In this document: positions 1 to 64,000 of the stretch, piece after piece
Layout: every line of letters starts with the position of its first letter
Numbering within the stretch: position 1 is the first letter of the stretch
Assembly: GCF_900143525.1 (NCBI RefSeq)
Contig: NZ_FREZ01000008.1
Coordinates: 1 to 64,000 of the forward strand
Reading direction: 5' to 3'
Length of the DNA stretch: 64,000 nt
DNA from: Ruegeria sp. Alg231-54
GTDB lineage: Bacteria; Pseudomonadota; Alphaproteobacteria; Rhodobacterales; Rhodobacteraceae
Made by a program: the position numbers and the translations under genes
The notes under the pieces: generated by a model
What the model saw: the letters and a program-made list of their open reading frames with translations, nothing else
Databases searched by the model: none
Told to the model about the DNA's origin: nothing

Positions 1-173
1 ATATTGACGGGTCAGCTCGATCATGTCGGCGACCAGCCTGTCCTCGTCCGCGCGGCCTCTTGGGATGCGTCGTTGCGTGGACCGGTGTTGTCCAAGCACG
101 CGACAGGCGCGTCTCTCAGAAACGTTCAGCTGGTTGCGTACATGGTTAACACAAGCACGACGACGAGCGGGGC
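1..173 (-). CDS. IS3-family transposase OrfB, N-terminal part only
   Basis: Minus-strand translation of this stretch gives the start of an IS3 OrfB, with the family hallmark SERRACRVLGQHRSTQR followed by IPRG and a run ending at the window edge. The DDE catalytic core would lie to the left of base 1 and is not visible. OrfB is in a different frame from orfA (174-452) and begins at its end, next to a run of A and G residues (AAAGGGAAA on the coding strand). This fits the usual programmed -1 frameshift that makes the OrfAB fusion transposase. It is partial only because of the window boundary; no stop or frameshift is seen in the visible part. Confidence 0.8.
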
Positions 174-452
174 TCAGTAGTTTCCCTTTGTGGCTTCCGT
201 CAGGATCAGTTTGTCCAACGTCAGATCAGAAACCGCACGTCGCAATCGTTCGTTCTCTTTCTGAAGCCGCTTCAATTCTTTCAACTGATCTACGCCCATT
301 CCGCCGTACTTCTTGCGCCAGCGGTAATAGGTTTGTTCAACAACGCCGATCTGTCTGATCGCATCAAGTCGGGACATGCCTTGCCCCATCAGAACTTCAA
401 CCTGCCGTAACTTCGAGACAATCTCTTCGGGCTTCGGTCTCTTGTTTGCCAT
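174..452 (-). CDS. IS3-family transposase OrfA (helix-turn-helix)
   Basis: This 92-residue protein has the standard layout of IS3 OrfA proteins. An N-terminal helix-turn-helix (residues about 8-45, with QTYYRWRKKYGGM) is followed by a leucine-rich coiled coil (LKELKRLQKENERLRR, about 57-72) that drives multimerisation. It binds the element ends and, through -1 frameshifting into orfB, forms the active OrfAB transposase. The ORF is intact. The start ATG sits about 40 bases inside the predicted element end at 494. It matches many roseobacter and other proteobacterial IS3 copies in architecture; the exact IS name cannot be given from sequence alone. Confidence 0.88.
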   Translation of the reverse strand: MANKRPKPEEIVSKLRQVEVLMGQGMSRLDAIRQIGVVEQTYYRWRKKYGGMGVDQLKELKRLQKENERLRRAVSDLTLDKLILTEATKGNY

Positions 453-502
453 TCGTGGTCCTCCGTTTCCTAAGCATAACGGTGGACCAGTTCAGTTGGG
501 GA

Positions 503-1312
503 GGCTCAATTGGCCGCAGAATTGGAAGGTTGGTCCGGGTTTCAAGCGGCTTTCGGTAACAGGATTTCAAGAAACGTGATTTCCTTGCGGACTCCGGTAG
601 GGTTGCTCGCGAAGCGACCTTTCCGGATGGCTCGGAACGTTTCGAGCCCGCACAAAGTGTTCTTCGCGGAGGTCAGTGAGCGAAATCCACGTTTCGGTCT
701 GAGTGGTTGTTTCATGGAGCCATGATCGGTCTCGATACGATTGTTCAGATGTTTGTGATCGAAATGTGGAATGGCATCTTGTGGGCTGCACGTGCTGCTG
801 ATTTCTTTGATCACCTTACCATAGCTGTGAACCTTGCCCGTGACGATAGTCATCGGCTTTATTGGCGGACGGCGGTGCTGGCCTGGCGGATGAAAGCTAT
901 TGCGGCCTTGGCATTGCGCGGGGCGGTTAGTCGGAAATCGATCAGCTGGCCGCCCGAATCAACTGCACACCAAAGATAACGCCATTTCCCGCCGACGCGA
1001 ACAAAAGCTTCATCCACGTGCCACTGTAACCCGCACCAGGATCGGTAGTTGCTATAGGCGCGCTTGCGGATTTCGGGACCGAACGTTGGAGCCCATCGAT
1101 AAACCGTCGACGGATCCACATCGACACCTCGTTTCGCCCATAGGTCGCGCGCGTCCCGATAGGACAGCGGATATCTGCATTCCCATCGTACCGCCAACAG
1201 AATGACTTCCTTGGCAAATCGGAGATACCTCAATAGATAACGGCGCGAAATCAGAACCTCATTTCAAAACCGTGAGACTATCGCTGTCAACTTCAGTTAA
1301 TGCAACAGATCC
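503..1312 (-). mobile_element. Degenerate IS6-family element (about 810 bp)
   Basis: The transposase remnant is bracketed by imperfect inverted ends. On the right, minus-strand reading from 1312 gives GGATCTGTTGCA, close to the IS6-family terminal repeat. On the left, the plus strand from 503 gives GGCTCAATTG, matching 7 of the first 10 bases of the right end. The distance, 810 bp, is the usual size for this family. No 8-bp direct repeat flanks the ends (495-502 and 1313-1320 differ), so either the copy has been rearranged or the flank was replaced by the adjacent IS3 element. Confidence 0.7.
542..1233 (-). pseudogene. IS6-family (IS6100/IS26-like) transposase, inactivated
   Basis: Two overlapping minus-strand reading frames together give one DDE transposase of the IS6 family. 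Residues up to VRQ (859-1233) carry the DNA-binding N-terminus and the first catalytic Asp in WHVDEAFVRVGGKWRYLW. The second part (542-853) carries the Glu in NNRIETDHG and a complete C-terminus. The frames meet at about 853-859, where a single missing base (CAA TA- AAG in place of a full TAT codon) breaks the gene. In addition the second catalytic Asp, expected in the TDKxxSY motif, is Gly here (TGKVHSY). So the gene has two independent inactivating lesions. Confidence 0.85.
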
Positions 1313-1476
1313 TCCACGAGAGATAAGGGAATTTGCCACGACATTTTGTCGTAGAAGCCTTCTTCAAAACCATTGCCACATTGACACAATAGCCTTTGAA
1401 TTTGTGTGTCTTTAGAGTTCGTACATAGAAATATTCGGAGCATCTGCACTATCATGAAATCCTAACAAAATTTACT
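1313..1476. other. Non-coding AT-rich gap before the barrel gene
   Basis: This 164-bp stretch has no convincing reading frame. It is richer in A and T than its surroundings and probably holds the promoter for the outer-membrane protein gene at 1477. No operator or terminator was recognised. Confidence 0.4.
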
Positions 1477-2082
1477 TTGGATCTGATCAAATTGCCTATA
1501 CGCATCAACACCGTCGCTCTAATCGTTGCTTCAATTTATCCGGCAGTCTCGATGGCGGGCGACAATGAGGTTTCCAGTGCCTTAAAGGCGTTCGAACAGC
1601 CGGCCGTGCTATCTGAGTCGGGCGTCGACTGGACAGGTTTTTCCATCGGTTTAGAGCTTGGCTATGCTCCCGACGTGGAAGGCTCCAGCGGCCCGATTTA
1701 TGGCGCGAAATTTGGTTGGGACTACGATTTTGGCAAGGTCATTGCTGGGTATTTCTTGCAATACACCCGGACGGTATTGGACATTGACCCCGGTTTCGAA
1801 CTTGGCTCGTATACTCGTTTCGGTGCGCGAGGCGGCTTCGACAGTGGGTTGAGCATGTACTACGCCAGCGCTGGTTATTCTGTACTCGACACTCACGCTA
1901 GGGGCGACATAAACCCGGGCGAAGGCAGTGGTTATTTCGTAGGCCTTGGTTATGAACGCTTCATTCGAGAGGAGGTTACGCTTGGGGCGGAGGTGGTCTA
2001 TTCTGTATTCTCAGATTTTGAACGTGAGTTTGAAGATTTGGTTGTAACCACGCTTGCTTTTTCATTGAACTACAGATTCTGA
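1477..2082 (+). CDS. Small outer-membrane beta-barrel protein
   Basis: This 201-residue protein begins with a signal peptide (hydrophobic stretch about residues 10-24, likely cut after Ala27 in SMA|GDN). The rest alternates polar and hydrophobic residues with many Gly and Tyr, and ends in a terminal Phe (LNYRF), the classical signature recognised by the Bam assembly machinery. This fits an eight-stranded OmpA/OmpW-like barrel in the outer membrane. The reading frame opens with TTG at 1477; no ATG precedes the signal peptide in frame, so TTG (1477 or 1492) is the likely start. It lies in the mobile-element-rich end of the window, with lower G+C than the core genes, so horizontal acquisition is plausible. 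No ligand or function can be assigned. Confidence 0.65.
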   Translation: MDLIKLPIRINTVALIVASIYPAVSMAGDNEVSSALKAFEQPAVLSESGVDWTGFSIGLELGYAPDVEGSSGPIYGAKFGWDYDFGKVIAGYFLQYTRTVLDIDPGFELGSYTRFGARGGFDSGLSMYYASAGYSVLDTHARGDINPGEGSGYFVGLGYERFIREEVTLGAEVVYSVFSDFEREFEDLVVTTLAFSLNYRF

Positions 2083-2232
2083 TTCCGGGCGGGAAACTTG
2101 TTCGCATTCTATGCTTCTGTTCGATGGTTTTTGTATAAGCACCGCAGTTTAATCCGTTGAAATGGGTGAGACCAATGGTACCTAAAACACGCCGCTACCC
2201 CTTTCTAACGTTCCGTCGGAGTGTTCCCTCGT

Positions 2233-2952
2233 ATGCGAACTTTGCGCGACAACTTAGGCCCGCTAGCGCTGGAAGCGTTATTGGTAAGAAGGCGTAGCAA
2301 ATCGGTGCCAGTTTATCCCACATTAAAGACCGTTTTTGTTCATATTCCCAAAACCGGGGGGTCAACCATATCGACTATTCTACGTCGCCCGAATCCCTTA
2401 CGTCTAAGCAAACATGATCCTTCGCCCGCGATTGACAAACACTCGTCAGTATTTGAGCACCTAGGGCATTTGGGGCCGGAGGCGGGCGAGTACTTCAAGT
2501 TTAGTTTTGTTCGGAATCCTTGGGACCGATTGGTATCCGCTTATCACTATATCATCGCGCGGCGCCAAGAATTTGAACTGGTGGCAAATCACGAGAACTT
2601 TGAAAGCTTCTTGGCTTCATTCATTGAAATGCCCTCACAGTACCTCGATATTCCATATTTCCGACCCCAATCTAGTTTTCTCATAGATGACAATGGAGAA
2701 ATGCCATTGGATTTCCTGGGTCGCTTCGAAACCTTCGAGAAAGACCTCAGGGTCGTGCTTCGAGAGATCGACTGCAGGCGTATGTTCCTTAAGCATCGAA
2801 AAAAGTCAAAAAGACGGGACTACCGAGAGTATTATTCCGCTGAGAGTAACAAAGCTGTTGGCGACGTATACATCCGTGACGTTGAAAACTTCGGGTATGA
2901 TTTCGATGACGGTATTATTCGCAAGAAATCTCGTCCTCTTCGAAAATTGTAG
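2233..2952 (+). CDS. Sulfotransferase family protein (PAPS-dependent)
   Basis: This 239-residue protein carries both co-substrate motifs of the Golgi-type/Sulfotransfer_2 superfamily. The 5'-phosphosulfate loop is HIPKTGGST (about residues 37-45), and the 3'-phosphate motif is FVRNPWDRLVSAYHY (about 92-106). Such enzymes move sulfate from PAPS to a hydroxyl or amino group of a glycan, lipid or small molecule. Frame and similarity allow GTG at 2221 or ATG at 2233; ATG is preferred because GGAG lies 12 bases upstream. Its base composition is visibly more AT-rich than the core genes, and it sits between IS remnants and a broken integrase, so it is probably island cargo. Acceptor substrate unknown. 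Confidence 0.75.
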   Translation: MRTLRDNLGPLALEALLVRRRSKSVPVYPTLKTVFVHIPKTGGSTISTILRRPNPLRLSKHDPSPAIDKHSSVFEHLGHLGPEAGEYFKFSFVRNPWDRLVSAYHYIIARRQEFELVANHENFESFLASFIEMPSQYLDIPYFRPQSSFLIDDNGEMPLDFLGRFETFEKDLRVVLREIDCRRMFLKHRKKSKRRDYREYYSAESNKAVGDVYIRDVENFGYDFDDGIIRKKSRPLRKL

Positions 2953-3128
2953 CACTGGATGGTGCCTGCAGACGAGGCGCTGGCTTGTTTCGGTTCTGAG
3001 ATTGAGATTACCCTGCGTACTGCAGGAGTAAGGCGGGTGCAAATTGCAGAAGCGATTCCGGCTCGACGCTGAGTTTGCTGTGCAGAGACGATGCGTCCGC
3101 TGTCGCCTCCTCTGGCAACGTAGCTACA

Positions 3129-3698
3129 AGCTGTCGCCTGAAGGTCAACGTCCAATCCGAGCGCGGCCGCATGGCGAAATACAATGTTTAGCCGGTTCAT
3201 TGCTTTGCGCGCTGTGTCGGCTTTTGTGTGCCAGATTGAAGCCAGGGTGTCGCGAATGTCGCGCTGGTCAATGTCTGTTACTGGCACCTTTCCAAGCTTG
3301 GGCAGTACATGCCCATTTAGCGGTGAGAGCCAACGCCCGGCTTTTCCATCGCCTTTGAGTTCAGCCTTTCGCGCTTCGAATGCATCTGCAGTCAGAACCG
3401 CAAGTGAAACATCTTCCCGCCGCGCCGCTCGTGCCTCTGCTTCACGCTCCTTAACCGGATCGCGGCCTTCAGCAGCAACCGTACGCCATCGCTGTGCAAC
3501 ACTTCGGGCACCTGCAAGAGAAAGAGCTGGATAGCCGCCTAAGCCCATTTCACGCCTTCAGCCATGCACCGTCACACGCAGCATCCACTGCGCGCCACCA
3601 TCGTCTCGTTTAATGAACCAAAGCCCAGCGCTATCGCAGTATTTACCGACCTGTGCGGACTTTACAAAGGAAGCTGAAAGTCTGTTTGTTGCCCGCAT
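3129..3698 (-). pseudogene. Tyrosine-recombinase (phage-type integrase) remnant
   Basis: The minus strand encodes the N-terminal half of a P4-type integrase. From 3698 it starts as an arm-binding domain (SASFVKSAQVGKYCDSAGLW), continues through RVTVHG-stop-RREMGLGGYPALSLAGAR, and then the SAM-like core-binding domain (VTDIDQRDIRDTLASIWHTKADTA). A TGA at about 3555-3557 interrupts the frame exactly where the family has Arg (a CGA to TGA change). Similarity stops near 3129 after LDVDLQATA, so the whole catalytic domain with the R-H-R-Y residues is missing. It is dead twice over and marks an old integration event. No tRNA or attachment site was recognised beside it. Confidence 0.78.
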
Positions 3699-3987
3699 TT
3701 CTATCCACCCTAATATCCACCTAAACTTATTGGATGGCGTCAAACATGGCAAGACAAGCTCGGACAATTAAATCAGGTAATTCATTGTAAATGAAGGGGA
3801 ATCTGCACAAGAGTGAACATTCTCAAACAGGTTGCATGTGCCGCCCCCGGGCACCACTTTATCTGGTAAAGTATTGGTTTCGCATCGGCTTTTGACAGTT
3901 GGCTGAAGCCGCAGATCAGTTTATCAAAATACACCTTCGTGACCGGCGGTTTTTTACTTCGGTCACCACAAAAGACACGGCTATACA
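3699..3987. other. Gap with no supported gene
   Basis: This stretch of 289 bp separates the broken integrase from the helicase gene. A 68-codon minus-strand frame (3782-3988) shows no family features and is not supported. No tRNA, terminator or clear attachment repeat was found. Confidence 0.35.
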
Positions 3988-6114
3988 TTGCCAGCGACTC
4001 CCGTTAAGAGGCGGTCTTTAACCTTGGAAGATGCGCTGATTGCAATACCGCAAGGCACGTATCCCCCGGCTGATACAAAGAACACCACCGTGAAACAGAC
4101 CATCGCAGATGCGCTTGCCCGCAAGGGTTACGATACTTTGACACAAGTCCAGCAGGCCGTAACACGGCCTGAGCTGGAAGGGCGCGATATGTTGGTGTCG
4201 GCGCAAACCGGATCGGGAAAAACAATCGGGTTCGGGTTGGCGATCGCACCACAGTTGCTGGGCGAAGATGAGACGTTCGGGGCGTCCGGCGCGCCGTTGG
4301 CTTTGGTGGTTGCGCCAACGCGGGAACTGGCCATGCAGGTCAAGCGCGAGCTGAGCTGGCTGTACTCGGATGCTGGTGCGTTTCTGGCCTCGTGTGTTGG
4401 TGGCATGGATATGCGTGACGAGCGCCGGGCTCTGGCGCGTGGGGCGCATATTGTTGTCGCAACTCCGGGGCGGCTGCGCGATCATATCATGCGTGGTTCC
4501 ATTGATCTGACCGCGATCCGGGCTGTGGTTCTGGACGAAGCCGATGAAATGCTGGACCTTGGATTTCGCGAGGATCTTGAGTTCATCCTGGATGAAACTC
4601 CGGCAGAGCGGCAAACGTTGCTGTTCTCGGCTACAGTCCCGCGCGCCATTGCTAGCCTGGCAACGCGCTATCAGCGCGATGCCGAGCGGGTGAGCACTGT
4701 CAGCGAGAAAACCCAACATGCTGATATCGAATATCGTGCGATGATGGTGGCACCTCGGGACGGGGATAACGCGATCATCAATGCACTGCGGTATTACGAA
4801 GCCCCCAATGCTATCGTTTTCTGTAACACCCGCGCGATGGTGTCGCGTCTGACCACGCGGCTTTCCAACCGCGGGTTTTCGGTGGTGGCACTGTCTGGTG
4901 AGCTGACGCAGAGTGAACGCTCCAACGCGTTGCAGTCGATGCGCGATGGACGTGCGAGGGTGTGTGTGGCGACAGATGTCGCGGCGCGCGGAATTGATTT
5001 GCCGAACCTCGATCTAGTAATCCATGCCGAGTTGCCCAACAGTCACGAGACACTTTTGCATCGCTCTGGGCGCACGGGCCGGGCAGGGCGAAAGGGCGTC
5101 AGCGCCCTGGTGGTCGAGCCGTCATCGAGGAAAAAGGCCGAGCGTATTCTGAAGTTCGCAAAGCTCACGGCGGATTGGGGCGTCGCCCCGTCTTCGGATG
5201 AGGTGAACGAAAGGGATCAGGCGCGGATGCTCGGCTCGGATGACTGGCAAGTCGAAGTTACCGAAAGCGAACAGGGTGCTGTTCGGCACCTGGTTGAAAA
5301 ATTTACCCCTGAGCAAATAGCGGCAGCGTATCTTCGTCAGTATAAATTGCGCCACTCAGCGCCGGAAGAGTTGGCCCCGGTGACGGCGGACCGCCCGAAA
5401 TCCCGGGCCGCCTTTGGTCCGAGCGTTTGGTTTTCCTTGTCTGAAGGTCGCAACCAAAATGCCTCGCCGCGACATTTGCTGCCGATGATCTGCAAGGCCG
5501 GTGATCTGACCAAAGACGATATCGGCGCGATCCGGATTGCCGATGATGTGTCTTACGTCGAGATCCGCGAAGCCAGTGTTGCAGGCTTTCTGGCGGCTGT
5601 TGGCCCTGGCATGAAAATCGAAGGTTCGAAAGACGTTGTGCGCTTGGATGGCGCGCCTGACGTGCCAGCATTTGAGCGTCCAAGGTCCAACCGCCCACCC
5701 AAGGGTAAACCGCGTCCGCGCAAAGGGGACACCACCCCGGTTGATTGGAACGATGCCCCGACGCCCCGTAGCCGCAAACCCAAGCCCGAAGATCGTAAGC
5801 CCAAAAAACCTGCGGAACAGCGTTCCAAACCAACCCGATTCAAAGAATCTGGTTCGGTACAGCGCAAGGACCCGTCAGTGACCGGTGCAACGGGTGAGGC
5901 GGATGTCAAATTCACGGCAACAAGCGCAAAGAAGAAGCCCCACAAAGCACCTGCCAGCAAAAGTAAAGACGCGAGCGTAAAGCCGGGCGGCAAACCCACC
6001 AAAGGCCCGCTGCCGCCCAAGGGAAAACCCAGCAGCAAGAAAAACCGCGCCCGCGCTACGACCGCGAAACCGGGAAAAGGTGGAGATGCCTTGCCGAAAC
6101 GGCGCAAGACTTAG
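3988..6114 (+). CDS. DEAD-box ATP-dependent RNA helicase with DbpA-type RNA-binding domain
   Basis: This 708-residue cytoplasmic helicase remodels RNA duplexes or ribonucleoproteins. Visible motifs in order are Q motif region (DTLTQVQ), Walker A AQTGSGKT (about 72-79), PTRELA, DEADEMLDLGF, SAT, the helicase C motif VATDVAARGIDLP and HRSGRTGRAGR. After the core comes a DbpA-like RNA-recognition domain (about 490-555, ending VRLDG) and a long Lys/Arg/Pro-rich disordered tail. This layout matches the CsdA/DeaD-like proteins of alphaproteobacteria, linked to ribosome assembly and cold growth. The frame opens with TTG at 3988 and has no early ATG; GTG at 4090 (giving MKQTIADALARKGY) is an equally plausible start. 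It transcribes towards the sauT gene. Confidence 0.9.
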   Translation: MPATPVKRRSLTLEDALIAIPQGTYPPADTKNTTVKQTIADALARKGYDTLTQVQQAVTRPELEGRDMLVSAQTGSGKTIGFGLAIAPQLLGEDETFGASGAPLALVVAPTRELAMQVKRELSWLYSDAGAFLASCVGGMDMRDERRALARGAHIVVATPGRLRDHIMRGSIDLTAIRAVVLDEADEMLDLGFREDLEFILDETPAERQTLLFSATVPRAIASLATRYQRDAERVSTVSEKTQHADIEYRAMMVAPRDGDNAIINALRYYEAPNAIVFCNTRAMVSRLTTRLSNRGFSVVALSGELTQSERSNALQSMRDGRARVCVATDVAARGIDLPNLDLVIHAELPNSHETLLHRSGRTGRAGRKGVSALVVEPSSRKKAERILKFAKLTADWGVAPSSDEVNERDQARMLGSDDWQVEVTESEQGAVRHLVEKFTPEQIAAAYLRQYKLRHSAPEELAPVTADRPKSRAAFGPSVWFSLSEGRNQNASPRHLLPMICKAGDLTKDDIGAIRIADDVSYVEIREASVAGFLAAVGPGMKIEGSKDVVRLDGAPDVPAFERPRSNRPPKGKPRPRKGDTTPVDWNDAPTPRSRKPKPEDRKPKKPAEQRSKPTRFKESGSVQRKDPSVTGATGEADVKFTATSAKKKPHKAPASKSKDASVKPGGKPTKGPLPPKGKPSSKKNRARATTAKPGKGGDALPKRRKT

Positions 6115-6172
6115 CGCCGTTCAATGCAACGGGTCGGCCCCGGCTGCGCGCCAGCGGTCGTAGCGCGGGTGC

Positions 6173-7669
6173 TCAGCCCTGATCGTCAACGATTTCAAGT
6201 ATCCGGTTGCGCTGAATCTTACCCGATGGTCCCTTTGGCAGATCATGCAGGATGTGAACCTCGTCAGGGGATTTGAACCGACCCAGCTTGGTCTCACAAA
6301 TCTCTAAAAGGGTCAGCGGCGTCAGTTTAGATCCTTCCCGGATTTTGACAGCGGCCTCGACGGTTTCGCCATAGCTGCGGCAGGGGCGTGCAAAGGCTGC
6401 GGCTTCGACAACGTCGGGGTGGGAATAAAGCGCCTCGTCGATTTCACGTGGGGCGATGTTCTCGCCGCCCTTGATGATCAGCTCTTTCAAGCGGCCCGTG
6501 ACATAGACATATCCATCCTCATCCATACGCGCCAGATCGCCGGTGCGAAGCCATCCATCGGCAGTAAACGTGCCTGCGGTCGCATCCGGATCCTTAAGGT
6601 ATTCAAGCATCACGTTCGGGCCGCGTATGACAAGCTCACCCTCGGTTCCGAGTGGGACGGGCTGTTGGTTTGCATCCCGGATCGCGGCGTCGTTTCCATA
6701 GGCAACACCTGGTGAGCCGATCTTTCGCACTCCCGGCGGAAGTGGGTTAGACAGGATCTGCGCGGCGGTTTCGGTAAGGCCCATGGTTTCGACGATGGGA
6801 ACGTCGAACCGTTCTTCGAAAGCCCGTTGTACGTCCGGTGCCAGCGCGGATGAGGCAGAGCGCCCGAACCGCAACCGTTGACGGGTTTGGCTGTCCGGGT
6901 TGGTGTCGGATTGCAGCAGATGAGAGATGATGGTCGGGACTACCGAAAACCAAGTTGCCTCAGTTTTTCCAAGATTGTCCCAGAACCGGCTGGCCGAAAA
7001 CCGTTCGCACATAGCCAGGGACCCGCCCGAAACGAGCGTTCCCATCACGGTCACGCAAAGACCGTTGATGTGATAGATCGGCAGGACGCAGAAACCGCGA
7101 TCCGTGTCGGTCAGCTCATGTGCGACAGCGGTGGTCCAGCCGCCTGCCAAAAGGCTGGAATGGGTATGAACAACGCCCTTTGGTCTGCCGGTTGTGCCTG
7201 AGGTGTACATGAGAAGGGCATGATCCTCCGGCGTCAGGTCATAAAGCTGGGTATCTGCGTCACCAGCATCGGCGATCTGCAAAGGCTTGGTCACGGTAGG
7301 GTCGGCTGTTCGGCCGAACAACTCTGCTTGATCCGGGTGCACGAAAGCATAGCGCGCGCCGCTGTGTTCCAGGGCGTAGGCCACGGCGCTGTCGCCAGCG
7401 ACGAGATTGATCATGGTTGCCCGGAATCCGCCATAGAGTACGCCGAACAATGCGATAAGCGCCTCGCGGCAATTGGGGTAGATAAGGGCGACGCTTTCGC
7501 CTTTTTGCGCCCCAAGGCTGGTCAGCATGCTAGCAACGTTTCTGGCCGAGCCGCGCAGTTCAGCCCAGCTCAGATCTTGTGCGCCATCGGGAAAAACAAA
7601 CCCGGTTCCGCCCTGATCGGCTCTTAGGTCCAGCCAATCGCGGACAGTTCCTTTGGGCGGTTCCATCAT
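6173..7669 (-). CDS. sauT: Acyl-CoA ligase, probable sulfoacetate-CoA ligase
   Basis: This ANL-superfamily adenylate-forming enzyme of 498 residues would activate a carboxylate with ATP and CoA. It has the A3 phosphate loop (MYTSGTTGRPKG, about 154-165), the A8 region (GWLRTGDLARMDEDGYVYVTGR) and the C-terminal catalytic Lys (PKGPSGKIQRN). Its start ATG at 7669 overlaps the stop of the upstream dehydrogenase (ATGA), so the two are translationally coupled. The partner is an acylating sulfoacetaldehyde-dehydrogenase homologue. This matches the sau pathway known from Cupriavidus necator, where SauT makes sulfoacetyl-CoA and SauS reduces it. The substrate is inferred from that pairing; the ligase sequence alone does not prove it. 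It is the last gene of the tct-sau operon. Confidence 0.72.
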   Translation of the reverse strand: MMEPPKGTVRDWLDLRADQGGTGFVFPDGAQDLSWAELRGSARNVASMLTSLGAQKGESVALIYPNCREALIALFGVLYGGFRATMINLVAGDSAVAYALEHSGARYAFVHPDQAELFGRTADPTVTKPLQIADAGDADTQLYDLTPEDHALLMYTSGTTGRPKGVVHTHSSLLAGGWTTAVAHELTDTDRGFCVLPIYHINGLCVTVMGTLVSGGSLAMCERFSASRFWDNLGKTEATWFSVVPTIISHLLQSDTNPDSQTRQRLRFGRSASSALAPDVQRAFEERFDVPIVETMGLTETAAQILSNPLPPGVRKIGSPGVAYGNDAAIRDANQQPVPLGTEGELVIRGPNVMLEYLKDPDATAGTFTADGWLRTGDLARMDEDGYVYVTGRLKELIIKGGENIAPREIDEALYSHPDVVEAAAFARPCRSYGETVEAAVKIREGSKLTPLTLLEICETKLGRFKSPDEVHILHDLPKGPSGKIQRNRILEIVDDQG

Positions 7670-9087
7670 TGGCCAGCCTCCCTCCAATACGCGCCGAATA
7701 CATCCTCAAGCGCGGGTTCGCGTGGGGCTATTTCACGCACAATTTTGGTGGTCTGGACGAAATGCCGCCAATGCAGGTTGGTATCGATAGAGTTTCCGCC
7801 CCAACTGCCGCATCCCATGGACAGGGAAAAGGGCATTCCGTTGTTAAAGCTGCCGCCCGTTGCAAAGGTATGCGCCTGGTTCACGATAACCCGGCAGGTG
7901 GGGAGCTCTCGGCCCAGCTCAACAGCGCGCGCGTCGTCGCTGGTGTGAATGCCAACCGAATGTCCGGCCCCCTGATGGGCCAGGACGCGCGCTGCGAGGG
8001 CTTTGGCGCCCGCATAGTCCGAGGCCCGGTACAGCGCCAGAACGCGGCTCAGCTTTTCTCCGGACAGGGGATGGTCAGGACCGATCCCATCGGTCTCTAC
8101 CGCCAGAAACTTCGTGCCTTCGGGCGCTTTGTCTGCCATCCCCAACGCCTCAAGCATCTTGTCGGCGTCCTGAGCGATCGCTGATCGGTTGAGGTGCCCG
8201 TCCGGCCAGAGACGTGCAATGATACCTGCGGCATCTGAAGCAGGGACAAGCGCACCGCTTTCGGCCGCCAGTGCTGCGACGAAGTCGTCATAGACTGCGT
8301 CCACCACCACAACCGCGTTCTCGGACGAGCACGAAGTCGCATTATCAAAACACTTTGACGCTGTGATCTTGGCCGCGGCCGCCGACAGATCGGCGGTTTC
8401 ATCGACAATCACGATGACATTGCCCGCGCCGACCGCGACGGCGGGTGTGCCGCAGGACTGGGCCCGGTGGACGTTGTTCTGACTGCCGGTGCAGATCACC
8501 CGATCCGAAGTCTCCATCAGCCGTTGTGTTTTGGCCTTTGATCCCGGTGCGGGGATCATCTGAACCAGATCCCGATCCAGCCCCAGCTTGTCAAACTCGG
8601 CGTGAATGAAGCTTAGCAGTTTCTCGCAGGATGCAACGCCCTTGGGCGAGGGGGCGACGACGATGGCGTTGCCACCTTTGAGAGCATTAATGATGTTGTT
8701 GGCCGGTGTTGCGGCCGGATTGGTCGAAGGAACCACCGCGCCTACGACGCCGATCGCACGGGCGATTTCTGTGATGCCTGTTTCAGCGTCATCGCTGATG
8801 ATGCCATATGTTTTTGCCTCAGCAATGTCGCGCAAAAGACCCAGAGTTTTGCGGTGGTTCTTGGTAATCTTGTCGGGGACATTGCCCAGCCCGGTGGTTT
8901 CAACCGCCAGTTCTGCCAGCGCCTGATTGCGCGCGGGTTCCATGATCGCCCAGCCTGCCGCCAGCGCCGCCTTATCATAGAGCGCCTGACTGCCTGTAGC
9001 CTCATAGGCAGCCTGAGCCTTGCGCGCATGTGCCACGATCCGGTCCACTTCGGCGATTTCGGGGGCTATGTCGTTTGGAGCGTTCAT
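7666..9087 (-). CDS. sauS: Acylating sulfoacetaldehyde dehydrogenase
   Basis: This 473-residue enzyme belongs to the CoA-acylating aldehyde dehydrogenases (EutE/AdhE-type fold). It carries the cofactor-loop region VVPSTNPAATPANNIINALK and the catalytic Cys at about 253 within FDNATSCSSENAVV. The glycine-rich AVGAGNVIVIVDE segment is also present. It would interconvert sulfoacetyl-CoA and sulfoacetaldehyde with NAD(P)H. The call as SauS rests on resemblance to that subfamily plus an overlapping AMP-dependent ligase and a co-transcribed carboxylate transporter. Propionaldehyde- or succinate-semialdehyde-type acylating dehydrogenases are the main alternative. It lies 55 bp after tctC. Confidence 0.75.
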   Translation of the reverse strand: MNAPNDIAPEIAEVDRIVAHARKAQAAYEATGSQALYDKAALAAGWAIMEPARNQALAELAVETTGLGNVPDKITKNHRKTLGLLRDIAEAKTYGIISDDAETGITEIARAIGVVGAVVPSTNPAATPANNIINALKGGNAIVVAPSPKGVASCEKLLSFIHAEFDKLGLDRDLVQMIPAPGSKAKTQRLMETSDRVICTGSQNNVHRAQSCGTPAVAVGAGNVIVIVDETADLSAAAAKITASKCFDNATSCSSENAVVVVDAVYDDFVAALAAESGALVPASDAAGIIARLWPDGHLNRSAIAQDADKMLEALGMADKAPEGTKFLAVETDGIGPDHPLSGEKLSRVLALYRASDYAGAKALAARVLAHQGAGHSVGIHTSDDARAVELGRELPTCRVIVNQAHTFATGGSFNNGMPFSLSMGCGSWGGNSIDTNLHWRHFVQTTKIVREIAPREPALEDVFGAYWREAGQ

Positions 9088-9142
9088 TTTGGTCCTCGAT
9101 TGGTTGTACGGGACGGGTTCTGCCCGCCCCGATTGTGGTCGG

Positions 9143-10102
9143 TTAAAGACCCGCCAGCAATTCGTTCAGGGTCTGCTGGCGCTGCGCCCACATCTCGATC
9201 ACTTCGTCACGTGTCATGATGTGCATGGGCGAGCCACCCGCTTCCATCTTCTTGGAAACGCGAGAATTGGCGAACATCTCGGGCACGGTTGCGGCCAATT
9301 TTTCAATCACCTCAGGAGGTGTTCCCTTGGGCACCATGACACCCCGGAAATTGACCGAGGAATTGTCCACGTCCAACCCCTGTTCCATCATCGTCGGAAC
9401 ATCCGGCAGGAACGCATTGCGCTCAAGATCAGCAACGCCGAGGATCTTCACATTTCCAGCTTCTTTCGCACGGAAGGCGTCCGACAGGTTGTTGATACCA
9501 CCCATGACTTCGCCTGCGATGACGGCTTTCATCGCTGCTGCTCCGCCGCCTTTGGTTGGGATGTAGGCCATCTTAGTCCCGGCTGCCTTATCGATCTGCA
9601 ACGCCGCGATGTGGTGGCCCACAAAAAGGCCCGCGCCGGATACGGTCAGCTTGCCTGGGTTTTCCTTGGCATAGGCGACAACATCATCCATCGAGTTGAA
9701 TTCGCTGTCGGCACCAACCACGAACACGGCCGGGTCTGCACCCCAGTTCGCGATGGGTTCAAAGCTGTCGGTCGAATATTCGACGCCACCCTTGATCGAC
9801 TGGGCGATGAAATGAGGAACGTTGTAGGCACCCAGCGTATAGCCGTCCGGATCGGCCTGAGTTGCGAACCAGTTCCAGCCAACGCGCCCACCGGCACCAG
9901 GCTTGTTGATGATGGCGATGGGCATCCCCAGCGCATCCTCGTTGCCCGAGGTCATGGTGACGATCCGTGCCTGAAAATCGGTCGCGCCTCCGGCTCCGTA
10001 ACTGACCATCATCATGATCGGCCGTTCCGGGTACTCCTCGGCCATTGCCGCGCCTGTCAGGCCCGTCAGAGCCATTGCTGCCCCTGCAATCAATCGTTTC
10101 AT
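9143..10102 (-). CDS. tctC: TTT-family periplasmic solute-binding protein (TctC)
   Basis: This 319-residue exported protein has a signal peptide (MKRLIAGAAMALTGLTGAAMA, cut after residue 21) followed by the Bug/TctC fold. The N-terminal EYPERPIMMMVSYGAGGATD is the usual start, where the loop binds carboxylate groups. Bug proteins deliver small organic acids to the TctAB membrane pair. It follows tctB with a 44-bp gap and precedes sauS, so its cargo is probably sulfoacetate, although the family also binds tricarboxylates and aromatic acids. Having the binding-protein gene last in the transport set is common in this family. Confidence 0.88.
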   Translation of the reverse strand: MKRLIAGAAMALTGLTGAAMAEEYPERPIMMMVSYGAGGATDFQARIVTMTSGNEDALGMPIAIINKPGAGGRVGWNWFATQADPDGYTLGAYNVPHFIAQSIKGGVEYSTDSFEPIANWGADPAVFVVGADSEFNSMDDVVAYAKENPGKLTVSGAGLFVGHHIAALQIDKAAGTKMAYIPTKGGGAAAMKAVIAGEVMGGINNLSDAFRAKEAGNVKILGVADLERNAFLPDVPTMMEQGLDVDNSSVNFRGVMVPKGTPPEVIEKLAATVPEMFANSRVSKKMEAGGSPMHIMTRDEVIEMWAQRQQTLNELLAGL

Positions 10103-10146
10103 TTTGCGTTTCCTCCCTAAGTTGGTTCATCCGCGCATTTGCGTGT

Positions 10147-10602
10147 TCAGAACAGAATTTCTCTTGGTGTGTACACGTTCAAAAGCATGGCAAAGAGCCC
10201 GTACATCACCGCCACAAAGACCGCCGTGATGATCCCGCGTTTGATCCAGGTTTTGGCCTCGGAATGCGGGGCGGGGTCGTAGATCGACAGAAGGGTAAAA
10301 AAGGCGATGGTTGTCGCGGTGTAGAACCCCAGTGTCTTCGCCGCCCAAAATACGTAGATCAGCGTGATGGTCAGACCTGGCAGCATGTTCACGAACATCG
10401 TCCGCGTCACGCCGTTTCCGACCTTGGACAGACCCATAACCGCTTTGCCAAATGTCCATCCGGCCAGAACCACAAAGACCGTTGCTATAAGGCGTGGGAA
10501 CAGGAATGCCTCGGCCGGTTGTTGCGTGTAACTGACCCATGCGACCCACAGGCCAACTGCAAAGACCAGGCCTGACCCGAATACGTGTTGTGAGCGGTTC
10601 AT
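10147..10602 (-). CDS. tctB: TTT-family small membrane subunit (TctB)
   Basis: This 151-residue inner-membrane protein has about four hydrophobic segments (for example near residues 12-30, 37-55, 73-95 and 120-140). That is the normal size and topology for TctB, the small, poorly conserved subunit of tripartite tricarboxylate transporters. Its start overlaps the tctA stop by 4 bases (ATGA), and tctC follows. It has no motif specific enough to identify it alone; the call rests on topology and on its position between tctA and tctC. Confidence 0.85.
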   Translation of the reverse strand: MNRSQHVFGSGLVFAVGLWVAWVSYTQQPAEAFLFPRLIATVFVVLAGWTFGKAVMGLSKVGNGVTRTMFVNMLPGLTITLIYVFWAAKTLGFYTATTIAFFTLLSIYDPAPHSEAKTWIKRGIITAVFVAVMYGLFAMLLNVYTPREILF

Positions 10603-12110
10603 GCCTGTGCCTCCTCTTTGGTGGTGTAGCGGCGGCTGCGCAGTTCCATCCAGACCGAATAGGCGATCGAGGCCAGTACCACGGCGATCAGGAACAGGTT
10701 CAATCCACCGGTCATGAAGTATGAAGCCTTGCCGACGGTGGCGTCAGCGATCATTCCGCCCTGGATGAAGTTGGCCTCGGCGATTGGCCCGAGGATCAGA
10801 CCCAGTACCAGCGGAGCAGCCGAGAAACCGAAGCGTTCCAAAAAGAACATCCCGATTCCGAGACATGCCATGACATAGACATCACCCATGGAACCCTGAA
10901 CCGAGTATGCACCGAAGACCGACAAGGCCAGAACGATGGCTGCCATCACGGATTGGGGAACCTGTGCGACACGCGCTGCAAGACCGGCGACATAGAGGCC
11001 GAAGATACACATCAGAACCTGCCCAATCAGCATCGAGTTGATGAAGGTCCAGGCGACATCGGGGTGATTGTCAAACAGGTCCGAGCCAGGGAAAATCCCG
11101 TGGATCAACAACCCGCCCAACAGCACGGCGGCAGTCGGGCTGCCGGGGATGGACAGCGTCAGCAGCGGGACCAGCGAGGGGCCGACCATCGCGTTGTTTG
11201 CGGATTCCGCTGCGATTACGCCCTCGGAATGGCCGGTGCCGAACTTTTCTTTTTCCGACGAGAATTTTTTGGTCTGGTCATAGGCGACGAGGCCCGCGAT
11301 CTGCCCACCAACACCTGGGATCAGGCCGATGATCGAGCCTGTCAGCGTGCCGATGCTCAGCGCACGGGTGCGGCTGAACAATTCTTTGAACGCCGCCATG
11401 ATAGAGTGGCGCTGCACTTCTATCACTTCGGCACCTGTGTTGTGGCGACCCTTGGCGAACATGGTCAACACCTGAGGTATCGCAAACAAGCCAATCAACG
11501 CGGCGATGATGTTGATGCCGCCGCCCAACGCGGGATGAAAGATAAAGCGCTGTGCACCCATGATGTCGTCGAACCCGATCGTGGCCAGCCACAACCCGAT
11601 ACATCCGGACAGCAGCCCTTTGACCACCGACGCGGAATCCAGTGTTCCAATCACCGTGACCCCTAGAATGGCCAGCCAGAACAGGTGCGACGGGCCAAAG
11701 GCAAGCGCCCATTGCGCCAAAACGGGCGTCAGGAAGATCAGCAGCAGAACGCCAAAGATTCCGCCCACGGCCGATGCCAGAAAAGACAGCTGCAAGGCGC
11801 GGGCACCTTCGCCTTTCTTGGCCATCGTGTGGCCATCCAGAGTGGTAGCGATATTCGCCGGAGCGCCAGGGATCTTCAGCAAGATGGCACTGACTGCTCC
11901 GCCAGCCACGGTCGAGGTATAGGCCGCCCCCAGCAAGATCAGGCCTTGCGCGGCCTCAAGTTGAAAGGTGAACGGGATCAACAGGGCCACCGCCATCGTT
12001 GGCGACAGGCCCGGTGTCGCGCCCAGGATCAGCCCTCCGATCGTGCCGCCTAAGAGCAGCAGGAACGACATCGGCGTGAACACATCTCCGAAGTAGTAAA
12101 TGAATTCCAT
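10599..12110 (-). CDS. tctA: TTT-family large membrane subunit (TctA)
   Basis: This 503-residue protein has about 11-12 transmembrane segments and the family hallmarks. Near the N-terminus is GATPGLSPTMAVALLIPFTF, and mid-protein is a second, related motif (GLIPGVGGQIAGLVAYDQTKK). These two repeats are the signature of TctA, the translocating subunit driven by the sodium or proton gradient. It is the first gene of a minus-strand operon, tctA-tctB-tctC-sauS-sauT. The operon faces a LacI-type regulator gene across a 113-bp intergenic region that contains a candidate operator. In this context it probably carries sulfoacetate. Confidence 0.92.
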   Translation of the reverse strand: MEFIYYFGDVFTPMSFLLLLGGTIGGLILGATPGLSPTMAVALLIPFTFQLEAAQGLILLGAAYTSTVAGGAVSAILLKIPGAPANIATTLDGHTMAKKGEGARALQLSFLASAVGGIFGVLLLIFLTPVLAQWALAFGPSHLFWLAILGVTVIGTLDSASVVKGLLSGCIGLWLATIGFDDIMGAQRFIFHPALGGGINIIAALIGLFAIPQVLTMFAKGRHNTGAEVIEVQRHSIMAAFKELFSRTRALSIGTLTGSIIGLIPGVGGQIAGLVAYDQTKKFSSEKEKFGTGHSEGVIAAESANNAMVGPSLVPLLTLSIPGSPTAAVLLGGLLIHGIFPGSDLFDNHPDVAWTFINSMLIGQVLMCIFGLYVAGLAARVAQVPQSVMAAIVLALSVFGAYSVQGSMGDVYVMACLGIGMFFLERFGFSAAPLVLGLILGPIAEANFIQGGMIADATVGKASYFMTGGLNLFLIAVVLASIAYSVWMELRSRRYTTKEEAQA

Positions 12111-12170
12111 CCTGGGCCTCCCAACCCGTCCGTTCGCACTTTTACTTTTGTTGACAAATCAGGTTAGGGG

Positions 12171-12198
12171 ATGAAAATAGTATTGCAAATGTTTTCAT
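12171..12198. promoter_or_regulatory. Candidate LacI-family operator between tctA and its regulator
   Basis: The intergenic region holds an inverted repeat with arms ATGAAAA (12171-12177) and TTTTCAT (12192-12198) around a central TTGCAA. A central symmetric CG- or GC-type dyad is typical of LacI-family sites. A TTGACA at 12151-12156 with AAAATA 17 bases later would put the site over the regulator promoter. Binding by the divergent LacI-type protein is inferred. Confidence 0.5.
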
Positions 12199-12223
12199 AA
12201 ATTTGACCGGGTGGGGTAAAATT

Positions 12224-13252
12224 ATGGCTAACTTTCAAAAGGGTAAGGTGGATATTGTGGCCGTTGCAAAGGCTGCAAAGGTGTCGCCGTCTACGGTTTC
12301 ACGTACCTTCAATCACCCCGATCTGGTCAACCCAGCGACTCGCAAAAAGATCAACAAGGCCGTGCAGCGGTTGGGATACATCCGCAACCGCGCGGCTCAA
12401 ACGATGCACGGAAAAAGGTCGGGTACAATTGGCCTTGTCGTGCCCACAATCAACCATGCCATTTTTTCCGAGGTTATTCAGGCCTTTTCGGATTCGATCG
12501 ACAAGGCAGGGTTCAGCCTGTTGCTGGCGTCACATGGGTATGATCTGGATCGTGAATACGCGATGGTTCGCAAGTTTCTTGAACATCGTGTGGACGGTGT
12601 GGCGCTGGTCGGGTTGGAACATTCCGATGCCACCAACCGCTTGATCACGCAGCAGAAGATACCCGCGTTGGCAATCTGGAATTACTCAGAAGAATCACCC
12701 CTTCCTTGTGTGGGGGCGGACAACCATCTGGCCGGACGATTGGCAGCGGAACACCTGTTAGAGCTGGGGCACCGTGACATCGGGTTGATCTTTCCCGAAA
12801 CTCAGGGGAACGACCGCGCGCAGCACCGCCTTTCCGCCGTGCATGACGCGCTGGGCGAACAGGGGGTTTCGGTGCCTGACGAGCATGAAACCCAAGCGCC
12901 ATACAGTGTTTCTCAGGCCAAGCAGGCGGCCTTGGCCCTTTTGACGACGCCGAAACGTCCGACGGCATTGCTGTGCGGCAATGACGTCATTGCGCAGGGG
13001 GCGCTGTTTGCCGCTCAAAAGCTTCGTTTAAGCGTTCCCGATGATCTGTCGATAATTGGTATCGGAGATTTCAAAGGCTCAGCTGACGTCGAGCCGGGCC
13101 TTACAACCATCCGCATTCCCGCAGAAAACATAGGGGCGCTGGCTGGTGAAAAATTTACCGACTTTATTACGTCGGATGACCCAAAGCATTTTAGCATCCG
13201 CTGTGATTTGGAATGTGTCGCCAGACAAACGACCCGTTCGCTGGCGACCTGA
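12224..13252 (+). CDS. LacI-family transcriptional regulator of the tct-sau operon
   Basis: This regulator of about 342 residues has an N-terminal helix-turn-helix with hinge (VAVAKAAKVSPSTVSRTFNHP, residues about 12-33). A periplasmic-binding-protein-like effector domain follows (GTIGLVVPTINHAIF, then PTALLCGNDVIAQGAL and SIIGIGDF). ATG at 12224 is chosen because GGGG precedes it by 8 bases and an upstream TTG would add seven residues without a domain. It is divergent from tctA, so it most likely controls the sulfoacetate operon in response to sulfoacetate or a pathway intermediate. The effector is inferred from position only. Confidence 0.85.
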   Translation: MANFQKGKVDIVAVAKAAKVSPSTVSRTFNHPDLVNPATRKKINKAVQRLGYIRNRAAQTMHGKRSGTIGLVVPTINHAIFSEVIQAFSDSIDKAGFSLLLASHGYDLDREYAMVRKFLEHRVDGVALVGLEHSDATNRLITQQKIPALAIWNYSEESPLPCVGADNHLAGRLAAEHLLELGHRDIGLIFPETQGNDRAQHRLSAVHDALGEQGVSVPDEHETQAPYSVSQAKQAALALLTTPKRPTALLCGNDVIAQGALFAAQKLRLSVPDDLSIIGIGDFKGSADVEPGLTTIRIPAENIGALAGEKFTDFITSDDPKHFSIRCDLECVARQTTRSLAT

Positions 13253-13270
13253 CAGGCTTGGGCAGAATAG

Positions 13271-14281
13271 CTAGGCTATGATTGCCTCAATCTTATCCAG
13301 CGTGGCCGCATTGACTGCAACGCCGTCGGTCTGTGCCTGCCTGCGCTTGCCACCGCGCCCATCGCCGGGCAGATGCGCTCCGTTCTGTGCGCGGATTGCG
13401 CCGACCAACTCGCTGATCCCTGAAGCAAACGCATCGCCAGAGGTTGCGGTTGGATCTATCGCAATGAAAAACTGTCCAGTTTTGGGTGGCCCGCCAGCGG
13501 TACCGGAAAAGGGCGAGGCGTTAATGCCAAGGGTCGCTCCAGTCAACGCTGCGGCCAGGATCTCGGTCAGTAAGGCAACACCCACACCCTTGTAACCACC
13601 TGACGGTGCCATCGACCCCTTCAGGCCAACATTCGGGTCCGTGGTCGGATTGCCATCTGCGTCCAGTGCCCAGCCAACCGGGATCGGTTTGCCTTCGCGC
13701 GCGTGTTTCATGACCTCGCTTTTGGCAATCGTGCTGGCGCTTTGGTCGATCAGCAGGGCGGGCTGGCCGTCCGCGCCAGGCGCGGCGATTGAGAAAGGGT
13801 TGGTGCCGACGACGGGTTTTGCGCCGCCCGAAGGCGCGATCGAGGCCGGAGCGTTGGTGAACCCCAATCCCACCAATCCGGCCTGCGCCAAACGGTACGT
13901 ATGGTAGCCAAGGACACCGCAGTTATAGCTGTTGCGGATCGACAGTGCCGCGATCCCTTGTTCACGTGCAGCTGGGATAAGGGCTTCAAAACCCATATCA
14001 ATTGCGGAATGGGCAAAGCCCGTTGCTGCGTCTACGTTCACTGCGCCGGGGCGCGGGCGCGACAGTTCCGGTTGGGCCGTTCCGTCCACTTTCCCACACT
14101 GTACGTGCTCGCAATATATTGGGACGTAAGCCAGGCCGTGGCTGGCGACCCCATCCGCCTCGGTTGCAGCAGTCGCAACGGCCAAGGGCCGCGCGTTGGC
14201 TTCAGAGGTTCCAGCGGCGACAAGCGCACGAAAGGCGAGATCTTCGATCTGCTCAAGGGTCAGGGTACGGGTTTCAATCAT
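13271..14281 (-). CDS. comC: Ldh2-family NAD(P)-dependent oxidoreductase, possible (R)-sulfolactate dehydrogenase
   Basis: This 336-residue protein belongs to the malate/L-lactate (Ldh2, YlbC) dehydrogenase family, with the catalytic His region ADGVASHGLAYVP (about 52-64) and the nucleotide-binding segment around GTNPFSIAAPG. The position that often reads NSxHFG in lactate/malate enzymes reads NSYNCG here, which I associate with (R)-sulfolactate dehydrogenase ComC. In that role it would oxidise sulfolactate from the hps pathway to sulfopyruvate for ComDE. However, it is the last gene of the ALDH-M19-unknown-DUF3726 operon (10-bp gap), and the same family includes pyrroline/piperideine-2-carboxylate reductases. 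The symbol is therefore tentative. Confidence 0.55.
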   Translation of the reverse strand: MIETRTLTLEQIEDLAFRALVAAGTSEANARPLAVATAATEADGVASHGLAYVPIYCEHVQCGKVDGTAQPELSRPRPGAVNVDAATGFAHSAIDMGFEALIPAAREQGIAALSIRNSYNCGVLGYHTYRLAQAGLVGLGFTNAPASIAPSGGAKPVVGTNPFSIAAPGADGQPALLIDQSASTIAKSEVMKHAREGKPIPVGWALDADGNPTTDPNVGLKGSMAPSGGYKGVGVALLTEILAAALTGATLGINASPFSGTAGGPPKTGQFFIAIDPTATSGDAFASGISELVGAIRAQNGAHLPGDGRGGKRRQAQTDGVAVNAATLDKIEAIIA

Positions 14282-14291
14282 AGGGGCCTCT

Positions 14292-14921
14292 TTAGTCGTT
14301 GTCGGATAAGCCCGCTCCGGCCCCGCGCAGGCGGGATTCCTCGGTGGCGGGGGCGTATGTTCGGTGGGCGAACCGGTTTAGTATGGCCCAATCGGTCGGA
14401 TCGGGTTCGGCCCGTGTTCGATGCGGGGCGGGGGCTGTAAGTTGGCCGCCAAGGTGCACAGATACCTGATGTGCCCGGTCCGGGATCGGGGCGCCCAGGG
14501 ACAAGTCAAAACCGTCGGTTTCTGCCAGTGCGTGGTCATATTCGACGCACACGCAGGTCTTTAAAAAGCGCGCGGCATTGGCCGCAAATGGAAGTAGCAG
14601 TGCGGGTACGGCTACGTTTCTTATTGCTATCGGGGATGAATTCAGGCGGTGGGCACAATCAGACAATAATGCGCCGGTCACCAATGGGCACAGCTGGTTT
14701 TCGCTCTGCCATTCGCCGCTCAGACCGGACGGGGTGTGTGTTTTTGGTGTACTCGCCAAATCTAGTTGCAGCAGTTGAGCCAAAGCACCGGTACCGTTTT
14801 GCCCGTGCGCGCACAGCCAGCGCGTTGCTTTCGCGGCTTCCTCAGCAAGTCCCCAGCTATATCCAGCTCCTCGGGTCGCACGCTTTGCGGTGGCTTCGAC
14901 CTCATTCAGCGAGACGTTCAT
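14292..14921 (-). CDS. DUF3726 family protein
   Basis: This protein of about 209 residues matches DUF3726, a family of unknown function seen in alphaproteobacteria. It opens with MNVSLNEVEATAKRATRGAGYSWG-type sequence and has no signal peptide or membrane segment, so it is probably cytoplasmic. ATG at 14921 overlaps the stop of the upstream unknown gene (ATGA), which fixes the start. Translational coupling implies that its product is needed with the M19 dipeptidase, the 561-residue unknown and the dehydrogenases. The conserved N-terminal Glu, Arg, Gly and Trp resemble the start of ring-opening amidases, but this is only an impression. Confidence 0.62.
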   Translation of the reverse strand: MNVSLNEVEATAKRATRGAGYSWGLAEEAAKATRWLCAHGQNGTGALAQLLQLDLASTPKTHTPSGLSGEWQSENQLCPLVTGALLSDCAHRLNSSPIAIRNVAVPALLLPFAANAARFLKTCVCVEYDHALAETDGFDLSLGAPIPDRAHQVSVHLGGQLTAPAPHRTRAEPDPTDWAILNRFAHRTYAPATEESRLRGAGAGLSDND

Positions 14922-16603
14922 TGCGAAAGCTCCGGATAGACCCACAGATCTGCGGTTTTGGCGTTCAGATCTTCGGGGTAGGGGGCGCCAGCGTACATGC
15001 AGATACGCACCCAGCGGTCCGAGCGTGGGTCAAAATGCGTAGCACCAAAAAAGGATAACTTGGCCCGGAGCATATCGATGGGCATGACCCCAGCGCTGAT
15101 CGTGTTGTCGCGAAGCTCGCCATATGGCGCGACAAGGCCGATCTGCGCACGCCGGATCGTGTGACGGTGTTCAGGATGGCGCAGTAGGAACTCGGCTATC
15201 GACCTGTCGTCCTGCCAATTCTCAAGGTCCGCGAAAGCCAGCGCGGCGTCTCTGGCCGGGGCAAGGGGCTGTTCGTATTCGGCAATTGGTTCCTCGAACC
15301 GTTCACCCAAGCGTGGTTCCAGTTTTTCTTCAGACACGTACCAGGCGCGCGCGCAGTTTGCCTCTGCCGACCATTCCAAATCCAACGCCCAACCAAAGCG
15401 GTCCTGAATCGCGGTGCGGACCTGATCGACGGTCATACCCCCGTTGATAACCTGTGCCTGCGCATTCCCGTCAGCCATACAGCCGGTCAGGCCATCCACC
15501 AGATCGCCATAGGGTTCCAGAACAAGTGAGGCGAGCAGTTCCTGCCCTTCTTCGCCAAGTGCGGTTTCGGACCATCGGATCAGCCTGTCCCACGGGTGGT
15601 ACTGCGTCAGGTCATTCTGATCCAGGTAGTTGGTAATTGCCGCAAGATCGGCATTCAGCGACGCAAGCTTCTCAATCTGGACCGGATGTTCTGATCGCCA
15701 CCACGACATCGACAGTTTGCTGCGATCGTAGATTTCACGAAAGTGTCGGGCTTCATCCTCAGACGCTGTTTGCAGGGATCGCACCCGTGCCAAAGCTTCT
15801 TCGCGCGTCATAATCCAATTGTTGAACAGCACCGGGTGGTTCACGATGAACGGAGCCATTCCAAGGCCGGTAGAGTTACCGATGCCCAGCCACTGCGCAA
15901 TCTCGGGGTCCAGATCCGCCGTCTGCATACCGCCTTTGGCGAGGGCCATATGTTGCACCAGATCGCGGACAAATGTTCGCGTCAGGTAGACCGACAGCAT
16001 TTCCGCCTGAAATGGTGCGAGCAGTTCTGGCCGGTTCGCTATCTTCTCGCGATCTGCGGCGCCGAACTTGCCCGATCCGTATACGGCCGTCGTCCGCATC
16101 AGGTAGCCAACTTTATGGATTTGCTCCAAGTCGGGCTGTTGTCCGGCAGCCAACCTGTCGACCACGTGTTTCCACAAACGTACAGACCGGTTGGCGCGGG
16201 ACAGTGACAGCTCGCTTTCGCTTACGCGCCCTGCCTCTTGCAAAGGAACGTTTTCTGACAGGCGTTGGATGTCCTGCTCCGTTGGGATGCCATCGAATAA
16301 TGCGAAAGTGGCGTCCCACGCCTCAGCGATCACCCGGTCCGACCGTTGTTCGGGCGGCAGGTCATGGGCAAACGCAACCAGCGAATAGGCGCGATCCGGA
16401 CCTTGCGCCGTGTAGACTGCGTGGCCGACGCCGTTTTCGTCGATCTCAAAAACAGGGCGCGTAAAGGCCCAGTTCTCACGCGCCATACGCCGGGTCAGTT
16501 GCCGCATGAAGCTGAGTCTGCACTGATGCAGCGAGCCCAGCCGCGACAGGCGCATAACCTGCGCAGGATCGCGTCGCGGGATATCAGTACTGACGTGGTT
16601 CAT
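14918..16603 (-). CDS. Conserved protein of unknown function, 561 residues
   Basis: I do not recognise the fold. The protein starts MNHVSTDIPRRDPAQVMRLS at 16603, where the ATG overlaps the stop of the M19 gene (ATGA), and its own stop overlaps DUF3726. It has no signal peptide and no membrane segments. It is rich in Trp, His, Arg and acidic residues, with stretches such as MSWWRSEHPVQIEKL and DRLIRWSETALGEEGQELLASL. This suggests a soluble, mostly helical enzyme or a large binding protein. The open frame continues upstream to 16921 but that part is the shadow of the M19 gene. Tight coupling on both sides makes it a core part of this catabolic operon. Confidence 0.7.
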   Translation of the reverse strand: MNHVSTDIPRRDPAQVMRLSRLGSLHQCRLSFMRQLTRRMARENWAFTRPVFEIDENGVGHAVYTAQGPDRAYSLVAFAHDLPPEQRSDRVIAEAWDATFALFDGIPTEQDIQRLSENVPLQEAGRVSESELSLSRANRSVRLWKHVVDRLAAGQQPDLEQIHKVGYLMRTTAVYGSGKFGAADREKIANRPELLAPFQAEMLSVYLTRTFVRDLVQHMALAKGGMQTADLDPEIAQWLGIGNSTGLGMAPFIVNHPVLFNNWIMTREEALARVRSLQTASEDEARHFREIYDRSKLSMSWWRSEHPVQIEKLASLNADLAAITNYLDQNDLTQYHPWDRLIRWSETALGEEGQELLASLVLEPYGDLVDGLTGCMADGNAQAQVINGGMTVDQVRTAIQDRFGWALDLEWSAEANCARAWYVSEEKLEPRLGERFEEPIAEYEQPLAPARDAALAFADLENWQDDRSIAEFLLRHPEHRHTIRRAQIGLVAPYGELRDNTISAGVMPIDMLRAKLSFFGATHFDPRSDRWVRICMYAGAPYPEDLNAKTADLWVYPELSQ

Positions 16604-17577
16604 GCAGTTCGTGGTCCAAAGTTTTGATCGAAAAAGCGATACCAGTTGCCGCCCATGATGCCCGAGACTTCTTCGGCGTTCATGCCAACGTTGCGCAGCC
16701 CGGTTTCGATATTGCCAAAGTCGCGATTGTCCTCGAACCAGCTGGGCATCGGCGGAAAGCCGGGATTGCTGGCGGAACCTTCGCCATAGTCGATTTCCTT
16801 GGTCCAGCGACCAACGCGCATCCACTCGACAATGCTGTCGGGTTGATCCTGACACAAGTCGGTGCCGATCCCCAGATGTTGTGCACCGTATTTTTCGGCT
16901 GTACGGGCGATCATCTCGCAAAAACTCTCCAGCGTGCAGTCGGACTTGTCTTTCAGGTGATGAGGGTAGACCGAAAAGCCCAACATCCCACCGTTTTCGG
17001 TCACTGCCCGGATCACCGCATCACGCTTGTTGCGCAGGGCCGGGGACCATTCGTGCGGGTTGGCGTGGGTAATGGCAATGGGGCGTTCGGACATCTCGGC
17101 GGCCTCGATAGTCGAACGATCCGCCGAATGACTCATGTCTACGACAAGCCCAACGCGGTTCATCTCTTTGATGACCTGTTTGCCCATGCGGGTGATGCCG
17201 GTGTCTTCGGCCTCATAGCAGCCGGTCGCCAGCAGCGACTGGTTGTTATAGGTCAGCTGCATGAACCGCGCGCCCAGATCGTGCAGGATTTCCACCAGCC
17301 CGATATCGTCTTCGATGGGCGATGGGTTCTGGAAGCCAAAGAACACAGCCGTCCGCCCGGTTTCGCGGGCGATGTCGATATCGCTGGCCCAGCGGCCTTT
17401 CATGATCAGGTCTGGGTATTGCTCGAACCAGCGGTTCCACTTTTCAAAGTTCAGAACCGTTTCGCGGAAGTTCTCGTGATACGAGATGGTGACGTGGATC
17501 GCGTCCACGCCCCCTTCACGTAGCTGCCGAAAAATCTTCTCCGACCAGTTGGCGTATTGCAGCCCGTCGATGCGCAT
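16600..17577 (-). CDS. Peptidase M19 (renal dipeptidase-like) family protein, atypical N-terminus
   Basis: This 325-residue TIM-barrel protein keeps the M19 features FGFQNPSPIEDDIGL (family Glu ligand), MSHSAD and THANPH (two His ligands) and GIGTDLCQDQP. At the N-terminus, where classical members have DGHNDLP with the first His and Asp zinc ligands, it reads IDGLQYANW. Loss of both ligands is shared, as I recall, by a subfamily found beside dimethylglycine-catabolism genes in Pseudomonas, so it need not be a dipeptidase. Its ATG overlaps the ALDH stop (TGATG) and its stop overlaps the next gene, giving full translational coupling. Likely cytoplasmic; no signal peptide. Confidence 0.8.
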   Translation of the reverse strand: MRIDGLQYANWSEKIFRQLREGGVDAIHVTISYHENFRETVLNFEKWNRWFEQYPDLIMKGRWASDIDIARETGRTAVFFGFQNPSPIEDDIGLVEILHDLGARFMQLTYNNQSLLATGCYEAEDTGITRMGKQVIKEMNRVGLVVDMSHSADRSTIEAAEMSERPIAITHANPHEWSPALRNKRDAVIRAVTENGGMLGFSVYPHHLKDKSDCTLESFCEMIARTAEKYGAQHLGIGTDLCQDQPDSIVEWMRVGRWTKEIDYGEGSASNPGFPPMPSWFEDNRDFGNIETGLRNVGMNAEEVSGIMGGNWYRFFDQNFGPRTA

Positions 17578-19040
17578 CAGACCGGTGTTCCCGCGCTGAT
17601 GTAGGCGGTTTTAACGGTGGTATAGAATTCAGCCGCTGCTTTGCCTTGCTCGCGTGGTCCGTAAGAACTGTCGCCGCGCCCGCCAAAGGGCACGTGATAG
17701 TCGGTGCCCGCGGTCGGCAGGTTCACCGTTACGACACCGGTGCGCGCATTGCGGCGGAAGTGGGTCGCACGGGCAAGACTTTGCGTAACGATGCCTGATG
17801 TCAGGCCGAAATTTGTGTTGTTCACCACGCTCAGCGCTTCGTCATAGCTGCCGACCTTGATGACGCTGGTCAACGGCGCGAACATCTCTTCGCGGTTGAT
17901 CCGCATATCGTTGTTGGTATTCAGGAAAACGCCGGGGGACATGTAGAAGCCGTCATGCGGCATCTCAAGCCGCTGACCGCCACAGGCCAGTTCTGCGCCC
18001 TCAGATTTGCCCAGATCGACGTAGGCGAGGTTTTCGCCCAGCTGCTGGTCGCTGACGACCGGACCCATCTGAACGCCTTCTTCCAGGGCGTGGCCAACCT
18101 TCATCGCCTGAGCACCAGCCACAAGCTTTTCAACAAACGCATCATGCACACCGGCATGAACCACAAGCCGCGAGGACGCGGTACATTTCTGACCTGTTCC
18201 ACCAAAGGCTCCACCAAGTGCCAGCGTCACTGCCAGATCCAGATCGGCGTCGTCCATGACTGCCAGCGCGTTTTTCGATCCCATCTCCATCTGAACTTTG
18301 GTCAGGTTCTGGATCGCAGCGGCGGCGATGCCTTTGCCAACCGGGACGGAGCCGGTGAAGGAAATCGCATTGACCTTGGGGCTTTCAACCAAACGCTGAC
18401 CGATCGAGCGGCCCGACCCCATGACAAGGCTGAACAGACCCTTGGGGATGTCCTGCCGTTCGATGATCTCGGTCAGGGCCACGGCAGAAGCCGGCGTGAT
18501 GTTGGCGGGTTTCCAGACTACTGCGTTGCCATAGCACAGCGCCGGAGCAATCTTCCACGACGCGGTCGCGGTCGGGAAGTTCCACGGGCTGATGATGGCA
18601 ACCACGCCCACGGCCTCGCGGCGTACGTCAATTTCAACACCGGGGCGGACGCTGTCGGCGTTCTCACCGATCTGCCGCAGGCATTCGGCTGCGTAATAGG
18701 TAAAGAACTGACCGGCGCGGTAAACCTCGCCCTTGCCTTCGGCCAGCGGCTTGCCTTCCTCGCGGGCCAGCAGGGTGCCCAGCTCTTCGGCGCGCGACAT
18801 TAATTCGTTGCCGATGTTCATCAGAACCGCTTGCTTGCGTTCGGGACCGTAGGCTTCCCATTCTGCCTGTGCAACACGCGCCTGATCCAATGTGGCCTCA
18901 AGCTGATCCGCGCTGGCCTGTGCGAACATGCCAACCAGATCGCTCAGATCCGAAGGGTTGCGGTTTTCAATTTCGGTCTCGCCCGCCAGCCATTCGCCAG
19001 CAATCAGGTTCAGTTTTGTCACGATGCGCCCCAGAGTCAT
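17577..19040 (-). CDS. NAD(P)-dependent aldehyde dehydrogenase (ALDH superfamily)
   Basis: This 487-residue enzyme has the ALDH signature sites: the cofactor loop ISPWNFPTATASWKIAPAL, the general-base Glu in VQMEMGSKNALAV, and the catalytic Cys in GGTGQKCTASSRLVV. It resembles 2-oxoglutarate-semialdehyde and related semialdehyde dehydrogenases, but the substrate is not fixed by sequence. It heads a minus-strand operon of five genes and faces a LysR regulator gene across 85 bp. ATG at 19040 lacks a ribosome site; GTG at 19022 (giving MTKLNLIAGEW) is preceded by GGGGCG and may be the true start. Its context suggests oxidation of an aldehyde released during amine or betaine breakdown. Confidence 0.85.
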   Translation of the reverse strand: MTLGRIVTKLNLIAGEWLAGETEIENRNPSDLSDLVGMFAQASADQLEATLDQARVAQAEWEAYGPERKQAVLMNIGNELMSRAEELGTLLAREEGKPLAEGKGEVYRAGQFFTYYAAECLRQIGENADSVRPGVEIDVRREAVGVVAIISPWNFPTATASWKIAPALCYGNAVVWKPANITPASAVALTEIIERQDIPKGLFSLVMGSGRSIGQRLVESPKVNAISFTGSVPVGKGIAAAAIQNLTKVQMEMGSKNALAVMDDADLDLAVTLALGGAFGGTGQKCTASSRLVVHAGVHDAFVEKLVAGAQAMKVGHALEEGVQMGPVVSDQQLGENLAYVDLGKSEGAELACGGQRLEMPHDGFYMSPGVFLNTNNDMRINREEMFAPLTSVIKVGSYDEALSVVNNTNFGLTSGIVTQSLARATHFRRNARTGVVTVNLPTAGTDYHVPFGGRGDSSYGPREQGKAAAEFYTTVKTAYISAGTPV

Positions 19041-19083
19041 GAAAATTGGTCTGGCGCAGAATGGCTTTTTGAGTAGATATCAG

Positions 19084-19111
19084 TCAAACTCAAATAAATT
19101 GAGCAAACTTC
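19084..19111. promoter_or_regulatory. Candidate LysR-type operator
   Basis: Between the divergent ALDH and lysR genes is an AT-rich inverted repeat, CTCAA (19089-19093) and TTGAG (19099-19103), flanked by repeated CAAACT. The size and T-N11-A character fit a LysR-type binding site controlling both directions. Binding is inferred. Confidence 0.45.
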
Positions 19112-19125
19112 AAAAAAGGTGAAGC

Positions 19126-19998
19126 TTGGCGATCAAGATCGAGACCTTAAGGTGTTTTTGCACCGTCGCTCAAACTGGCAACCTGATCGAGGCGGCCGAC
19201 CGATTGGGCCGAACCCAGTCGGCGGTCTCGATGACCCTCAAGCAGTTTGAGGATCATCTGGGCAAAAAGCTCTTTGAAGGAGAGCGCAAAAACCAGCTGT
19301 CCCCGTTGGGGTTACAGGTTTTCGAAGTGGCATTGAAACAAGTCCGCCAATTCGATCAGGCCGTCTTGGATATCATGGCCGCAGCAAAAGCAGAGCACGG
19401 GTTGCTGCGCATCGCGTCCGTACCATCGGTTGCGGCGCTGATTTTTCCTAAGGTTCTGGCCTATGTCACAGAACGCTTTCCCGGAGTAAAAGTCGAATTG
19501 CGCGACACAGATACTCAGCAGGTATTGGACGCACTGGTTGAGGGTAAAGCGGATATTGGCATCGCCTCAGGTCAGCACGCGCTGAACGGAGTTCGGTCGC
19601 TTCCGTTGTTCGAAGACAGGTTTGGGCTGGTATGCGCCTCTGATCACCGTTTGATACGACAGCCAAATACGCCAACAATTGACGAAGTCCTGACACTTCC
19701 GTTTATACGAAACGCGCTGTGCGATCTGATTCAATCGCCCAAGTTCCGGGCATCCGAAGCGCAGGCGGATGTTACTGTTCACAACACCCATTCCCTTATC
19801 ACAATGGTCAAGACCGGGGATTGGGTAACGGTGTTGCCGCAATCGGTCGCCAGTTTCATGCCCGAGGCGACGGCGTTTCGCGAAATTGCAGATTTGCCCG
19901 ATCAGCGCCAGGTCTGCCTCTATGTCAGTGAACATGCGCGGTTCAAGCATCTGACCGAAGAGGCGGTCGCTTACATTCTGGAACTGGGCGCTGCCTGA
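19126..19998 (+). CDS. LysR-family transcriptional regulator
   Basis: This 290-residue protein has an N-terminal winged helix-turn-helix (TGNLIEAADRLGRTQSAVSMTLKQFE, about residues 17-42). The usual LysR co-inducer domain follows (LLRIASVPSVAALIFPKVLAYV onward). The start is TTG at 19126, preceded at a good distance by AAAAGGTGAAG; no ATG is available in the first residues. It diverges from the ALDH-M19-unknown-DUF3726-Ldh2 operon and is the obvious candidate regulator of it, probably sensing the pathway substrate. It also lies 257 bp upstream of the betaine-type transporter, which it might control as well. Confidence 0.85.
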   Translation: MAIKIETLRCFCTVAQTGNLIEAADRLGRTQSAVSMTLKQFEDHLGKKLFEGERKNQLSPLGLQVFEVALKQVRQFDQAVLDIMAAAKAEHGLLRIASVPSVAALIFPKVLAYVTERFPGVKVELRDTDTQQVLDALVEGKADIGIASGQHALNGVRSLPLFEDRFGLVCASDHRLIRQPNTPTIDEVLTLPFIRNALCDLIQSPKFRASEAQADVTVHNTHSLITMVKTGDWVTVLPQSVASFMPEATAFREIADLPDQRQVCLYVSEHARFKHLTEEAVAYILELGAA

Positions 19999-20254
19999 TG
20001 GCAGAGTACGAGTTCACGGCCAATATTCGACAATGCCGAAACATTACTATGATAATATCGAATTTGAGTGCTTCTTGGACGTAACGCTTGATGGGTGACG
20101 CGTCACCATGTTTCAATTTTTCTTGCCGGGTCGGCGCATCGTGCGGCTGACCCAAAAATGGGAAAGCATCGGCTTTCCGACTTTGTTTGCAAGGTGCACC
20201 ACGGCCCTCGGGCATAGAAAAACAGCGCCGCAGACGCCCAACATGGAGACACAA

Positions 20255-21205
20255 ATGAAAAAACTAGCCACGTTACTGGGAGGCGTATCCGCTGTGGTCG
20301 CTGGACCCGCCCTTGCTGCTGATATCGTGATAGGCGTGCCGAACTGGCCTTCGGTAAATGCGACGGCACATATTTTGAAGGTCGCGATCGAACAGAACCT
20401 CGGCCTTGAGGTTGAGCTTCAGAATGGCACCAACCCGATTGTGTTCGAGGCGATGGACTCTGGCGCCATGCATGTACACCCCGAAGTTTGGATGCCCAAC
20501 CAGCAAAACCTGCATGATACCTACGTAAAAGATAAGGGCACGGTTACGTTCAACGCGAATGGCGTTGAAGCCTTTCAGGGTATGTGCGTCGACAAGGCAA
20601 CCGCCGAAGCACATGGCATTACGTCCATTGAAGATCTGACAAACCCCGACAATGCTGCGCTGTTTGACAGCAACGGAGACGGGCAGGGTGAGCTTTGGAT
20701 CGGTGCGCCAGGATGGGCGTCGACCAATGTCGAAAAAATTCGGGCCAAATCGTATGGTTATGACCAGGTTTTTGAACTGACAGAAATCGATGAGACAGTG
20801 GCTTACGCGAATCTCGACAATGCAATCAAGGCAGGCGAGCCGTGGGTTGGGTTCTGCTACACGCCGCACTACGTGTTCGCCCTGCATGACATGCAGATCT
20901 TGGAAGAACCGGCATATGACGCGGCCAAGTGGAACGTGCTGCAGCCCACAGACGACCCGGATTGGCTGGAAAAATCCGAGGCCGGTGTTGCCTGGGATCT
21001 TGCCTACCTGCATTTGCACTTCGCAAAGTCGCTTGAGGAAGAATACCCGGAAGTGGCGACCATGCTGTCCAACATGAAACTGGATACGGACACGGTTTCG
21101 GCGATGACCTTTGCGTTGGTGATCGAAGGCCAAGAGCCTTTGGCTTATGCCGAGGAGTGGGTCGGTGCGAACGAAGATGCCGTTCTGGGTTGGATGTCAA
21201 ATTGA
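20255..21205 (+). CDS. proX: Glycine-betaine-type ABC transporter substrate-binding protein (ProX/OpuAC family)
   Basis: This 316-residue periplasmic protein begins with a signal peptide (MKKLATLLGGVSAVVAGPALA, cut after residue 21). It then follows the OpuAC fold, with VIGVPNWPSVNATAHILKV, HPEVWMPNQQN and IGAPGWASTNVEKI contributing Trp/Tyr residues typical of the quaternary-amine aromatic cage. The ATG at 20255 is chosen because GGAG stands 6 bases before it and it directly opens the signal peptide; the frame extends upstream without coding features. It is the first gene of a proXVW transporter operon. The ligand could be glycine betaine, choline, a proline betaine or another quaternary amine. 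Confidence 0.88.
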   Translation: MKKLATLLGGVSAVVAGPALAADIVIGVPNWPSVNATAHILKVAIEQNLGLEVELQNGTNPIVFEAMDSGAMHVHPEVWMPNQQNLHDTYVKDKGTVTFNANGVEAFQGMCVDKATAEAHGITSIEDLTNPDNAALFDSNGDGQGELWIGAPGWASTNVEKIRAKSYGYDQVFELTEIDETVAYANLDNAIKAGEPWVGFCYTPHYVFALHDMQILEEPAYDAAKWNVLQPTDDPDWLEKSEAGVAWDLAYLHLHFAKSLEEEYPEVATMLSNMKLDTDTVSAMTFALVIEGQEPLAYAEEWVGANEDAVLGWMSN

Positions 21206-21283
21206 TTGACGCCCACCGGAATTGAAACTCTGGCAGGCCGTCGGGACAGCCCCGGCGGCCTGTTTTGCACTAAAGGGACAAAA

Positions 21284-22321
21284 ATGACCGAAACAGTCGT
21301 TAAACTGACGGATGTCTGGAAAATCTTTGGCGCAAAAGCCGAAGAAGCCATGGAAGCCGTCCGGAATGAAGGAATCGGAAAGCCTGAAGTTCTGGAAAGA
21401 TTCAATTGTGTCGTTGGCGTGCAAGGCGCGTCCTTCGAAGTGCCAAGGGGCGAGATTTTCTGCATCATGGGCCTGTCAGGCTCTGGCAAATCTACGTTGG
21501 TACGTCACGTTAATCGCCTGATCGAACCGACCGCTGGAAAAATCGAAATTCTGGGGCAGGATGTCTCCAAGATTTCCGAGGCCGAGCTGCGTCGCATTCG
21601 AGCCATGCAAATCGGGATGGTGTTTCAGCACATGGCACTGATGCCACACCGATCGGTTCGCGATAATGTCGCCTACCCGCTGGAAATCCGCAAAGTGTCC
21701 AAGTCGAAACGCTGGGCTGTCTCGGATCACGCATTAGGGCTGGTAGACCTGACAGGCTACGAGGATCGCCTGCCCAAGGAATTGTCGGGTGGGATGCAGC
21801 AACGTGTGGGGATCGCCCGTGCGCTGGCCTCGGACCCCGAGATTCTGCTGATGGATGAGCCGTTTTCAGCCCTTGATCCGCTGATCCGCCTGCAATTGCA
21901 GGACCAGTTCAAGGCACTGGTGGCACAATTGAAAAAGACGACACTGTTCATCACGCACGATCTGGACGAGGCCATTCGCATAGGTCACCGCATCGCGATT
22001 ATGAAAGACGGTGTCATTGTGCAGATCGGTACGCCGGAAGATATCGTCATGAACCCTGCAGACGACTATGTGCGAGAGTTTGTGCAGGGCATTTCCAAGC
22101 TGAAACTGGTCAAGGCGCATTCAATCATGGAGCCGATCGAAAGTTACTCTGGCCCGACCGATGGCGCGCCGCGCGCGGATGAAGGGGCTGATCTGGATCA
22201 GTTGATTGACCTTGCCGTCAATACGGACTTGCCTGTCATCATCACCGATGCTGGCGCTGATGTAGGCGTGGTCACAAAACCGCGGTTGCTGCGCGGAATT
22301 CAGGGGGGCAAAAATGACTGA
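21284..22321 (+). CDS. proV: Quaternary-amine ABC transporter ATPase (ProV-like)
   Basis: This 345-residue nucleotide-binding subunit has Walker A GLSGSGKSTLVRHVNRLIEP, the Q-loop MVFQHMALMPHRSV, the ABC signature LSGGMQQRVGIARAL, Walker B ILLMDEPFSALDP, and the switch His in FITHDLDEA. The N-terminal extension before the Walker A (KIFGAKAEEAMEAVR) is characteristic of ProV/OpuAA rather than other ABC ATPases. The C-terminal part after about residue 255 corresponds to the regulatory region, here short and without clear CBS domains. ATG at 21284 follows AAAGGGAC. Its stop overlaps the permease start (22314), so the two are translationally coupled. Confidence 0.92.
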   Translation: MTETVVKLTDVWKIFGAKAEEAMEAVRNEGIGKPEVLERFNCVVGVQGASFEVPRGEIFCIMGLSGSGKSTLVRHVNRLIEPTAGKIEILGQDVSKISEAELRRIRAMQIGMVFQHMALMPHRSVRDNVAYPLEIRKVSKSKRWAVSDHALGLVDLTGYEDRLPKELSGGMQQRVGIARALASDPEILLMDEPFSALDPLIRLQLQDQFKALVAQLKKTTLFITHDLDEAIRIGHRIAIMKDGVIVQIGTPEDIVMNPADDYVREFVQGISKLKLVKAHSIMEPIESYSGPTDGAPRADEGADLDQLIDLAVNTDLPVIITDAGADVGVVTKPRLLRGIQGGKND

Positions 22322-23903
22322 TGCAACCACGGAAGTAAAAGTCACGGCCGCCTCGGATATCGAAGTCGACCGCGAGGCGCTGGACCGCTCGATCCACGAA
22401 TTTACCGGGCCAAACGGCGACTACTACGTCAACGCGTTTCACAAAATCCATGACGCGACCAGCGGTATTCCCAATACCTTCAACATCTGGGCGGCTGTTT
22501 TGGGACCATTCTGGTCTGCGTCCCGCGCGATCTGGGGGATGTTCTGGACCTTCCTGATCCTGGAAATCATCGCCTGGGTTCAGATCGGCCGCGGTGCCTG
22601 GGGCAACCCCGGCGCTGATCTGGCCGAACGGGCTGAACGTCAGCAGACCCGCGCGAACGAGCTATTGGAACGTGCGACTGCGGCCACCGAAAAGGCGGAC
22701 ATCGACCGGTTCAACAAGTTGGCAGCGAATATCCAGAAGGCCGCAGATGCCAGTTTTGAGAAAGCGGCGTCGGCCCAGTCTGAGGCGTTTGGCATCATGG
22801 TTACAGGCCTGTTGATGTTGTTGGTTTTCAAGCTTGCGCAAGGTTTTTATGCGGACCGTGTGTACGAAAAGCAGTACTCGAATTGGCGGACAGATCCTGC
22901 CAGCACCGAAAGCGGCCGCTCGACCCGCAACACTGTTCTGGGTGCTGTTTTGGTGGCCGCAATTGGCCCACTGATCGTGTACAAATTCACCGTAAACGCC
23001 TCACTCCCATTGTTGGATGCATTCCCCGAGCAGGAAGTCTCCGCGATGATATTGGGCGATGGCAACGGAACGTTGTTCTCAAACCTGGCAAGCTGGATGG
23101 AGGCGCAAATAGATGCAGCCGCCGCTGCCGGCGGGGATGTATTCGACGGCATCGTGGCGGGTGTGCGATCTGTTCTGGATGCGTTGACGGTGGCATTGAT
23201 CGGTTCCCCGTGGCCGGTTGTGATGTTGGTGATCTGTGTGACCGCGTGGCGCGCGGCAGGGCCAAGGGTGGCAATCTTCACCGCGTCTTCGTTGGCCTAT
23301 ATCGCGCTTCTGGGGTATTGGGATGTGGCGATGGAAACCGTGGCCTTGGTGGGCGCGGCGGTGCTGTTATGCGTGGTTTTTGGCATACCGCTGGGCATCT
23401 GGTTCGGCAAATCCAAGCGCGCCTACCGGGCGGCCGAGCCGGTGTTGGACCTGATGCAGACATTGCCGGCGTTTGTCTACTTGATCCCAATCATCGCCTT
23501 CTTTGGCACCGGTAACCCGCCGGGCATTCTGGCGACGATCATCTTTGGCATGCCGCCGGTCATTCGTCTGACCGCGCTGGGGATGCGCGGGGTTCCGGAA
23601 AGCATCAAAGAGGCTGCCGTGGCCTTTGGCGCATCGAAATGGCAGTTGCTCAAGGATGTTGAGATCCCGCTTGCTCTGCCATCGATCATGACCGGCGTGA
23701 ACCAGACCATCCTGATGTGCTTGTCGATGGTGGTGATCATCTCGCTGATCGGCGGTGGAGGTCTGGGCAAGGAAATCCTTGAGGCGCTGCAATACGCTGC
23801 CAAAGGTCCGGGTCTGCTGGGTGGGTTCGCCATCCTGTTCCTGGCCATGGTCATGGACCGTATCGTTCAAGGTGCCTTCCGCCGAGAAGACGAAAAACTC
23901 TGA
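22314..23903 (+). CDS. proW: Quaternary-amine ABC transporter permease (ProW-like) with long N-terminal extension
   Basis: This 529-residue inner-membrane permease is much longer than ordinary ProW or OpuAB proteins (about 280-350). The C-terminal 250 residues hold the transport domain, with the EAA-type loop MRGVPESIKEAAVAFGASKWQLLKDVEIPLALPS that contacts ProV. The first 160 or so residues add membrane segments separated by a polar, Ala/Glu/Lys-rich helix (ERAERQQTRANELLERATAA onward) that looks like a coiled coil. The protein is collinear and intact, so the extension is real, possibly a sensory or regulatory part. It is followed by a strong terminator (23908-23940). Confidence 0.88.
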   Translation: MTDATTEVKVTAASDIEVDREALDRSIHEFTGPNGDYYVNAFHKIHDATSGIPNTFNIWAAVLGPFWSASRAIWGMFWTFLILEIIAWVQIGRGAWGNPGADLAERAERQQTRANELLERATAATEKADIDRFNKLAANIQKAADASFEKAASAQSEAFGIMVTGLLMLLVFKLAQGFYADRVYEKQYSNWRTDPASTESGRSTRNTVLGAVLVAAIGPLIVYKFTVNASLPLLDAFPEQEVSAMILGDGNGTLFSNLASWMEAQIDAAAAAGGDVFDGIVAGVRSVLDALTVALIGSPWPVVMLVICVTAWRAAGPRVAIFTASSLAYIALLGYWDVAMETVALVGAAVLLCVVFGIPLGIWFGKSKRAYRAAEPVLDLMQTLPAFVYLIPIIAFFGTGNPPGILATIIFGMPPVIRLTALGMRGVPESIKEAAVAFGASKWQLLKDVEIPLALPSIMTGVNQTILMCLSMVVIISLIGGGGLGKEILEALQYAAKGPGLLGGFAILFLAMVMDRIVQGAFRREDEKL

Positions 23904-23907
23904 ACGC

Positions 23908-23940
23908 AAACGCCCCCGGATCACATCGGGGGCGTTTTTC
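23908..23940 (+). terminator. Rho-independent terminator after proXVW
   Basis: An 11-bp perfect stem (AAACGCCCCCG at 23908-23918 with CGGGGGCGTTT at 23927-23937) and an 8-base loop are followed by a short T run. It lies between proW and the first ureohydrolase gene, which begins only 18 bp later, so the next gene either has its own promoter or is expressed by partial read-through. Confidence 0.85.
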
Positions 23941-23957
23941 TTTGACCGGAGACGCAG

Positions 23958-24932
23958 ATGACCGACCGTTACGAACAGTCTATGATGGATAATCTATATT
24001 GGTGGGGGATACCGACCTTATTTCGGTGCCCCAATCAGGGTCCCGAAGGGCAGGACATCGCTTTGGTCGGCGTACCGCATTCGGCGGGCAACGGCACAAC
24101 CGAGCGGGATCAGCATTTGGGCCCGCGTGCTTTGCGGCATGTCTCGGCCGTACAGCGGCGGGTACATTCGGTGTTTGAAATTGATCCGTGGAATTGTGCG
24201 AAGATTGCAGATGTAGGCGACGTGCCATTTCCGCGGGCAAACGATAACGAAGACTGCATCGAACGGATTACGGCTTTTTACAAAGACATCGATGCAGCCG
24301 GTGCTCGCCCGGTGTCGATTGGCGGCGACCACTCCATCACTGGCGGGATCGTGCAAGCGCTGGGTCGCGGTAAACTGGCGGGTGGAGAGCCTGTCAGCTT
24401 TCTGCATCTGGACGCGCACACGGACGTGTTCACCAAGGTCGATCATTTCCTAGGGGCCGAGAAGTCGGCGGCTCATTGGGGCGCGTATCTGGCGGATCAG
24501 GGGCAGGTCGACCCCACGCGATCCATGCAAATCGGACTTAGGGGCCATCCGCGAAGCTTGGACTGGCTGCAGCCGTCCTACGACTATGGCTACAACATCG
24601 TCACCATGCGTGAATTTCGCCAGCGCAGGCTGGAAGACGTCGTGGCTCAGACCAAAGAAGTTCTGGGGGACCGCCCGGTCTATATCACGTTCGATCTGGA
24701 TTGCCTTGATCCCACTGTCGCGCCTGCCGTGTCCAATCTGGAACCGGGCGAGAAGGGTTTCGATATTGACGAGGCTATCGGCATTCTGCGTGCCGCGCGC
24801 GGGTTGAACATTGTGGGCGGAGACGTCGTCTGCATGATGCCAACCAAGGACAGCCCGAACAACATCACCGCGCTAACGGCAGCTGCGGTGATGTTCGAAA
24901 TGATCTCGATGATCGCCGAAAACGCCAGCTAG
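23958..24932 (+). CDS. Ureohydrolase (arginase/agmatinase superfamily), substrate unknown
   Basis: This 324-residue cytoplasmic enzyme has the binuclear manganese site of the superfamily: SIGGDHSI (about 120-127), HLDAHTDVF (about 150-158) and FDLDCLDPTVAP (about 240-251). Members release urea from guanidino compounds. In place of the HGTPF-type segment seen in ordinary agmatinases, this protein has AHWGAYLADQG, so its substrate pocket probably differs. It begins 18 bp after the terminator of a betaine-type transporter and meets a second, different ureohydrolase tail to tail (4-bp overlap). The pairing suggests a guanidino substrate brought in or produced beside the quaternary-amine pathway. 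Annotation as agmatinase would be only a family name. Confidence 0.82.
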   Translation: MTDRYEQSMMDNLYWWGIPTLFRCPNQGPEGQDIALVGVPHSAGNGTTERDQHLGPRALRHVSAVQRRVHSVFEIDPWNCAKIADVGDVPFPRANDNEDCIERITAFYKDIDAAGARPVSIGGDHSITGGIVQALGRGKLAGGEPVSFLHLDAHTDVFTKVDHFLGAEKSAAHWGAYLADQGQVDPTRSMQIGLRGHPRSLDWLQPSYDYGYNIVTMREFRQRRLEDVVAQTKEVLGDRPVYITFDLDCLDPTVAPAVSNLEPGEKGFDIDEAIGILRAARGLNIVGGDVVCMMPTKDSPNNITALTAAAVMFEMISMIAENAS

Positions 24933-25897
24933 CGCCGTGCGTCCACAGCCTGCGCCAAAACGCAGAGCAGTTCGAACATCAGCGAAATGCCCAGCCACGC
25001 GGTGCCTCCGTTCGGATCGAATGGGGGCGATACTTCGACCAGATCAGCGCCAATCAGGTTCACACCAGACATCCGGCGGATGACCTGCTGCGCCTGAAAA
25101 CTGTTTGGTCCGCCGATCTCGGGCGTTCCGGTGCCAGGGGCGTAGGTTGGGTCAACAAAATCAATGTCATAGGTGCAATACGTTGGTGCTTGCCCAACGA
25201 TGCCGCGCACCTCGGCCATGACGTCGTCGATGCCCCGATCAAACAGTTCCTCGATACGGATGATGCGAATACCCTGTGCCTCGCCCCATTCGATGTCTTC
25301 GGTGTTGTACGCAGTGCCCCGGATGCCAACCTGAACAAAGCGTTTGGGGTCGACCAGCCCTTCTTCTACCGCGCGCCGAAACGGAGTGCCGTGGGTGAAC
25401 TTATGGCCGCCAAAATAGCTGTCGAACAGGTCCGTGTGACTGTCGAACTGGATCAGGCCGACGGGGCCTGCGGCTGCAAGCGCGCGCAAAACGGGCAGGG
25501 TGGTCAGGTGGTCCCCGCCAGCGGTGAGCGGAACAATGCCTTTTGCCTGTAGGGTTGAGTAGAAATCCGTAACCCGGTTCAGAGTATCTTCGATATCAAC
25601 CGGATTGGGCGCTACGTCGCCAAGATCGGCGCAATTGACCATTGAGAACGGCGCGACGCCTGTGACCGGGTTCATCGCGCGGATCATCGTGGAATAGTCC
25701 CGCAATTGTCGCGGGCCATGCCGCGCACCGGGACGATTGGTGGTTCCGCCATCCCACGGGATGCCGACCAGACCCAATTCAACTTCGGATATGCGTTCGT
25801 GTTCTAAGCCCAAACTGGGCAGACGCATGAACGAAGGGATGCCGGCAAATCGGGCTAGCTCCATCGCCGATATCGGCTGAAAAAATGAATCGGTCAT
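24929..25897 (-). CDS. Agmatinase-like ureohydrolase
   Basis: This 322-residue enzyme is a more standard agmatinase/guanidinobutyrase-type protein. It has PWDGGTTNRPGARHGPRQLR, AGGDHLTTLP (about 126-135), FDSHTDLFDSYFGG (about 151-164), the THGTPFRRAVEEG motif and YDIDFVDPTYAPGTGTPEIGG. It cleaves the guanidino group of a substrate such as agmatine, 4-guanidinobutyrate or 3-guanidinopropionate, giving urea and an amine. It is convergent with the other ureohydrolase and lies 72 bp downstream of the MttB-family gene on the same strand, so the two may be co-transcribed. Which guanidino acid it uses cannot be read from the sequence. Confidence 0.85.
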   Translation of the reverse strand: MTDSFFQPISAMELARFAGIPSFMRLPSLGLEHERISEVELGLVGIPWDGGTTNRPGARHGPRQLRDYSTMIRAMNPVTGVAPFSMVNCADLGDVAPNPVDIEDTLNRVTDFYSTLQAKGIVPLTAGGDHLTTLPVLRALAAAGPVGLIQFDSHTDLFDSYFGGHKFTHGTPFRRAVEEGLVDPKRFVQVGIRGTAYNTEDIEWGEAQGIRIIRIEELFDRGIDDVMAEVRGIVGQAPTYCTYDIDFVDPTYAPGTGTPEIGGPNSFQAQQVIRRMSGVNLIGADLVEVSPPFDPNGGTAWLGISLMFELLCVLAQAVDARR

Positions 25898-25969
25898 GAC
25901 CGGTATCCTTTGGTAATTTCCCGGCTGACCCTAGCGGGTCAATGCAGTGCTGGGAATGCTCAGTAGACT

Positions 25970-27490
25970 TCAGTCCAGAATGCGGAATCGTTTGCGAATT
26001 TCAGCATCCTGTTCGGCGCTCAGGTATTGCGGGTGGTGACTGGCCAGAACTTCTTTGGCGTGATGCCGGGCAGACGACCATGCATCCTTGGCGCCATCGT
26101 TTTGCCAAGTGCGGGGCTCCTGACGGTCGGCGAGTTCAGGGTAAAAGTAATCTCGCTCCATGGCGGCATAGGTCTGTTCGCTGCCCAGAAAATGTCCGTC
26201 ACCCAAGACCGAATGGCAGATGGCGTCAAAGCCCAGGTTTTCCTCGGTCACCTCAATCCCACGCAGCGCGCGATAAGTGTGTGAGTGCATTTCGTTGTCC
26301 AGCACAAACCCCTCGAAGCTTGCCCCTAACAAGGATGCGGTCATGCCCGAGCTTTCATAGATCAGGTTCCCTCCAGCCAGTGCTGCGGCAAGCGATGTCA
26401 TGCCTTTTTCAACGCCGTACTGCGCGTCGATAGCCTTTGCGTCGGTCATGGACGCGGCTACGCCCGAGGGCAGACCTAACCAGTTCGTGAGCTGCGCCGA
26501 GGCCGCGTTCAAAACGGCCGTCTCTCCGCTGCCGCCGGCAAAAGACCCGGTCCTGAGGTCTACGATGAAAGGCCAATTGGAAAACACCATCGGAAATCCG
26601 GGTCTGATCGCGTAGACCATGACAAGGCTCGCCAATGTCTCGGCCAGAGATTGCGCCAAAAACCCAGCCAAAGTTGCCGGGGCCGTGGCGCCGGCCTGCG
26701 CGGCTGTGATGCACGACATGGGGATGTTGTGGGCGACGCATTCATAGACGACATCAACCGCATCTTCCCCATACCGCAGTGGCGAAATCACTGGGCTGAT
26801 ATGAGCTTTCAGAAAGGGACGTTTGGCGAATTCACCCGGCCCTCCGGCGACGATATCCAGTATCTCGACAATGGGGCCGACATGTTCGGCCAGGGTAAAT
26901 GATGTTGCCACTGGTTTGGTCGTATTGCGCACCAGCGCATAGGCGGTGTTGACGTCCAGATCGAATACGTCAGGTACATCTGTGGCCACGCAGCATCGGG
27001 TGAACCAGCTGACATTGGCCAGCGTGTCCTGCAATCGCGTGAAGTCGTGCAAATCCGCCAAGGTAGAGGGGCGATAAAGGCCGCTATCGATGTCCAGCGT
27101 TTGAACGGCGGCGCCACCCGTGCCGAAATACACGCGGTCGCCGCCAACCTCGATCGAGCGGTTTTCGTCCCGGCCATGGAGCACGAAACTCTTGGGGGCT
27201 GTATCGATTGCGCGCTGAACCATTTCACGCGGGAACAGCAACCGGTCTTGCTGACCCGCCTGCGCACCTGCGGCTTTGAGGTCTGCCGCTAATTTGTCTG
27301 GCACGTTTCCCATGCCCAAACGTTCCAACAGCTGCAGTGCTGTATCGTATATCTGTTCGATCTCGCGTTGGCTCAGAGGTTTATAAGCGCCGCCCTTCTG
27401 GCCGGGTGGGCAGGGGTCTACGACCGGTTTGGCTGCTCGCTGGGCATGCCGCGCTTTTCGGCCGCTGCGTTTAGAACCCTCTGATGACAT
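25970..27490 (-). CDS. MttB-family corrinoid methyltransferase, non-pyrrolysine
   Basis: This protein of about 506 residues belongs to the trimethylamine methyltransferase (MttB) superfamily, recognisable from GMGNVPDKLAADLKAAG, ITAAQAGATAPATLAGFLAQ and SSGMTASLLGASFEGFVLDNEMHS. The reading frame has no in-frame amber codon, so it is of the non-pyrrolysine type, whose characterised members demethylate quaternary amines such as glycine betaine or proline betaine and pass the methyl group to a corrinoid protein. No corrinoid carrier or reactivase is encoded nearby. ATG at 27490 is preferred, since AAGGA precedes it; an upstream start adds only 11 residues. It is divergent from a DMGDH-like gene, consistent with stepwise removal of methyl groups from one substrate. 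Confidence 0.85.
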   Translation of the reverse strand: MSSEGSKRSGRKARHAQRAAKPVVDPCPPGQKGGAYKPLSQREIEQIYDTALQLLERLGMGNVPDKLAADLKAAGAQAGQQDRLLFPREMVQRAIDTAPKSFVLHGRDENRSIEVGGDRVYFGTGGAAVQTLDIDSGLYRPSTLADLHDFTRLQDTLANVSWFTRCCVATDVPDVFDLDVNTAYALVRNTTKPVATSFTLAEHVGPIVEILDIVAGGPGEFAKRPFLKAHISPVISPLRYGEDAVDVVYECVAHNIPMSCITAAQAGATAPATLAGFLAQSLAETLASLVMVYAIRPGFPMVFSNWPFIVDLRTGSFAGGSGETAVLNAASAQLTNWLGLPSGVAASMTDAKAIDAQYGVEKGMTSLAAALAGGNLIYESSGMTASLLGASFEGFVLDNEMHSHTYRALRGIEVTEENLGFDAICHSVLGDGHFLGSEQTYAAMERDYFYPELADRQEPRTWQNDGAKDAWSSARHHAKEVLASHHPQYLSAEQDAEIRKRFRILD

Positions 27491-27675
27491 CCGGTCCAAT
27501 TCCTTTTTACCACTTTCCTGCACCGTAAGGGGCGGAACATCCCAGCATCAAAGGCGAATTGCCTTTTTCAGAATCCGAAATCGTAGTTTCGATTTTCCTG
27601 CACCCGCATTTGCGCAGTTGTCGCCTAAGCCTTTTCTTCCGCAAAACTTGGACGAAATCTTACGGAGCAAAGCCA

Positions 27676-30111
27676 ATGAAGTCGCGTACCAAAGTCGTTG
27701 TGATAGGTGGCGGCATCGCCGGATGTTCGACCCTCTATCATTTGACGCAAGAGGGGTGGATCGACGTGGTGCTGGTCGAACGGAACGAATTGACCTCGGG
27801 CACGACATGGCATTCGGCCGCGCAGGTGACGAACTTTGGCATGAACCAGACGATGGTGGGCCTAAAAACGCACTCGATCCAATTGTACAAGGAGTTAGCC
27901 GACGATCCGGATTATCCGATCAACTACCACCACGGGGATGGGGGGATACGCCTCGCCAACACCGAAGGCCAGATGCAGGGCTATCGCCACTTTGCATCCA
28001 TGGCGCGGGGTATGGATGTGCACTTCGAGGTGATTGACGCGGACGAATGCGCCCGCCGCCACCCTCTGATTTCAACCGACAACCTGATCGGCGGGCTGTG
28101 GGACCCCTTGGACGGCGATATTGACCCCGCTCAGTTGTGTCAGGCATTGGCGCGCCGGGCGCGCAAGGCAGGGGCAGAGGTTTATCGGAATACACCAGTG
28201 ACTGGTCTGGTGCAGCACGCCGACGACACCTGGACTGTGCAGACCGAGCATGGTGACATCGATTGCGACATCGTGGTCAACGCCTGCGGATATCGCGTCA
28301 ACGAAGTCGGCGCAATGATGGGCGTTCATCATCCTGTTTCGTCGATGGAGCACCAGTACTTCCTGACCGAAGAGATACAAGCGATACGCGACGCGGGTCA
28401 CCGGATGCCGCTGCTGCGTTGTCCGATCAGCGACTATTATTGCCGGCAGGAAAAAAACGGCCTGTTGCTCGGGTTTTACGAACAGGACTGCAAGAGCTGG
28501 GGTATGGACGGGATTGATCCGAACTTTGTGAACGCCCTTTGCCCCGACGATCTGGATCGCGTGACGGACGTGTTGGAGGGCGCATTCGCGCGGATGCCAG
28601 CGCTGATGGAGGTTGGTATTCACACGGTGGTCAATGGGCCGATTACTTATACGATCGACGGGGCTCCGCTGGTGGGTCCAATCCCTGGCAAACGCAACGC
28701 CTTTTGTATCATTGGCCTGCGCGCAGGTCTGGGCGAAGGGGGCGGGCATGGGTGGCTGCTGGCCCAGCAGATCGTGCATGGTGAGGCTTGTTACGATACG
28801 TGGTGCCTCGACCCCCGGCGGTTCACTGGCCATGCAAATGTCGAATTGACCGCGCTCAAGGCCATCGAAGATTATCAAAACGAATTCCGGTTCCACTTTC
28901 CGCATGAACATCGCCCAGCAGGGCGTCCCGCCAAGACCACACCTCTGACACCGGTGCTGGCGGCGGAAGGGGCCGAGTTCACCGTGGTCAATGGGTGGGA
29001 GAGGGTGGATTATTTCAAACCCTCGCCGGAGTTCACGCCGACGCATAGTTTCGGTTTTGACGAAACATTTGACGTGGTAGCCGCTGAGGTTCGGAATGTG
29101 CAATCGGGTGTTGGACTGGCCGAGGTGAACGGGTTCAATCGGATCGAAATCACTGGAAACGACCGGCATGCTTTTCTGGACCGGATGTTCTGCGGGCTTG
29201 TGACCCGGCGCGAGGGGCGTGTTGGGCTAGGATACCTGCTGAACCATCGTGGTATGATCAAAGCAGAGGCTACTGTCGCCAATCTACCGGCCAGCGACCG
29301 GGGGGAGGCGCGCGTCTGGTATGGCTCAGCCGCAGCAAGCGAATTTCATGACATGGATTGGCTACGCCAGCACATGCGAAGCGATGAAGACGTTCATTTG
29401 CGCAGTTTGACAAATGATCAAACCATATTGGTGCTCGCTGGCCCGAAGGCGCGAGACGTCTTATCGGCCTGCGCCCGAGGGGATTGGTCGGCTGAGGCTT
29501 TCCCATGGCTCAGTGTGCGCGAGTGCTTTGTTGGCATCGCCCCGGCTACGGTCATGAACCTTAGCTTTTCCGGTGAATTGGCTTATGAGATACACGTGCC
29601 CAACGCCTCGCTCTACGCGGCCTATCTGGCGTTACGGCAAGCAGGTGAGGCGCAAGGGTTGAAACTGTTCGGAGCGCGGGCTGTTGAATCGATGCGGATG
29701 GAGAAGAGCTTTCTTCATTGGAAAGCAGACCTGATCACTGAGTTCGATCCGTTTGAAACCGGATTGGACAGGTTCGTCCGATTGAATAAGGGTGATTTTG
29801 TCGGGCGCGACGCGTTGATGAAACGGCAATCGGAAGGTCCTCGCAAAAAGCTTGCCGCACTTCGGGTCTCCTCGACCCTGGGTCCTGCACATCCCGGAGC
29901 GTCCTTGATGCAGGGGGATCAGGTGGTAGGCACCGTCACGTCAGGCGAATGGGGGCACCGCACCGGGCTGAACCTAGCGCATGCATTTGTCGACCCCGTC
30001 TACACGGATATAGGCTCCGAAATGGAATTGGACAGCTGCGGGCAGAGGGTGCACGCAACGGTCATTCCGCCATGCCCATATGACCCGGGCTTTGACCGGA
30101 TGAAGGCGTAA
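27676..30111 (+). CDS. FAD-dependent dimethylglycine/sarcosine dehydrogenase-like enzyme with GcvT domain
   Basis: This 811-residue protein has an N-terminal FAD domain (VVVIGGGIAGCSTLYHL at about 7-23, and TTWHSAAQ, where His is the usual covalent FAD attachment site of DMGDH enzymes). A linker and a C-terminal aminomethyltransferase (GcvT-like) domain follow from about residue 440 (FKPSPEFTPTHSF onward, then a conserved DRMFCGLV region). It oxidises an N-methyl group of a secondary or tertiary amine; the folate domain captures the formaldehyde unit as methylene-tetrahydrofolate. ATG at 27676 has GGAG 9 bases upstream. The nearest relatives are dimethylglycine and sarcosine dehydrogenases, but substrate cannot be told apart by eye. 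Confidence 0.87.
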   Translation: MKSRTKVVVIGGGIAGCSTLYHLTQEGWIDVVLVERNELTSGTTWHSAAQVTNFGMNQTMVGLKTHSIQLYKELADDPDYPINYHHGDGGIRLANTEGQMQGYRHFASMARGMDVHFEVIDADECARRHPLISTDNLIGGLWDPLDGDIDPAQLCQALARRARKAGAEVYRNTPVTGLVQHADDTWTVQTEHGDIDCDIVVNACGYRVNEVGAMMGVHHPVSSMEHQYFLTEEIQAIRDAGHRMPLLRCPISDYYCRQEKNGLLLGFYEQDCKSWGMDGIDPNFVNALCPDDLDRVTDVLEGAFARMPALMEVGIHTVVNGPITYTIDGAPLVGPIPGKRNAFCIIGLRAGLGEGGGHGWLLAQQIVHGEACYDTWCLDPRRFTGHANVELTALKAIEDYQNEFRFHFPHEHRPAGRPAKTTPLTPVLAAEGAEFTVVNGWERVDYFKPSPEFTPTHSFGFDETFDVVAAEVRNVQSGVGLAEVNGFNRIEITGNDRHAFLDRMFCGLVTRREGRVGLGYLLNHRGMIKAEATVANLPASDRGEARVWYGSAAASEFHDMDWLRQHMRSDEDVHLRSLTNDQTILVLAGPKARDVLSACARGDWSAEAFPWLSVRECFVGIAPATVMNLSFSGELAYEIHVPNASLYAAYLALRQAGEAQGLKLFGARAVESMRMEKSFLHWKADLITEFDPFETGLDRFVRLNKGDFVGRDALMKRQSEGPRKKLAALRVSSTLGPAHPGASLMQGDQVVGTVTSGEWGHRTGLNLAHAFVDPVYTDIGSEMELDSCGQRVHATVIPPCPYDPGFDRMKA

Positions 30112-30200
30112 GCCTGAACCCAAAGTCAAATTCAGCATTGCCGTGCGGTCAAATCTTTGCTTGGCTAGTTTCGAGCAAATCGAAACAATGATTGGCACCC

Positions 30201-31172
30201 ATGTCCAAATCGCTGAGCCTGAGATGGTTGGAAATCTTCCAATTGATCGCCAAATCCGGATCGATCCAACAGGTCGCGTCCGAAACGGGTCTGTCGATCA
30301 GCACAGTCTCGAACCACCTGCGCAGCTTGGAAAACACGCTTGGTATCGAGCTGGTCGATCATGGGCGCAGACCCATGGGCCTGACGCCCGCGGGCGAGGT
30401 CTTTGCGCGGTACGTCCGCGACGGTTTGACTGTTCTAAAACGCGGCGAGGCCGAAATCCGAACGGGCAATTGGCAACATGCGACCGACTTGCGATTGGCG
30501 CTTATTGACGATTTCGACAACCAGATCGCGCCTGATATGGTCCGGTTTCTGGCGCAGGCATTGCCACGCTGCAATTTTCGTCACTATACGCGTCCCAGCC
30601 ACGAAATCCTCTCCAAGCTACAGGAACACAAACTGGATGTGGGCGTTGCCACCCGACCACCGGGACGAACCGAAGGGTTGATCGAGTACCCATTGATGCG
30701 CGACCCGTTTTTGGTCGTGCTTCCCAACAGTTTTGAAGGGGCGCCCGAAGAGTTGTTTCACCCGGACGCGGATCTACCCCTGTTGCGATATTCTCGGGAC
30801 TACGTGATCGGGAAGCAAATCGAGATCCAGCTGGCGCGTAGCAAGTTCAGCTTGCCGAACAGGTTCGAACTGGAATGCAACCAGTCGATCATCGGTTTGG
30901 TAGCCCAGGGTAGCGGTTGGGCGATCACAACGGCCGCCTGTTTTCATCGGACTCAGCGGTTCCATAACAGCGTCAAAGCAATGCCGTTTCCCGGCAGAAA
31001 TTTCGTGCGAACCGTGTCGCTGTTCACGACCGAAGTGTATCCCGTGACGACCTCGGAATTGATCCAGAAAGTTATGGTGAAACTGATCCGGCAACATTTT
31101 ACGCGCCCAATGTGCGCCAAGCATCCTTGGTTGAAAGACGATTTCCGCACGATGGAGGGGGAGGCGGCTTAG
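30201..31172 (+). CDS. LysR-family transcriptional regulator
   Basis: This protein of about 323 residues has a LysR winged helix-turn-helix (SLRWLEIFQLIAKSGSIQQV, then ASETGLSISTVSNHLRSLE) and an effector domain. ATG at 30201 is preferred over a TTG nine bases earlier, since MSKSLSLRWLE is the usual kind of start. It lies 89 bp downstream of the DMGDH-like gene on the same strand and overlaps the LacI regulator gene tail to tail by 4 bases. It probably controls the methylated-amine genes (DMGDH and perhaps mttB), but an operator was not pinned down. Confidence 0.83.
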   Translation: MSKSLSLRWLEIFQLIAKSGSIQQVASETGLSISTVSNHLRSLENTLGIELVDHGRRPMGLTPAGEVFARYVRDGLTVLKRGEAEIRTGNWQHATDLRLALIDDFDNQIAPDMVRFLAQALPRCNFRHYTRPSHEILSKLQEHKLDVGVATRPPGRTEGLIEYPLMRDPFLVVLPNSFEGAPEELFHPDADLPLLRYSRDYVIGKQIEIQLARSKFSLPNRFELECNQSIIGLVAQGSGWAITTAACFHRTQRFHNSVKAMPFPGRNFVRTVSLFTTEVYPVTTSELIQKVMVKLIRQHFTRPMCAKHPWLKDDFRTMEGEAA

Positions 31173-32194
31173 CCCGACGCGGGCTTACCAAGCGACGGTC
31201 GATTTACAATTCTCGTCGCCAGTTGTTCGCCAGTCCCTGCGGTTTGGTTTTCGACCATCTCAATCAATTGCAGGGCTGCTTTATGCCCCATTTCACGGTG
31301 GGGGACATGCACTGTGGTCAGAGCCGGGGAGACGATCCGGGCCAGTTCGATATCATCGAAGCCCGTGATCGAAACATCGCCGGGTACATCGAGCCCCATT
31401 TTTTGCGCCTGTCGCAAAGCACCAACGGCTAACACGTCATTACCACACAGGATTGCTGTCGGCGGCGTGGCGGCGTTCATCAGGTCGTTAAAGGCTTTGG
31501 CGCCGTTTTCGATTTCATACGACGTTTCGATAACGGTCAGATTGTTGGCCTCAAGCCCACGATCAGCGACTGCTTCTCGGATGCCCTGAACCCTGAGACG
31601 GGCGCGGTCATTTCCGTCAACGCGAGCCGAGATCACGCCGATCCGCGTGTGCCCCAACCCAATAACGTGACTGGCGAGGTCGAACATCGCCGCGCGATTG
31701 TCAAAGCCGACCGAAGGCAGTTTGGAGTCCGGCAGATAAGACCAGGCGACCAAAGCAGGAATATTGCGCTGGTCCAGAAAGTCATAGATCTCGGGATCGC
31801 GGTCATGCCCGATTAGCAGCAACCCGTCAGCACCACGCGCAATCAAGGTCCGGATTTGTTCTTCTTCGATTTCCGGTTTGTAGGCCGAACTTGAAACCAA
31901 AAGCGTATAGCCGCGCTGATGCAGTTCCTCCTGAAATGCCTGAAGGCCCCGCGCAAAAATCGCGTTTTCCATGGTTGGAATGATCGCGCCGACGGTGAAC
32001 GACCGCTTGGCCGCCATTACACGGGCTGCAAAGTTTGGCGTGTACCCAAGCGCATCAACCGCGGACTGCACGCGTTCACGGGTAGCTTTGACCACCCGGT
32101 CCGGACTGTTGAGGCAGCGCGACACAGTGGCCGTCGAAACACCTGCCATTTTTGCCACATCATCCAGTGTCGGCGCCGACCGGGATTTCGCCAT
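31169..32194 (-). CDS. LacI-family regulator of the DHPS operon
   Basis: This protein of about 341 residues has the LacI DNA-binding domain with hinge helix (LDDVAKMAGVSTATVSRCLN, then a ligand domain with GAIIPTMENAIFARGLQAF and PTAILCGNDVLAVGAL). ATG at 32194 is favoured over a TTG two codons earlier. It is divergent from the hps TRAP/dehydrogenase operon. The intergenic region carries two AAGCGCTT-centred operators, the exact type of site bound by LacI proteins. The gene is therefore the likely repressor of DHPS uptake and breakdown, with DHPS or a product as inducer. It is the one clear regulator physically attached to the operon. Confidence 0.87.
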   Translation of the reverse strand: MAKSRSAPTLDDVAKMAGVSTATVSRCLNSPDRVVKATRERVQSAVDALGYTPNFAARVMAAKRSFTVGAIIPTMENAIFARGLQAFQEELHQRGYTLLVSSSAYKPEIEEEQIRTLIARGADGLLLIGHDRDPEIYDFLDQRNIPALVAWSYLPDSKLPSVGFDNRAAMFDLASHVIGLGHTRIGVISARVDGNDRARLRVQGIREAVADRGLEANNLTVIETSYEIENGAKAFNDLMNAATPPTAILCGNDVLAVGALRQAQKMGLDVPGDVSITGFDDIELARIVSPALTTVHVPHREMGHKAALQLIEMVENQTAGTGEQLATRIVNRPSLGKPASG

Positions 32195-32260
32195 TTCCAA
32201 ACTCGCAATTTGCTTTTGCTGATAACTCTAAACTCAACTGCGGTGAGAGGGAAGCAATTA

Positions 32261-32295
32261 TGTAAGCGCTTGCATTTTGCATGCAAGCGCTTACA
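32261..32295. promoter_or_regulatory. Tandem LacI-type operators upstream of the hps operon
   Basis: Two 14-bp sites, TGTAAGCGCTTGCA (32261-32274) and TGCAAGCGCTTACA (32282-32295), face each other as an inverted pair. Each is centred on AAGCGCTT. Their starts are 21 bp apart, two helical turns, so two repressor dimers would sit on the same face of the DNA. They lie between the divergent lacI-type gene and the hps operon. Confidence 0.8.
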
Positions 32296-32333
32296 AATGA
32301 CGTTGGGCCGAATCTGAAAAGGGAGTCCAAGAG

Positions 32334-32519
32334 ATGTTTCTGGCTGCGTCCGCACTCGTGTTTGCCGTCTATTTTGCGAACGTGGCGTTGGGGGCTTTTG
32401 CAAACAGCGCCTTTCTTGGTGACGTCGGAGAGATGTTGGTTCTGTTCGCGGCGTCGATCCTGTTCGTTGTCGCAATTCTAAAAAGGGAAGCTGTCCGCGA
32501 CGCAAAAAAGGATGGCTGA
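32334..32519 (+). CDS. Small two-helix membrane protein at the head of the hps operon
   Basis: This 61-residue protein has two hydrophobic helices (about residues 2-24 and 28-49) and a basic, charged tail (LKREAVRDAKKDG), so the C-terminus is expected on the cytoplasmic side. Translation is well supported by a good ribosome site, AAAAGGGAGTCC, before ATG at 32334. It lies between the operators and the TRAP binding-protein gene, 24 bp upstream of the latter, as the first gene of the transcript. I do not recognise the family. Its position suggests an accessory part of the TRAP transporter or a small regulator of it, but that is inference from location. Confidence 0.7.
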   Translation: MFLAASALVFAVYFANVALGAFANSAFLGDVGEMLVLFAASILFVVAILKREAVRDAKKDG

Positions 32520-32543
32520 ATTTTTTGCTTGGGAGGGCACTAA

Positions 32544-33689
32544 ATGAAAAACGACAGAAATGAACTGGCGTCCGTCGAACGCCGTAATTTCCTGAAGCTC
32601 AGCGCCAGTGGGTCATTCACTGCAGCGCTGGTCGCAGGTGCAGGCGGCGTCCTTTGGTCGTCCGAGGCCGTGGCGCAGACAGCCAAAGAAGAAAGTGAGC
32701 GTGAAAAGGCCGCCGATCATGTCATGACGGTCGCGACCGCATATGTACTGGGCGCGTCACGTAGCTATCCGATCATGCAGCTTGATCTGAAAGAAAACAT
32801 CCAGAACGCGACGAACGGCAAGGTGTACGTCAAACTTGCGCCGGGTGGTCAGCTGGGTGCCGGTGGTGCATTGGTGCAGAAAGTGCAGGGCGGAACCATT
32901 CAGGCGGCGCAGCATTCGCTGTCCAACTTCGCCCCGTTCGCGTCGACAGTAGACCTTATCAATATGCCGTACCTGTGCGGCTCGAACCAGCGGTTCACCA
33001 ACCTTGTGCATTCCGACACATGGCAGAACGAAGTACACCCGAAAGTCGAAGCAGCCGGCTTCAAGGCCCTGTTCTATGTGGTGATCGACCCGCGCGTCGT
33101 TGCCGTGCGTCAGGGTGGTAATGCCATCATCACGCCGGGTGACATGAGCGGCGTGAAGTTCCGCGTGCCCGGCTCGAAAATGCTGCAGCAGTACTACCGC
33201 ATGGTCGGCGCGAACCCGACACCTGTTGCCTGGGGTGAGACCCCATCGGCGATCAAACAGGGTGTTGCGGATGCGCTCGATCCGTCGGTCGGAGCGCTGT
33301 ATGTGTTTGGCTTCAAGGACATCCTCAGCCACGTGACCTTTACGCAGGCCGTTCCGGACAGCCAGGTTTATTCGTGTAACCTCGAATGGTTCAATTCGAT
33401 GCCGCCGGACGTTCAGGAAGGCATCATGTGGGGTTCGGAAATGACCAGCCATCAGAACCTTTCCAAAGTTCCCTCGGCCCGTGCCTTTGCCATGGCCGAA
33501 CTGAACAAGGCCGGAGTGGAATTCCATTCGCTCAACGCGGATCAACTGGCTGAATGGGAAAGTGTCGGCGGCTACCAAAACGCCGATTGGGATCCGTTCA
33601 AGACAGAGTTGGCCGGGTCGATGGACGCATTTGAGAAACTTGTCGAGGCGGCCGGGACGCAAGGCAAGTACTACGTCCACGACGCATGA
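32544..33689 (+). CDS. hpsK: TRAP transporter substrate-binding protein (DctP family), probable DHPS-binding protein
   Basis: This 381-residue periplasmic protein has an unusual twin-arginine signal (ERRNFLKLSASGSFTAALVA, about residues 13-32), so it may be exported folded through Tat. The DctP fold follows, with KVYVKLAPGGQLGAGGALVQKVQGG and the conserved Arg region GDMSGVKFRVPGSK that contacts the acid group. It is co-transcribed with DctQ and DctM subunits and hpsNOP, so by analogy with Roseovarius nubinhibens it binds 2,3-dihydroxypropane-1-sulfonate. That substrate is inferred from the pathway genes, not from the binding residues. Confidence 0.83.
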   Translation: MKNDRNELASVERRNFLKLSASGSFTAALVAGAGGVLWSSEAVAQTAKEESEREKAADHVMTVATAYVLGASRSYPIMQLDLKENIQNATNGKVYVKLAPGGQLGAGGALVQKVQGGTIQAAQHSLSNFAPFASTVDLINMPYLCGSNQRFTNLVHSDTWQNEVHPKVEAAGFKALFYVVIDPRVVAVRQGGNAIITPGDMSGVKFRVPGSKMLQQYYRMVGANPTPVAWGETPSAIKQGVADALDPSVGALYVFGFKDILSHVTFTQAVPDSQVYSCNLEWFNSMPPDVQEGIMWGSEMTSHQNLSKVPSARAFAMAELNKAGVEFHSLNADQLAEWESVGGYQNADWDPFKTELAGSMDAFEKLVEAAGTQGKYYVHDA

Positions 33690-33734
33690 CCTAAACCGGC
33701 GGGCGTCTTTTAGACGTCCGCAATCACTCAACAG

Positions 33735-33779
33735 CAGTCAGGCCTGAAAGGGCCCGAAACAGAAGGCCGCGCCTGACTG
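33735..33779 (+). other. Hairpin between hpsK and hpsL
   Basis: A perfect 9-bp inverted repeat, CAGTCAGGC (33735-33743) and GCCTGACTG (33771-33779), occupies the 111-bp gap between the binding-protein gene and the small permease gene. It lacks a T tract, so it is not a standard terminator. It may protect the 3' end of hpsK mRNA and allow more binding protein than membrane subunits. Confidence 0.55.
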
Positions 33780-33800
33780 TTCTGTCGCCGAGGGAACACG

Positions 33801-34313
33801 ATGACCTTACTCCGAAATATTGATCGCAACGCCGAGCGCTGGCTGCTGCTGGTGTTCTACGTGATGCTGGTCATCACCATGGCCATCGAGGTTCTGCGGC
33901 GCGAGATATTCGCTTATTCCTCGATCTGGGGAGAAGAAATCGTCCGGTATTCCTTCATCTATTTGGCCTGGATCGGTGCCGCGGCAGCGGTCAAGGAACG
34001 GGCGCATATCCGGATTGATGTCGTCATGCATTACCTTGGGCCGCGTCCCAAGGCCCTGCTGTACATCTTTGGCGATCTTGTGATGTTCGCCGTCGCTGTG
34101 ATCGCGCTTTACTGGTCATATGAGGCGGTTCACGTCTCAGCCAAGTTCGGGTCAGTGACTGATGGCCTCCGGGTGTCCAAAGTCTGGTTCCTGATGGCGG
34201 TGCCGACCGGCTTTGCGCTGATGATCTGGCGCCTGATCCAATCGTTTATGCGTGACATCAAATCCCTTCGCGACGGCACGCCCGTCTTCGAAGGTGACAA
34301 GCTGTTTGACTGA
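33801..34313 (+). CDS. hpsL: TRAP transporter small permease (DctQ family)
   Basis: This 170-residue inner-membrane protein has four transmembrane helices and the DctQ family signature around residues 35-75 (SIWGEEIVRYSFIYLAWIGA, AAAVKERAHIRIDVV). It forms the small membrane subunit that supports DctM. ATG at 33801 follows GAGGGAAC. It is 11 bp from hpsM and shares the operon with the binding protein and the DHPS dehydrogenases, so its cargo is probably DHPS. Confidence 0.88.
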   Translation: MTLLRNIDRNAERWLLLVFYVMLVITMAIEVLRREIFAYSSIWGEEIVRYSFIYLAWIGAAAAVKERAHIRIDVVMHYLGPRPKALLYIFGDLVMFAVAVIALYWSYEAVHVSAKFGSVTDGLRVSKVWFLMAVPTGFALMIWRLIQSFMRDIKSLRDGTPVFEGDKLFD

Positions 34314-34324
34314 GGGGATCTGAG

Positions 34325-35653
34325 ATGCTCTGGAACACCCTCAATCAAACCGTAGAACTGGGCTGGGATTTCTACCTGCCCGTCATTCTGTTCGTTGTGC
34401 TGATCGCCATGGCTGTTCCGGTGTGGGCAGCGATTGGTTCTGCTGCCATCGTCATGTTGGTCATGTCGGGCGATCTACCGCTTAGCCTTGTGGGCGAGAG
34501 CCTTTTTACTGGAATCGACGCTTTTGCTCTGACAGCCGTGCCGCTGTTTATCCTGACAGGTGACGTGCTGGTCCGTACTGGTTTGTCACGTAAATTCCTG
34601 GATGTGGCTGAGGCGCTGACTTGCTTCGCCAAGGGCGGGTTTGGCTCGGCCACCGTTCTGGTTTGCGGCATGTTCGCCGCCATTTCGGGTTCGGATGCAG
34701 CAGGTGCGGCCGCTGTCGGTCGCATGACCATCAACCGTTTGGTCGAAAGCGGGTATCCGCGTCCCTACGCCTGCGCCTTGGTCGCGGCCGGGGCCTGTAC
34801 CGGCATCCTGATCCCACCCTCGATTGCCTACATCATCATCGGTCTGGTGTTGGGGATTTCTGCGTCGACCCTGTTTCTGGCCGCCCTGATTCCTGGTCTG
34901 GCCATTCTGGTTTCGATCTTGATCACCAACATCATCATGAACCGTCTTTACGCCTATGAGGGTGGCGGCATGATGACGATGGGCGAGTGGCTGGCCAATT
35001 TGGGCAAGGCCCTGAAATCCGGCTGGTACGCCTTTATTGTGCCCGGGATTATCTTCTATGGCATCTTTTCGGGTCGCCTGACCCCGACCGAGGCGGGTGC
35101 CACCGCCGTGGTTGTCACCATCATCATGGGTTTCATCATGCGCACCCTGACACTGGCCGACTTTCCGTCGATGTTGGTCAGCTCAGCCAAGGTGAACGGG
35201 GTGATCCTGCCGATCATTGCCTTTTCGGCCCCCTTGGCCGAGGCGCTGGCGATCATGGGCGTGCCTCAGGGGTTCGTCGCCTCGATCACTTCGCTGACCG
35301 ACGATCCGTACCTGCTGATCCTGCTGATGATCGGTATCCTGATTGCTGCGGGCTGCGTTATGGAAACGACCCCCAACATCGTGATCCTCGCCCCGATCCT
35401 TAAACCGTTGGCCGATAACATCGGGATGAACGAAATCCAGTTCTGCATTATGATGATCACCGCGCTGGGCGTCGGGTTTATCACGCCGCCCCTTGGCCTG
35501 AACCTGTTCGTCGTATCTGGCATTACGGGTGAGTCCATTCTGAAGATTGCGGCTCGTGCTATTCCATTCGTATTAACAATGCTGATCGTAGTTCTTCTGA
35601 TTGCTTACGTTCCGGCGGTTTCGACCACTTTGCTTCCTGAAATCTACCAATAG
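34325..35653 (+). CDS. hpsM: TRAP transporter large permease (DctM family)
   Basis: This 442-residue protein has about 12 membrane segments of the ion-transporter superfamily and the DctM features GDVLVRTGLSRKFLDVAEAL, AAISGSDAAGAAAVGRM and IPPSIAYIIIGLVLGIS. It uses the sodium gradient to move substrate delivered by the periplasmic protein. It is the standard length. hpsN starts 12 bp after its stop, so uptake and first oxidation are genetically linked. The DHPS assignment is inferred from the operon. Confidence 0.9.
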   Translation: MLWNTLNQTVELGWDFYLPVILFVVLIAMAVPVWAAIGSAAIVMLVMSGDLPLSLVGESLFTGIDAFALTAVPLFILTGDVLVRTGLSRKFLDVAEALTCFAKGGFGSATVLVCGMFAAISGSDAAGAAAVGRMTINRLVESGYPRPYACALVAAGACTGILIPPSIAYIIIGLVLGISASTLFLAALIPGLAILVSILITNIIMNRLYAYEGGGMMTMGEWLANLGKALKSGWYAFIVPGIIFYGIFSGRLTPTEAGATAVVVTIIMGFIMRTLTLADFPSMLVSSAKVNGVILPIIAFSAPLAEALAIMGVPQGFVASITSLTDDPYLLILLMIGILIAAGCVMETTPNIVILAPILKPLADNIGMNEIQFCIMMITALGVGFITPPLGLNLFVVSGITGESILKIAARAIPFVLTMLIVVLLIAYVPAVSTTLLPEIYQ

Positions 35654-35665
35654 GACCTACTGAAT

Positions 35666-36973
35666 ATGCCTCGCGACTATCTGAAAAAGGCGACCCTGAC
35701 GGCTCAATCTCATGCCACGGAAGTGCATGATACAGTGAAGACAATCCTTGCCGACATTGAGGCTGGCGGGGATGCCAAAGCGCTGGAATACGCAGTCAAG
35801 TTCGACAAGTTTGACGGCAACGTGTTGATGACCGCCGATGAGATCGAGGCCGCCTGCGCGCTTGTTCCCGAAAGGCTCAAGGCCGATATTCGGTTTGCTC
35901 ACGACAACGTTCGCCGGTTTGCTGAAACGCAGAAATCCACAGTGTCTGACGTTGAGATCGAAATTGTCCCGGGCTTCGTCGCTGGCCAAAAGGCCATCCC
36001 TGTGGACGCGGCTGGCTGCTATGTGCCCGGCGGACGCTATAGCCATATTGCCAGCGCGATCATGACGGTCACTACGGCAAAGGTTGCCGGGTGCCGCCAC
36101 ATCACAGCCTGTTCGCCGCCACGTTCGAGTGAAGGCGTGGCGCCTGCGATTGTCTATGCAGCGCATATTTGCGGTGCAGACAGCATTCTGGCCATGGGCG
36201 GCGTTCAGGGCGTGGCCGCCATGACCTATGGTTTGTTCGGCCTGCCGAGCGCAAATATTCTTGTGGGCCCAGGCAATCAGTTTGTGGCCGAGGCCAAGCG
36301 CATTCTTTATGGCAAGGTTGGCATCGACATGATTGCCGGGCCGACCGACAGCCTGATCCTTGCGGACGGTTCTGCAGATGCGCATGTGGTGGCCACCGAT
36401 TTGGTGAGTCAGGCGGAACACGGCTATAACTCTCCGGTTTGGTTGGTGACGGATGACCGGGGCCTTGCGCAAAAAGTCATGGAGCTGGTGCCAGCGCTGA
36501 TCGAGGATCTGCCTGAACTCAACCGGGAAAACGCCTTTGCTGCGTGGCGTGATTATGCCGAAGTTATCGTCTGTTCAGATCGTGAAGAAATGGCGGCCTG
36601 TTCGGACGATTATGCGCCCGAACACCTGACCGTTCAGGCCGAGGACCTGGATTGGTGGCTGGGTCGGCTGACCTGCTATGGATCGCTGTTTCTGGGTGAA
36701 GAAACCACAGTGTCCTACGGTGACAAGGCGACCGGTACGAACCACGTTCTGCCGACATCCGGCGCGGCCAGCTATACCGGCGGCTTGAGCGTTCACAAGT
36801 ACATGAAGATCGTCACATGGCAGCGCGCTACACGCGAAGGCTCGAAATCCATTGCCGAGGCGACCGCTCGTATTTCCCGGCTGGAAGGCATGGAAGGGCA
36901 TGCGCGGGCTGCAGACGTGCGCCTTGCCAAATATTTCCCTGACGAACAGTTTAACCTGACCGCCGATGAATGA
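35666..36973 (+). CDS. hpsN: Sulfopropanediol 3-dehydrogenase (histidinol-dehydrogenase fold)
   Basis: This 435-residue zinc enzyme is homologous to histidinol dehydrogenase but lies in a sulfonate operon. The conserved zinc/active-site segments are visible: VSQAEHGYNSP (Gln and His ligands), YAPEHL, and YGDKATGTNHVLPTSG with the Asp ligand. HpsN oxidises (R)-DHPS by two NAD-dependent steps to (R)-sulfolactate, as shown for the Cupriavidus pinatubonensis and Roseovarius enzymes. Its 3' end overlaps hpsO by 8 bases. HisD itself would be expected among histidine-biosynthesis genes, which are absent here, so HpsN is the better name. Confidence 0.88.
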   Translation: MPRDYLKKATLTAQSHATEVHDTVKTILADIEAGGDAKALEYAVKFDKFDGNVLMTADEIEAACALVPERLKADIRFAHDNVRRFAETQKSTVSDVEIEIVPGFVAGQKAIPVDAAGCYVPGGRYSHIASAIMTVTTAKVAGCRHITACSPPRSSEGVAPAIVYAAHICGADSILAMGGVQGVAAMTYGLFGLPSANILVGPGNQFVAEAKRILYGKVGIDMIAGPTDSLILADGSADAHVVATDLVSQAEHGYNSPVWLVTDDRGLAQKVMELVPALIEDLPELNRENAFAAWRDYAEVIVCSDREEMAACSDDYAPEHLTVQAEDLDWWLGRLTCYGSLFLGEETTVSYGDKATGTNHVLPTSGAASYTGGLSVHKYMKIVTWQRATREGSKSIAEATARISRLEGMEGHARAADVRLAKYFPDEQFNLTADE

Positions 36974-37727
36974 TCCGCGCGCGTTGTTCGATCTGACCGG
37001 GCGTGTTGCTTGCGTGACTGGCGCAAGCTCGGGCCTTGGGCGTCGAGCAGCGCTTGTGTTGGCCTCAGCGGGGGCGTGCGTCGTTGGTGTCGCCCGTCGA
37101 CCGGAAGCACTGGTAGATTTGCAAGCTGAAGGGGGCGACAGCGTGGCCACAGTTGTTGCCGACGTGGCCGATCGGTCGCGCATGGCATCGCTCACCGAAG
37201 AGGTCTCAGCCAGTTTTGGCGCGCCGGACATCATTGTACATGCGGCGGGCATCAACACGCGCGAAGTGGCCGATGACGTGACCGCCGAAGGCTGGGACAA
37301 GACGCTTGAGCTGAACCTGAGCGCCCCGTTCTTCCTAAGCCAGGCATTGGTGCCTGCGATGAAAGCTCGGGGGTGGGGGCGGATCGTGAATTTCGCCTCG
37401 CTTCAGACCACGCGCGCTTTCCCGGGCGGTATTGCTTATGGAGCCAGCAAGGCCGGGGTTGGGCAACTGACGCGGGCCATGGCCGAGGCTTGGTCCGCTG
37501 ACGGCATCACTGCAAACGCCATCGGGCCGGGGTTTTTCCCGACCGAGCTAACGCAGGCCGTTTTCGATGACCCCGACCGGGCAAATCGTAACGCGGCGCA
37601 AACCTGCATGAACCGGAACGGGCAGATGGAGGATATCGATGGGCCGATCCTGTTCCTGTGCTCACGGGCGTCCGACTACGTCACAGGGCAAGTTTTGATG
37701 GTCGACGGAGGGTTTACAGCGAAATGA
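36966..37727 (+). CDS. hpsO: SDR-family DHPS 2-dehydrogenase
   Basis: This 253-residue short-chain dehydrogenase has the nucleotide motif TGASSGLGRRAAL (about 18-30), the NFASLQ catalytic Ser region, and the YGASKAG active-site Tyr/Lys pair. HpsO, with HpsP, is known to interconvert the DHPS enantiomers through the 2-keto compound, so that all DHPS becomes substrate for HpsN. Its start lies inside the end of hpsN, and its stop overlaps the start of hpsP (ATGA), showing strict coupling. The exact enantiomer is not evident from the sequence. Confidence 0.83.
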   Translation: MNDPRALFDLTGRVACVTGASSGLGRRAALVLASAGACVVGVARRPEALVDLQAEGGDSVATVVADVADRSRMASLTEEVSASFGAPDIIVHAAGINTREVADDVTAEGWDKTLELNLSAPFFLSQALVPAMKARGWGRIVNFASLQTTRAFPGGIAYGASKAGVGQLTRAMAEAWSADGITANAIGPGFFPTELTQAVFDDPDRANRNAAQTCMNRNGQMEDIDGPILFLCSRASDYVTGQVLMVDGGFTAK

Positions 37728-38704
37728 AAGCGCTTGTTTATCAGGGTGTTGAGCATTTGACCTATGAGGACGTATCAGATGCTGCGCCCGACATAGGTGA
37801 GCAATTGATCCGGGTCGAGGCCGTCGGGATTTGCGGCTCGGATATGCACGCCTATTTGGGTCACGACGCGCGCCGACCTGCACCGCTTATTCTGGGTCAC
37901 GAGGCCGCAGGGACGATTGTTGGAGGTCCACGCGACGGTACGCGCGTAACGATCAATCCTTTGGTCAACTGTGGTGTCTGCCCGGCGTGTGAGGCAGGTC
38001 GGGAAAACCTGTGCCCCAGCCGGCAGATCATCTCGATGCCACCGCGTGAAGGGGCTTTTGCCCAATATGTCGCAATGCCGGATGCAAATCTGGTTAAGGT
38101 GCCGGACCACGTATCATTTCAGCAGGCCGCTTTGGCTGAGCCATTGGCGGTTAGTTGGCATGCGGTTCGTTTGGGCCTTGAGGCGCTGCATCAGGGAATG
38201 GCGCGTGATACGTTGGTGATTGGCGGCGGCGCGATTGGTGTGGCGGCAGCTTTGGCACTGGCAGCAGCCGGCGTTGACGATATTGTCATCATCGAACCGA
38301 ATGATATGCGGCGCGCCTATTTACAGAGTTTGGGCTCTTTCAATGTGGTTGAAGCCACGGATGATACGTTCTCACTGGTTGTTGACGCAGTGGGGTATTC
38401 TGCGACCCGTGCAGCCGCTTCCCATCACGTTCAGCCGGGCGGCGTTATCGTGCATGTTGGGTTGGGTGAGGATGCTGGCGGTTTGGATATACGTCGTATG
38501 ACCTTGCAGGAGATCACGTTTATCGGCACCTATACTTATACTGCCGAGGATTTCAGAAAAACCGTGCAGGCGATTTTCGATGGCCGTTTGGGCCCGTTGA
38601 ACTGGATAGAGGAACGGGCCTTGTCTGAAGCTGCCGACGCCTTTCGCGATTTGCGGAAAGGTGCTGTGGCCGCACCTAAGATCATCCTCGCACCCTGGGT
38701 CTAG
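37724..38704 (+). CDS. hpsP: Zinc-dependent DHPS 2-dehydrogenase (MDR family)
   Basis: This 326-residue zinc alcohol dehydrogenase has the catalytic zinc residues in GICGSDMHAY and GHEAAGTI and the four structural Cys in NCGVCPACEAGRENLC. The nucleotide fold follows (VIGGGAIGVAAALALAAAG). It pairs with HpsO to interconvert DHPS enantiomers. ATG at 37724 overlaps the hpsO stop; the same frame runs upstream to 37658 but that is inside hpsO. The sorbitol/threonine-dehydrogenase family is the generic alternative, with operon context deciding the call. Confidence 0.83.
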   Translation: MKALVYQGVEHLTYEDVSDAAPDIGEQLIRVEAVGICGSDMHAYLGHDARRPAPLILGHEAAGTIVGGPRDGTRVTINPLVNCGVCPACEAGRENLCPSRQIISMPPREGAFAQYVAMPDANLVKVPDHVSFQQAALAEPLAVSWHAVRLGLEALHQGMARDTLVIGGGAIGVAAALALAAAGVDDIVIIEPNDMRRAYLQSLGSFNVVEATDDTFSLVVDAVGYSATRAAASHHVQPGGVIVHVGLGEDAGGLDIRRMTLQEITFIGTYTYTAEDFRKTVQAIFDGRLGPLNWIEERALSEAADAFRDLRKGAVAAPKIILAPWV

Positions 38705-38727
38705 TCCAGGCAGAAACGGAGGTATTC

Positions 38728-39138
38728 ATGTATAAAAAAATTCTCGTCCCAATGGCGCTGGATCATGGGATTTCGCCGCACACTTTGGAAATCGCCAAAG
38801 CCTTGTCGGCAGAAGGGGCCGAGATCGTGGCCCTGCATGTCTACGAGATGCCTCAGGGCTCTGTCAGTGCCTATCTCGACAAGGATGTCGTCGCCGAAGG
38901 CTTTCGCGCGGCACGCACCTTGTTGCGGGAAAAAGTTTCGGGGCTTGAAGGTGTTCAGGCCGAGATTGTCAAAGGTCACACGGCTCGCACGGTGATCGAC
39001 TTTGCGACACAAAACAAATTTGACTGCATCGTCATCGGTTCGCACGAACCGGGCGTCAGCGACTATTTTCTGGGATCGACCGCCTCGCGTGTCGTCCGTC
39101 ATGCGCCTTGCGCCGTGCATGTGCACCGCAGGCTGTAA
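38728..39138 (+). CDS. Universal stress protein (UspA family)
   Basis: This 136-residue UspA-type protein has the ATP-binding motif GSHEPGVSDYFLGSTASRVV near its C-terminus (about 110-129), of the G-2x-G-9x-G-S type. Usp proteins are often encoded beside TRAP transporters; in one studied case (TeaD) the protein regulates the transporter. Here it stands between hpsP and comDE with the same orientation, so a role in tuning the HpsKLM transporter is a reasonable inference. ATG at 38728 follows GGAGG. Confidence 0.85.
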   Translation: MYKKILVPMALDHGISPHTLEIAKALSAEGAEIVALHVYEMPQGSVSAYLDKDVVAEGFRAARTLLREKVSGLEGVQAEIVKGHTARTVIDFATQNKFDCIVIGSHEPGVSDYFLGSTASRVVRHAPCAVHVHRRL

Positions 39139-39185
39139 CCCGTCAATCGCGCCTATAGCGCCCATACAGGATTTACATATCGGAC

Positions 39186-39692
39186 ATGAACATAGACAAA
39201 AAGATCACCGACGATCTGGTGGCCAACGACATCTCATTCGTCACCACGGTTCCGTGCAAGCAATTGGCAGGCGTTATCGACGAAATCGACGCGCGTGAAG
39301 ACATCTTTCACATCCCGTCGAACAAAGAGGATGAGGGCATGGGCCTGTGCGCCGGTGCCTGGATGGGCGGTAAACGCCCCGCGATCATCATGCAGAACAC
39401 GGCCATCGGCGTAACCATCAACACGTTGGCAACGTTGATCCAATACTACCGCATGCCATTGCCCATGTTGATCTCATATCGCGGAGAGCTGCGCGAACCC
39501 GTCGCCTGCCAGGTCGAGATGGCGGTGCATACCAAGGCGCTTCTGGCACAGATGAACATCCCGACCTACCACTTCCATCATCAGGCAGATGTCGAGGAGC
39601 TGGATGCGATCCTGAAATACACCTTCATGTGCAACAAGCCGGTCGCCATTCTGACCGACGCCAATTTCTGGGGAGGCTATGGCGACCAATGA
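39186..39692 (+). CDS. comD: Sulfopyruvate decarboxylase, alpha subunit
   Basis: This 168-residue protein corresponds to the PP-domain half of sulfopyruvate decarboxylase. It has IPSNKEDEGMGLCAGAWMGG (about 44-63), which carries the conserved Glu region that activates thiamine diphosphate at the subunit interface, and AIIMQNTAIGVTINTLATL. With ComE it converts sulfopyruvate to sulfoacetaldehyde and CO2. Its stop overlaps the comE start by four bases (ATGA). Phosphonopyruvate decarboxylase is a close relative, but the hps context favours the sulfonate substrate. Confidence 0.88.
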   Translation: MNIDKKITDDLVANDISFVTTVPCKQLAGVIDEIDAREDIFHIPSNKEDEGMGLCAGAWMGGKRPAIIMQNTAIGVTINTLATLIQYYRMPLPMLISYRGELREPVACQVEMAVHTKALLAQMNIPTYHFHHQADVEELDAILKYTFMCNKPVAILTDANFWGGYGDQ

Positions 39693-40246
39693 TCCGTTCT
39701 GAAATCCTGAAAGAAATCGCGCCGATCCTGCGGGATCAATTGGTTGTCTGCAACATCGGCATTCCCAGCCAGGAGCTGCACGCCATCGACGACCAGCCCA
39801 CCAATTTCTACATGCTGGGCACTATGGGGTTGGCCTCAAGCATCGGCCTGGGTCTGGCCTTGTCTCAGCCAAAGGCGGTCATCGTAATCGACGGTGACGG
39901 GTCCATCCTGACCAACCTCGGCACCTTGCCGACCATCGCCAACAACGTGGCTGACAATTACATCTTGCTGATTGTCGATAACGGATCTTATGGGTCGACC
40001 GGGGATCAGCCGACTTACGCGGGCAAAAAGACATCGCTGGCGGCTGTGGCGCAGGCCTGTGGTTGCGAGAATGTGGTCGAGTGCCAGGCCGAAGACACTG
40101 GCGCCGCATTGCAGGCAGCGCTCGACAGCGGCCAAATGACAATCATCGTCAGCAAGTGCGAAAGCGGCAATGCCAAGATGCCGGTGATCACGATGGACCC
40201 GGTTGTGATTCGCGACCGCTTTATGAAGGCCGTCCAAGCGTCCTAA
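39689..40246 (+). CDS. comE: Sulfopyruvate decarboxylase, beta subunit
   Basis: This 185-residue protein is the PYR/cofactor-binding partner of ComD. The thiamine-diphosphate motif GDGSILTNLGTLPTIANNVA (GDGS with downstream N) and LIVDNGSYGSTGDQPTYAG are visible around residues 73-115. With ComD it makes sulfoacetaldehyde, the substrate of Xsc. The two-subunit arrangement is the usual bacterial form. A terminator follows 28 bp after the stop, so comE ends the operon. Confidence 0.88.
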   Translation: MIRSEILKEIAPILRDQLVVCNIGIPSQELHAIDDQPTNFYMLGTMGLASSIGLGLALSQPKAVIVIDGDGSILTNLGTLPTIANNVADNYILLIVDNGSYGSTGDQPTYAGKKTSLAAVAQACGCENVVECQAEDTGAALQAALDSGQMTIIVSKCESGNAKMPVITMDPVVIRDRFMKAVQAS

Positions 40247-40273
40247 AGAAGTCTATCAGCAAATATTAAGCCT

Positions 40274-40303
40274 ACGCCGTCCCGTTCGGGGCGGCGTTTT
40301 TTT
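40274..40303 (+). terminator. Rho-independent terminator after comE
   Basis: A 10-bp stem ACGCCGTCCC / GGGGCGGCGT (one G-T pair) with a GTTC loop is followed by a run of seven T residues. It ends the hps-comDE operon. Confidence 0.88.
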
Positions 40304-40410
40304 GTGCTCGATCGCAACCCAATTTGATGCAGTTTCCTGAATGTGATATGACGCTACGTAAGGTGAATTCCAAAATCATTTTTAGAAGTTTCATCGCAAG
40401 GGGGGGAATT

Positions 40411-41709
40411 ATGAAATTCAAATTGCTTGCGCAAAGCGTGCTTTTCGGTGCCGGGCTGTTGATGGTTGGCCTAACGCCGGCGCAGTCTCAGACCCGCGAG
40501 GAAAGTCAGGGCATGGTTCTGCTGCGCGGTTTGCCGACGTTGGATACAGATCACAGCATCGCGATTGTCGAGCTGGATCCGGAATCTGATCAGTTCGGAG
40601 AGCTACTGAGTGAAGTTGAGCAGCCCGATATCCAGCATCCATTGCATCACCTCTACTACAGCCCGAACGGGCGTCTCTATTCGACCGGGTTGGACCCGTC
40701 CTGCAGTCTGGCTGAAATTGGACTGTCCCGCGATTCTAGCGGAACGCCGGTGATTGAGGGCTTTACCTGCCTGGATACCCAAGGGCAGATCGTTGGCGAG
40801 GACATCATGTGGGCCACGTCGAACGGGCAGGAGTATATGTTCGTGACCTTCATGGGTGGCACTGGAGGCGATGATGGCGGCTCGGTCGGTGTATTCGACA
40901 CTCAGACCAACGAGGTGGTCAAAATTATCGAAGCACGCAAAAGCCAAGTCGGCGAGGGCGAGCCATATATCATGTACCCACACGGGATATCTGCGTTCGA
41001 CGACCGCATGGTGGTCACCTCAACGATACATCCCGATATGACGACTGGTGTGGGAAATGTGTTGACGATCATAGACCTTAACACGCTTGAACCCATCCAA
41101 AACATCGTGGTGGAAAACGAAAAGCCGTTGGATTTTCCGTCTTCACCTGTCGAGGTGCTGTTCGCACGACCTGACATGCATGCTGACATTGAACCAGCCA
41201 TTCTGGCCAATACGATGTTCGGATTCGAGACCTGGAAAATCCCCTATGACGCCGATTCCAAAACCTTTGGAGAAGCCGAAGTCATATATAGTGGCGTGGC
41301 CAATGAAACCGCTGTTCCGCTGGAGTTCTATGGCACTGAAGATGAGCTGTTCATCTCTCATGGATTACCGGGTGTTGTGAAGCGCTATGAACTGGCCGCA
41401 CTGCCCGAGCTTGTATCCAGCGGGCCGGACATCGTTGCCGATCCGGGTGCACATCACATGATCTTTTTCACGTCCGCTTCGGGCCGAGACCTGATCGCCG
41501 TTCAAAATAACCTGCTCAATCTGGGCAACGCGGCTGATGACGACCCAACGGATGTGGATTTTATTGCCGACCTGAACGCACACACGATCACGATCCATGA
41601 TCTTGAGACGGGCGAACGTATCGCCGAGGTCAATTTCAAGGAGCGCTACAACAAAGGCGTGGACAACGTTGAAGGGCTGTTTGGTTCGGGTTTTGTGCAC
41701 CACCATTAA
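40411..41709 (+). CDS. Secreted SBP56/methanethiol-oxidase-like beta-propeller protein (divergent)
   Basis: This 432-residue protein starts with a signal peptide (MKFKLLAQSVLFGAGLLMVGLTPAQS) and looks like a seven-bladed propeller. Its N-terminus resembles selenium-binding protein 56 / MtoX: the IAIVELDPESDQF segment followed by a paired His (HH at 79-80), where that family has VDVDPxS followed by DELHH. Further His stand in YPHGI (191), SHGLP (317), GAHHM (348-349), HTITIH (391, 396) and a C-terminal HHH. MtoX is a copper oxidase of methanethiol, and its known operons include a MauG-like gene, as here (next gene, 15 bp). True MtoX assignment is not supported, because the classical MtoX motifs around the second half are missing. 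Confidence 0.6.
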   Translation: MKFKLLAQSVLFGAGLLMVGLTPAQSQTREESQGMVLLRGLPTLDTDHSIAIVELDPESDQFGELLSEVEQPDIQHPLHHLYYSPNGRLYSTGLDPSCSLAEIGLSRDSSGTPVIEGFTCLDTQGQIVGEDIMWATSNGQEYMFVTFMGGTGGDDGGSVGVFDTQTNEVVKIIEARKSQVGEGEPYIMYPHGISAFDDRMVVTSTIHPDMTTGVGNVLTIIDLNTLEPIQNIVVENEKPLDFPSSPVEVLFARPDMHADIEPAILANTMFGFETWKIPYDADSKTFGEAEVIYSGVANETAVPLEFYGTEDELFISHGLPGVVKRYELAALPELVSSGPDIVADPGAHHMIFFTSASGRDLIAVQNNLLNLGNAADDDPTDVDFIADLNAHTITIHDLETGERIAEVNFKERYNKGVDNVEGLFGSGFVHHH

Positions 41710-41724
41710 TGCTCTGGGGCCGTT

Positions 41725-42846
41725 ATGCTTCGGGTGTTTTTGACAGCGGCCGTCGCCGTGGTGATCGCGGCGACGGCGTGGGTCTTCTGGGACCGCGCAC
41801 GCGGGCCCACGGCAACGCCGATCGCTGGCTTCTCGGCGCCCTTCGTATTTGGACGCTTTGCTGTGCCCCCGGACAACCCGCTGACACAAGAGGCCTTTGC
41901 CCTTGGGCGGCACCTGTTCTACGACCCGAGCCTGTCCGGCAACAATCAGGTGTCCTGCGCGACATGCCATATGCAGGCCCTTGCCTTCACTGATGGTCTG
42001 GCAAAGTCGCCCGCATTGTCTGGCGGAGAGCTGGAGTTCAGCTCCATGAGTTTGATCAACCTTCTTTGGGGCCAAGAGCGGTTCTTCTGGGACGGTCGCG
42101 CAACGTCGTTGGAAGCGCAGGCATTGATGCCGATTCAACACCCGGACGAGATGGATCAGGACTTGGATGCGCTGATCACGGAACTGCAGGCATCCCGCGA
42201 CTATCGACGGATGTTCCGCAAGGCATACGGGGAAGTCAGCGCCGAAAACGTGGCCCGGGCGTTGTCGACCTTCATGCGAATGCTGATTTCGTCGGATTCA
42301 AAATACGACAGGTTTCTGCGTGGCGAAGTGCGTTTGACTGCGCAGGAAGAACATGGCCGCAAACTATTTATGGCGCATCCGGACACCAAGGTTTCATTGC
42401 GTGGTGGGAACTGCATCGACTGCCACAGCCAGTTCTTGACTTCCGGGTTTCGGGACGCATTGGATGGGTTTTCAAACAATGGGCTGGATTCCGATGACGA
42501 CCTGCCGGATGGCCTGATGGCCGTGACCGGCAATCCGGCGCACAAGGGCTTCTTCAAAGTGCCGACACTGCGCAACATCGCCGTAACCGCGCCTTACATG
42601 CATGATGGTCGGTTCGAGACATTGGAAGAGGTCATGGATCACTACAATGACGGGATTGTCGTTAGCGATACGCTCAGCCCTTTGATCCTTGAGGCCGACA
42701 ATGCACCAGAGGCCGGGCAGGGCACTGTGGGCCTGCGTATGACGCCCGACGAGGTGCAGTCCATCATCGCGTTCCTGAACACGCTGACGGATGAGGGTTT
42801 TCTAACAAACACACAGTTTTCCAATCCGTTCGAAGGAGACGGCTGA
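41725..42846 (+). CDS. MauG/cytochrome c peroxidase-family di-haem protein
   Basis: This 373-residue periplasmic protein has an uncleaved or lipidless N-terminal anchor (residues about 4-22) and two c-type haem sites: CATCH (Cys78, Cys81, His82) and CIDCH (Cys230, Cys233, His234). The region FFWDGRATSLEAQALMPIQHP is typical of the MauG/MbnH branch. MauG-like enzymes use a high-valent di-iron haem state to oxidise Trp or other residues on a partner protein. It is translationally coupled to the MbnP-like gene (TGATG) and directly follows the SBP56-like gene, so the three probably act together. Confidence 0.82.
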   Translation: MLRVFLTAAVAVVIAATAWVFWDRARGPTATPIAGFSAPFVFGRFAVPPDNPLTQEAFALGRHLFYDPSLSGNNQVSCATCHMQALAFTDGLAKSPALSGGELEFSSMSLINLLWGQERFFWDGRATSLEAQALMPIQHPDEMDQDLDALITELQASRDYRRMFRKAYGEVSAENVARALSTFMRMLISSDSKYDRFLRGEVRLTAQEEHGRKLFMAHPDTKVSLRGGNCIDCHSQFLTSGFRDALDGFSNNGLDSDDDLPDGLMAVTGNPAHKGFFKVPTLRNIAVTAPYMHDGRFETLEEVMDHYNDGIVVSDTLSPLILEADNAPEAGQGTVGLRMTPDEVQSIIAFLNTLTDEGFLTNTQFSNPFEGDG

Positions 42847-43571
42847 TGCGTATTTGGATGACGGGACTAGCGATACTGTTGTTCGTTGGCGGAGCGCTGT
42901 TCTTTGCTCTTGGTCCGCAGCGCACTACGTCGATCACTTTGACCTTTCATGCGAAGATGGGTGATCATCCGTTGGTGTTTGATGAGTTCGTGTACGAAAA
43001 CCCCGGCGGGCGCGGCACGTTCAGGGTTCGTGACTTCCGGCTCTACCTCAGCAACCTGACCCTCTCGCAAGATGGGGCACTGTTTGCTGAGCCTGACAGC
43101 TATCATCTGCTCCGGTTCGACAATCCGGAAACAACCAATTCGATCAGGCTGAACGACATTCCCCTGGGCAGCATTGAAAACGTCCGTTTCATGATCGGCG
43201 TAGACCCAGAAGCCAATGGCTCGATCCAGCCGCGCGGGGATCTTGATCCCAACAGTCAAATGGCATGGAATTGGGAGGTCGGCTATAAATTCGTCGTGAT
43301 GGAAGGAACGCTGCGGATTGGCGAAGAGGTCTCGCCGTTGGTCTATCACGTTGGGTTTTCGGACAACGCGCGCGAGGTCGATATCCAGTTGCCACCGGAT
43401 ATCGCTGTTGAGGGCGATGTGGACCTGCACATGAACGTCGATGTTGCAAAGCTTTTTGACGGGCCCACGCAAGTCGACCTGCGTAAGCTCTCATCAGTCA
43501 AATTCAATCGCGATGACGCCGCCATGCTGGCCGACAATTACGCGGTCATGATCACCCCGTCGTTTAAGTGA
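42846..43571 (+). CDS. MbnP-like copper-associated periplasmic protein
   Basis: This 241-residue protein has an N-terminal hydrophobic anchor or signal (about residues 5-22). It resembles the MbnP family (linked to methanobactin operons), with the segments FRLYLSNLTLSQDG and MAWNWEVGYKFVVMEGT. In characterised MbnP the partner MbnH (a MauG relative) converts a Trp to kynurenine at the copper site. Here a MauG-like gene overlaps its start and a propeller gene precedes it, but no methanobactin genes are nearby. So this is probably a non-methanobactin version of the MbnH/MbnP pair. Confidence 0.65.
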   Translation: MRIWMTGLAILLFVGGALFFALGPQRTTSITLTFHAKMGDHPLVFDEFVYENPGGRGTFRVRDFRLYLSNLTLSQDGALFAEPDSYHLLRFDNPETTNSIRLNDIPLGSIENVRFMIGVDPEANGSIQPRGDLDPNSQMAWNWEVGYKFVVMEGTLRIGEEVSPLVYHVGFSDNAREVDIQLPPDIAVEGDVDLHMNVDVAKLFDGPTQVDLRKLSSVKFNRDDAAMLADNYAVMITPSFK

Positions 43572-43610
43572 CTTTGGATCGGGTAAGGTTTGAAGGGCTA
43601 AAAGAGACCC

Positions 43611-44363
43611 TCAGAACCGATAAGTCGCACCAATCATGGGGCCTGACTGTTCGAACGTGAAATCGTTGCCGTCAATCTCGTGATCGAATGAGATATAGCG
43701 ATAACCGCCGCGGATCACCCACCTGTCGTTGATTTCATAATCCGCAGTCAGCAAGACCTGCCATGTTTCGCTGTCGCTGCTGAAGCCGCCGTAGTCAAAA
43801 AAGCCGGTGCCGGACCACCTGTCGTTGAATGCGACGCGGGCTCGAACGCCGATGACCGGGTCTGTCCAGCTTTCATCGACACTGACGGACCGGCCCGGGG
43901 CTGCTCCGGGAAGGACGGTGAAATCGGTCTGCGTCCGAAACCAGCGGAAACCGCCGACCAGGTCCACGTAGGACGTATCTGTAGTATAAGCCCGGTAACC
44001 TACATAACCGCTGAAAAATTGCGTTGTGAGAGAGGTTTCAAGACCAGAACTTGCCGGACCGGGCGTGTCATTGCTGAAAGAGACGTCTACGTAGTTGTAG
44101 TCGGCCAATAGTGACCAGCGCCCGTTTGATGCACCAAAGACGCCCATGAATGCCAGATCGAGATTTTTTAGCGCGTCAGAGAAACTCAGCGTTCCATCAA
44201 CGGTGCCGCGGGCAGTTTCCTGCGTAACCTCCGTTTCAGGCATGAACAGGTAAATTGTTGCCGCATAGGACCAATCTGATTGCTGCGCCACAGTGGCAGT
44301 TGTCATTGGTATCCATGTCGCGACGGCCCATGCTGCGGTCGTTATTGCCCTCTTAAAGACCAT
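43611..44363 (-). CDS. Outer-membrane beta-barrel protein
   Basis: This protein of about 250 residues has a signal peptide (MVFKRAITTAAWAVATW..., cut near VAQQ) and a barrel made of alternating strands with aromatic girdles, ending in the classical terminal Phe (IGATYRF). It is likely a 10-12-stranded outer-membrane pore or anchor. ATG at 44363 is chosen because it begins the signal peptide; the upstream part of the frame is shadow. It is convergent with the MbnP-like gene and follows the DUF3179 gene on the same strand (48 bp), so it may serve the sulfatase/DUF3179 group. Confidence 0.72.
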   Translation of the reverse strand: MVFKRAITTAAWAVATWIPMTTATVAQQSDWSYAATIYLFMPETEVTQETARGTVDGTLSFSDALKNLDLAFMGVFGASNGRWSLLADYNYVDVSFSNDTPGPASSGLETSLTTQFFSGYVGYRAYTTDTSYVDLVGGFRWFRTQTDFTVLPGAAPGRSVSVDESWTDPVIGVRARVAFNDRWSGTGFFDYGGFSSDSETWQVLLTADYEINDRWVIRGGYRYISFDHEIDGNDFTFEQSGPMIGATYRF

Positions 44364-44411
44364 TTTGATCCTCCGTTTGTTCCAATTTGGCAATCTGATC
44401 TGATTGCTCAT

Positions 44412-45656
44412 TCATTCAGCGGCTTCATCGGACTGTTGAACGCGCGGTCCGACACGATTGATATCGGTTTCCGGAAAGAACTCGGACCAGACATGCCAGA
44501 ATACACCGGCACGCAGGGTCTCGACGCGTTGCAGTTTTCCCTGATCCGACATCCCCCAGAAATCGCAGCGGGTGATGGGCTGGCCTTTGTCATTGTACCA
44601 AACGCCAAGGCTTTCGTACTTTGGGTCCAGACTGACAACCACGTCTCGTCCACCGACATTTGCGTTTACGATCCAGTCATTCTCGACCACGAAATCATCG
44701 GTCCAGCAGGCGGCATCATTGCCGATCGTGATCCCCCAGACATAAGACTTATTCGGAAGCCGGTCGTCCGAACTGTCCATATTGTCCATGACGGGCGCAT
44801 CTTCCTGATGCTGGCGCGCGATCCCCCAGCCAAAGGTTATCTCGGTCACCATGTCCAGCAGCCGCAAGAATGGGTTGGGCGAGGGCGTGTTCAGATACAC
44901 CTCGCCATCGGGAAACGCTTTTTGAAATCCGCGGAACGTCATCCGATACGTGGGCCAGGGCTGCATCTTGGCGTCAGGTCGCACAGGGCAGGCGGGCCCA
45001 TCCGTACCAGAATCACGATCTGCCTCGCGAAACCCATAGATCTGTTGGATGGGTTCCCCGGTTTCGTTGTCCCGCAGGATCAGGTTGTTGCCATGTTGGG
45101 CCAGAACTTCAAGATCCAGCCGGTTGCCTTCGATACGGGGGGCATAGCCTTGCCCAAGGTTGGCCATCGCGCAAAAGGTCATGACGATATCTTCGCCACC
45201 CAACCCGTCGGCGTTGCCGGCCAAATGGGGCCGCATGATTTGCGCATCGGGATGCGCCCGGGCATGGCCGTTGTTTTCAATAACGATGACCGGCGCGGTT
45301 GGACCGATGAATTTTTGCGCCTCGGCAATAGGAAAGAAGGCCGCAGTGTTGAGTTGGTTCCTCAGCCCCAGATGGACCCACACATAGGGAAATCCATACA
45401 GAACAAGAACCAGTAGCGTCACGAATAGCCACAGCCAGAATGGGCCGCCGCCCAGAATGAAATGCGCAAGCGTAGCGACGGCAAATCCGATCAACCCCAC
45501 TGCGATCAGACGGTATTCGTGCCGGATAAACCGGATCATGTTTTTGCGTTTAACCTTAAGCACCATTTGTGAAATGTCGCCAAGATCGCGGAAATAGACG
45601 AACCCGATACCCAGTGAAACGACTAAACCCAGAGCGAAAATGATGTTTCCTGCCAT
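44412..45656 (-). CDS. DUF3179 domain-containing protein with N-terminal membrane helices
   Basis: This 414-residue protein has three to four N-terminal membrane helices (about 2-22, 52-68, 72-96) and a C-terminal DUF3179 region, recognisable from DIVMTFCAMANLGQGYAPRIEGNRLDLEVLAQHGNN-type sequence (residues about 180-215) and CDFWGMSDQGKL. The conserved Cys (FCAMAN) and the Gly-rich loop are present. DUF3179 function is not established; its members are membrane-linked and may have redox or metal roles. It sits between the sulfatase and the barrel on one strand, so these three are likely one transcript. Confidence 0.8.
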   Translation of the reverse strand: MAGNIIFALGLVVSLGIGFVYFRDLGDISQMVLKVKRKNMIRFIRHEYRLIAVGLIGFAVATLAHFILGGGPFWLWLFVTLLVLVLYGFPYVWVHLGLRNQLNTAAFFPIAEAQKFIGPTAPVIVIENNGHARAHPDAQIMRPHLAGNADGLGGEDIVMTFCAMANLGQGYAPRIEGNRLDLEVLAQHGNNLILRDNETGEPIQQIYGFREADRDSGTDGPACPVRPDAKMQPWPTYRMTFRGFQKAFPDGEVYLNTPSPNPFLRLLDMVTEITFGWGIARQHQEDAPVMDNMDSSDDRLPNKSYVWGITIGNDAACWTDDFVVENDWIVNANVGGRDVVVSLDPKYESLGVWYNDKGQPITRCDFWGMSDQGKLQRVETLRAGVFWHVWSEFFPETDINRVGPRVQQSDEAAE

Positions 45657-45718
45657 ATGTTTTTCCTGATTTCGGGTTCCAATAGACCGCCTGGAGGAAA
45701 ACCGCGGGCGGTCAGGAA

Positions 45719-47386
45719 TTATTGCTGCGGTGACGCGCGTTTTATGAGAAACGCGTCGACGGCGAGTTGGGTTTCCGGGCGAATATTCTCGATCCCTTCG
45801 TAAGGTACGCCATAGGCGGGCGCGGTGTCGGGGAATTTCTCTTTGCGGGCCATGTGGCGGCCAAGGATGCGTGCGAATTCCTGCCCGCCCCAGGCACCAA
45901 CCTCTGTCGAGACCGAGTATTCTTCACGCGTGTCCCGGTAGAGATCAAAGAATTTTGCCAGAATAGCGCTTTCCCCCGGCCCCGGCAGTTTCAGCTTTAG
46001 CTGGTCTTTCACGACCGCCTTGGGCTTGTTCACCGAATAGACGATTACGTGATCGCGACGGGCCTTGGATTCGTCGGCAAACAGTAGGGCGGCAGACTGG
46101 TCCACTCCATCAACAAGCCTATCCCGCGGAATGTACTGATCCGCCCCGGCAAAGCGCGACAATGTCGTATAGAGGTCCGAGACATGGATGATGCTGTTGA
46201 GCAAACCGTCCGCCTCAATCATGCCGGGCCAGCGGATGAAAGCATCGACACGGATTCCGCCCTCAGTCGTGTCACCCTTGCCGCCAGCATAGATCAGCGG
46301 GGTGAATCCGGATTGCGGCGCGTATTTGGTGAAATGGCCATTGTCGCCCATGACCACAACCACAGTGTTTTCCGTCAGGCCCAGCTCTTCTAGCCGCGCG
46401 AACAAGTCGCCCAGCCACTGATCGAGCAACTGCATTTTGTCCACATACAGACCGCCGTTCACGCTCTCTGGCCCCGACCGTCCGGCGCGGGTGTTGTCCA
46501 GCGGAATCATCGGCCAGTATTGCAGGAAAAACGGGTCTTCACCGCCTGCAAGACGGTCCAGTTCTTCCAGTGTCTTGTCCTGAAACGCCTGGTTCATCTC
46601 GTCGTATTTCGCTGCGTTCCAGCGCTCACCGGTTTCCATGCGGATTTCGCGGATCGGACCGCCGGTTTCCCCCTCGATAACTGTCATCATCGCGGCAGAG
46701 TCCGGTCTGAACCAACCGTCCAGCGTGTATTTGTCGTCATAGTCCTTGATCGCGACCGAGACCTGCTCCTTGATCGCGTCGTCGTTGAATATAGTCAACT
46801 GACCCTGCTGATGGATGGCGTGCTGGGCATAATCAAAACCCTGATTCATCGCCCAGCTTTCAGCGATATCGCCCATGTGCCATTTGCCAACATGACTGGT
46901 AGCATAACCCGCCTGTTTCAATACCTCAGCCAGCGTCACCTCATCGCCGGGCAAACCAAAACCAGCGATGTCCACGGTCGTATCGCCCATGCCCATTCGC
47001 ACAGGCAATCGCCCGGTCATTTGCGCCACGCGGGTCGGCGTACACGAAGGCTCGGTGTACATCCGCACCATCCGCAGTGCCTGATCTGAGAAATCGTTGA
47101 TGTTCGGAGTCTCATATCCCCGAACGGCGTTAAGCTCGGGGATTCCCATGTCGCCAAAGCCCATATCATCGATCAAGACACTGATGATGTTTGGGGGCGT
47201 TCCTCCATTGCTTTCTCGAAACGCAGCCAGTGCTTCGTCAACGGCCGCGTCATCCTGGGCCCATTGCGATCCACGCTGTGCTTGAAGGATATAGAATTCC
47301 GCATCGTGTTGAATTGGGTTTTCCTGCGCTTCAGCTGATAAGGCGGCAAAGCCCAACGACAACACAAAAACACACTGCAATTTCAT
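45719..47386 (-). CDS. Secreted sulfatase (formylglycine-dependent arylsulfatase family)
   Basis: This 555-residue protein has a signal peptide (MKLQCVFVLSLGFAALSAEA, cut after about residue 20) and the sulfatase fold. The metal-binding start is VLIDDMGFGD, and the CxPxR signature that is turned into formylglycine is SCTPTR (Cys115). The basic helix region has GKWHMG, and the second metal site VMGDNGHF. It hydrolyses a sulfate ester in the periplasm. ATG at 47386 is preferred over upstream starts because it opens the signal peptide. The linked genes encode DUF3179 and a barrel protein. Its substrate is unknown, but inorganic sulfate release beside sulfonate operons is notable. Confidence 0.88.
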   Translation of the reverse strand: MKLQCVFVLSLGFAALSAEAQENPIQHDAEFYILQAQRGSQWAQDDAAVDEALAAFRESNGGTPPNIISVLIDDMGFGDMGIPELNAVRGYETPNINDFSDQALRMVRMYTEPSCTPTRVAQMTGRLPVRMGMGDTTVDIAGFGLPGDEVTLAEVLKQAGYATSHVGKWHMGDIAESWAMNQGFDYAQHAIHQQGQLTIFNDDAIKEQVSVAIKDYDDKYTLDGWFRPDSAAMMTVIEGETGGPIREIRMETGERWNAAKYDEMNQAFQDKTLEELDRLAGGEDPFFLQYWPMIPLDNTRAGRSGPESVNGGLYVDKMQLLDQWLGDLFARLEELGLTENTVVVVMGDNGHFTKYAPQSGFTPLIYAGGKGDTTEGGIRVDAFIRWPGMIEADGLLNSIIHVSDLYTTLSRFAGADQYIPRDRLVDGVDQSAALLFADESKARRDHVIVYSVNKPKAVVKDQLKLKLPGPGESAILAKFFDLYRDTREEYSVSTEVGAWGGQEFARILGRHMARKEKFPDTAPAYGVPYEGIENIRPETQLAVDAFLIKRASPQQ

Positions 47387-47640
47387 TCCAATCTCCCCTT
47401 CAGAATGCCGACTACACAGCGCAGGCTGTTTGTCATATTGAAACATTATTATATTTGCTGTTGAAACGCTACGCTGCAAATGCCGGTTGGAGGTAACCTC
47501 TCGATTTCTTGGGAAAGTCCGTCACACGTCGGCCGTATGCCACGTGTCTTAGCGGCTGACAGGAGGAACCCCGGAAGGTTGCGCAAAACCACGCGAAATA
47601 TACGAGAGAAGCGGCGTGAGTGAACTGTGTGTTTCGGCAG

Positions 47641-48624
47641 TCAAACACTTGGCCCGAACACTGACCATCTGGTCGCGCGGACCAGTTCCTGAAATGCAAT
47701 GCTAGCCAAATGAGAGTTGCCTTTTGCGTCCAGTCCCGGGCTCCATGCTGTGACCGCTGCGATGCCTGGTACGATACACAGGATGCCACCGCCGACACCG
47801 CTTTTGGCAGGAAGTCCGACGCGGAATGCAAACTCGCCCGAGGCGTCATAAGATCCACACATCATCATCAGCGCAGTCACTCTGCGGGCGCGCTGCGCGG
47901 ACAGAACGGTTGAACCGTCTGCAGGGTTTTGGCCTGCGGCGGCCAAATAGCGGCCCGCAACTGCCAACTGACGACACGACATGGCGATGCTGCATTGGCG
48001 GAAATACAGCGACAGAACATCTTCGACCGGCGCTTTTAGGTTTCCCTCGGCTTTCATGAAATGCGCAAGCGCCCTGTTTCTGGACCCTGTCCGCATCTCG
48101 GAGTCTGCAACGGCTTTGTCCACTTGCATGGACGCATCCTCTGCGAGCGTCCGGCAAAGGTTCAGTACATCGTTGACCGCCTCATCAGAGCTTCGGTCTT
48201 CTAGCAGAACGTCGGCCACTACGATGGCGCCGGGGTTAATAAACGGGTTTCTGGGAATTCCACGTTCATGTTCGAGTTGGACGATTGAATTAAACGGATC
48301 GCCCGAAGGTTCGCGCCCCACACGTTGCCAAAGGGTCGCGCCCACACGTTGCCAAAGGGTCGCGCCCACATGTTGCAGGGCTTCAGTCAACGAAAAAACC
48401 TTGGAAATGCTTTGAATGGAAAACAGCGTGTCCGCATTTCCGGCCGATACAGGCGCGCCGTCAATGGGCGCGACAGCGATGCCGAACTGGTTCAGGTCAA
48501 CCCCGGCAAGCTCGGGAATATATTGGGCGACCTTTCCGCGGTCGGACATGCCGGCAACGCGATCGGCGATGTCATCCAGAATGACCTGCAACTCGCCGGT
48601 TTCAATCAAGCTGGGGCTCGGCAT
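47641..48624 (-). CDS. glsA: Glutaminase with internal in-frame duplication
   Basis: This 327-residue serine-dependent glutaminase hydrolyses glutamine to glutamate and ammonia. It has the catalytic Ser-x-x-Lys pair in [11 protein letters not shown] and the [12 protein letters not shown] segment. ATG at 48624 ([13 protein letters not shown]) is chosen as the usual family start; it overlaps the AGCS symporter gene by 23 bases, implying coupled expression of uptake and deamidation. Between the catalytic Ser and the REPSG segment, an eight-residue unit (ATLWQRVG) is repeated, caused by a 24-bp tandem duplication (48319-48366). The frame stays open, so the enzyme may still fold. Confidence 0.88.
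48319..48376. repeat. 24-bp tandem duplication inside glsA
   Basis: Two identical 24-bp copies (48319-48342 and 48343-48366) are followed by a partial third (from 48367, CACATGTTG). It adds eight residues to the protein without changing frame. Related glutaminases have one unit. Confidence 0.85.
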
Positions 48625-50041
48625 ATGCCTCCTCCGTCCAGACGGAGTGGTCCACGCCTTTGTCAAATTCAGGGAATTTGCTTGCCACAAAACGGGGTTC
48701 AAGATTTTGTCTTCGCTGCGTGAAATAGTCCACGGTCAGTTTGTATACCGTGCCTGATAGCAGCACGATGGCGACCAGGTTGATGGTTGCCATTACGCCC
48801 ATGGCTGCGTCTGCAAAATTGAACACTGTGCTGACCGCTTGCACCGCGCCCCAGACGACCATGGCAAGACAGCCCAGGCGCAAGATGTAGATAGGCACAT
48901 TGCCTTCCAGCTTCAGAAACGTCATGGCGTTTTCTGCGTATGAGTAATTGCCCAATATCGACGTAAAGCCAAAAAACACGATTGCGATTGCGATAAAATG
49001 GCGGCCGATCTCACCTAGGTGGACCGCTGCCGCATCCTGGGTTAGACGCATTCCGGTGGCCCCGTCCGGTTCGATGGCGCTAGACAGCAGGATCAGCAAT
49101 GCGGTCGCGGTGGCGACCAGTATCGTATCCACGAAACATCCAAACGCCTGAACCAAACCCTGGCTCGAAGGATGATGCGGAGCCGGCGTGGCGACGGCTG
49201 CGATATTGGGGGCCGAACCCATGCCAGCTTCGTTTGAAAACAACCCGCGCTTGATACCATTGAGCGCTGCTGCCATCACGCCACCTGTGACGCCGCCTGC
49301 GGCTTCCTGAAGGCCAAAGGCTCCTGCAACGATAGACCACAGCATTGCAGGCACCTGTGGCAGGTTCAGGACAACGACGACGCAGGCCAGCAACAGGTAA
49401 AGCCCGGCCATGAGCGGCACGACGATTTCGGCAAACCGCGCAATGGTTCGGATGCCGCCAAAAATGACCACAGCAGCGGCAGCCGCCAGCGCCAGACCAG
49501 CAATCAATTTGTTCAACCCGAACGCGCCTTCGAACGCCTCGGCGATTGAGTTGGATTGGACGGCGACAAAAACCAGACCGAAACTGACGATCAGGCAGAT
49601 CGAAAAGATCACACCGGCCCAGGGCGCGTTCAGCGCATTGGCCATGTAGAAAGCAGGACCGCCGCGGTATCGCCCGTTTGAAGACGTGACCTTGTAAAGC
49701 TGCGCAAGAGTGCTTTCGGAATAGGCTGTGGCCATCCCCACCAGGGCCACGATCCACATCCAGAAAATTGCGCCGGGGCCACCCAGGGTCAAAGCCACAG
49801 CGACACCGGCCAGGTTCCCGGTGCCAACGCGTGACGCCAGACTAACGGTCAGTGCCTGAAACGGCGTAATTCCGCGTTTGTCAGTGGATTTGGACGAGGT
49901 CAGAACTCGGATCATCTCGCCGAAATGTAGAAACTGCAGCGCGCCCAGACGAATGGTGAAAAATACGCCGACGCCGAGCAACCCGTAGATCAGGACGTAG
50001 TTCCAAAGAATAGAGTTAATGCCGTTAACAATAGCTTCCAT
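48602..50041 (-). CDS. alsT: Sodium:alanine/glycine/glutamine symporter (AGCS family)
   Basis: This 479-residue protein with about 11 membrane helices has AGCS features: [29 protein letters not shown] (about 65-95, part of the sodium and substrate site), [19 protein letters not shown], and [15 protein letters not shown]. It imports a small neutral amino acid with sodium. Because it overlaps the glutaminase gene, glutamine is the most likely cargo here, as known for AlsT-type paralogues. A transcript from its promoter would read symporter then glutaminase. Confidence 0.88.
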
Positions 50042-50346
50042 CGTCCGCCTCCTGAGAATTCAGACCGTTCGAAAAGCAGCTAAAATACGATGCTTATTCT
50101 TCCATCATGCACGAAGGGAGGGTCGCCGAGTCAAGCTTCAAACCCGAAGATCGGCGAAACGCCCGGGCATATACAATTGATTTAGCGATAAGAATTCATT
50201 CGGGTGACGACGTCTTGCGCGAATTCGACTACAGACTGACCTGCGTGTTCCGAAGGTTGTGAGCGCGCTTGGAAAAAAGGGCATTCGGGGCGCAGGCCAT
50301 CCCGAATGCCATTGTCTTAACATCGTCCAGTTGAAGTGTGCTTTGC
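50042..50346. other. Intergenic gap between alsT and cysK
   Basis: This 305-bp region shows no supported gene. It contains the cysK terminator (50271-50310) on the cysK side and presumably the alsT promoter on the other. No operator was identified. Confidence 0.5.
50271..50310 (-). terminator. Rho-independent terminator of cysK
   Basis: On the minus strand a 10-bp stem GGCATTCGGG / CCCGAATGCC (50310-50301 and 50289-50280) with an 11-base loop is followed by T residues (plus-strand A run at 50273-50278). It lies 37 bp after the cysK stop. Confidence 0.8.
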
Positions 50347-51423
50347 CTATTCGGCGGCCATCTGTGCCGAAGGTGTCGACATCGAAATCATGCGCTCGTC
50401 TTCGGTCATGTCTTCTTCGATCCCGTCGAAAAGTGGTGTGGAGAGATAGCGCTCGCCCGTGTCTGGCAACATCACCAACAAAACGGAACCCTGTGGCGCT
50501 TGCTCGGCCACTTTCATAGCAACAGCAAGCGTCGAGCCACCAGATATTCCCGTGAAAATCCCTTCTTCCGACGCCAGCCGCCTGGACCATTCAATCCCCT
50601 CGGCACCAGGGACAGGGATCAATTCATCATAGTAATCCTTGTCGATCGCCTCTTGCAGAACCCATGGGATAAAGTCTGGGGTCCAGCCCTGAATGGGGTG
50701 AGGTTCAAAATTCGGATGGCTTTCCGTGGGTTGGTGACCCTCGTTGCGGGTGTTTGTATAACCCGATGACACAATCGCCGCGTTGGCGGGTTCTGTCAGG
50801 ATGATTTTCGTGCCGGGGCGCTCTGCACGAAGAACGCGTGCGACACCGGAAACGGTCCCGCCGGTGCCATAGCCGGTGACCCAATAGTCCAGTCGCTCAC
50901 CTTCGAAATCTGCCATGATTTCTCGGGCAGTGGTGTTCTCGTGAATATCGGCATTTGCCGACGTCTCGAACTGGCTGGCCAGAAACCATCCATTCTGTTC
51001 GGCTAGTTCCTTGGCTTTGACATACATGCCAAAGCCCTTTTGCGCGCGCGGCGTCAGCACGACCTTTGCCCCCAGAAAGCGCATCAGCTTACGACGCTCG
51101 ACCGAAAAGCTGTCGGCCATGGTCAACACCAGTGGATACCCTTTGGCAGCACACACCATCGCAAGGCCGATCCCGGTGTTGCCGGATGTGGCCTCGACAA
51201 CAGTTTGTCCAGGTTTCAGCCGCCCGTCACGTTCCGCCGCCTCGATAATGTTCAGCGCCAATCGATCCTTGACCGAAGCTGCAGGATTGAAAGCCTCGAA
51301 TTTCACATAGACCGTCACATGCGACGGCGCGATCTTGTTGATCCGAATGCAGGGCGTGTCACCTACGGTGTCGAGAACACTGTCATAAAGCCGTTTGCGT
51401 CCCTCAGTCTGCCGAATTCCCAT
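50347..51423 (-). CDS. cysK: Cysteine synthase (O-acetylserine sulfhydrylase, PLP fold type II)
   Basis: This 358-residue PLP enzyme has the Schiff-base Lys at about 52 in AASVKDRLAL, the substrate loop TSGNTGIGLA, the phosphate-binding GTGGTVSG and the family GISGGSTLA motif. It makes cysteine from O-acetylserine and sulfide. It is longer than minimal CysK because of an insert (NTRNEGHQPTESHPN) common in the alphaproteobacterial form. It is preceded by the GST-like gene on the same strand and followed by a clear terminator. Its presence in a sulfonate region may be coincidental. Confidence 0.9.
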   Translation of the reverse strand: MGIRQTEGRKRLYDSVLDTVGDTPCIRINKIAPSHVTVYVKFEAFNPAASVKDRLALNIIEAAERDGRLKPGQTVVEATSGNTGIGLAMVCAAKGYPLVLTMADSFSVERRKLMRFLGAKVVLTPRAQKGFGMYVKAKELAEQNGWFLASQFETSANADIHENTTAREIMADFEGERLDYWVTGYGTGGTVSGVARVLRAERPGTKIILTEPANAAIVSSGYTNTRNEGHQPTESHPNFEPHPIQGWTPDFIPWVLQEAIDKDYYDELIPVPGAEGIEWSRRLASEEGIFTGISGGSTLAVAMKVAEQAPQGSVLLVMLPDTGERYLSTPLFDGIEEDMTEDERMISMSTPSAQMAAE

Positions 51424-51489
51424 GGCAATATCCCTCTCTTGGTTGGAAAAATTCGTGCCAGTTTATACCAAGTTCGCTGCTTCGGCGCT

Positions 51490-52551
51490 TTAAACATTTG
51501 TCTTGGGAATGACCGACGAAGTCCCGTGCTGAACCGCCAGTTCAGGATGCCCATAAGCTTTTGGGTACGTCATCGGCACGAATGGGCCTGCGGGAATGAC
51601 ACCGTTCCAGCTTCGGCCGAAATACCCTTGCCGACAGTGATCCAATGAACTGCTTTTCGCCACCCCGGGCAGGTCATGGATGCGACAAAGCCAGCGCCAG
51701 AGGTGCGGGTAGTCAAGGATCTTGGCGCCATTTAGCTTCATGCGCAGGTAGTAAACCGGGTCGTGGCGGTAGAGCGTCGGGAAAAGGCGCAGATCGGCTT
51801 CTGTAAATCGGTCCCCGGTCAGAAAAGGTCTGCCATCGCTGGCCAAGCGGTCTTCCAACTGCGCCAATGTTTTGAAGTAAGTCCCGAAACTGGCGGCATA
51901 GACGTTTTGATCAGACGAGAACCCGGCCTTGTATGCCCCGTTGTTGATGGCGACGTAGATTTGCACGTTCAGTTCGTCAATTTCAGCTCGGATCGCAGGA
52001 TCATCCGGGTATAGGTTGGGCCGGTTGGCTTCATTGCAGGAGCGGCCCAGCAGCGCCGCATTGCCATTCAGCATTCGAATGATCTCGGCGCTTTCATTGT
52101 TGACGATACGGCCGGCTATTTTGTCATACAGGATCGGAACTGAACGTTCTTCTGAGCCTTCAGCCCGGTAGATTTCGCGAACCAACCTGAAACCTTGTCC
52201 CGTTGCGGTTTCCAAGGTGCATTCAGGCAACGTCGCTCCAGTTGCCGAAGCAACAAGCTCGGGGGCGAACTGCCAGTTGTTCGGACCCTCTGGGTCGTCT
52301 TCTGTGGTGCGATTGGGAAACGCCACATCCATCGAAATGCTATCCCGCAGTCCCAATATGTTGCGGGCAAGCGTCACCCGATGGCACCACGGGCAATTGA
52401 GGGCGACAAACAGGTGATAGCGCCCCGGTTCAGCCGGGAACTCTGGATCGCCGATAGCATGTCGGAATCCACTGACGCCGCGCACGAACTCCCCTCGTGC
52501 GCGGCGTTCTGAGGCATGGGCCTGATCTTCCTGTTTGGAATGGTCGGTCAT
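51490..52551 (-). CDS. Glutathionyl-hydroquinone reductase (GST Xi/omega-like, YqjG/ECM4 family)
   Basis: This 353-residue protein has the CPWCHR motif (catalytic Cys about residue 54) that marks glutathionyl-hydroquinone reductases, and RVVNN-like and helical GST segments later (ADLRLFPTLYRHD). These enzymes remove glutathione from glutathionyl-hydroquinones using glutathione, forming a mixed disulfide at the Cys. The long C-terminus fits this class. It lies 66 bp from cysK on the same strand, and the stop of a hemerythrin remnant is only 8 bp upstream. Confidence 0.85.
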   Translation of the reverse strand: MTDHSKQEDQAHASERRARGEFVRGVSGFRHAIGDPEFPAEPGRYHLFVALNCPWCHRVTLARNILGLRDSISMDVAFPNRTTEDDPEGPNNWQFAPELVASATGATLPECTLETATGQGFRLVREIYRAEGSEERSVPILYDKIAGRIVNNESAEIIRMLNGNAALLGRSCNEANRPNLYPDDPAIRAEIDELNVQIYVAINNGAYKAGFSSDQNVYAASFGTYFKTLAQLEDRLASDGRPFLTGDRFTEADLRLFPTLYRHDPVYYLRMKLNGAKILDYPHLWRWLCRIHDLPGVAKSSSLDHCRQGYFGRSWNGVIPAGPFVPMTYPKAYGHPELAVQHGTSSVIPKTNV

Positions 52552-52559
52552 GCGTGGCC

Positions 52560-52807
52560 TTATCCTCTTAGGCGGTGGTGCAGGATAATTGGAACCGCAA
52601 GGTCTTCCTCATCGCTCAGGTGGCGTTTCAGAAAGGCCTCGATGGCCTCTGATGTGTCGCGCAAGGATCCGACTTCGGATCGGGCCTGAGCCTCATCCAA
52701 TTGAATGAGCTTGATCACACGATTGGCCGTCCTTGTGTATTGGTCAAGGACCAGATCGAGATCGGCATGGTCCTTTTCCAAAACCTTAAGCCCACAGGCA
52801 AGGTCAC
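52560..52807 (-). pseudogene. Hemerythrin-like (HHE) protein, truncated
   Basis: The minus strand encodes the C-terminal part of a hemerythrin/HHE-type four-helix protein: a helix with LKVLEKDHADLDLVLDQY, a middle helix, and FLKRHLSDEEDLAVPIILHH near the end (His and Glu metal ligands). The N-terminal half with the first His ligands is missing. At about 52800 the sequence switches to an IS3 transposase fragment on the other strand, which explains the loss. The gene is therefore broken. Confidence 0.7.
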
Positions 52808-52940
52808 CGCCCACTCAATTCAGGGCTCCCAGTTCACTGGCCGAGATGGGCAGACGTTCCTGTGCCAGCATAATCTGGAACCCAGCATGAACTGACGCGC
52901 TAACCGTCACGACAACGCCTTCGCCGAACGCATTATGGAC
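52800..52940 (+). mobile_element. Remnant of an IS3-family transposase gene
   Basis: Plus-strand translation gives a short but clear OrfB segment: HSIQGSQFTGRDGQTFLCQHNLEPSMN, then a stop codon, then RANRHDNAFAERIMD, matching the region after the second catalytic Asp in IS3 OrfB. Only about 45 codons survive and a stop lies inside, so it is dead. It adjoins the cut end of a hemerythrin gene. Positions are approximate. Confidence 0.75.
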
Positions 52941-53023
52941 CTGTCCTTGGGGAACGGGGCCAATGACCAACGGGATGAGACTTCAGTCAGGAGGTTGAAG
53001 ACGGGCGGGAGGGTCGTTACGGC

Positions 53024-53734
53024 CTAGTCCTCGTTCAGGGTCAGGGTGACCCGATCTCCGGCAAATACGGTTCGCCCGAATTCAACCGGCAGACCATTGG
53101 GATCTGCGTTTATGCCGACGGAATACAGAACTGGCGCACCTTCTGTCAGTCGCAGGTGCAGGGCCTGTGTTGCCGTCGCCGCGCGCGCATTCAGGCGCGT
53201 TGAGATGCGGGTGTAATCCTTAACACCGCAGCGCTGCAAAGCCTTCGTTACAGATTCTGTCTCGGATAGCGCCTCAAGAATGCCGGGCAAGCGGTCCGCG
53301 GGAAAGACACTTTGGAACAGCCCGATCGGCTGCCCATCCGCCAGAGACAGTCCGTCATATACGTGTACCTGATCGCCTGAAGCGATCTCTAGGGCCTCTG
53401 CTTCTGTTTCATCTGCGGCGCGTGTTGTGATCGCTAGTATCTTTTTGCCGGGGATCTTGCCGCTGGCCGAGATGCTCTTGTGGTATCGGACGCGCTTGCC
53501 GATGGCATAATCGGTCGGACGGGCCGCGACAAAGACACCGGCGCCGCGACGGGCATGCACCAGACCTTGATCCGCCAGATCCGACAATGCGCGCCGCACC
53601 GTGTGGCGGTTGACCCCGTGTTTTGCCGCCAATTGTGCCTCGGTCGGCAGGCGGTCGCCAGTGTTGTACCGACCTTCCGCAATGTCGGATGTCAGGTTCA
53701 GGGCGATGCTTTTCCAGACAGGTGTTTTTCTCAT
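53024..53734 (-). CDS. phnF: GntR/HutC-family regulator of the phn operon
   Basis: This 236-residue regulator has the GntR winged helix (GDRLPTEAQLAAKHGVNRHTVRRALSDLADQGLV, about residues 27-60) and a UTRA ligand domain (DQVHVYDGLSLADGQPIGL onward). It is divergent from phnG, the standard place for PhnF. The 103-bp intergenic region contains a TTGTCTA ... TAGACAA inverted repeat (53791-53819) as its probable operator, and a weaker match to a Pho box near its own start. The repressor domain may sense a phosphonate or a C-P lyase intermediate. Confidence 0.88.
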   Translation of the reverse strand: MRKTPVWKSIALNLTSDIAEGRYNTGDRLPTEAQLAAKHGVNRHTVRRALSDLADQGLVHARRGAGVFVAARPTDYAIGKRVRYHKSISASGKIPGKKILAITTRAADETEAEALEIASGDQVHVYDGLSLADGQPIGLFQSVFPADRLPGILEALSETESVTKALQRCGVKDYTRISTRLNARAATATQALHLRLTEGAPVLYSVGINADPNGLPVEFGRTVFAGDRVTLTLNED

Positions 53735-53750
53735 GTCATCAAATCTTCAC
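53732..53750. promoter_or_regulatory. Possible Pho box upstream of phnG
   Basis: The bases ATGTCAT-CAAA-TCTTCAC (53733-53750) match the CTGTCAT repeat in 6 of 7 positions in the first half and 4 of 7 in the second. It overlaps the phnF start and lies about 90 bp from phnG. This is weak evidence for PhoB control. Confidence 0.3.
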
Positions 53751-53790
53751 AAGGTTGCGGATTGCCAGCTACAGCAGCGGGATGTAGTAT

Positions 53791-53819
53791 TTGTCTAGTT
53801 GTATAGATCACGTAGACAA
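53791..53819. promoter_or_regulatory. Candidate PhnF operator
   Basis: An inverted repeat TTGTCTA (53791-53797) and TAGACAA (53813-53819), with an inner TCTA/TAGA pair, lies between phnF and phnG, 18 bp before the phnG start. The sequence has the TAGAC-type core of HutC/PhnF sites. Binding is inferred. Confidence 0.65.
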
Positions 53820-53837
53820 CCCGGCCAAGAGGCTTTG

Positions 53838-54299
53838 ATGACAGATCAAACATATAATTCTAAGGCAACGCGACAGGACTGGATGGGCCTGCTGGCGCGT
53901 GCGCCCGAAAGCGCGCTGATGCCCCTTTGGGACAAGTACGAAGTACGCCCGAATTTTGAATGGCTGCGCAGCCCCGAAGTGGGCGGCGTCATGGTGCGCG
54001 GGCGCACTGGTGGCACTGGCGCTCGGTTCAACATTGGCGAAATGACCGTCACGCGGTGTTCTCTGGTGCTGCAGGATGGAACGGTTGGGCATGGATACGT
54101 GCAGGGCCGGTCCAAGTCCAAGGCCCAAGCGGCCGCATTGATTGATGCTTTGATGCAGACCTCGGCTGCGGGTGCAGTTCATGACCAAGTGATCGCGCCG
54201 CTCGAGGGTCAGATACAGTCCGCCAGAACAGATCGCGCCTCCAAAGCCGCAGCGACGAAGGTTGAGTTTTTCACCATGGTAAGGGGAGAGGACACATGA
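53838..54299 (+). CDS. phnG: C-P lyase subunit PhnG
   Basis: This 153-residue protein is the small PhnG subunit of the PhnGHIJ core complex. It has RQDWMGLLARA near the N-terminus and TGARFNIGEMTVTRCSL, both typical. The complex attaches the phosphonate to ribose-triphosphate (PhnGHIM) and then cleaves the C-P bond (PhnJ). ATG at 53838 follows the operator; its stop overlaps phnH by 4 bases (ATGA). Confidence 0.92.
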   Translation: MTDQTYNSKATRQDWMGLLARAPESALMPLWDKYEVRPNFEWLRSPEVGGVMVRGRTGGTGARFNIGEMTVTRCSLVLQDGTVGHGYVQGRSKSKAQAAALIDALMQTSAAGAVHDQVIAPLEGQIQSARTDRASKAAATKVEFFTMVRGEDT

Positions 54300-54871
54300 C
54301 GGCGCAGACCCAATTTTCCGGGGGTTTTCAGAATGCACCTGTCCAGGCCGCGCATGCATTCCGCGCCGCCATGACCGTAATGGCCCAGCCCGGAGAAATC
54401 CGTGACCTGAGGGGTGCGCAACCGCCAAAGCCCCTATCGATCGCAGCAGGAACCTTGCTGCTGACTTTGTGTGACCCCGAGACAAAGGTCCATCTGGCGG
54501 GCGAGTTCAACACCGATGGGGTGCGCGAGTGGCTGACCTTTCACACAGGTGCGCCCATTTCACAGGCTGCTGTAGCAGATTTCGCCGTAGGGAGTTGGGC
54601 TGAGCTCAGCCCACTGGGATCATTTCGTATCGGTACCGCAGAATACCCAGATCGCTCGGCCACCTTGATTGTTGAATGTGACGCGCTGCAACAAGCAGGT
54701 GCTATTCTAAGTGGTCCGGGGATCAAAGACACTGCGCGGCTATCCTTGCCGGATGCCCCGGCATTGCAGGCCAACGCGGCTTTGTACCCGCTTGGATGTG
54801 ACTTCTTTTTTACCTGCGGCGACCGGGTGGCGGCCCTGCCTCGCAGTACCCAAATCAGTGTGGAGGCCTAG
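54296..54871 (+). CDS. phnH: C-P lyase subunit PhnH
   Basis: This 191-residue subunit has the PhnH hallmarks FRAAMTVMAQPGEI and LLTLCDPETKVHL, and YPLGCDFFFTCGDRVAALPR near the C-terminus. It scaffolds the core complex with PhnG, PhnI and PhnJ and resembles PLP-transferase folds without the PLP lysine. Its start overlaps phnG and phnI begins 4 bp after its stop, so expression is coupled. Confidence 0.92.
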   Translation: MTAQTQFSGGFQNAPVQAAHAFRAAMTVMAQPGEIRDLRGAQPPKPLSIAAGTLLLTLCDPETKVHLAGEFNTDGVREWLTFHTGAPISQAAVADFAVGSWAELSPLGSFRIGTAEYPDRSATLIVECDALQQAGAILSGPGIKDTARLSLPDAPALQANAALYPLGCDFFFTCGDRVAALPRSTQISVEA

Positions 54872-54874
54872 GCA

Positions 54875-55966
54875 ATGTATGTTGCAGTCAAGGGTGGCGA
54901 GACGGCCATCGAAAACGCACATGCCTGGTTGGCGGAAGAAAGACGCGGCGCAACCGACATTGACGAACTGAGCATCGCCCAAATCCGGGAACAGCTGGGT
55001 CTGGCGGTCAATCGGGTGATGGCCGAGGGGTCTTTGTACGACCCCGATTTGGCGGCCCTGGCCATCAAGCAGTCGCGCGGCGATTTGATCGAGGCGATCT
55101 TTCTGATCCGAGCCTACCGAACGACATTGCCGCGATTTGGCTATTCGAAACCGGTTAAGACTGATGAGATGGCGTGTGATCGCCGGATTTCGGCCACGTT
55201 CAAGGATGCGCCGGGCGGGCAGGTGCTGGGGCCAACCTTTGATTACACACACCGCTTGCTGGACTTCAAACTGGCCGCAGAAGGTGAGGTTCCGGCTGCG
55301 CCTACGGCGCAACCCCGCACCGAGGCGACGCCGCATATCACTGAGTTCCTGAAGGGCGAGGACATCATTCAGGATGAACCCGCCAGTGACACCACCCCGG
55401 GTGATCTGACGCGCGAACCGATGGAGTTTCCGTCGAACCGCCCCCTGCGTCTGCAATCCCTGACCCGCGGGGATGAGGGGTTTGTACTGGGCATGGCCTA
55501 TTCAACGCAACGCGGTTACGCCCGTAACCACGCATTCGTCGGTGAGTTGCGGATCGGTAAGGTCGCAGTGGAAATGGACATCCCGGAACTGGGTTTCGCC
55601 ATCGACATCGGCGAAATCGAATTGACCGAATGCGAGACGGTGAACCAGTTCAAAGGTTCCAAGACGGAACCCCCGCAATTCACCCGTGGCTATGGTTTGG
55701 TGTTTGGTCAGTCTGAACGGAAATCCATCGCGATGGCTTTGGTGGATCGCGCCCTGCGTTGGGAAGAGTTGGGCGAAGACAATCTGGGCGCACCCGCGCA
55801 GGACGAGGAATTCGTGCTCAGCCACGCGGACAACATTCAGGCGACGGGTTTCCTCGAGCATATCAAGCTGCCGCACTACGTGGATTTCCAGTCCGAGCTG
55901 GAACTGGTTCGCAAACTACGACGCGAAGCCGAAGAACGGATGCAGCCGAAAGAAGCTGCGGAATGA
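54875..55966 (+). CDS. phnI: C-P lyase subunit PhnI
   Basis: This 363-residue subunit is the nucleosidase-type component that, with PhnG and PhnH, replaces adenine of ATP by the phosphonate. Conserved segments are MYVAVKGGETAIENAHAWL, VMAEGSLYDPDLAALAIKQS and the RGYGLVFGQSERKSIAMALVDRAL region. The length is normal. The stop (55964-55966) overlaps an ATG that begins a short frame, and phnJ does not follow directly: 297 bp intervene. Confidence 0.92.
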   Translation: MYVAVKGGETAIENAHAWLAEERRGATDIDELSIAQIREQLGLAVNRVMAEGSLYDPDLAALAIKQSRGDLIEAIFLIRAYRTTLPRFGYSKPVKTDEMACDRRISATFKDAPGGQVLGPTFDYTHRLLDFKLAAEGEVPAAPTAQPRTEATPHITEFLKGEDIIQDEPASDTTPGDLTREPMEFPSNRPLRLQSLTRGDEGFVLGMAYSTQRGYARNHAFVGELRIGKVAVEMDIPELGFAIDIGEIELTECETVNQFKGSKTEPPQFTRGYGLVFGQSERKSIAMALVDRALRWEELGEDNLGAPAQDEEFVLSHADNIQATGFLEHIKLPHYVDFQSELELVRKLRREAEERMQPKEAAE

Positions 55967-55994
55967 AGGTCGAGCCAAAGGAAAGGGGGCATCA

Positions 55995-56267
55995 ATGAAC
56001 TGGATAGCGCCCGCATATGCGCGGCGGCAAGCCAAGCTGGGGATTTTACCAACCTGCCTTATTGGCGTCGCAGGTTTCTACCGGGTGGCGAGTCCGTGCG
56101 CGCGCCAACCGAACTCCATTCGCCATTTGGATCCCGCTTTTGCGCACGACGTCGTCGCTTCGCATGACGAGAGTGAAAGAAAAGATACACCAATAGCGCC
56201 AATAACAATGCGCCCAACAGAAATACGTCCACAAAAACACCAAAAACAAAGTGATACATCAAAATGA
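55995..56267 (+). CDS. Possible small protein between phnI and phnJ, coupled to phnJ
   Basis: This 90-codon frame has a strong ribosome site (GGAAAGGGGGCATC before ATG at 55995). Its stop overlaps the phnJ start (ATGA at 56264-56267). It is itself reached from phnI through an 11-codon frame (55963-55998), also with an ATGA overlap. The product (MNWIAPAYARRQAKLG..., then a Pro/His/Asp/Lys-rich part) matches no family known to me, and composition from about residue 30 looks like the shadow of an antisense frame. It may work as a leader that feeds ribosomes to phnJ. Confidence 0.35.
   Translation: MNWIAPAYARRQAKLGILPTCLIGVAGFYRVASPCARQPNSIRHLDPAFAHDVVASHDESERKDTPIAPITMRPTEIRPQKHQKQSDTSK
56059..56259 (-). 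CDS. Possible antisense small membrane protein in the phnI-phnJ gap
   Basis: This 66-codon minus-strand frame begins at ATG 56257-56259 and ends with a TAA. It encodes a strongly hydrophobic segment (VDVFLLGALLLALLVYLFF) followed by a basic stretch (HSRHAKRRRRAQKR) and a polar tail, which looks more like a real membrane protein than random sequence. It lies antisense to the 90-codon frame and its start lies just before phnJ. No ribosome-binding site is evident, so existence is uncertain. Confidence 0.35.
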   Translation of the reverse strand: MYHFVFGVFVDVFLLGALLLALLVYLFFHSRHAKRRRRAQKRDPNGEWSSVGARTDSPPGRNLRRQ

Positions 56268-57124
56268 ATGAGTATAACTTCGCATATTTGGACGAACAAA
56301 CCAAGCGAATGATCCGGCGCGCCATTCTAAAAGCTCTGGCTGTGCCCGGTTATCAGGTGCCATTCGCCAGCCGTGAAATGCCGATGCCATATGGCTGGGG
56401 CACCGGTGGAGTGCAGGTTTCAGCCGCTACATTAACACCCGAAGACACGTTTAAAGTGATCGATCAGGGCGCCGATGACACCACCAATGCTGTGTCGATC
56501 CGCAAGTTTTTTGAGAACACGGCAGGCGTGAAAACGACCGAGGAAACCGAAAAGGCCACGGTCATCCAGACCCGCCACCGCACCCCCGAGGCGAAGCTGC
56601 GCAAGGACCAGATCATCGTTTATCAGGTGCCGATCCCGGAACCTCTGCGCTTTCTGGAACCGCGTGAGACCGAGACCCGCAAGATGCACAGCCTCGAAGA
56701 ATATGGGCTGATGCATGTGAAGCTGTACGAGGACATCAGCCAGCACGGGGCGATTTCGACCGCATATGCCTATCCGGTGAAAGTGTCGGACCGCTATGTG
56801 ATGGACCCGTCGCCGATCCCGAAATTCGACAACCCAAAGCTTGAGATGGACGCGATCCAGCTGTTTGGTGCGGGACGGGAACAGCGAATTTACGCAGTTC
56901 CGCCGCATACCAAGGTCGTCAGTCTGGATTTCGAGGATTACCCGTTTGAGGCCACCAAGGCCGATCACCCATGCGATCTTTGTGGGGCAGAGGATAGCTA
57001 TCTCGACGAAGTGATCATGGATGATGCAGGCAACCGGATGTTCGTCTGTTCCGACACCGATTATTGCCGGTCTCGCCGCGAGGCGGGCCATGTTGGCCGA
57101 TTGGCCGAGGAGAATGCGGCATGA
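56264..57124 (+). CDS. phnJ: C-P lyase radical-SAM subunit PhnJ
   Basis: This 286-residue radical-SAM enzyme cleaves the C-P bond of ribosyl phosphonates. The PhnJ-specific Cys pattern is intact: CDLC, 21 residues, then C, five residues, then C (C-x2-C-x21-C-x5-C). NFAYLDEQTKRMIRRAILKA and the FASREMPMPYGWGTGGVQ region are nearly invariant. ATG at 56264 is the only in-frame start, as a TGA stands upstream at 56252. The stop overlaps the phnK start (ATGA). Confidence 0.95.
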   Translation: MNEYNFAYLDEQTKRMIRRAILKALAVPGYQVPFASREMPMPYGWGTGGVQVSAATLTPEDTFKVIDQGADDTTNAVSIRKFFENTAGVKTTEETEKATVIQTRHRTPEAKLRKDQIIVYQVPIPEPLRFLEPRETETRKMHSLEEYGLMHVKLYEDISQHGAISTAYAYPVKVSDRYVMDPSPIPKFDNPKLEMDAIQLFGAGREQRIYAVPPHTKVVSLDFEDYPFEATKADHPCDLCGAEDSYLDEVIMDDAGNRMFVCSDTDYCRSRREAGHVGRLAEENAA

Positions 57125-57891
57125 CCCCCCTGTTGCAGGTCAAAGGCATCGAAAAGCGTTATGGCGCGCGGATCGGGTGCTCGGATGTGAGTTTTGATCT
57201 CTTCCCCGGTGAGGTGATGGGGATTGTGGGTGAAAGCGGATCGGGCAAGTCGACGCTGTTGAATTGCATGGCCGGTCATCTGGAACCCGATGCGGGGCAG
57301 GTGATTTTTGGCACGCGCGCTGATGGTCCAGTGGATACGGTCACCATGTCCGAACCGGAACGTCGGATGCTGAGCCGTACGGACTGGGCCTTTGTACATC
57401 AGCATGCGCGAGACGGCCTGCGGATGTCGGTCAGTGCTGGCGGCAATATTGGTGAGCGTCTGATGGCGGTAGGAGATCGCCACTATGGCGCCATCCGGGA
57501 CCGCGCGATCGACTGGTTGGGCCGGGTTGAGATTGAGGAATCTCGTGTGGATGACCGTCCGTCGGCCTTTTCTGGCGGGATGCAGCAGCGATTGCAGATC
57601 GCCCGCAATCTAGTCACGGGGCCGCGCCTGGTGTTCATGGATGAACCAACGGGCGGGCTGGATGTTTCCGTTCAGGCGCGTCTGCTGGATCTGCTGCGCG
57701 GTTTGGTGCGTGAGATGGGGTTGAGCGCGATCATCGTCACCCATGACCTCGCCGTCGTGCGCCTGCTGGCGGATCGACTGATGGTGATGAAAAGCGGTCA
57801 TGTGGTCGAGGCCGGGTTGACCGATCAGGTTCTCGACGATCCGCAACATGCCTACACGCAGTTGCTCGTGTCCAGCGTTCTGCAGGTTTGA
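57121..57891 (+). CDS. phnK: C-P lyase-associated ABC protein PhnK
   Basis: This 256-residue ABC protein has Walker A GESGSGKSTLLNCM, the signature SGGMQQRLQIARNL, Walker B LVFMDEPTGGLD and the switch His (VTHDLAV). PhnK docks on PhnJ in the C-P lyase complex and powers turnover with PhnL rather than acting as a transporter. Its start at 57121 overlaps the phnJ stop; the frame runs upstream to 57064 only as a shadow. Confidence 0.92.
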   Translation: MTPLLQVKGIEKRYGARIGCSDVSFDLFPGEVMGIVGESGSGKSTLLNCMAGHLEPDAGQVIFGTRADGPVDTVTMSEPERRMLSRTDWAFVHQHARDGLRMSVSAGGNIGERLMAVGDRHYGAIRDRAIDWLGRVEIEESRVDDRPSAFSGGMQQRLQIARNLVTGPRLVFMDEPTGGLDVSVQARLLDLLRGLVREMGLSAIIVTHDLAVVRLLADRLMVMKSGHVVEAGLTDQVLDDPQHAYTQLLVSSVLQV

Positions 57892-57914
57892 GTATTTGGA
57901 AAAGATGAAGTGCT

Positions 57915-58598
57915 ATGATTGAGCTTATCAATGTCAGCAAAAGCTTTACCCTTCATAATCAGGGTAGTGCCGTAATTCCGGTGATGCAGGGTGCATCGCT
58001 GAAGGCCGCCGCAGGTGAATGCGTCGCCCTGACCGGGGCCTCGGGGGCAGGGAAATCAACGCTGATGCGGGTGATATATGGGAATTACCTGGCCGCATCA
58101 GGCCAGGTTTTTGTCGGTGATCTGGACGTCGCCAAGGCCGAACCGCGCGAAATTCTGGCGCTACGGCGCGAGACGCTCGGCTATGTCAGTCAGTTCCTAC
58201 GTGTGGTCCCCAGAGTGCCGACGCTTGAGGTGGTGGCCGAGCCGCTGTTGGCCGTTGGGTGCGACAAGCAAGCGGCGCTGGATAAGGCGACGGGGTTGTT
58301 GGGGCGGTTGAACATTCCCGAAAGACTGTGGAGCCTGAGCCCGACCACTTTTTCGGGTGGTGAGCAGCAGCGGGTGAACATCGCACGTGGATTTGCGCAC
58401 GATTACCCTGCGATGCTGTTGGACGAACCGACTGCCTCACTGGATGCGCAAAATCGCGAAACGGTGCTGTCTTTGATCGAAGAGGCCAAAGCGCGCGGCG
58501 CGGCGATTGTTGGCATCTTCCATGATATCGAAGCGCGCAGCCGGGTCTGTGATCGTGAGATCAACGTGTCCGAATTCACTCCGGGAATGGCGGCATGA
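57915..58598 (+). CDS. phnL: C-P lyase-associated ABC protein PhnL
   Basis: This 227-residue ABC protein has Walker A GASGAGKSTLMRVIYGNYL, the signature SGGEQQRVNIARGF and Walker B MLLDEPTASLD. It pairs with PhnK as the second ABC subunit associated with the core complex. It follows phnK by 23 bp and overlaps phnN by four bases. Confidence 0.92.
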   Translation: MIELINVSKSFTLHNQGSAVIPVMQGASLKAAAGECVALTGASGAGKSTLMRVIYGNYLAASGQVFVGDLDVAKAEPREILALRRETLGYVSQFLRVVPRVPTLEVVAEPLLAVGCDKQAALDKATGLLGRLNIPERLWSLSPTTFSGGEQQRVNIARGFAHDYPAMLLDEPTASLDAQNRETVLSLIEEAKARGAAIVGIFHDIEARSRVCDREINVSEFTPGMAA

Positions 58599-59143
58599 GC
58601 TTTGCGCCGGTCATAGCCTTTGTTGGTCCGTCAGGTGTCGGCAAAGACAGCGTCATGGAGGCGTTGGTCACGCAGTCGTCGGGTATCAGACGGGTTCGCC
58701 GGGTGATTACTCGTCCCGAGGGCGAAGAAGGTGAAGATTTTGATCGGGCGTCGATTGAAGTCTTCGAGAAGATGGTGCTGGACGGAGCCTTTGCGTTGCA
58801 CTGGAGCGCGCACGGGCTGCACTATGGCATTCCGATTGAAATCGATGACCAACGGCAATCGGCGAATGCGCTGTTGGTCAATCTGTCCCGTTCGGTTCTG
58901 TTGAACGCGCAAGCGGTTTTTGGCGACCTGATCGTGATTTCGCTGACAGCGGACCCTGAGGTGCTGGCGCAACGCCTCTCTGTACGCGGGCGGGAAAGCG
59001 CCTCTGATCAGGCGCGTCGTATGGGACGCGCTAGCATGCCTTTGCCCGACGGGCTGAACCGTGTGATCGAAGTTGATAATTCCGGGCCGCTGGAAGTCAC
59101 GATTGATGCGATCCTTGCCGGGCTTCAACCGGAAAGGGCGTAG
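58595..59143 (+). CDS. phnN: Ribose 1,5-bisphosphate phosphokinase PhnN
   Basis: This 182-residue guanylate-kinase-fold protein has the P-loop GPSGVGKDSVMEAL (about residues 10-23) and RVRRVITRPEGEEGEDF. PhnN makes phosphoribosyl diphosphate (PRPP) from ribose 1,5-bisphosphate, the last step that recovers the ribose from C-P lyase. Its start overlaps phnL (ATGA). Its 3' end overlaps the convergent DUF1045 gene by 19 bp. Confidence 0.9.
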   Translation: MSFAPVIAFVGPSGVGKDSVMEALVTQSSGIRRVRRVITRPEGEEGEDFDRASIEVFEKMVLDGAFALHWSAHGLHYGIPIEIDDQRQSANALLVNLSRSVLLNAQAVFGDLIVISLTADPEVLAQRLSVRGRESASDQARRMGRASMPLPDGLNRVIEVDNSGPLEVTIDAILAGLQPERA

Positions 59144-59808
59144 CGATGGATCAGATGAAACCTCCCATCTTCGGCTTCGCCCATAAGCGCCAAATCCCTG
59201 ATCTGACAGGGGGCGGGCAGCAGGGGCACCAGATGGTCCTCCAATGCGGCCTGAACGGTTTTCAGCGTGGGTTTGTCCAGTTTTCTGCTGAGGGTGATGT
59301 GAAAGCGGAACGTGTCCATCACGTAAGGATAACCCCAACGCAGCAAGTTGGCGTCCTGTTCCGGCGTCAGGCCCGAGGCACGTCGGCGGTCCAGTTCCGC
59401 GGCGGACGTCGGGGCGCGAAAGCCGTCAAGTTCGCGGACGCAAGCCGCCGCCAGCGCGTTCAGCGCGTCGGTATCGCCCAAGGGCCGCAGGGCCAGAAAA
59501 CGACCCAGCCGGGCGATTTCGAACCCGTCCAGCGTGACGGGCGGTTGTGTTCCGGCCAACCGATTGCAGGCATCTTGCAAGTCGGTCAGAGATTGCCCCT
59601 TGTTCAGGCGAAACGGCGGCTTCAACGTCGCGTGCAGCCCATATTTTCGCGGAACATCGGTCGCGGCTGCGACCTCCACGCCATCAATGACAGGATGCGC
59701 AACTTCAGTTCCGGTTTCCATGTCCCAGCCCAACCATTGGATCGCAAAGCTTGTCCATTCGGCCTGAGCCGGTGGCGCAAAATAGATCGCGTATCGCGTG
59801 AATGTCAC
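59125..59808 (-). CDS. DUF1045 phosphonate-metabolism protein (2H phosphoesterase fold)
   Basis: This 227-residue protein has two His-x-Thr motifs, YGLHATLKPP (about residues 56-65) and FRFHITLSRK (about 165-174), which define the 2H phosphoesterase superfamily, enzymes that open cyclic phosphates. It belongs to the family known as a phosphonate-operon protein. C-P lyase yields a ribose cyclic phosphate that PhnP must hydrolyse, and no phnP is seen in this window. So this protein may fill that step. Orientation is opposite to phn, with convergence at phnN and divergence from phnM. Confidence 0.82.
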   Translation of the reverse strand: MTFTRYAIYFAPPAQAEWTSFAIQWLGWDMETGTEVAHPVIDGVEVAAATDVPRKYGLHATLKPPFRLNKGQSLTDLQDACNRLAGTQPPVTLDGFEIARLGRFLALRPLGDTDALNALAAACVRELDGFRAPTSAAELDRRRASGLTPEQDANLLRWGYPYVMDTFRFHITLSRKLDKPTLKTVQAALEDHLVPLLPAPCQIRDLALMGEAEDGRFHLIHRYALSG

Positions 59809-59860
59809 ATTGGCCTCCTATGCGTGGCCTTCCCAATAGCTCAAACCTTGTGAAGTTCAG

Positions 59861-61000
59861 ATGACAGAAGAAATGATACTTGCCAATGCCACGCTAGTTC
59901 TTCCCGATGAGACGGTTGCGGGCAGCATTCGGATTGTAGGAGATGCGATTGCTGAGGTCGCGACCGGCGCAACTGTTCCCGCTGGTGCAATTGACTGCGA
60001 TGGCGATTATGTCTGCCCCGGTCTGGTCGAACTGCACACCGATAATCTTGAGCGTCACATTCAGCCGCGGCCCAAGGTCGACTGGCCTCATGCCGCTGCT
60101 ATTCTGGCCCATGATGCCGAACTGGCCAGTACCGGGATCACGACCGTTTTCGACGCGATGCGGATAGGCTCGATCCCATCCGGGCAACGCTATGTCAAAT
60201 ACGCGCGCGGTCTGTCGCGTGAGTTGTGGCAGTTGCGGGAACAGGATGCATTGAAGATCAGCCATTTTCTGCATTTGCGGGCCGAGGTCTGCTCGGAAAC
60301 ACTGGCCGAAGAATTAAACGAATTTGGGCCCGAAGACCGTGTTGGTCTGGTCTCACTCATGGACCACACGCCCGGACAACGGCAGTTCCGCGATTTGTCG
60401 AAACTGGAAGCTTATCTGAAAGGCAAACTGGGGCTTGAGGGAGATGGATTTCTGCAACACGTGGCCGACCTTAAAGCGATGCGCGACCGCTATGGTGATC
60501 TGCACGAAGTTGAGACGGTAAAGGCGGCCAAACGGTTTGGTGCGATGCTGGCCAGCCATGATGACACGACGGACGAACAGGTGCGCGTATCGGCCGGTCA
60601 CGGGATCACCCTTGCGGAGTTCCCGACCACGGTCGAAGCCGCGCGATCCTGCCAAGACCACGGTATCAAGGTGATGATGGGCGCACCCAACGTGATCCGG
60701 GGCGGGTCGCATTCCGGCAATGTCGCTGCGCATGAATTGGCGCAACTGGGTCATCTCGACATACTGTCCTCGGACTATGTGCCATCCGCATTGTTGCTGT
60801 CTGCTGTGAAACTGGGCGAGATGTGGGGTGATTTTGCCCGTGGTCTGAAAACCGTGACAAAGACACCGGCAGAGGTCGTTGGACTGGATGATCGTGGTGA
60901 GTTGCGGGCGGGTGCGCGGGCGGACGTCATCCGGTTCCGGATGCGCGAAGGCACCCCTGCGTTGAATGGCGTTTGGTCGCGCGGACGGCGCGTGGCCTGA
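59861..61000 (+). CDS. phnM: Alpha-D-ribose 1-methylphosphonate 5-triphosphate diphosphatase PhnM
   Basis: This 379-residue amidohydrolase-fold enzyme releases pyrophosphate from the ribosyl phosphonate triphosphate. Metal-binding segments are visible: VELHTDNLERH, VSLMDHTPGQRQF, ASHDDTTDEQV and SSDYVPSALLLSAV. It lies 52 bp from the divergent DUF1045 gene, so both may share a regulatory region. The gene ends immediately before the convergent methyltransferase gene. Confidence 0.92.
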   Translation: MTEEMILANATLVLPDETVAGSIRIVGDAIAEVATGATVPAGAIDCDGDYVCPGLVELHTDNLERHIQPRPKVDWPHAAAILAHDAELASTGITTVFDAMRIGSIPSGQRYVKYARGLSRELWQLREQDALKISHFLHLRAEVCSETLAEELNEFGPEDRVGLVSLMDHTPGQRQFRDLSKLEAYLKGKLGLEGDGFLQHVADLKAMRDRYGDLHEVETVKAAKRFGAMLASHDDTTDEQVRVSAGHGITLAEFPTTVEAARSCQDHGIKVMMGAPNVIRGGSHSGNVAAHELAQLGHLDILSSDYVPSALLLSAVKLGEMWGDFARGLKTVTKTPAEVVGLDDRGELRAGARADVIRFRMREGTPALNGVWSRGRRVA

Positions 61001-61477
61001 TCAGGCCCTGTAGAACAAGTAGCGGTCCGGCGCGATGGTGTCAGGGCCGCTGATCTGCTGAAAGCCGACAAGCGGTTGGCCCGAGATCAACAACCCGCCG
61101 GGCAACATCACCTTTGCGATAAAGGGGCTGAGACGCGCCGCTTCGGCGACATCGTCTTCCTTGACACCCCGCCCGAAATCGTAGTGACCGAAAGCGATCC
61201 TGGGTCCAGCTTCTGCCAGCTTCTGCAGCATCGGCTCGGCCTCACCCTGCAAAAAATCCTCTGCTGGCGGTGTGCTGGACGGATGGCACTGAAGCACGCG
61301 GTCCATGACCCAGATCCTCCGATCCGGCAGAATTTCCCGCAAGTGATCATAAGTGCGCCCGTTTCCAAGGCCCATATCCAGCACGTCGCCCGCAGTGTCT
61401 GAGATCTGATCGACCGCCCAATTCAAACCGTCACGTTGTGCGGTCAGGCGGCGCAGCATGGAATCCAGTCGGCTCAT
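61001..61477 (-). CDS. Class I SAM-dependent methyltransferase
   Basis: This 158-residue protein has the class I methyltransferase motif I (DVLDMGLGNGRTYDHL, residues about 31-46) and motif II-like hydrophobic strands (WVMDRVLQCHP). It is small, with the minimal SAM-binding core, and has no extra substrate domain, so the acceptor cannot be guessed. Stop codons of this gene and phnM are back to back (61000/61001). It follows the deacetylase gene by 14 bp on the minus strand. Confidence 0.7.
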   Translation of the reverse strand: MSRLDSMLRRLTAQRDGLNWAVDQISDTAGDVLDMGLGNGRTYDHLREILPDRRIWVMDRVLQCHPSSTPPAEDFLQGEAEPMLQKLAEAGPRIAFGHYDFGRGVKEDDVAEAARLSPFIAKVMLPGGLLISGQPLVGFQQISGPDTIAPDRYLFYRA

Positions 61478-61491
61478 TCAGATCTCCGTTT

Positions 61492-62247
61492 TCAGTCGGC
61501 TTGGGGGGCGGACCAGACAAAGCCCGGCCCGTTCAGCAGCCGGTTCAGCAGGTCGTGGGTAAAGGCCCAGATGTCCTCATCATGAACCAGATGGTGGGTC
61601 AAGATACCAAAGGGCTCGGTGTTGTCTGCGCGACCCTCGCGGCGATCTTGCAGCAGCTGAGTGGTTTTGGCGATCAACGTGTCCGGATCGGCTAATCCGC
61701 GTGATCCGCGCCAGTCGATTGGATCCAGATGCGTGTTGATCTGGGCCAATCCGGGCGCCGCCTGCGGGCTGGACCGTGGCGTGGCGGTCGATAAGATGCG
61801 ATACCCCGCGGCGGGCAATTCCTGAACTACCTCTGGCGCGATGCGGTTCCAGGGCGGCACGAACATCGGGCACAATTGGTCCGCAAACAGGGCGCGCAAC
61901 CGCGATATCCCCATGCGGGCGTCCTGAGTGATATCGTCCATGGGCCGGTGCAGGCGGAATTCGGATTTCTTTTCATCCGGTGGTGCGTGGTTCTGATGGG
62001 CCCATCCGTGCACGACCGGGATTAGGATTGGATGGGCAGTTACATATTCGATCAGCACGTCTTGGATATCACGGGGGATGATGGCCAGATGAACGGGCAC
62101 CCCAAGGAGGTCTGACATCGTGGACAACCGGTCGAGTTGCGGCGTTGTGGAAACCGCGTCATCGTCACGCCACCACAAAGGCAGCGCCAGTCCTTGTTGA
62201 CGCCAGATATCCAGTTCATCCGTCAAGCTGCGCCAGTCAACACTCAT
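61492..62247 (-). CDS. Polysaccharide-deacetylase-like protein (NodB superfamily)
   Basis: This 251-residue protein has the metal-binding Asp region PLWWRDDDAV and HGWAHQNHAP (His pair), the layout of carbohydrate deacetylases of the NodB type, though shorter than many. It would remove acyl groups from a sugar, probably in the cytoplasm, since no signal peptide is seen. Its start overlaps the glycosyltransferase stop (ATGA), so the two act together. Substrate unknown. Confidence 0.65.
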   Translation of the reverse strand: MSVDWRSLTDELDIWRQQGLALPLWWRDDDAVSTTPQLDRLSTMSDLLGVPVHLAIIPRDIQDVLIEYVTAHPILIPVVHGWAHQNHAPPDEKKSEFRLHRPMDDITQDARMGISRLRALFADQLCPMFVPPWNRIAPEVVQELPAAGYRILSTATPRSSPQAAPGLAQINTHLDPIDWRGSRGLADPDTLIAKTTQLLQDRREGRADNTEPFGILTHHLVHDEDIWAFTHDLLNRLLNGPGFVWSAPQAD

Positions 62248-63386
62248 CTGCGGCGCTCCAAAAGTCCCTTGGCGATGCTTACCGATTGCGCTGCGCCATC
62301 GAACCCCTGATCTGAGACCGGACGACGTTCCGATGAAATCACACGGCCCACGGCCTCGGCCAACAGATCTCCGTTCAAATCTTTGCTTGGGATGACATCA
62401 ATGGCGGGCATTTCCGCAAGGGTGCGGGCGCGCAGGCTCTGTTCGACCTCATTGCCATCATCAAATGGGATAAACACGGCAGGGGTTCCTGCCTGCAGAA
62501 TATCCAATGCTGTATTGTAGCCACACATGCTGACCGAAGCCGCCGCGTGGTGCAGCATCTGGCGAAAATCGGGCCGCACCGGTTCCAAAGTGACAGGGGC
62601 ACCCTCCAAATGCTTCCGCAATTCTGTAATGCGCGCCTTTGCGTCTTGCCCGCCGACCAACAGGCGCCAGCGCCTGTTCGGCATCTTTCCGGCGGCCTCG
62701 ATGGTCGCGCGAAATATCGGTTGCCCAACCGAACCGCCGCCTGCGCTGACAAGCACTTCGCCTTTGCCGGTTGCGTCCTTGTGCGGTGTTGGGGCCAGTG
62801 GAGCCACGAAACCCGTGTAAAACAGGCGGCCCTCCAGCTGCTCAGACACAGGCCAGCTGACGTTCAACGGCACAACGCTCTGGTCCGAATGGACAAGGAT
62901 GCCGTCGTAGTATTTTGCGATGATCTCATCCGCTCGCTCTGCCTTTGAGGGTTTCGAGGGCGGTGCCAGAATGTCACGGATCGATCCCAGAATTACCGGG
63001 CGCGGGCGTATTTCACGAGCGGTCTCAAGCGCGGCTGAAAATTCACCTGCCAGAGACCGGCGGCCAAACGGATAAAGCTCGGTGATCAGAACATCCGGTG
63101 CAAAGCTGCGAGTTGCTTCAACCAGAGCAGTCTTGCGCGCCGCGAAGTACCCCTCATCCGCCACCGTTCCGGCTTGTGTCAAAAGACGGGTGAAATCAGT
63201 ACCATCCGAGCGCAAAGGGGGCAGTCCCAACAACGTCATTCCGGTCGTGGCCAATTGAGGAGCAGGCATCCCACCAGAGACCACGAAGGTATCATGCCCA
63301 TCCGCGACAAAGGCCCGGCCCAGCGTCAACGCGCGGCTCAGGTGCCCGGTGCCCAACAGGTGGGTGACAACAATCATGACCTTCAT
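62244..63386 (-). CDS. Predicted glycosyltransferase (GT28/MurG-like)
   Basis: This 380-residue protein has the GT-B fold of the MurG/GT28 type. It begins MKVMIVVTHLLGTGHLSRAL with the glycine-rich loop, and the donor-binding region has GEVLVSAGGGSVGQPIFRAT, SVSMCGYNTALDILQAG and PAVFIPFDDGNEVEQSLRA. It would move a sugar from a UDP- or other nucleotide donor. It is coupled to the phosphatase upstream (ATGA at 63383-63386) and the deacetylase downstream. Confidence 0.75.
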   Translation of the reverse strand: MKVMIVVTHLLGTGHLSRALTLGRAFVADGHDTFVVSGGMPAPQLATTGMTLLGLPPLRSDGTDFTRLLTQAGTVADEGYFAARKTALVEATRSFAPDVLITELYPFGRRSLAGEFSAALETAREIRPRPVILGSIRDILAPPSKPSKAERADEIIAKYYDGILVHSDQSVVPLNVSWPVSEQLEGRLFYTGFVAPLAPTPHKDATGKGEVLVSAGGGSVGQPIFRATIEAAGKMPNRRWRLLVGGQDAKARITELRKHLEGAPVTLEPVRPDFRQMLHHAAASVSMCGYNTALDILQAGTPAVFIPFDDGNEVEQSLRARTLAEMPAIDVIPSKDLNGDLLAEAVGRVISSERRPVSDQGFDGAAQSVSIAKGLLERRR

Positions 63387-63967
63387 TCGCAGGGGCCTTG
63401 TTGCAGCAGTCGAACCGGTTCGGGTTGCGGCTGAAAGCCATCCAGATCAATGACATAAAGTCGGTTGCGCTTGATCTTGAACGGGGCAGTGCCGTCAAAG
63501 TTCCATCCCCAGGCCGAGGCGAGAATGACGCGCATGATCCCAATGTGACACACGGCGACAGTGTCACCTTGCAAACCGCCCAGCCAGGGTTGCAATCGCG
63601 CCCGCACTTCCGCCGGACTTTCGCCGTTCGGCGGGCAATAGTCCCAGCCCCAATCCTCGATATGGCGATATCCGCTATCTGCGTCTGCAATCAGGTCAAC
63701 GCCGCGCTTGCCTTCCCAATCGCCCCAGTTCATCTCGGTCAGGGCTTCGGACACCTTAGGCTCTCGCCCCGCGACCAATGCGGCGGTTTCGCTGGCGCGC
63801 TGCAGGGGGCTGGACCAGAGCGCTGCCTTGTTCCACGACTCGGGCAATTCATATCCGGCCAGTTCGGTGCGCGCGTCATCGTCCAGCGGAATGTCACTGC
63901 GGCCCTGAATACGGCCAGCGCGGTTCCAATGGGTGTGGCCGTGGCGTAAAAGAGCAAGTTGGCTCAT
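63383..63967 (-). CDS. Histidine phosphatase (phosphoglycerate mutase-like) family protein
   Basis: This 194-residue protein has the catalytic RHG motif (LALLRHGHTHWN, His about residue 9) and the second His in AVCHIGIMRV, with Arg and Glu ligands in between. It is a branch of the histidine phosphatase superfamily that removes phosphate from a sugar phosphate or nucleotide. It is the first gene of the four-gene minus-strand cluster and is coupled to the glycosyltransferase. Bases 63968-64000 show nothing that can be judged. Confidence 0.82.
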   Translation of the reverse strand: MSQLALLRHGHTHWNRAGRIQGRSDIPLDDDARTELAGYELPESWNKAALWSSPLQRASETAALVAGREPKVSEALTEMNWGDWEGKRGVDLIADADSGYRHIEDWGWDYCPPNGESPAEVRARLQPWLGGLQGDTVAVCHIGIMRVILASAWGWNFDGTAPFKIKRNRLYVIDLDGFQPQPEPVRLLQQGPCE

Positions 63968-64000
63968 GCAGTGCCTCCGATCAAAGGCCGCGCAGCCTGC

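Follow-up and report, generated by a model that had tools for sequence, protein, structure and literature searches.

A recurrent three-gene unit of Ruegeria and other Proteobacteria encoding a propeller, an MbnH-type di-haem protein and an MbnP-fold protein

Results

A compact unit of three genes

The window analysed here is a 64,000-nucleotide stretch of DNA from Ruegeria sp. Alg231-54, within which three open reading frames lie close together on the + strand. The first (40411-41709; 432 aa) encodes an SBP56-superfamily propeller with seven blades that is predicted to be secreted; it begins with what is, by eye, a signal-like stretch, and it carries an invariant set of His and Glu residues and a C-terminal HHH. 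The second (41725-42846; 373 aa) encodes an MbnH/MauG-type di-haem protein with CxxCH haem sites at residues 78-82 and 230-234 and an N-terminus that appears, by eye, to be an anchor or a signal. The third (42846-43571; 241 aa) encodes a Cys-free protein of predicted MbnP fold, with an N-terminal helix (residues 2-21), a WNW motif (W141 and W143), H87 and H168. Fifteen bases separate the propeller stop codon from the di-haem start codon, and the di-haem stop overlaps the MbnP-like start by 1 base (TGATG); the single compact unit described in a previous sequence-only reading of this DNA was thus found in place.

Upstream of the unit lie sulfopyruvate decarboxylase genes (39186-40246), and between these and the unit is a terminator-like hairpin (40274-40297, + strand) with a 10-pair stem and a T-run, identified by consensus match only. 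The hairpin suggests, weakly, that the three genes may be transcribed separately from the upstream gene, since the number of terminator-like sites in the scan (5) is close to that expected in shuffles (3.6). No match to a sigma-70-type promoter was found upstream of the unit. A link to sulfonates was considered and rejected: in the available flanking DNA (tblastn, E 1e-30), decarboxylase homologues occurred in 12 of 33 close-clade loci, each of the 12 from Ruegeria, while the rest gave no match. Because these homologues are confined to Ruegeria, and in several Ruegeria lie kilobases away from the trio, we do not regard them as part of the unit.

The three genes recur together

The same three genes were present in the same order at all 15 intact propeller loci from the same genus. 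Both partner genes lay directly downstream of the propeller gene at 32 of the 33 close-clade loci, which come from named genomes of Ruegeria, Leisingera, Alteromonas, Colwellia, Simiduia and others; the sole miss (L065) stops at a contig end, and the 32 positive loci include one that is decayed (L069) and one in which the MbnP gene is cut by a contig end (L053). The trio was also present at 14/14 intact loci from the family of genome G414, with the di-haem match split over two frames in L217. These three sets overlap in part and are not additive. That the same genes recur in the same order across them indicates that the unit is not a product of chance, and the recurring neighbourhood on which the sequence-only reading had staked its proposal does exist. 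Of the 54 genus genomes, 17 carry the propeller and the same 17 carry MbnP; in two of these (G047 and G050) the genes have decayed together. At 14 close loci outside Ruegeria and Leisingera, where neighbouring genes were clustered, the trio alone recurs, every other gene cluster appearing at 3 loci at most. We found no plasmid-borne copies of the trio in the plasmid collection, no relative in viral contigs scanned with MtoX and, among the literature matches listed, which do not cover the published MbnP neighbourhood analysis, no description of the three-gene set. The recurrence of the trio demonstrates that the genes for the propeller, the MbnH-type di-haem protein and the MbnP-fold protein form a single conserved unit.

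The partner proteins are divergent relatives of MbnP and MbnH

MbnP is a copper protein with kynurenine, and its WxW motif is a known type of MbnH target. The MbnP-like protein of the window scored 144 bits against Pfam PF20243 (gathering score 27) and 47.9 bits against TIGR04052 (cut-off 140), whose four-Cys motif it lacks. A fold search returned six chains of 7L6G as its only matches with E < 0.001. Among 25 trio MbnP rows, W141, W143 and H168 were present in all and H87 in 23; 18 of the 25 have no Cys and the maximum is 3, as compared with 7-11 Cys in the non-trio MbnP proteins (11 frames read). The likeness to MbnP that had been noted earlier therefore stands for the fold and the WxW motif, and not for membership of the NCBIfam family. 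One natural case fits a role for WxW within the trio: an MbnP gene of G021, which stands alone in the 17 kb examined, with no propeller gene and no di-haem gene, no longer encodes W143. This loss was seen once only, and the WNW motif is still readable in the decayed MbnP gene of L069. A search of the window's genome for MbnC gave no match, and neither did the control.

The di-haem protein scored 250.5 bits over the whole of the MbnH model TIGR04039, below the cut-off of 362.85, a value that nothing in the 54 genus genomes exceeded. Both CxxCH sites are invariant in 24/24 di-haem proteins, and the closest PDB match was 6E1C (E 2.4e-54; next match 1.9e-34), which bears the PDB name 'Di-heme enzyme' and which we take to be MbnH. 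In a di-haem tree, 25 trio rows and 15 canonical, MbnP-paired rows were split at 100/100; adding the MauG proteins of MtoX loci gave three separate clades. The two support values for the deep branch order disagree (80/16), and we therefore do not argue for a common origin of the trio and MtoX di-haem genes. Judged from these sequences, the trio di-haem protein is a clade apart from both canonical MbnH and the MauG of MtoX operons, and its description as MauG/MbnH-like is borne out as kinship, through the two CxxCH sites and 6E1C, while neither the TIGR04039 cut-off nor the canonical MbnH clade includes it. In the same tree, two 'other' genus rows (L183) adjoin the MtoX MauG clade (96/98) on long branches.

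The propeller belongs to the SBP56 superfamily and carries a conserved His/Glu set

Against Pfam SBP56 (PF05694) the propeller scored 18.7 bits (gathering score 34) in a match limited to residues 45-81; two real SBP56 genes in the same genome scored 584.3 and 686.8 bits. The best PDB match to its predicted fold was 2ECE (E 6e-10, TMq 0.64), and a profile comparison with SBP56 using hhalign extended over 309 columns (98.5%, E 2.4e-15). The fold match alone is not specific, since the model matches 587 PDB chains at E < 0.001. The propeller nevertheless combines an SBP56 fold with long profile kinship, as superfamily-level placement demands, and its modelled structure and sequence profile together place it in the SBP56 superfamily, though below the Pfam cut-off. 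Of the SBP56/MtoX-like character claimed for it, the fold was upheld and family membership was not. MtoX itself (matches of E 1e-100 or better) is missing from the window's genome and, among the 54 from the genus, was found in G022 alone, too few cases to argue that the trio replaces MtoX within the genus.

To examine residue conservation we aligned the window's propeller with those of 41 of 80 propeller loci hand-picked for spread (alignment A3; the 39 omitted include the decayed L069 and the cut L065); alignments A4 and A5 held 24 and 23 loci, respectively, plus the window. In A3, H79, H80, E130, H191, E248, E305, H348 and H349 are invariant in all 42 propellers, H432 is present in 41, and the C-terminal HHH is present in 23/23 trio propellers. 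Over positions 45-432, 21 of 388 positions are invariant in the 42 sequences, including 5 of 15 His (hypergeometric 6e-4, a post hoc figure that we use as description only because the rows are related). When the propeller profile was aligned with MtoX of R. pomeroyi, the HH pair of MtoX fell on H79/H80; this pair supplies two of the four Cu-ligand His proposed for MtoX (PMC5739008). We place the four at R. pomeroyi positions 88, 89, 141 and 424 by our own mapping of the residues 89, 90, 140 and 412 given there. The region of His 141 aligns near E130, and His 424 has a counterpart by position near the C-terminus only, so that neither is clearly kept. The sequence-only reading had looked to a metal site matching that of SBP56, and the conserved metal-type set does share its His pair with SBP56/MtoX.

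W134 is present in 23/23 trio propellers and in 0/19 relatives without MbnH or MbnP matches (16 Phe, 3 Leu), and C98, C120, H207, H317, H391, H396, H430 and H431 show nearly the same split (22-23/23 versus 0-2/19). W134 also lies near the invariant E130 in sequence, and a TTQ cofactor has been argued for MtoX (PMC5739008). These observations raise the possibility that the di-haem enzyme modifies the propeller, with Trp134 joining a MauG-like protein-derived cofactor and MbnP acting as an accessory copper protein. We consider this unlikely: the trio propellers sampled are all close kin, so the split may reflect ancestry only, 22 of the 23 contain merely two Trp (W134 and W275), and the WxW of MbnP offers the di-haem enzyme a target of the known type.

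Sister-clade propellers and the identity of the metal

None of 47 sister-clade propeller loci had an MbnH or MbnP match within the DNA covered (at most 8 kb on either flank, and far less where contigs are short). A SCO4226-type gene lay beside the propeller at 30 of the 47 and a TetR gene was present at 31, both family names being assigned from one locus. The propellers of these TetR/SCO4226-like/propeller loci (Methylococcales and others) are homologous to that of the trio, with 26-31% identity in aligned rows (40% for L070 of Chryseobacterium, which is grouped there); they share its invariant His/Glu set, and 18/19 rows also end in the terminal His, but W134 and HHH are absent. The SCO4226 type is a nickel-binding family (PMC4186839), and the metal of the core propeller may therefore not be copper. 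The Glu-rich residue set, which appears unlike a typical copper site, would likewise suit a propeller holding nickel or another non-copper metal, with the MbnP copper centre used only for electron transfer to or from it. We regard this arrangement as very improbable, as neither SCO4226-type nor TetR genes recur beside the trio at the 14 clustered loci and as MtoX, the closest characterised relative, needs copper (PMC5739008).

The SCO4226-type genes would also fit a propeller that is not an enzyme at all. AztD, a zinc metallochaperone, is among the propeller's fold matches (6n01 and 6cmk), and the trio propeller might accordingly be an AztD-like periplasmic metallochaperone or a metal scavenger (for metal acquisition, storage or sensing), with MbnP/MbnH as a high-affinity copper arm. 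MopE has a proposed role in copper uptake (PMC3423442), and CorA, which binds Cu(I), is copper-repressible; both are consistent with such a role. However, SBP56 is the better fold match (TMq 0.64 versus 0.42-0.43 for AztD), and no transporter gene lies beside the trio at more than 2 of the 14 clustered loci; a non-enzymatic propeller seems to us unlikely.

Discussion

The reading that we prefer, and to which we give not quite an even chance, is that the trio is a self-contained periplasmic metalloenzyme module in which the di-haem enzyme matures a copper site on the MbnP-like protein, and this site serves the metal centre of the propeller. By analogy with MopE/CorA, the di-haem enzyme would oxidise a Trp of the WxW motif to kynurenine, which together with H87 and H168 would form a putative copper site; the anchored MbnP-like protein would then load copper into the propeller or shuttle electrons for it. 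The candidate catalytic metal site is the His/Glu set, to which six of the seven blades each contribute one residue or a pair on their innermost strand and which also includes the C-terminal His. Such a module would be an analogue of mtoX-SCO-mauG in which the Sco chaperone is replaced by MbnP, and the propeller's kinship with MtoX makes a small reduced compound (a thiol or other sulfur compound) the default guess for a substrate. Copper, oxidase activity and Trp oxidation are here all features that we infer. More tentatively, and at clearly less than even chances, the trio may represent a class of periplasmic metal oxidase that has yet to be described: a His/Glu-ring propeller of the SBP56 superfamily, activated by a dedicated pair of maturation proteins in which the di-haem enzyme equips an MbnP-type chaperone with a kynurenine-based copper site.

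MbnP and MbnH have been termed mysterious partners (PMC3621798). If the oxidase-class reading is true, they gain a client enzyme, the first in the literature surveyed. In both Alpha- and Gammaproteobacteria, one branch of MbnP/MbnH is tied to a single candidate client, the metal-type propeller. This link makes the role of the branch testable through gene deletion and bears on what MbnP/MbnH may do in bacteria that make no methanobactin. The trio would also be a second, separate case, beside mtoX-SCO-mauG, of a propeller accompanied by a di-haem enzyme and a putative copper protein, and the pair of cases suggests that such a maturation scheme is a general one. Overall, the trio, carried by some marine bacteria and kept together across distant lineages, seems to be related to known copper enzyme kits while not having been described itself.

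Relationship to known systems

The mtoX-SCO1/senC-mauG operon resembles the trio in having an SBP56-superfamily periplasmic propeller with a Cu-ligand-type HH pair and, within the unit, a MauG-type di-haem gene and a putative copper protein. The R. pomeroyi record shows mtoX, SCO and CCP genes together, and a MauG-type gene lay near 8 of the 10 MtoX loci examined, in agreement with the earlier remark that MtoX operons carry such a gene and with the mtoX-SCO-mauG analogy (PMC5739008). Unlike the MtoX operon, which is defined by SCO1/senC and mauG, the trio has the MauG-type gene but an MbnP-like gene in the SCO position; its propeller, below the SBP56 cut-off, has a residue set of its own, and its di-haem protein falls in a separate clade. 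The idea that the set joins the MtoX and MbnH/MbnP themes therefore survives as an analogy, but the trio is not simply 'MtoX plus MbnPH'.

With the MbnP/MbnH pair (TIGR04052/TIGR04039, the 'metallo-mystery pair') the trio shares the MbnP fold (7L6G), the MAWNW motif and an adjacent MbnH-type gene. It differs in the few Cys of its MbnP, the propeller gene in front, the separate di-haem clade and the gene order, which is MbnH then MbnP in the trio and MbnP then MbnH in 15/15 non-trio pairs. The MopE/CorA system of methanotrophs, with CorB, has to our knowledge no propeller component. Its MopE copper site, made up of two His and one Trp-derived kynurenine (PMC3423442), is the model for the site that we propose on the trio MbnP-like protein.

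Genomic organization of the trio

Between 40411 and 43571 of the window, three ORFs on the + strand have the coordinates and spacing that the sequence-only reading had claimed for them. The propeller ORF (40411–41709, 432 aa) begins, by eye, with a signal-like stretch and does end in the HHH ascribed to it; 15 bases separate it from the di-haem ORF (41725–42846, 373 aa, two CxxCH sites), which overlaps by 1 base the MbnP-like ORF (42846–43571, 241 aa), modelled with a hydrophobic N-terminal helix at residues 2–21. A terminator-like hairpin (40274–40297, a weak consensus match) lies upstream of the unit, and a consensus search found no σ70-type promoter match 5′ of it.

Sulfopyruvate decarboxylase alpha and beta genes occupy 39186–40246 (TIGR03845 and TIGR03846, both above cut-off), with an alcohol-dehydrogenase-type gene and a Usp gene 5′ of them; they occur near the trio in Ruegeria loci only (12 of the 33 loci of the close clade, those with trio-type propellers). 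On the − strand, 43611–47479 carries an outer-membrane barrel-like gene, a DUF3179 protein and a sulfatase, which are found together 3′ of the trio in 5/33 close-clade loci (L037, L038, L040, L052 and L060), all Ruegeria.

The three genes recur together

Searched for across genomes, the same three genes recur as a set, in 15/15 intact loci of the window's genus and 32/33 close-clade loci. In particular, the propeller was present in 17 of the 54 genomes of the genus and the MbnP-like protein in those same 17; 15 of the 17 loci were intact, and in all 15 the propeller adjoins both partners. In genome G047 all three genes are fragmented, and G050 matched only the propeller start and the MbnP end. 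A scan of named genomes, a set that overlaps the G-numbered genomes so that counts are not additive, used propeller alignment A2 and returned 169 relatives; the best 80 loci analysed comprised 33 close (64–99% identity) and 47 distant ones. Di-haem and then MbnP genes lie directly 3′ of the propeller in 32 of the 33 close loci, a count that includes the decayed trio of L069; the lone exception, L065, stops at a contig end. Hosts of the close clade are Ruegeria, Leisingera, Alteromonas, Bowmanella, Colwellia, Cognaticolwellia, Thalassotalea, Simiduia, a SAR86 MAG and a Gemmatimonadales MAG, the last of which may reflect a binning error or transfer.

At the 14 close loci outside Ruegeria and Leisingera, gene-caller clusters placed the propeller and the di-haem gene in 14/14 each and MbnP in 12/14, the next commonest neighbour cluster being present at 3 loci; a profile search found MbnP in 14/14, one cut by a contig end. 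Within the family of genome G414, whose di-haem protein groups with Cognaticolwellia, the propeller query matched 16/295 genomes, of which 14 have an intact locus with both partners. Of the other two, G821 had a weak 25% propeller match and no partner in the flanking DNA examined, and in G905 the propeller is broken, with matches to the di-haem and MbnP genes after it.

Fold and conserved residues of the propeller

The propeller had been called SBP56/MtoX-like, which holds as superfamily kinship by fold and profile; its Pfam SBP56 score was 18.7 bits (cut-off 34), over residues 45–81 only. Two genuine SBP56 genes elsewhere in the genome scored 584.3 and 686.8 bits, and the trio di-haem profile found no match (E 1e-3) in the 14–15 kb around either (L162 and L163). 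An AlphaFold2 model (pLDDT 86.8, pTM 0.86), built on alignment A3 of the window and 41 sequences hand-picked from the best 80 relatives' loci, has a strand pattern that we read as seven four-stranded blades. Structure comparison, proposed earlier as a check, gave SBP56 of Sulfolobus tokodaii (2ECE) as the best PDB match (E 6e-10, TMq 0.64, rmsd 5.7), with lower-TM matches to BtuG-type lipoproteins, lactonase-type propellers and AztD. In all, 587 PDB chains matched at E < 0.001, as expected because the model is a propeller. A profile of eight SBP56 sequences aligned with the propeller profile over 309 columns (probability 98.5, E 2.4e-15, 15% identity), placing H79/H80 on the SBP56 HH pair and E248 on an invariant SBP56 Glu.

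We compared 42 propellers, 23 from trios (window included) and 19 without partner matches; the latter are 26–31% identical to the window propeller, except L070 at 40%. H79, H80, E130, H191, E248, E305, H348 and H349 are kept in 42/42 and H432 in 41/42. Judged from strand positions in the model, this invariant His/Glu set appears to sit where the innermost strands of six successive blades begin, as would be expected of a putative site on the propeller axis. C98, C120, W134, H207, H317, H391, H396, H430 and H431 occur in 22–23/23 trio versus 0–2/19 partnerless propellers, and 22/23 trio propellers have only two Trp, one being W134; as the trio propellers are closely related to one another, the split is no proof of a link to MbnH. 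The L070 propeller (L070:7857–9080, Chryseobacterium phosphatilyticum, Bacteroidota) is solitary and lipoprotein-like, with Phe at the W134 position and an MHH C-terminus, and is flanked, by eye, by apparently unrelated housekeeping genes.

In Hyphomicrobium MtoX, His89, His90, His140 and His412 are named as likely Cu ligands in PMC5739008; by motif, they map to H88, H89, H141 and H424 of R. pomeroyi MtoX. A one-sequence search (E 9.9e-14) set H88/H89 opposite H79/H80 of the propeller, whereas the H141 region aligns near E130, and the fourth ligand His and the C-terminal His of the propeller are alike by position only. The propeller might instead hold a metal other than copper. Counted against copper are an SCO4226-type gene at 30/47 and a TetR gene at 31/47 sister-clade loci, names taken from a family search of one such locus; SCO4226 binds nickel (PMC4186839). 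In such loci of this distant set (L070–L116, for example L071:6866–9029; Methylococcales and relatives) the propeller follows TetR and SCO4226-like 'nickel responsive' genes, a separate metal-type cassette, and shares the invariant His/Glu set.

The di-haem and MbnP-like proteins

The di-haem protein, called MauG/MbnH-like, matches TIGR04039 (the MbnH family) over its whole length (E 2.3e-74), at 250.5 bits, below the cut-off of 362.85; TIGR03791 (MauG) fits less well. Its closest solved relative is 6E1C (E 2.4e-54; runner-up E 1.9e-34), an entry titled only 'Di-heme enzyme', which we take to be MbnH. TIGR04039 matches (E 1e-3) occur in 51/54 genus genomes, so di-haem proteins of that kind are common; the 15 top-scoring matches are the trio proteins. 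Tandem MbnH/MauG-like matches are adjacent in many genus genomes, as at L183:3621–6022 (G003:C32), whose products fall near the MtoX-locus MauG clade, on long branches.

The MbnP-like designation stands for PF20243 (144 bits, cut-off 27) and falls short for TIGR04052 (47.9 bits, cut-off 140). The model (pLDDT 84.5) matched six 7L6G chains (MbnP, Methylosinus trichosporium; E 1.5e-7 to 1.5e-6, TMq 0.53–0.57) and no other PDB entry at E < 0.001. A profile alignment sets its MAWNW opposite MAWNW of 7L6G; the E value is 0.68, so the motif correspondence depends on the fold match. M139, W141, W143, Y147 and H168 are kept in 25/25 trio proteins and H87 in 23/25. The MopE copper site comprises two His and one kynurenine derived from Trp (PMC3423442), and by analogy H87, H168 and a WxW Trp would fit such a site.

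In our best reading, the di-haem protein would oxidise one Trp in the WxW motif of its MbnP-like partner and thereby build a copper site there. That partner, itself anchored, would pass copper on to the propeller, presumably the enzyme of the module, or exchange electrons with it. What the analysis shows is that the three genes are linked, together with their motifs, clades and predicted folds; the module's metal, modification, transfer direction and substrate are inferred. In a lone MbnP frame of G021 (L142:8864–9637, G021:C36), WxW reads WSR, the second Trp being replaced by Arg, and no propeller or di-haem gene was matched within 17 kb. This single case is what one would expect after the partner that oxidises Trp had been lost. 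Counting against this, the decayed MbnP of L069 retains WNW. The lone frame's neighbours (outer-membrane, DUF3179-type and sulfatase genes) are, by eye, those of the window, and G021 also has a complete, diverged trio on a different contig (L016).

Comparison with known MbnP/MbnH and MtoX systems

As a control, a PF20243 search of 398 phylum genomes gave matches in 19, the window's genome included. The 18 other loci (8–16 kb each) carried a MauG-type gene at 16 and a propeller at one, L165, a further complete trio. Canonical pairs, which lack a propeller, have MbnP before MbnH in 15/15 (11 from locus search, 4 from Pfam position and locus search combined), whereas trios have MbnH before MbnP; canonical MbnP has 7–11 Cys in 11 frames read (counted stop-to-stop), whereas trio proteins have none in 18/25 and ≤3 in all. 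These differences, with a propeller at 1/18 loci, indicate that the propeller accompanies one MbnP/MbnH branch. A di-haem tree (25 trio and 15 canonical proteins) split the groups with support 100/100, and a second (12 trio, 15 canonical, 8 MtoX-locus and 4 other rows) gave three distinct clades (100/99, 100/99 and 100/97) with no resolved order among them.

PMC3621798 describes MbnP and MbnH as mysterious partners whose conservation extends well past methanobactin producers, so their occurrence without methanobactin was already known; we found no description of the three-gene set in the literature searched, which covered the MbnP literature in part. The R. pomeroyi record lists mtoX, an SCO family protein and cytochrome c peroxidase genes in that order, and the mechanism proposed for the trio would copy this mtoX-SCO-mauG logic, with MbnP standing in for SCO. 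We class the trio as a third branch, alongside canonical MbnP/MbnH and mtoX-SCO-mauG.
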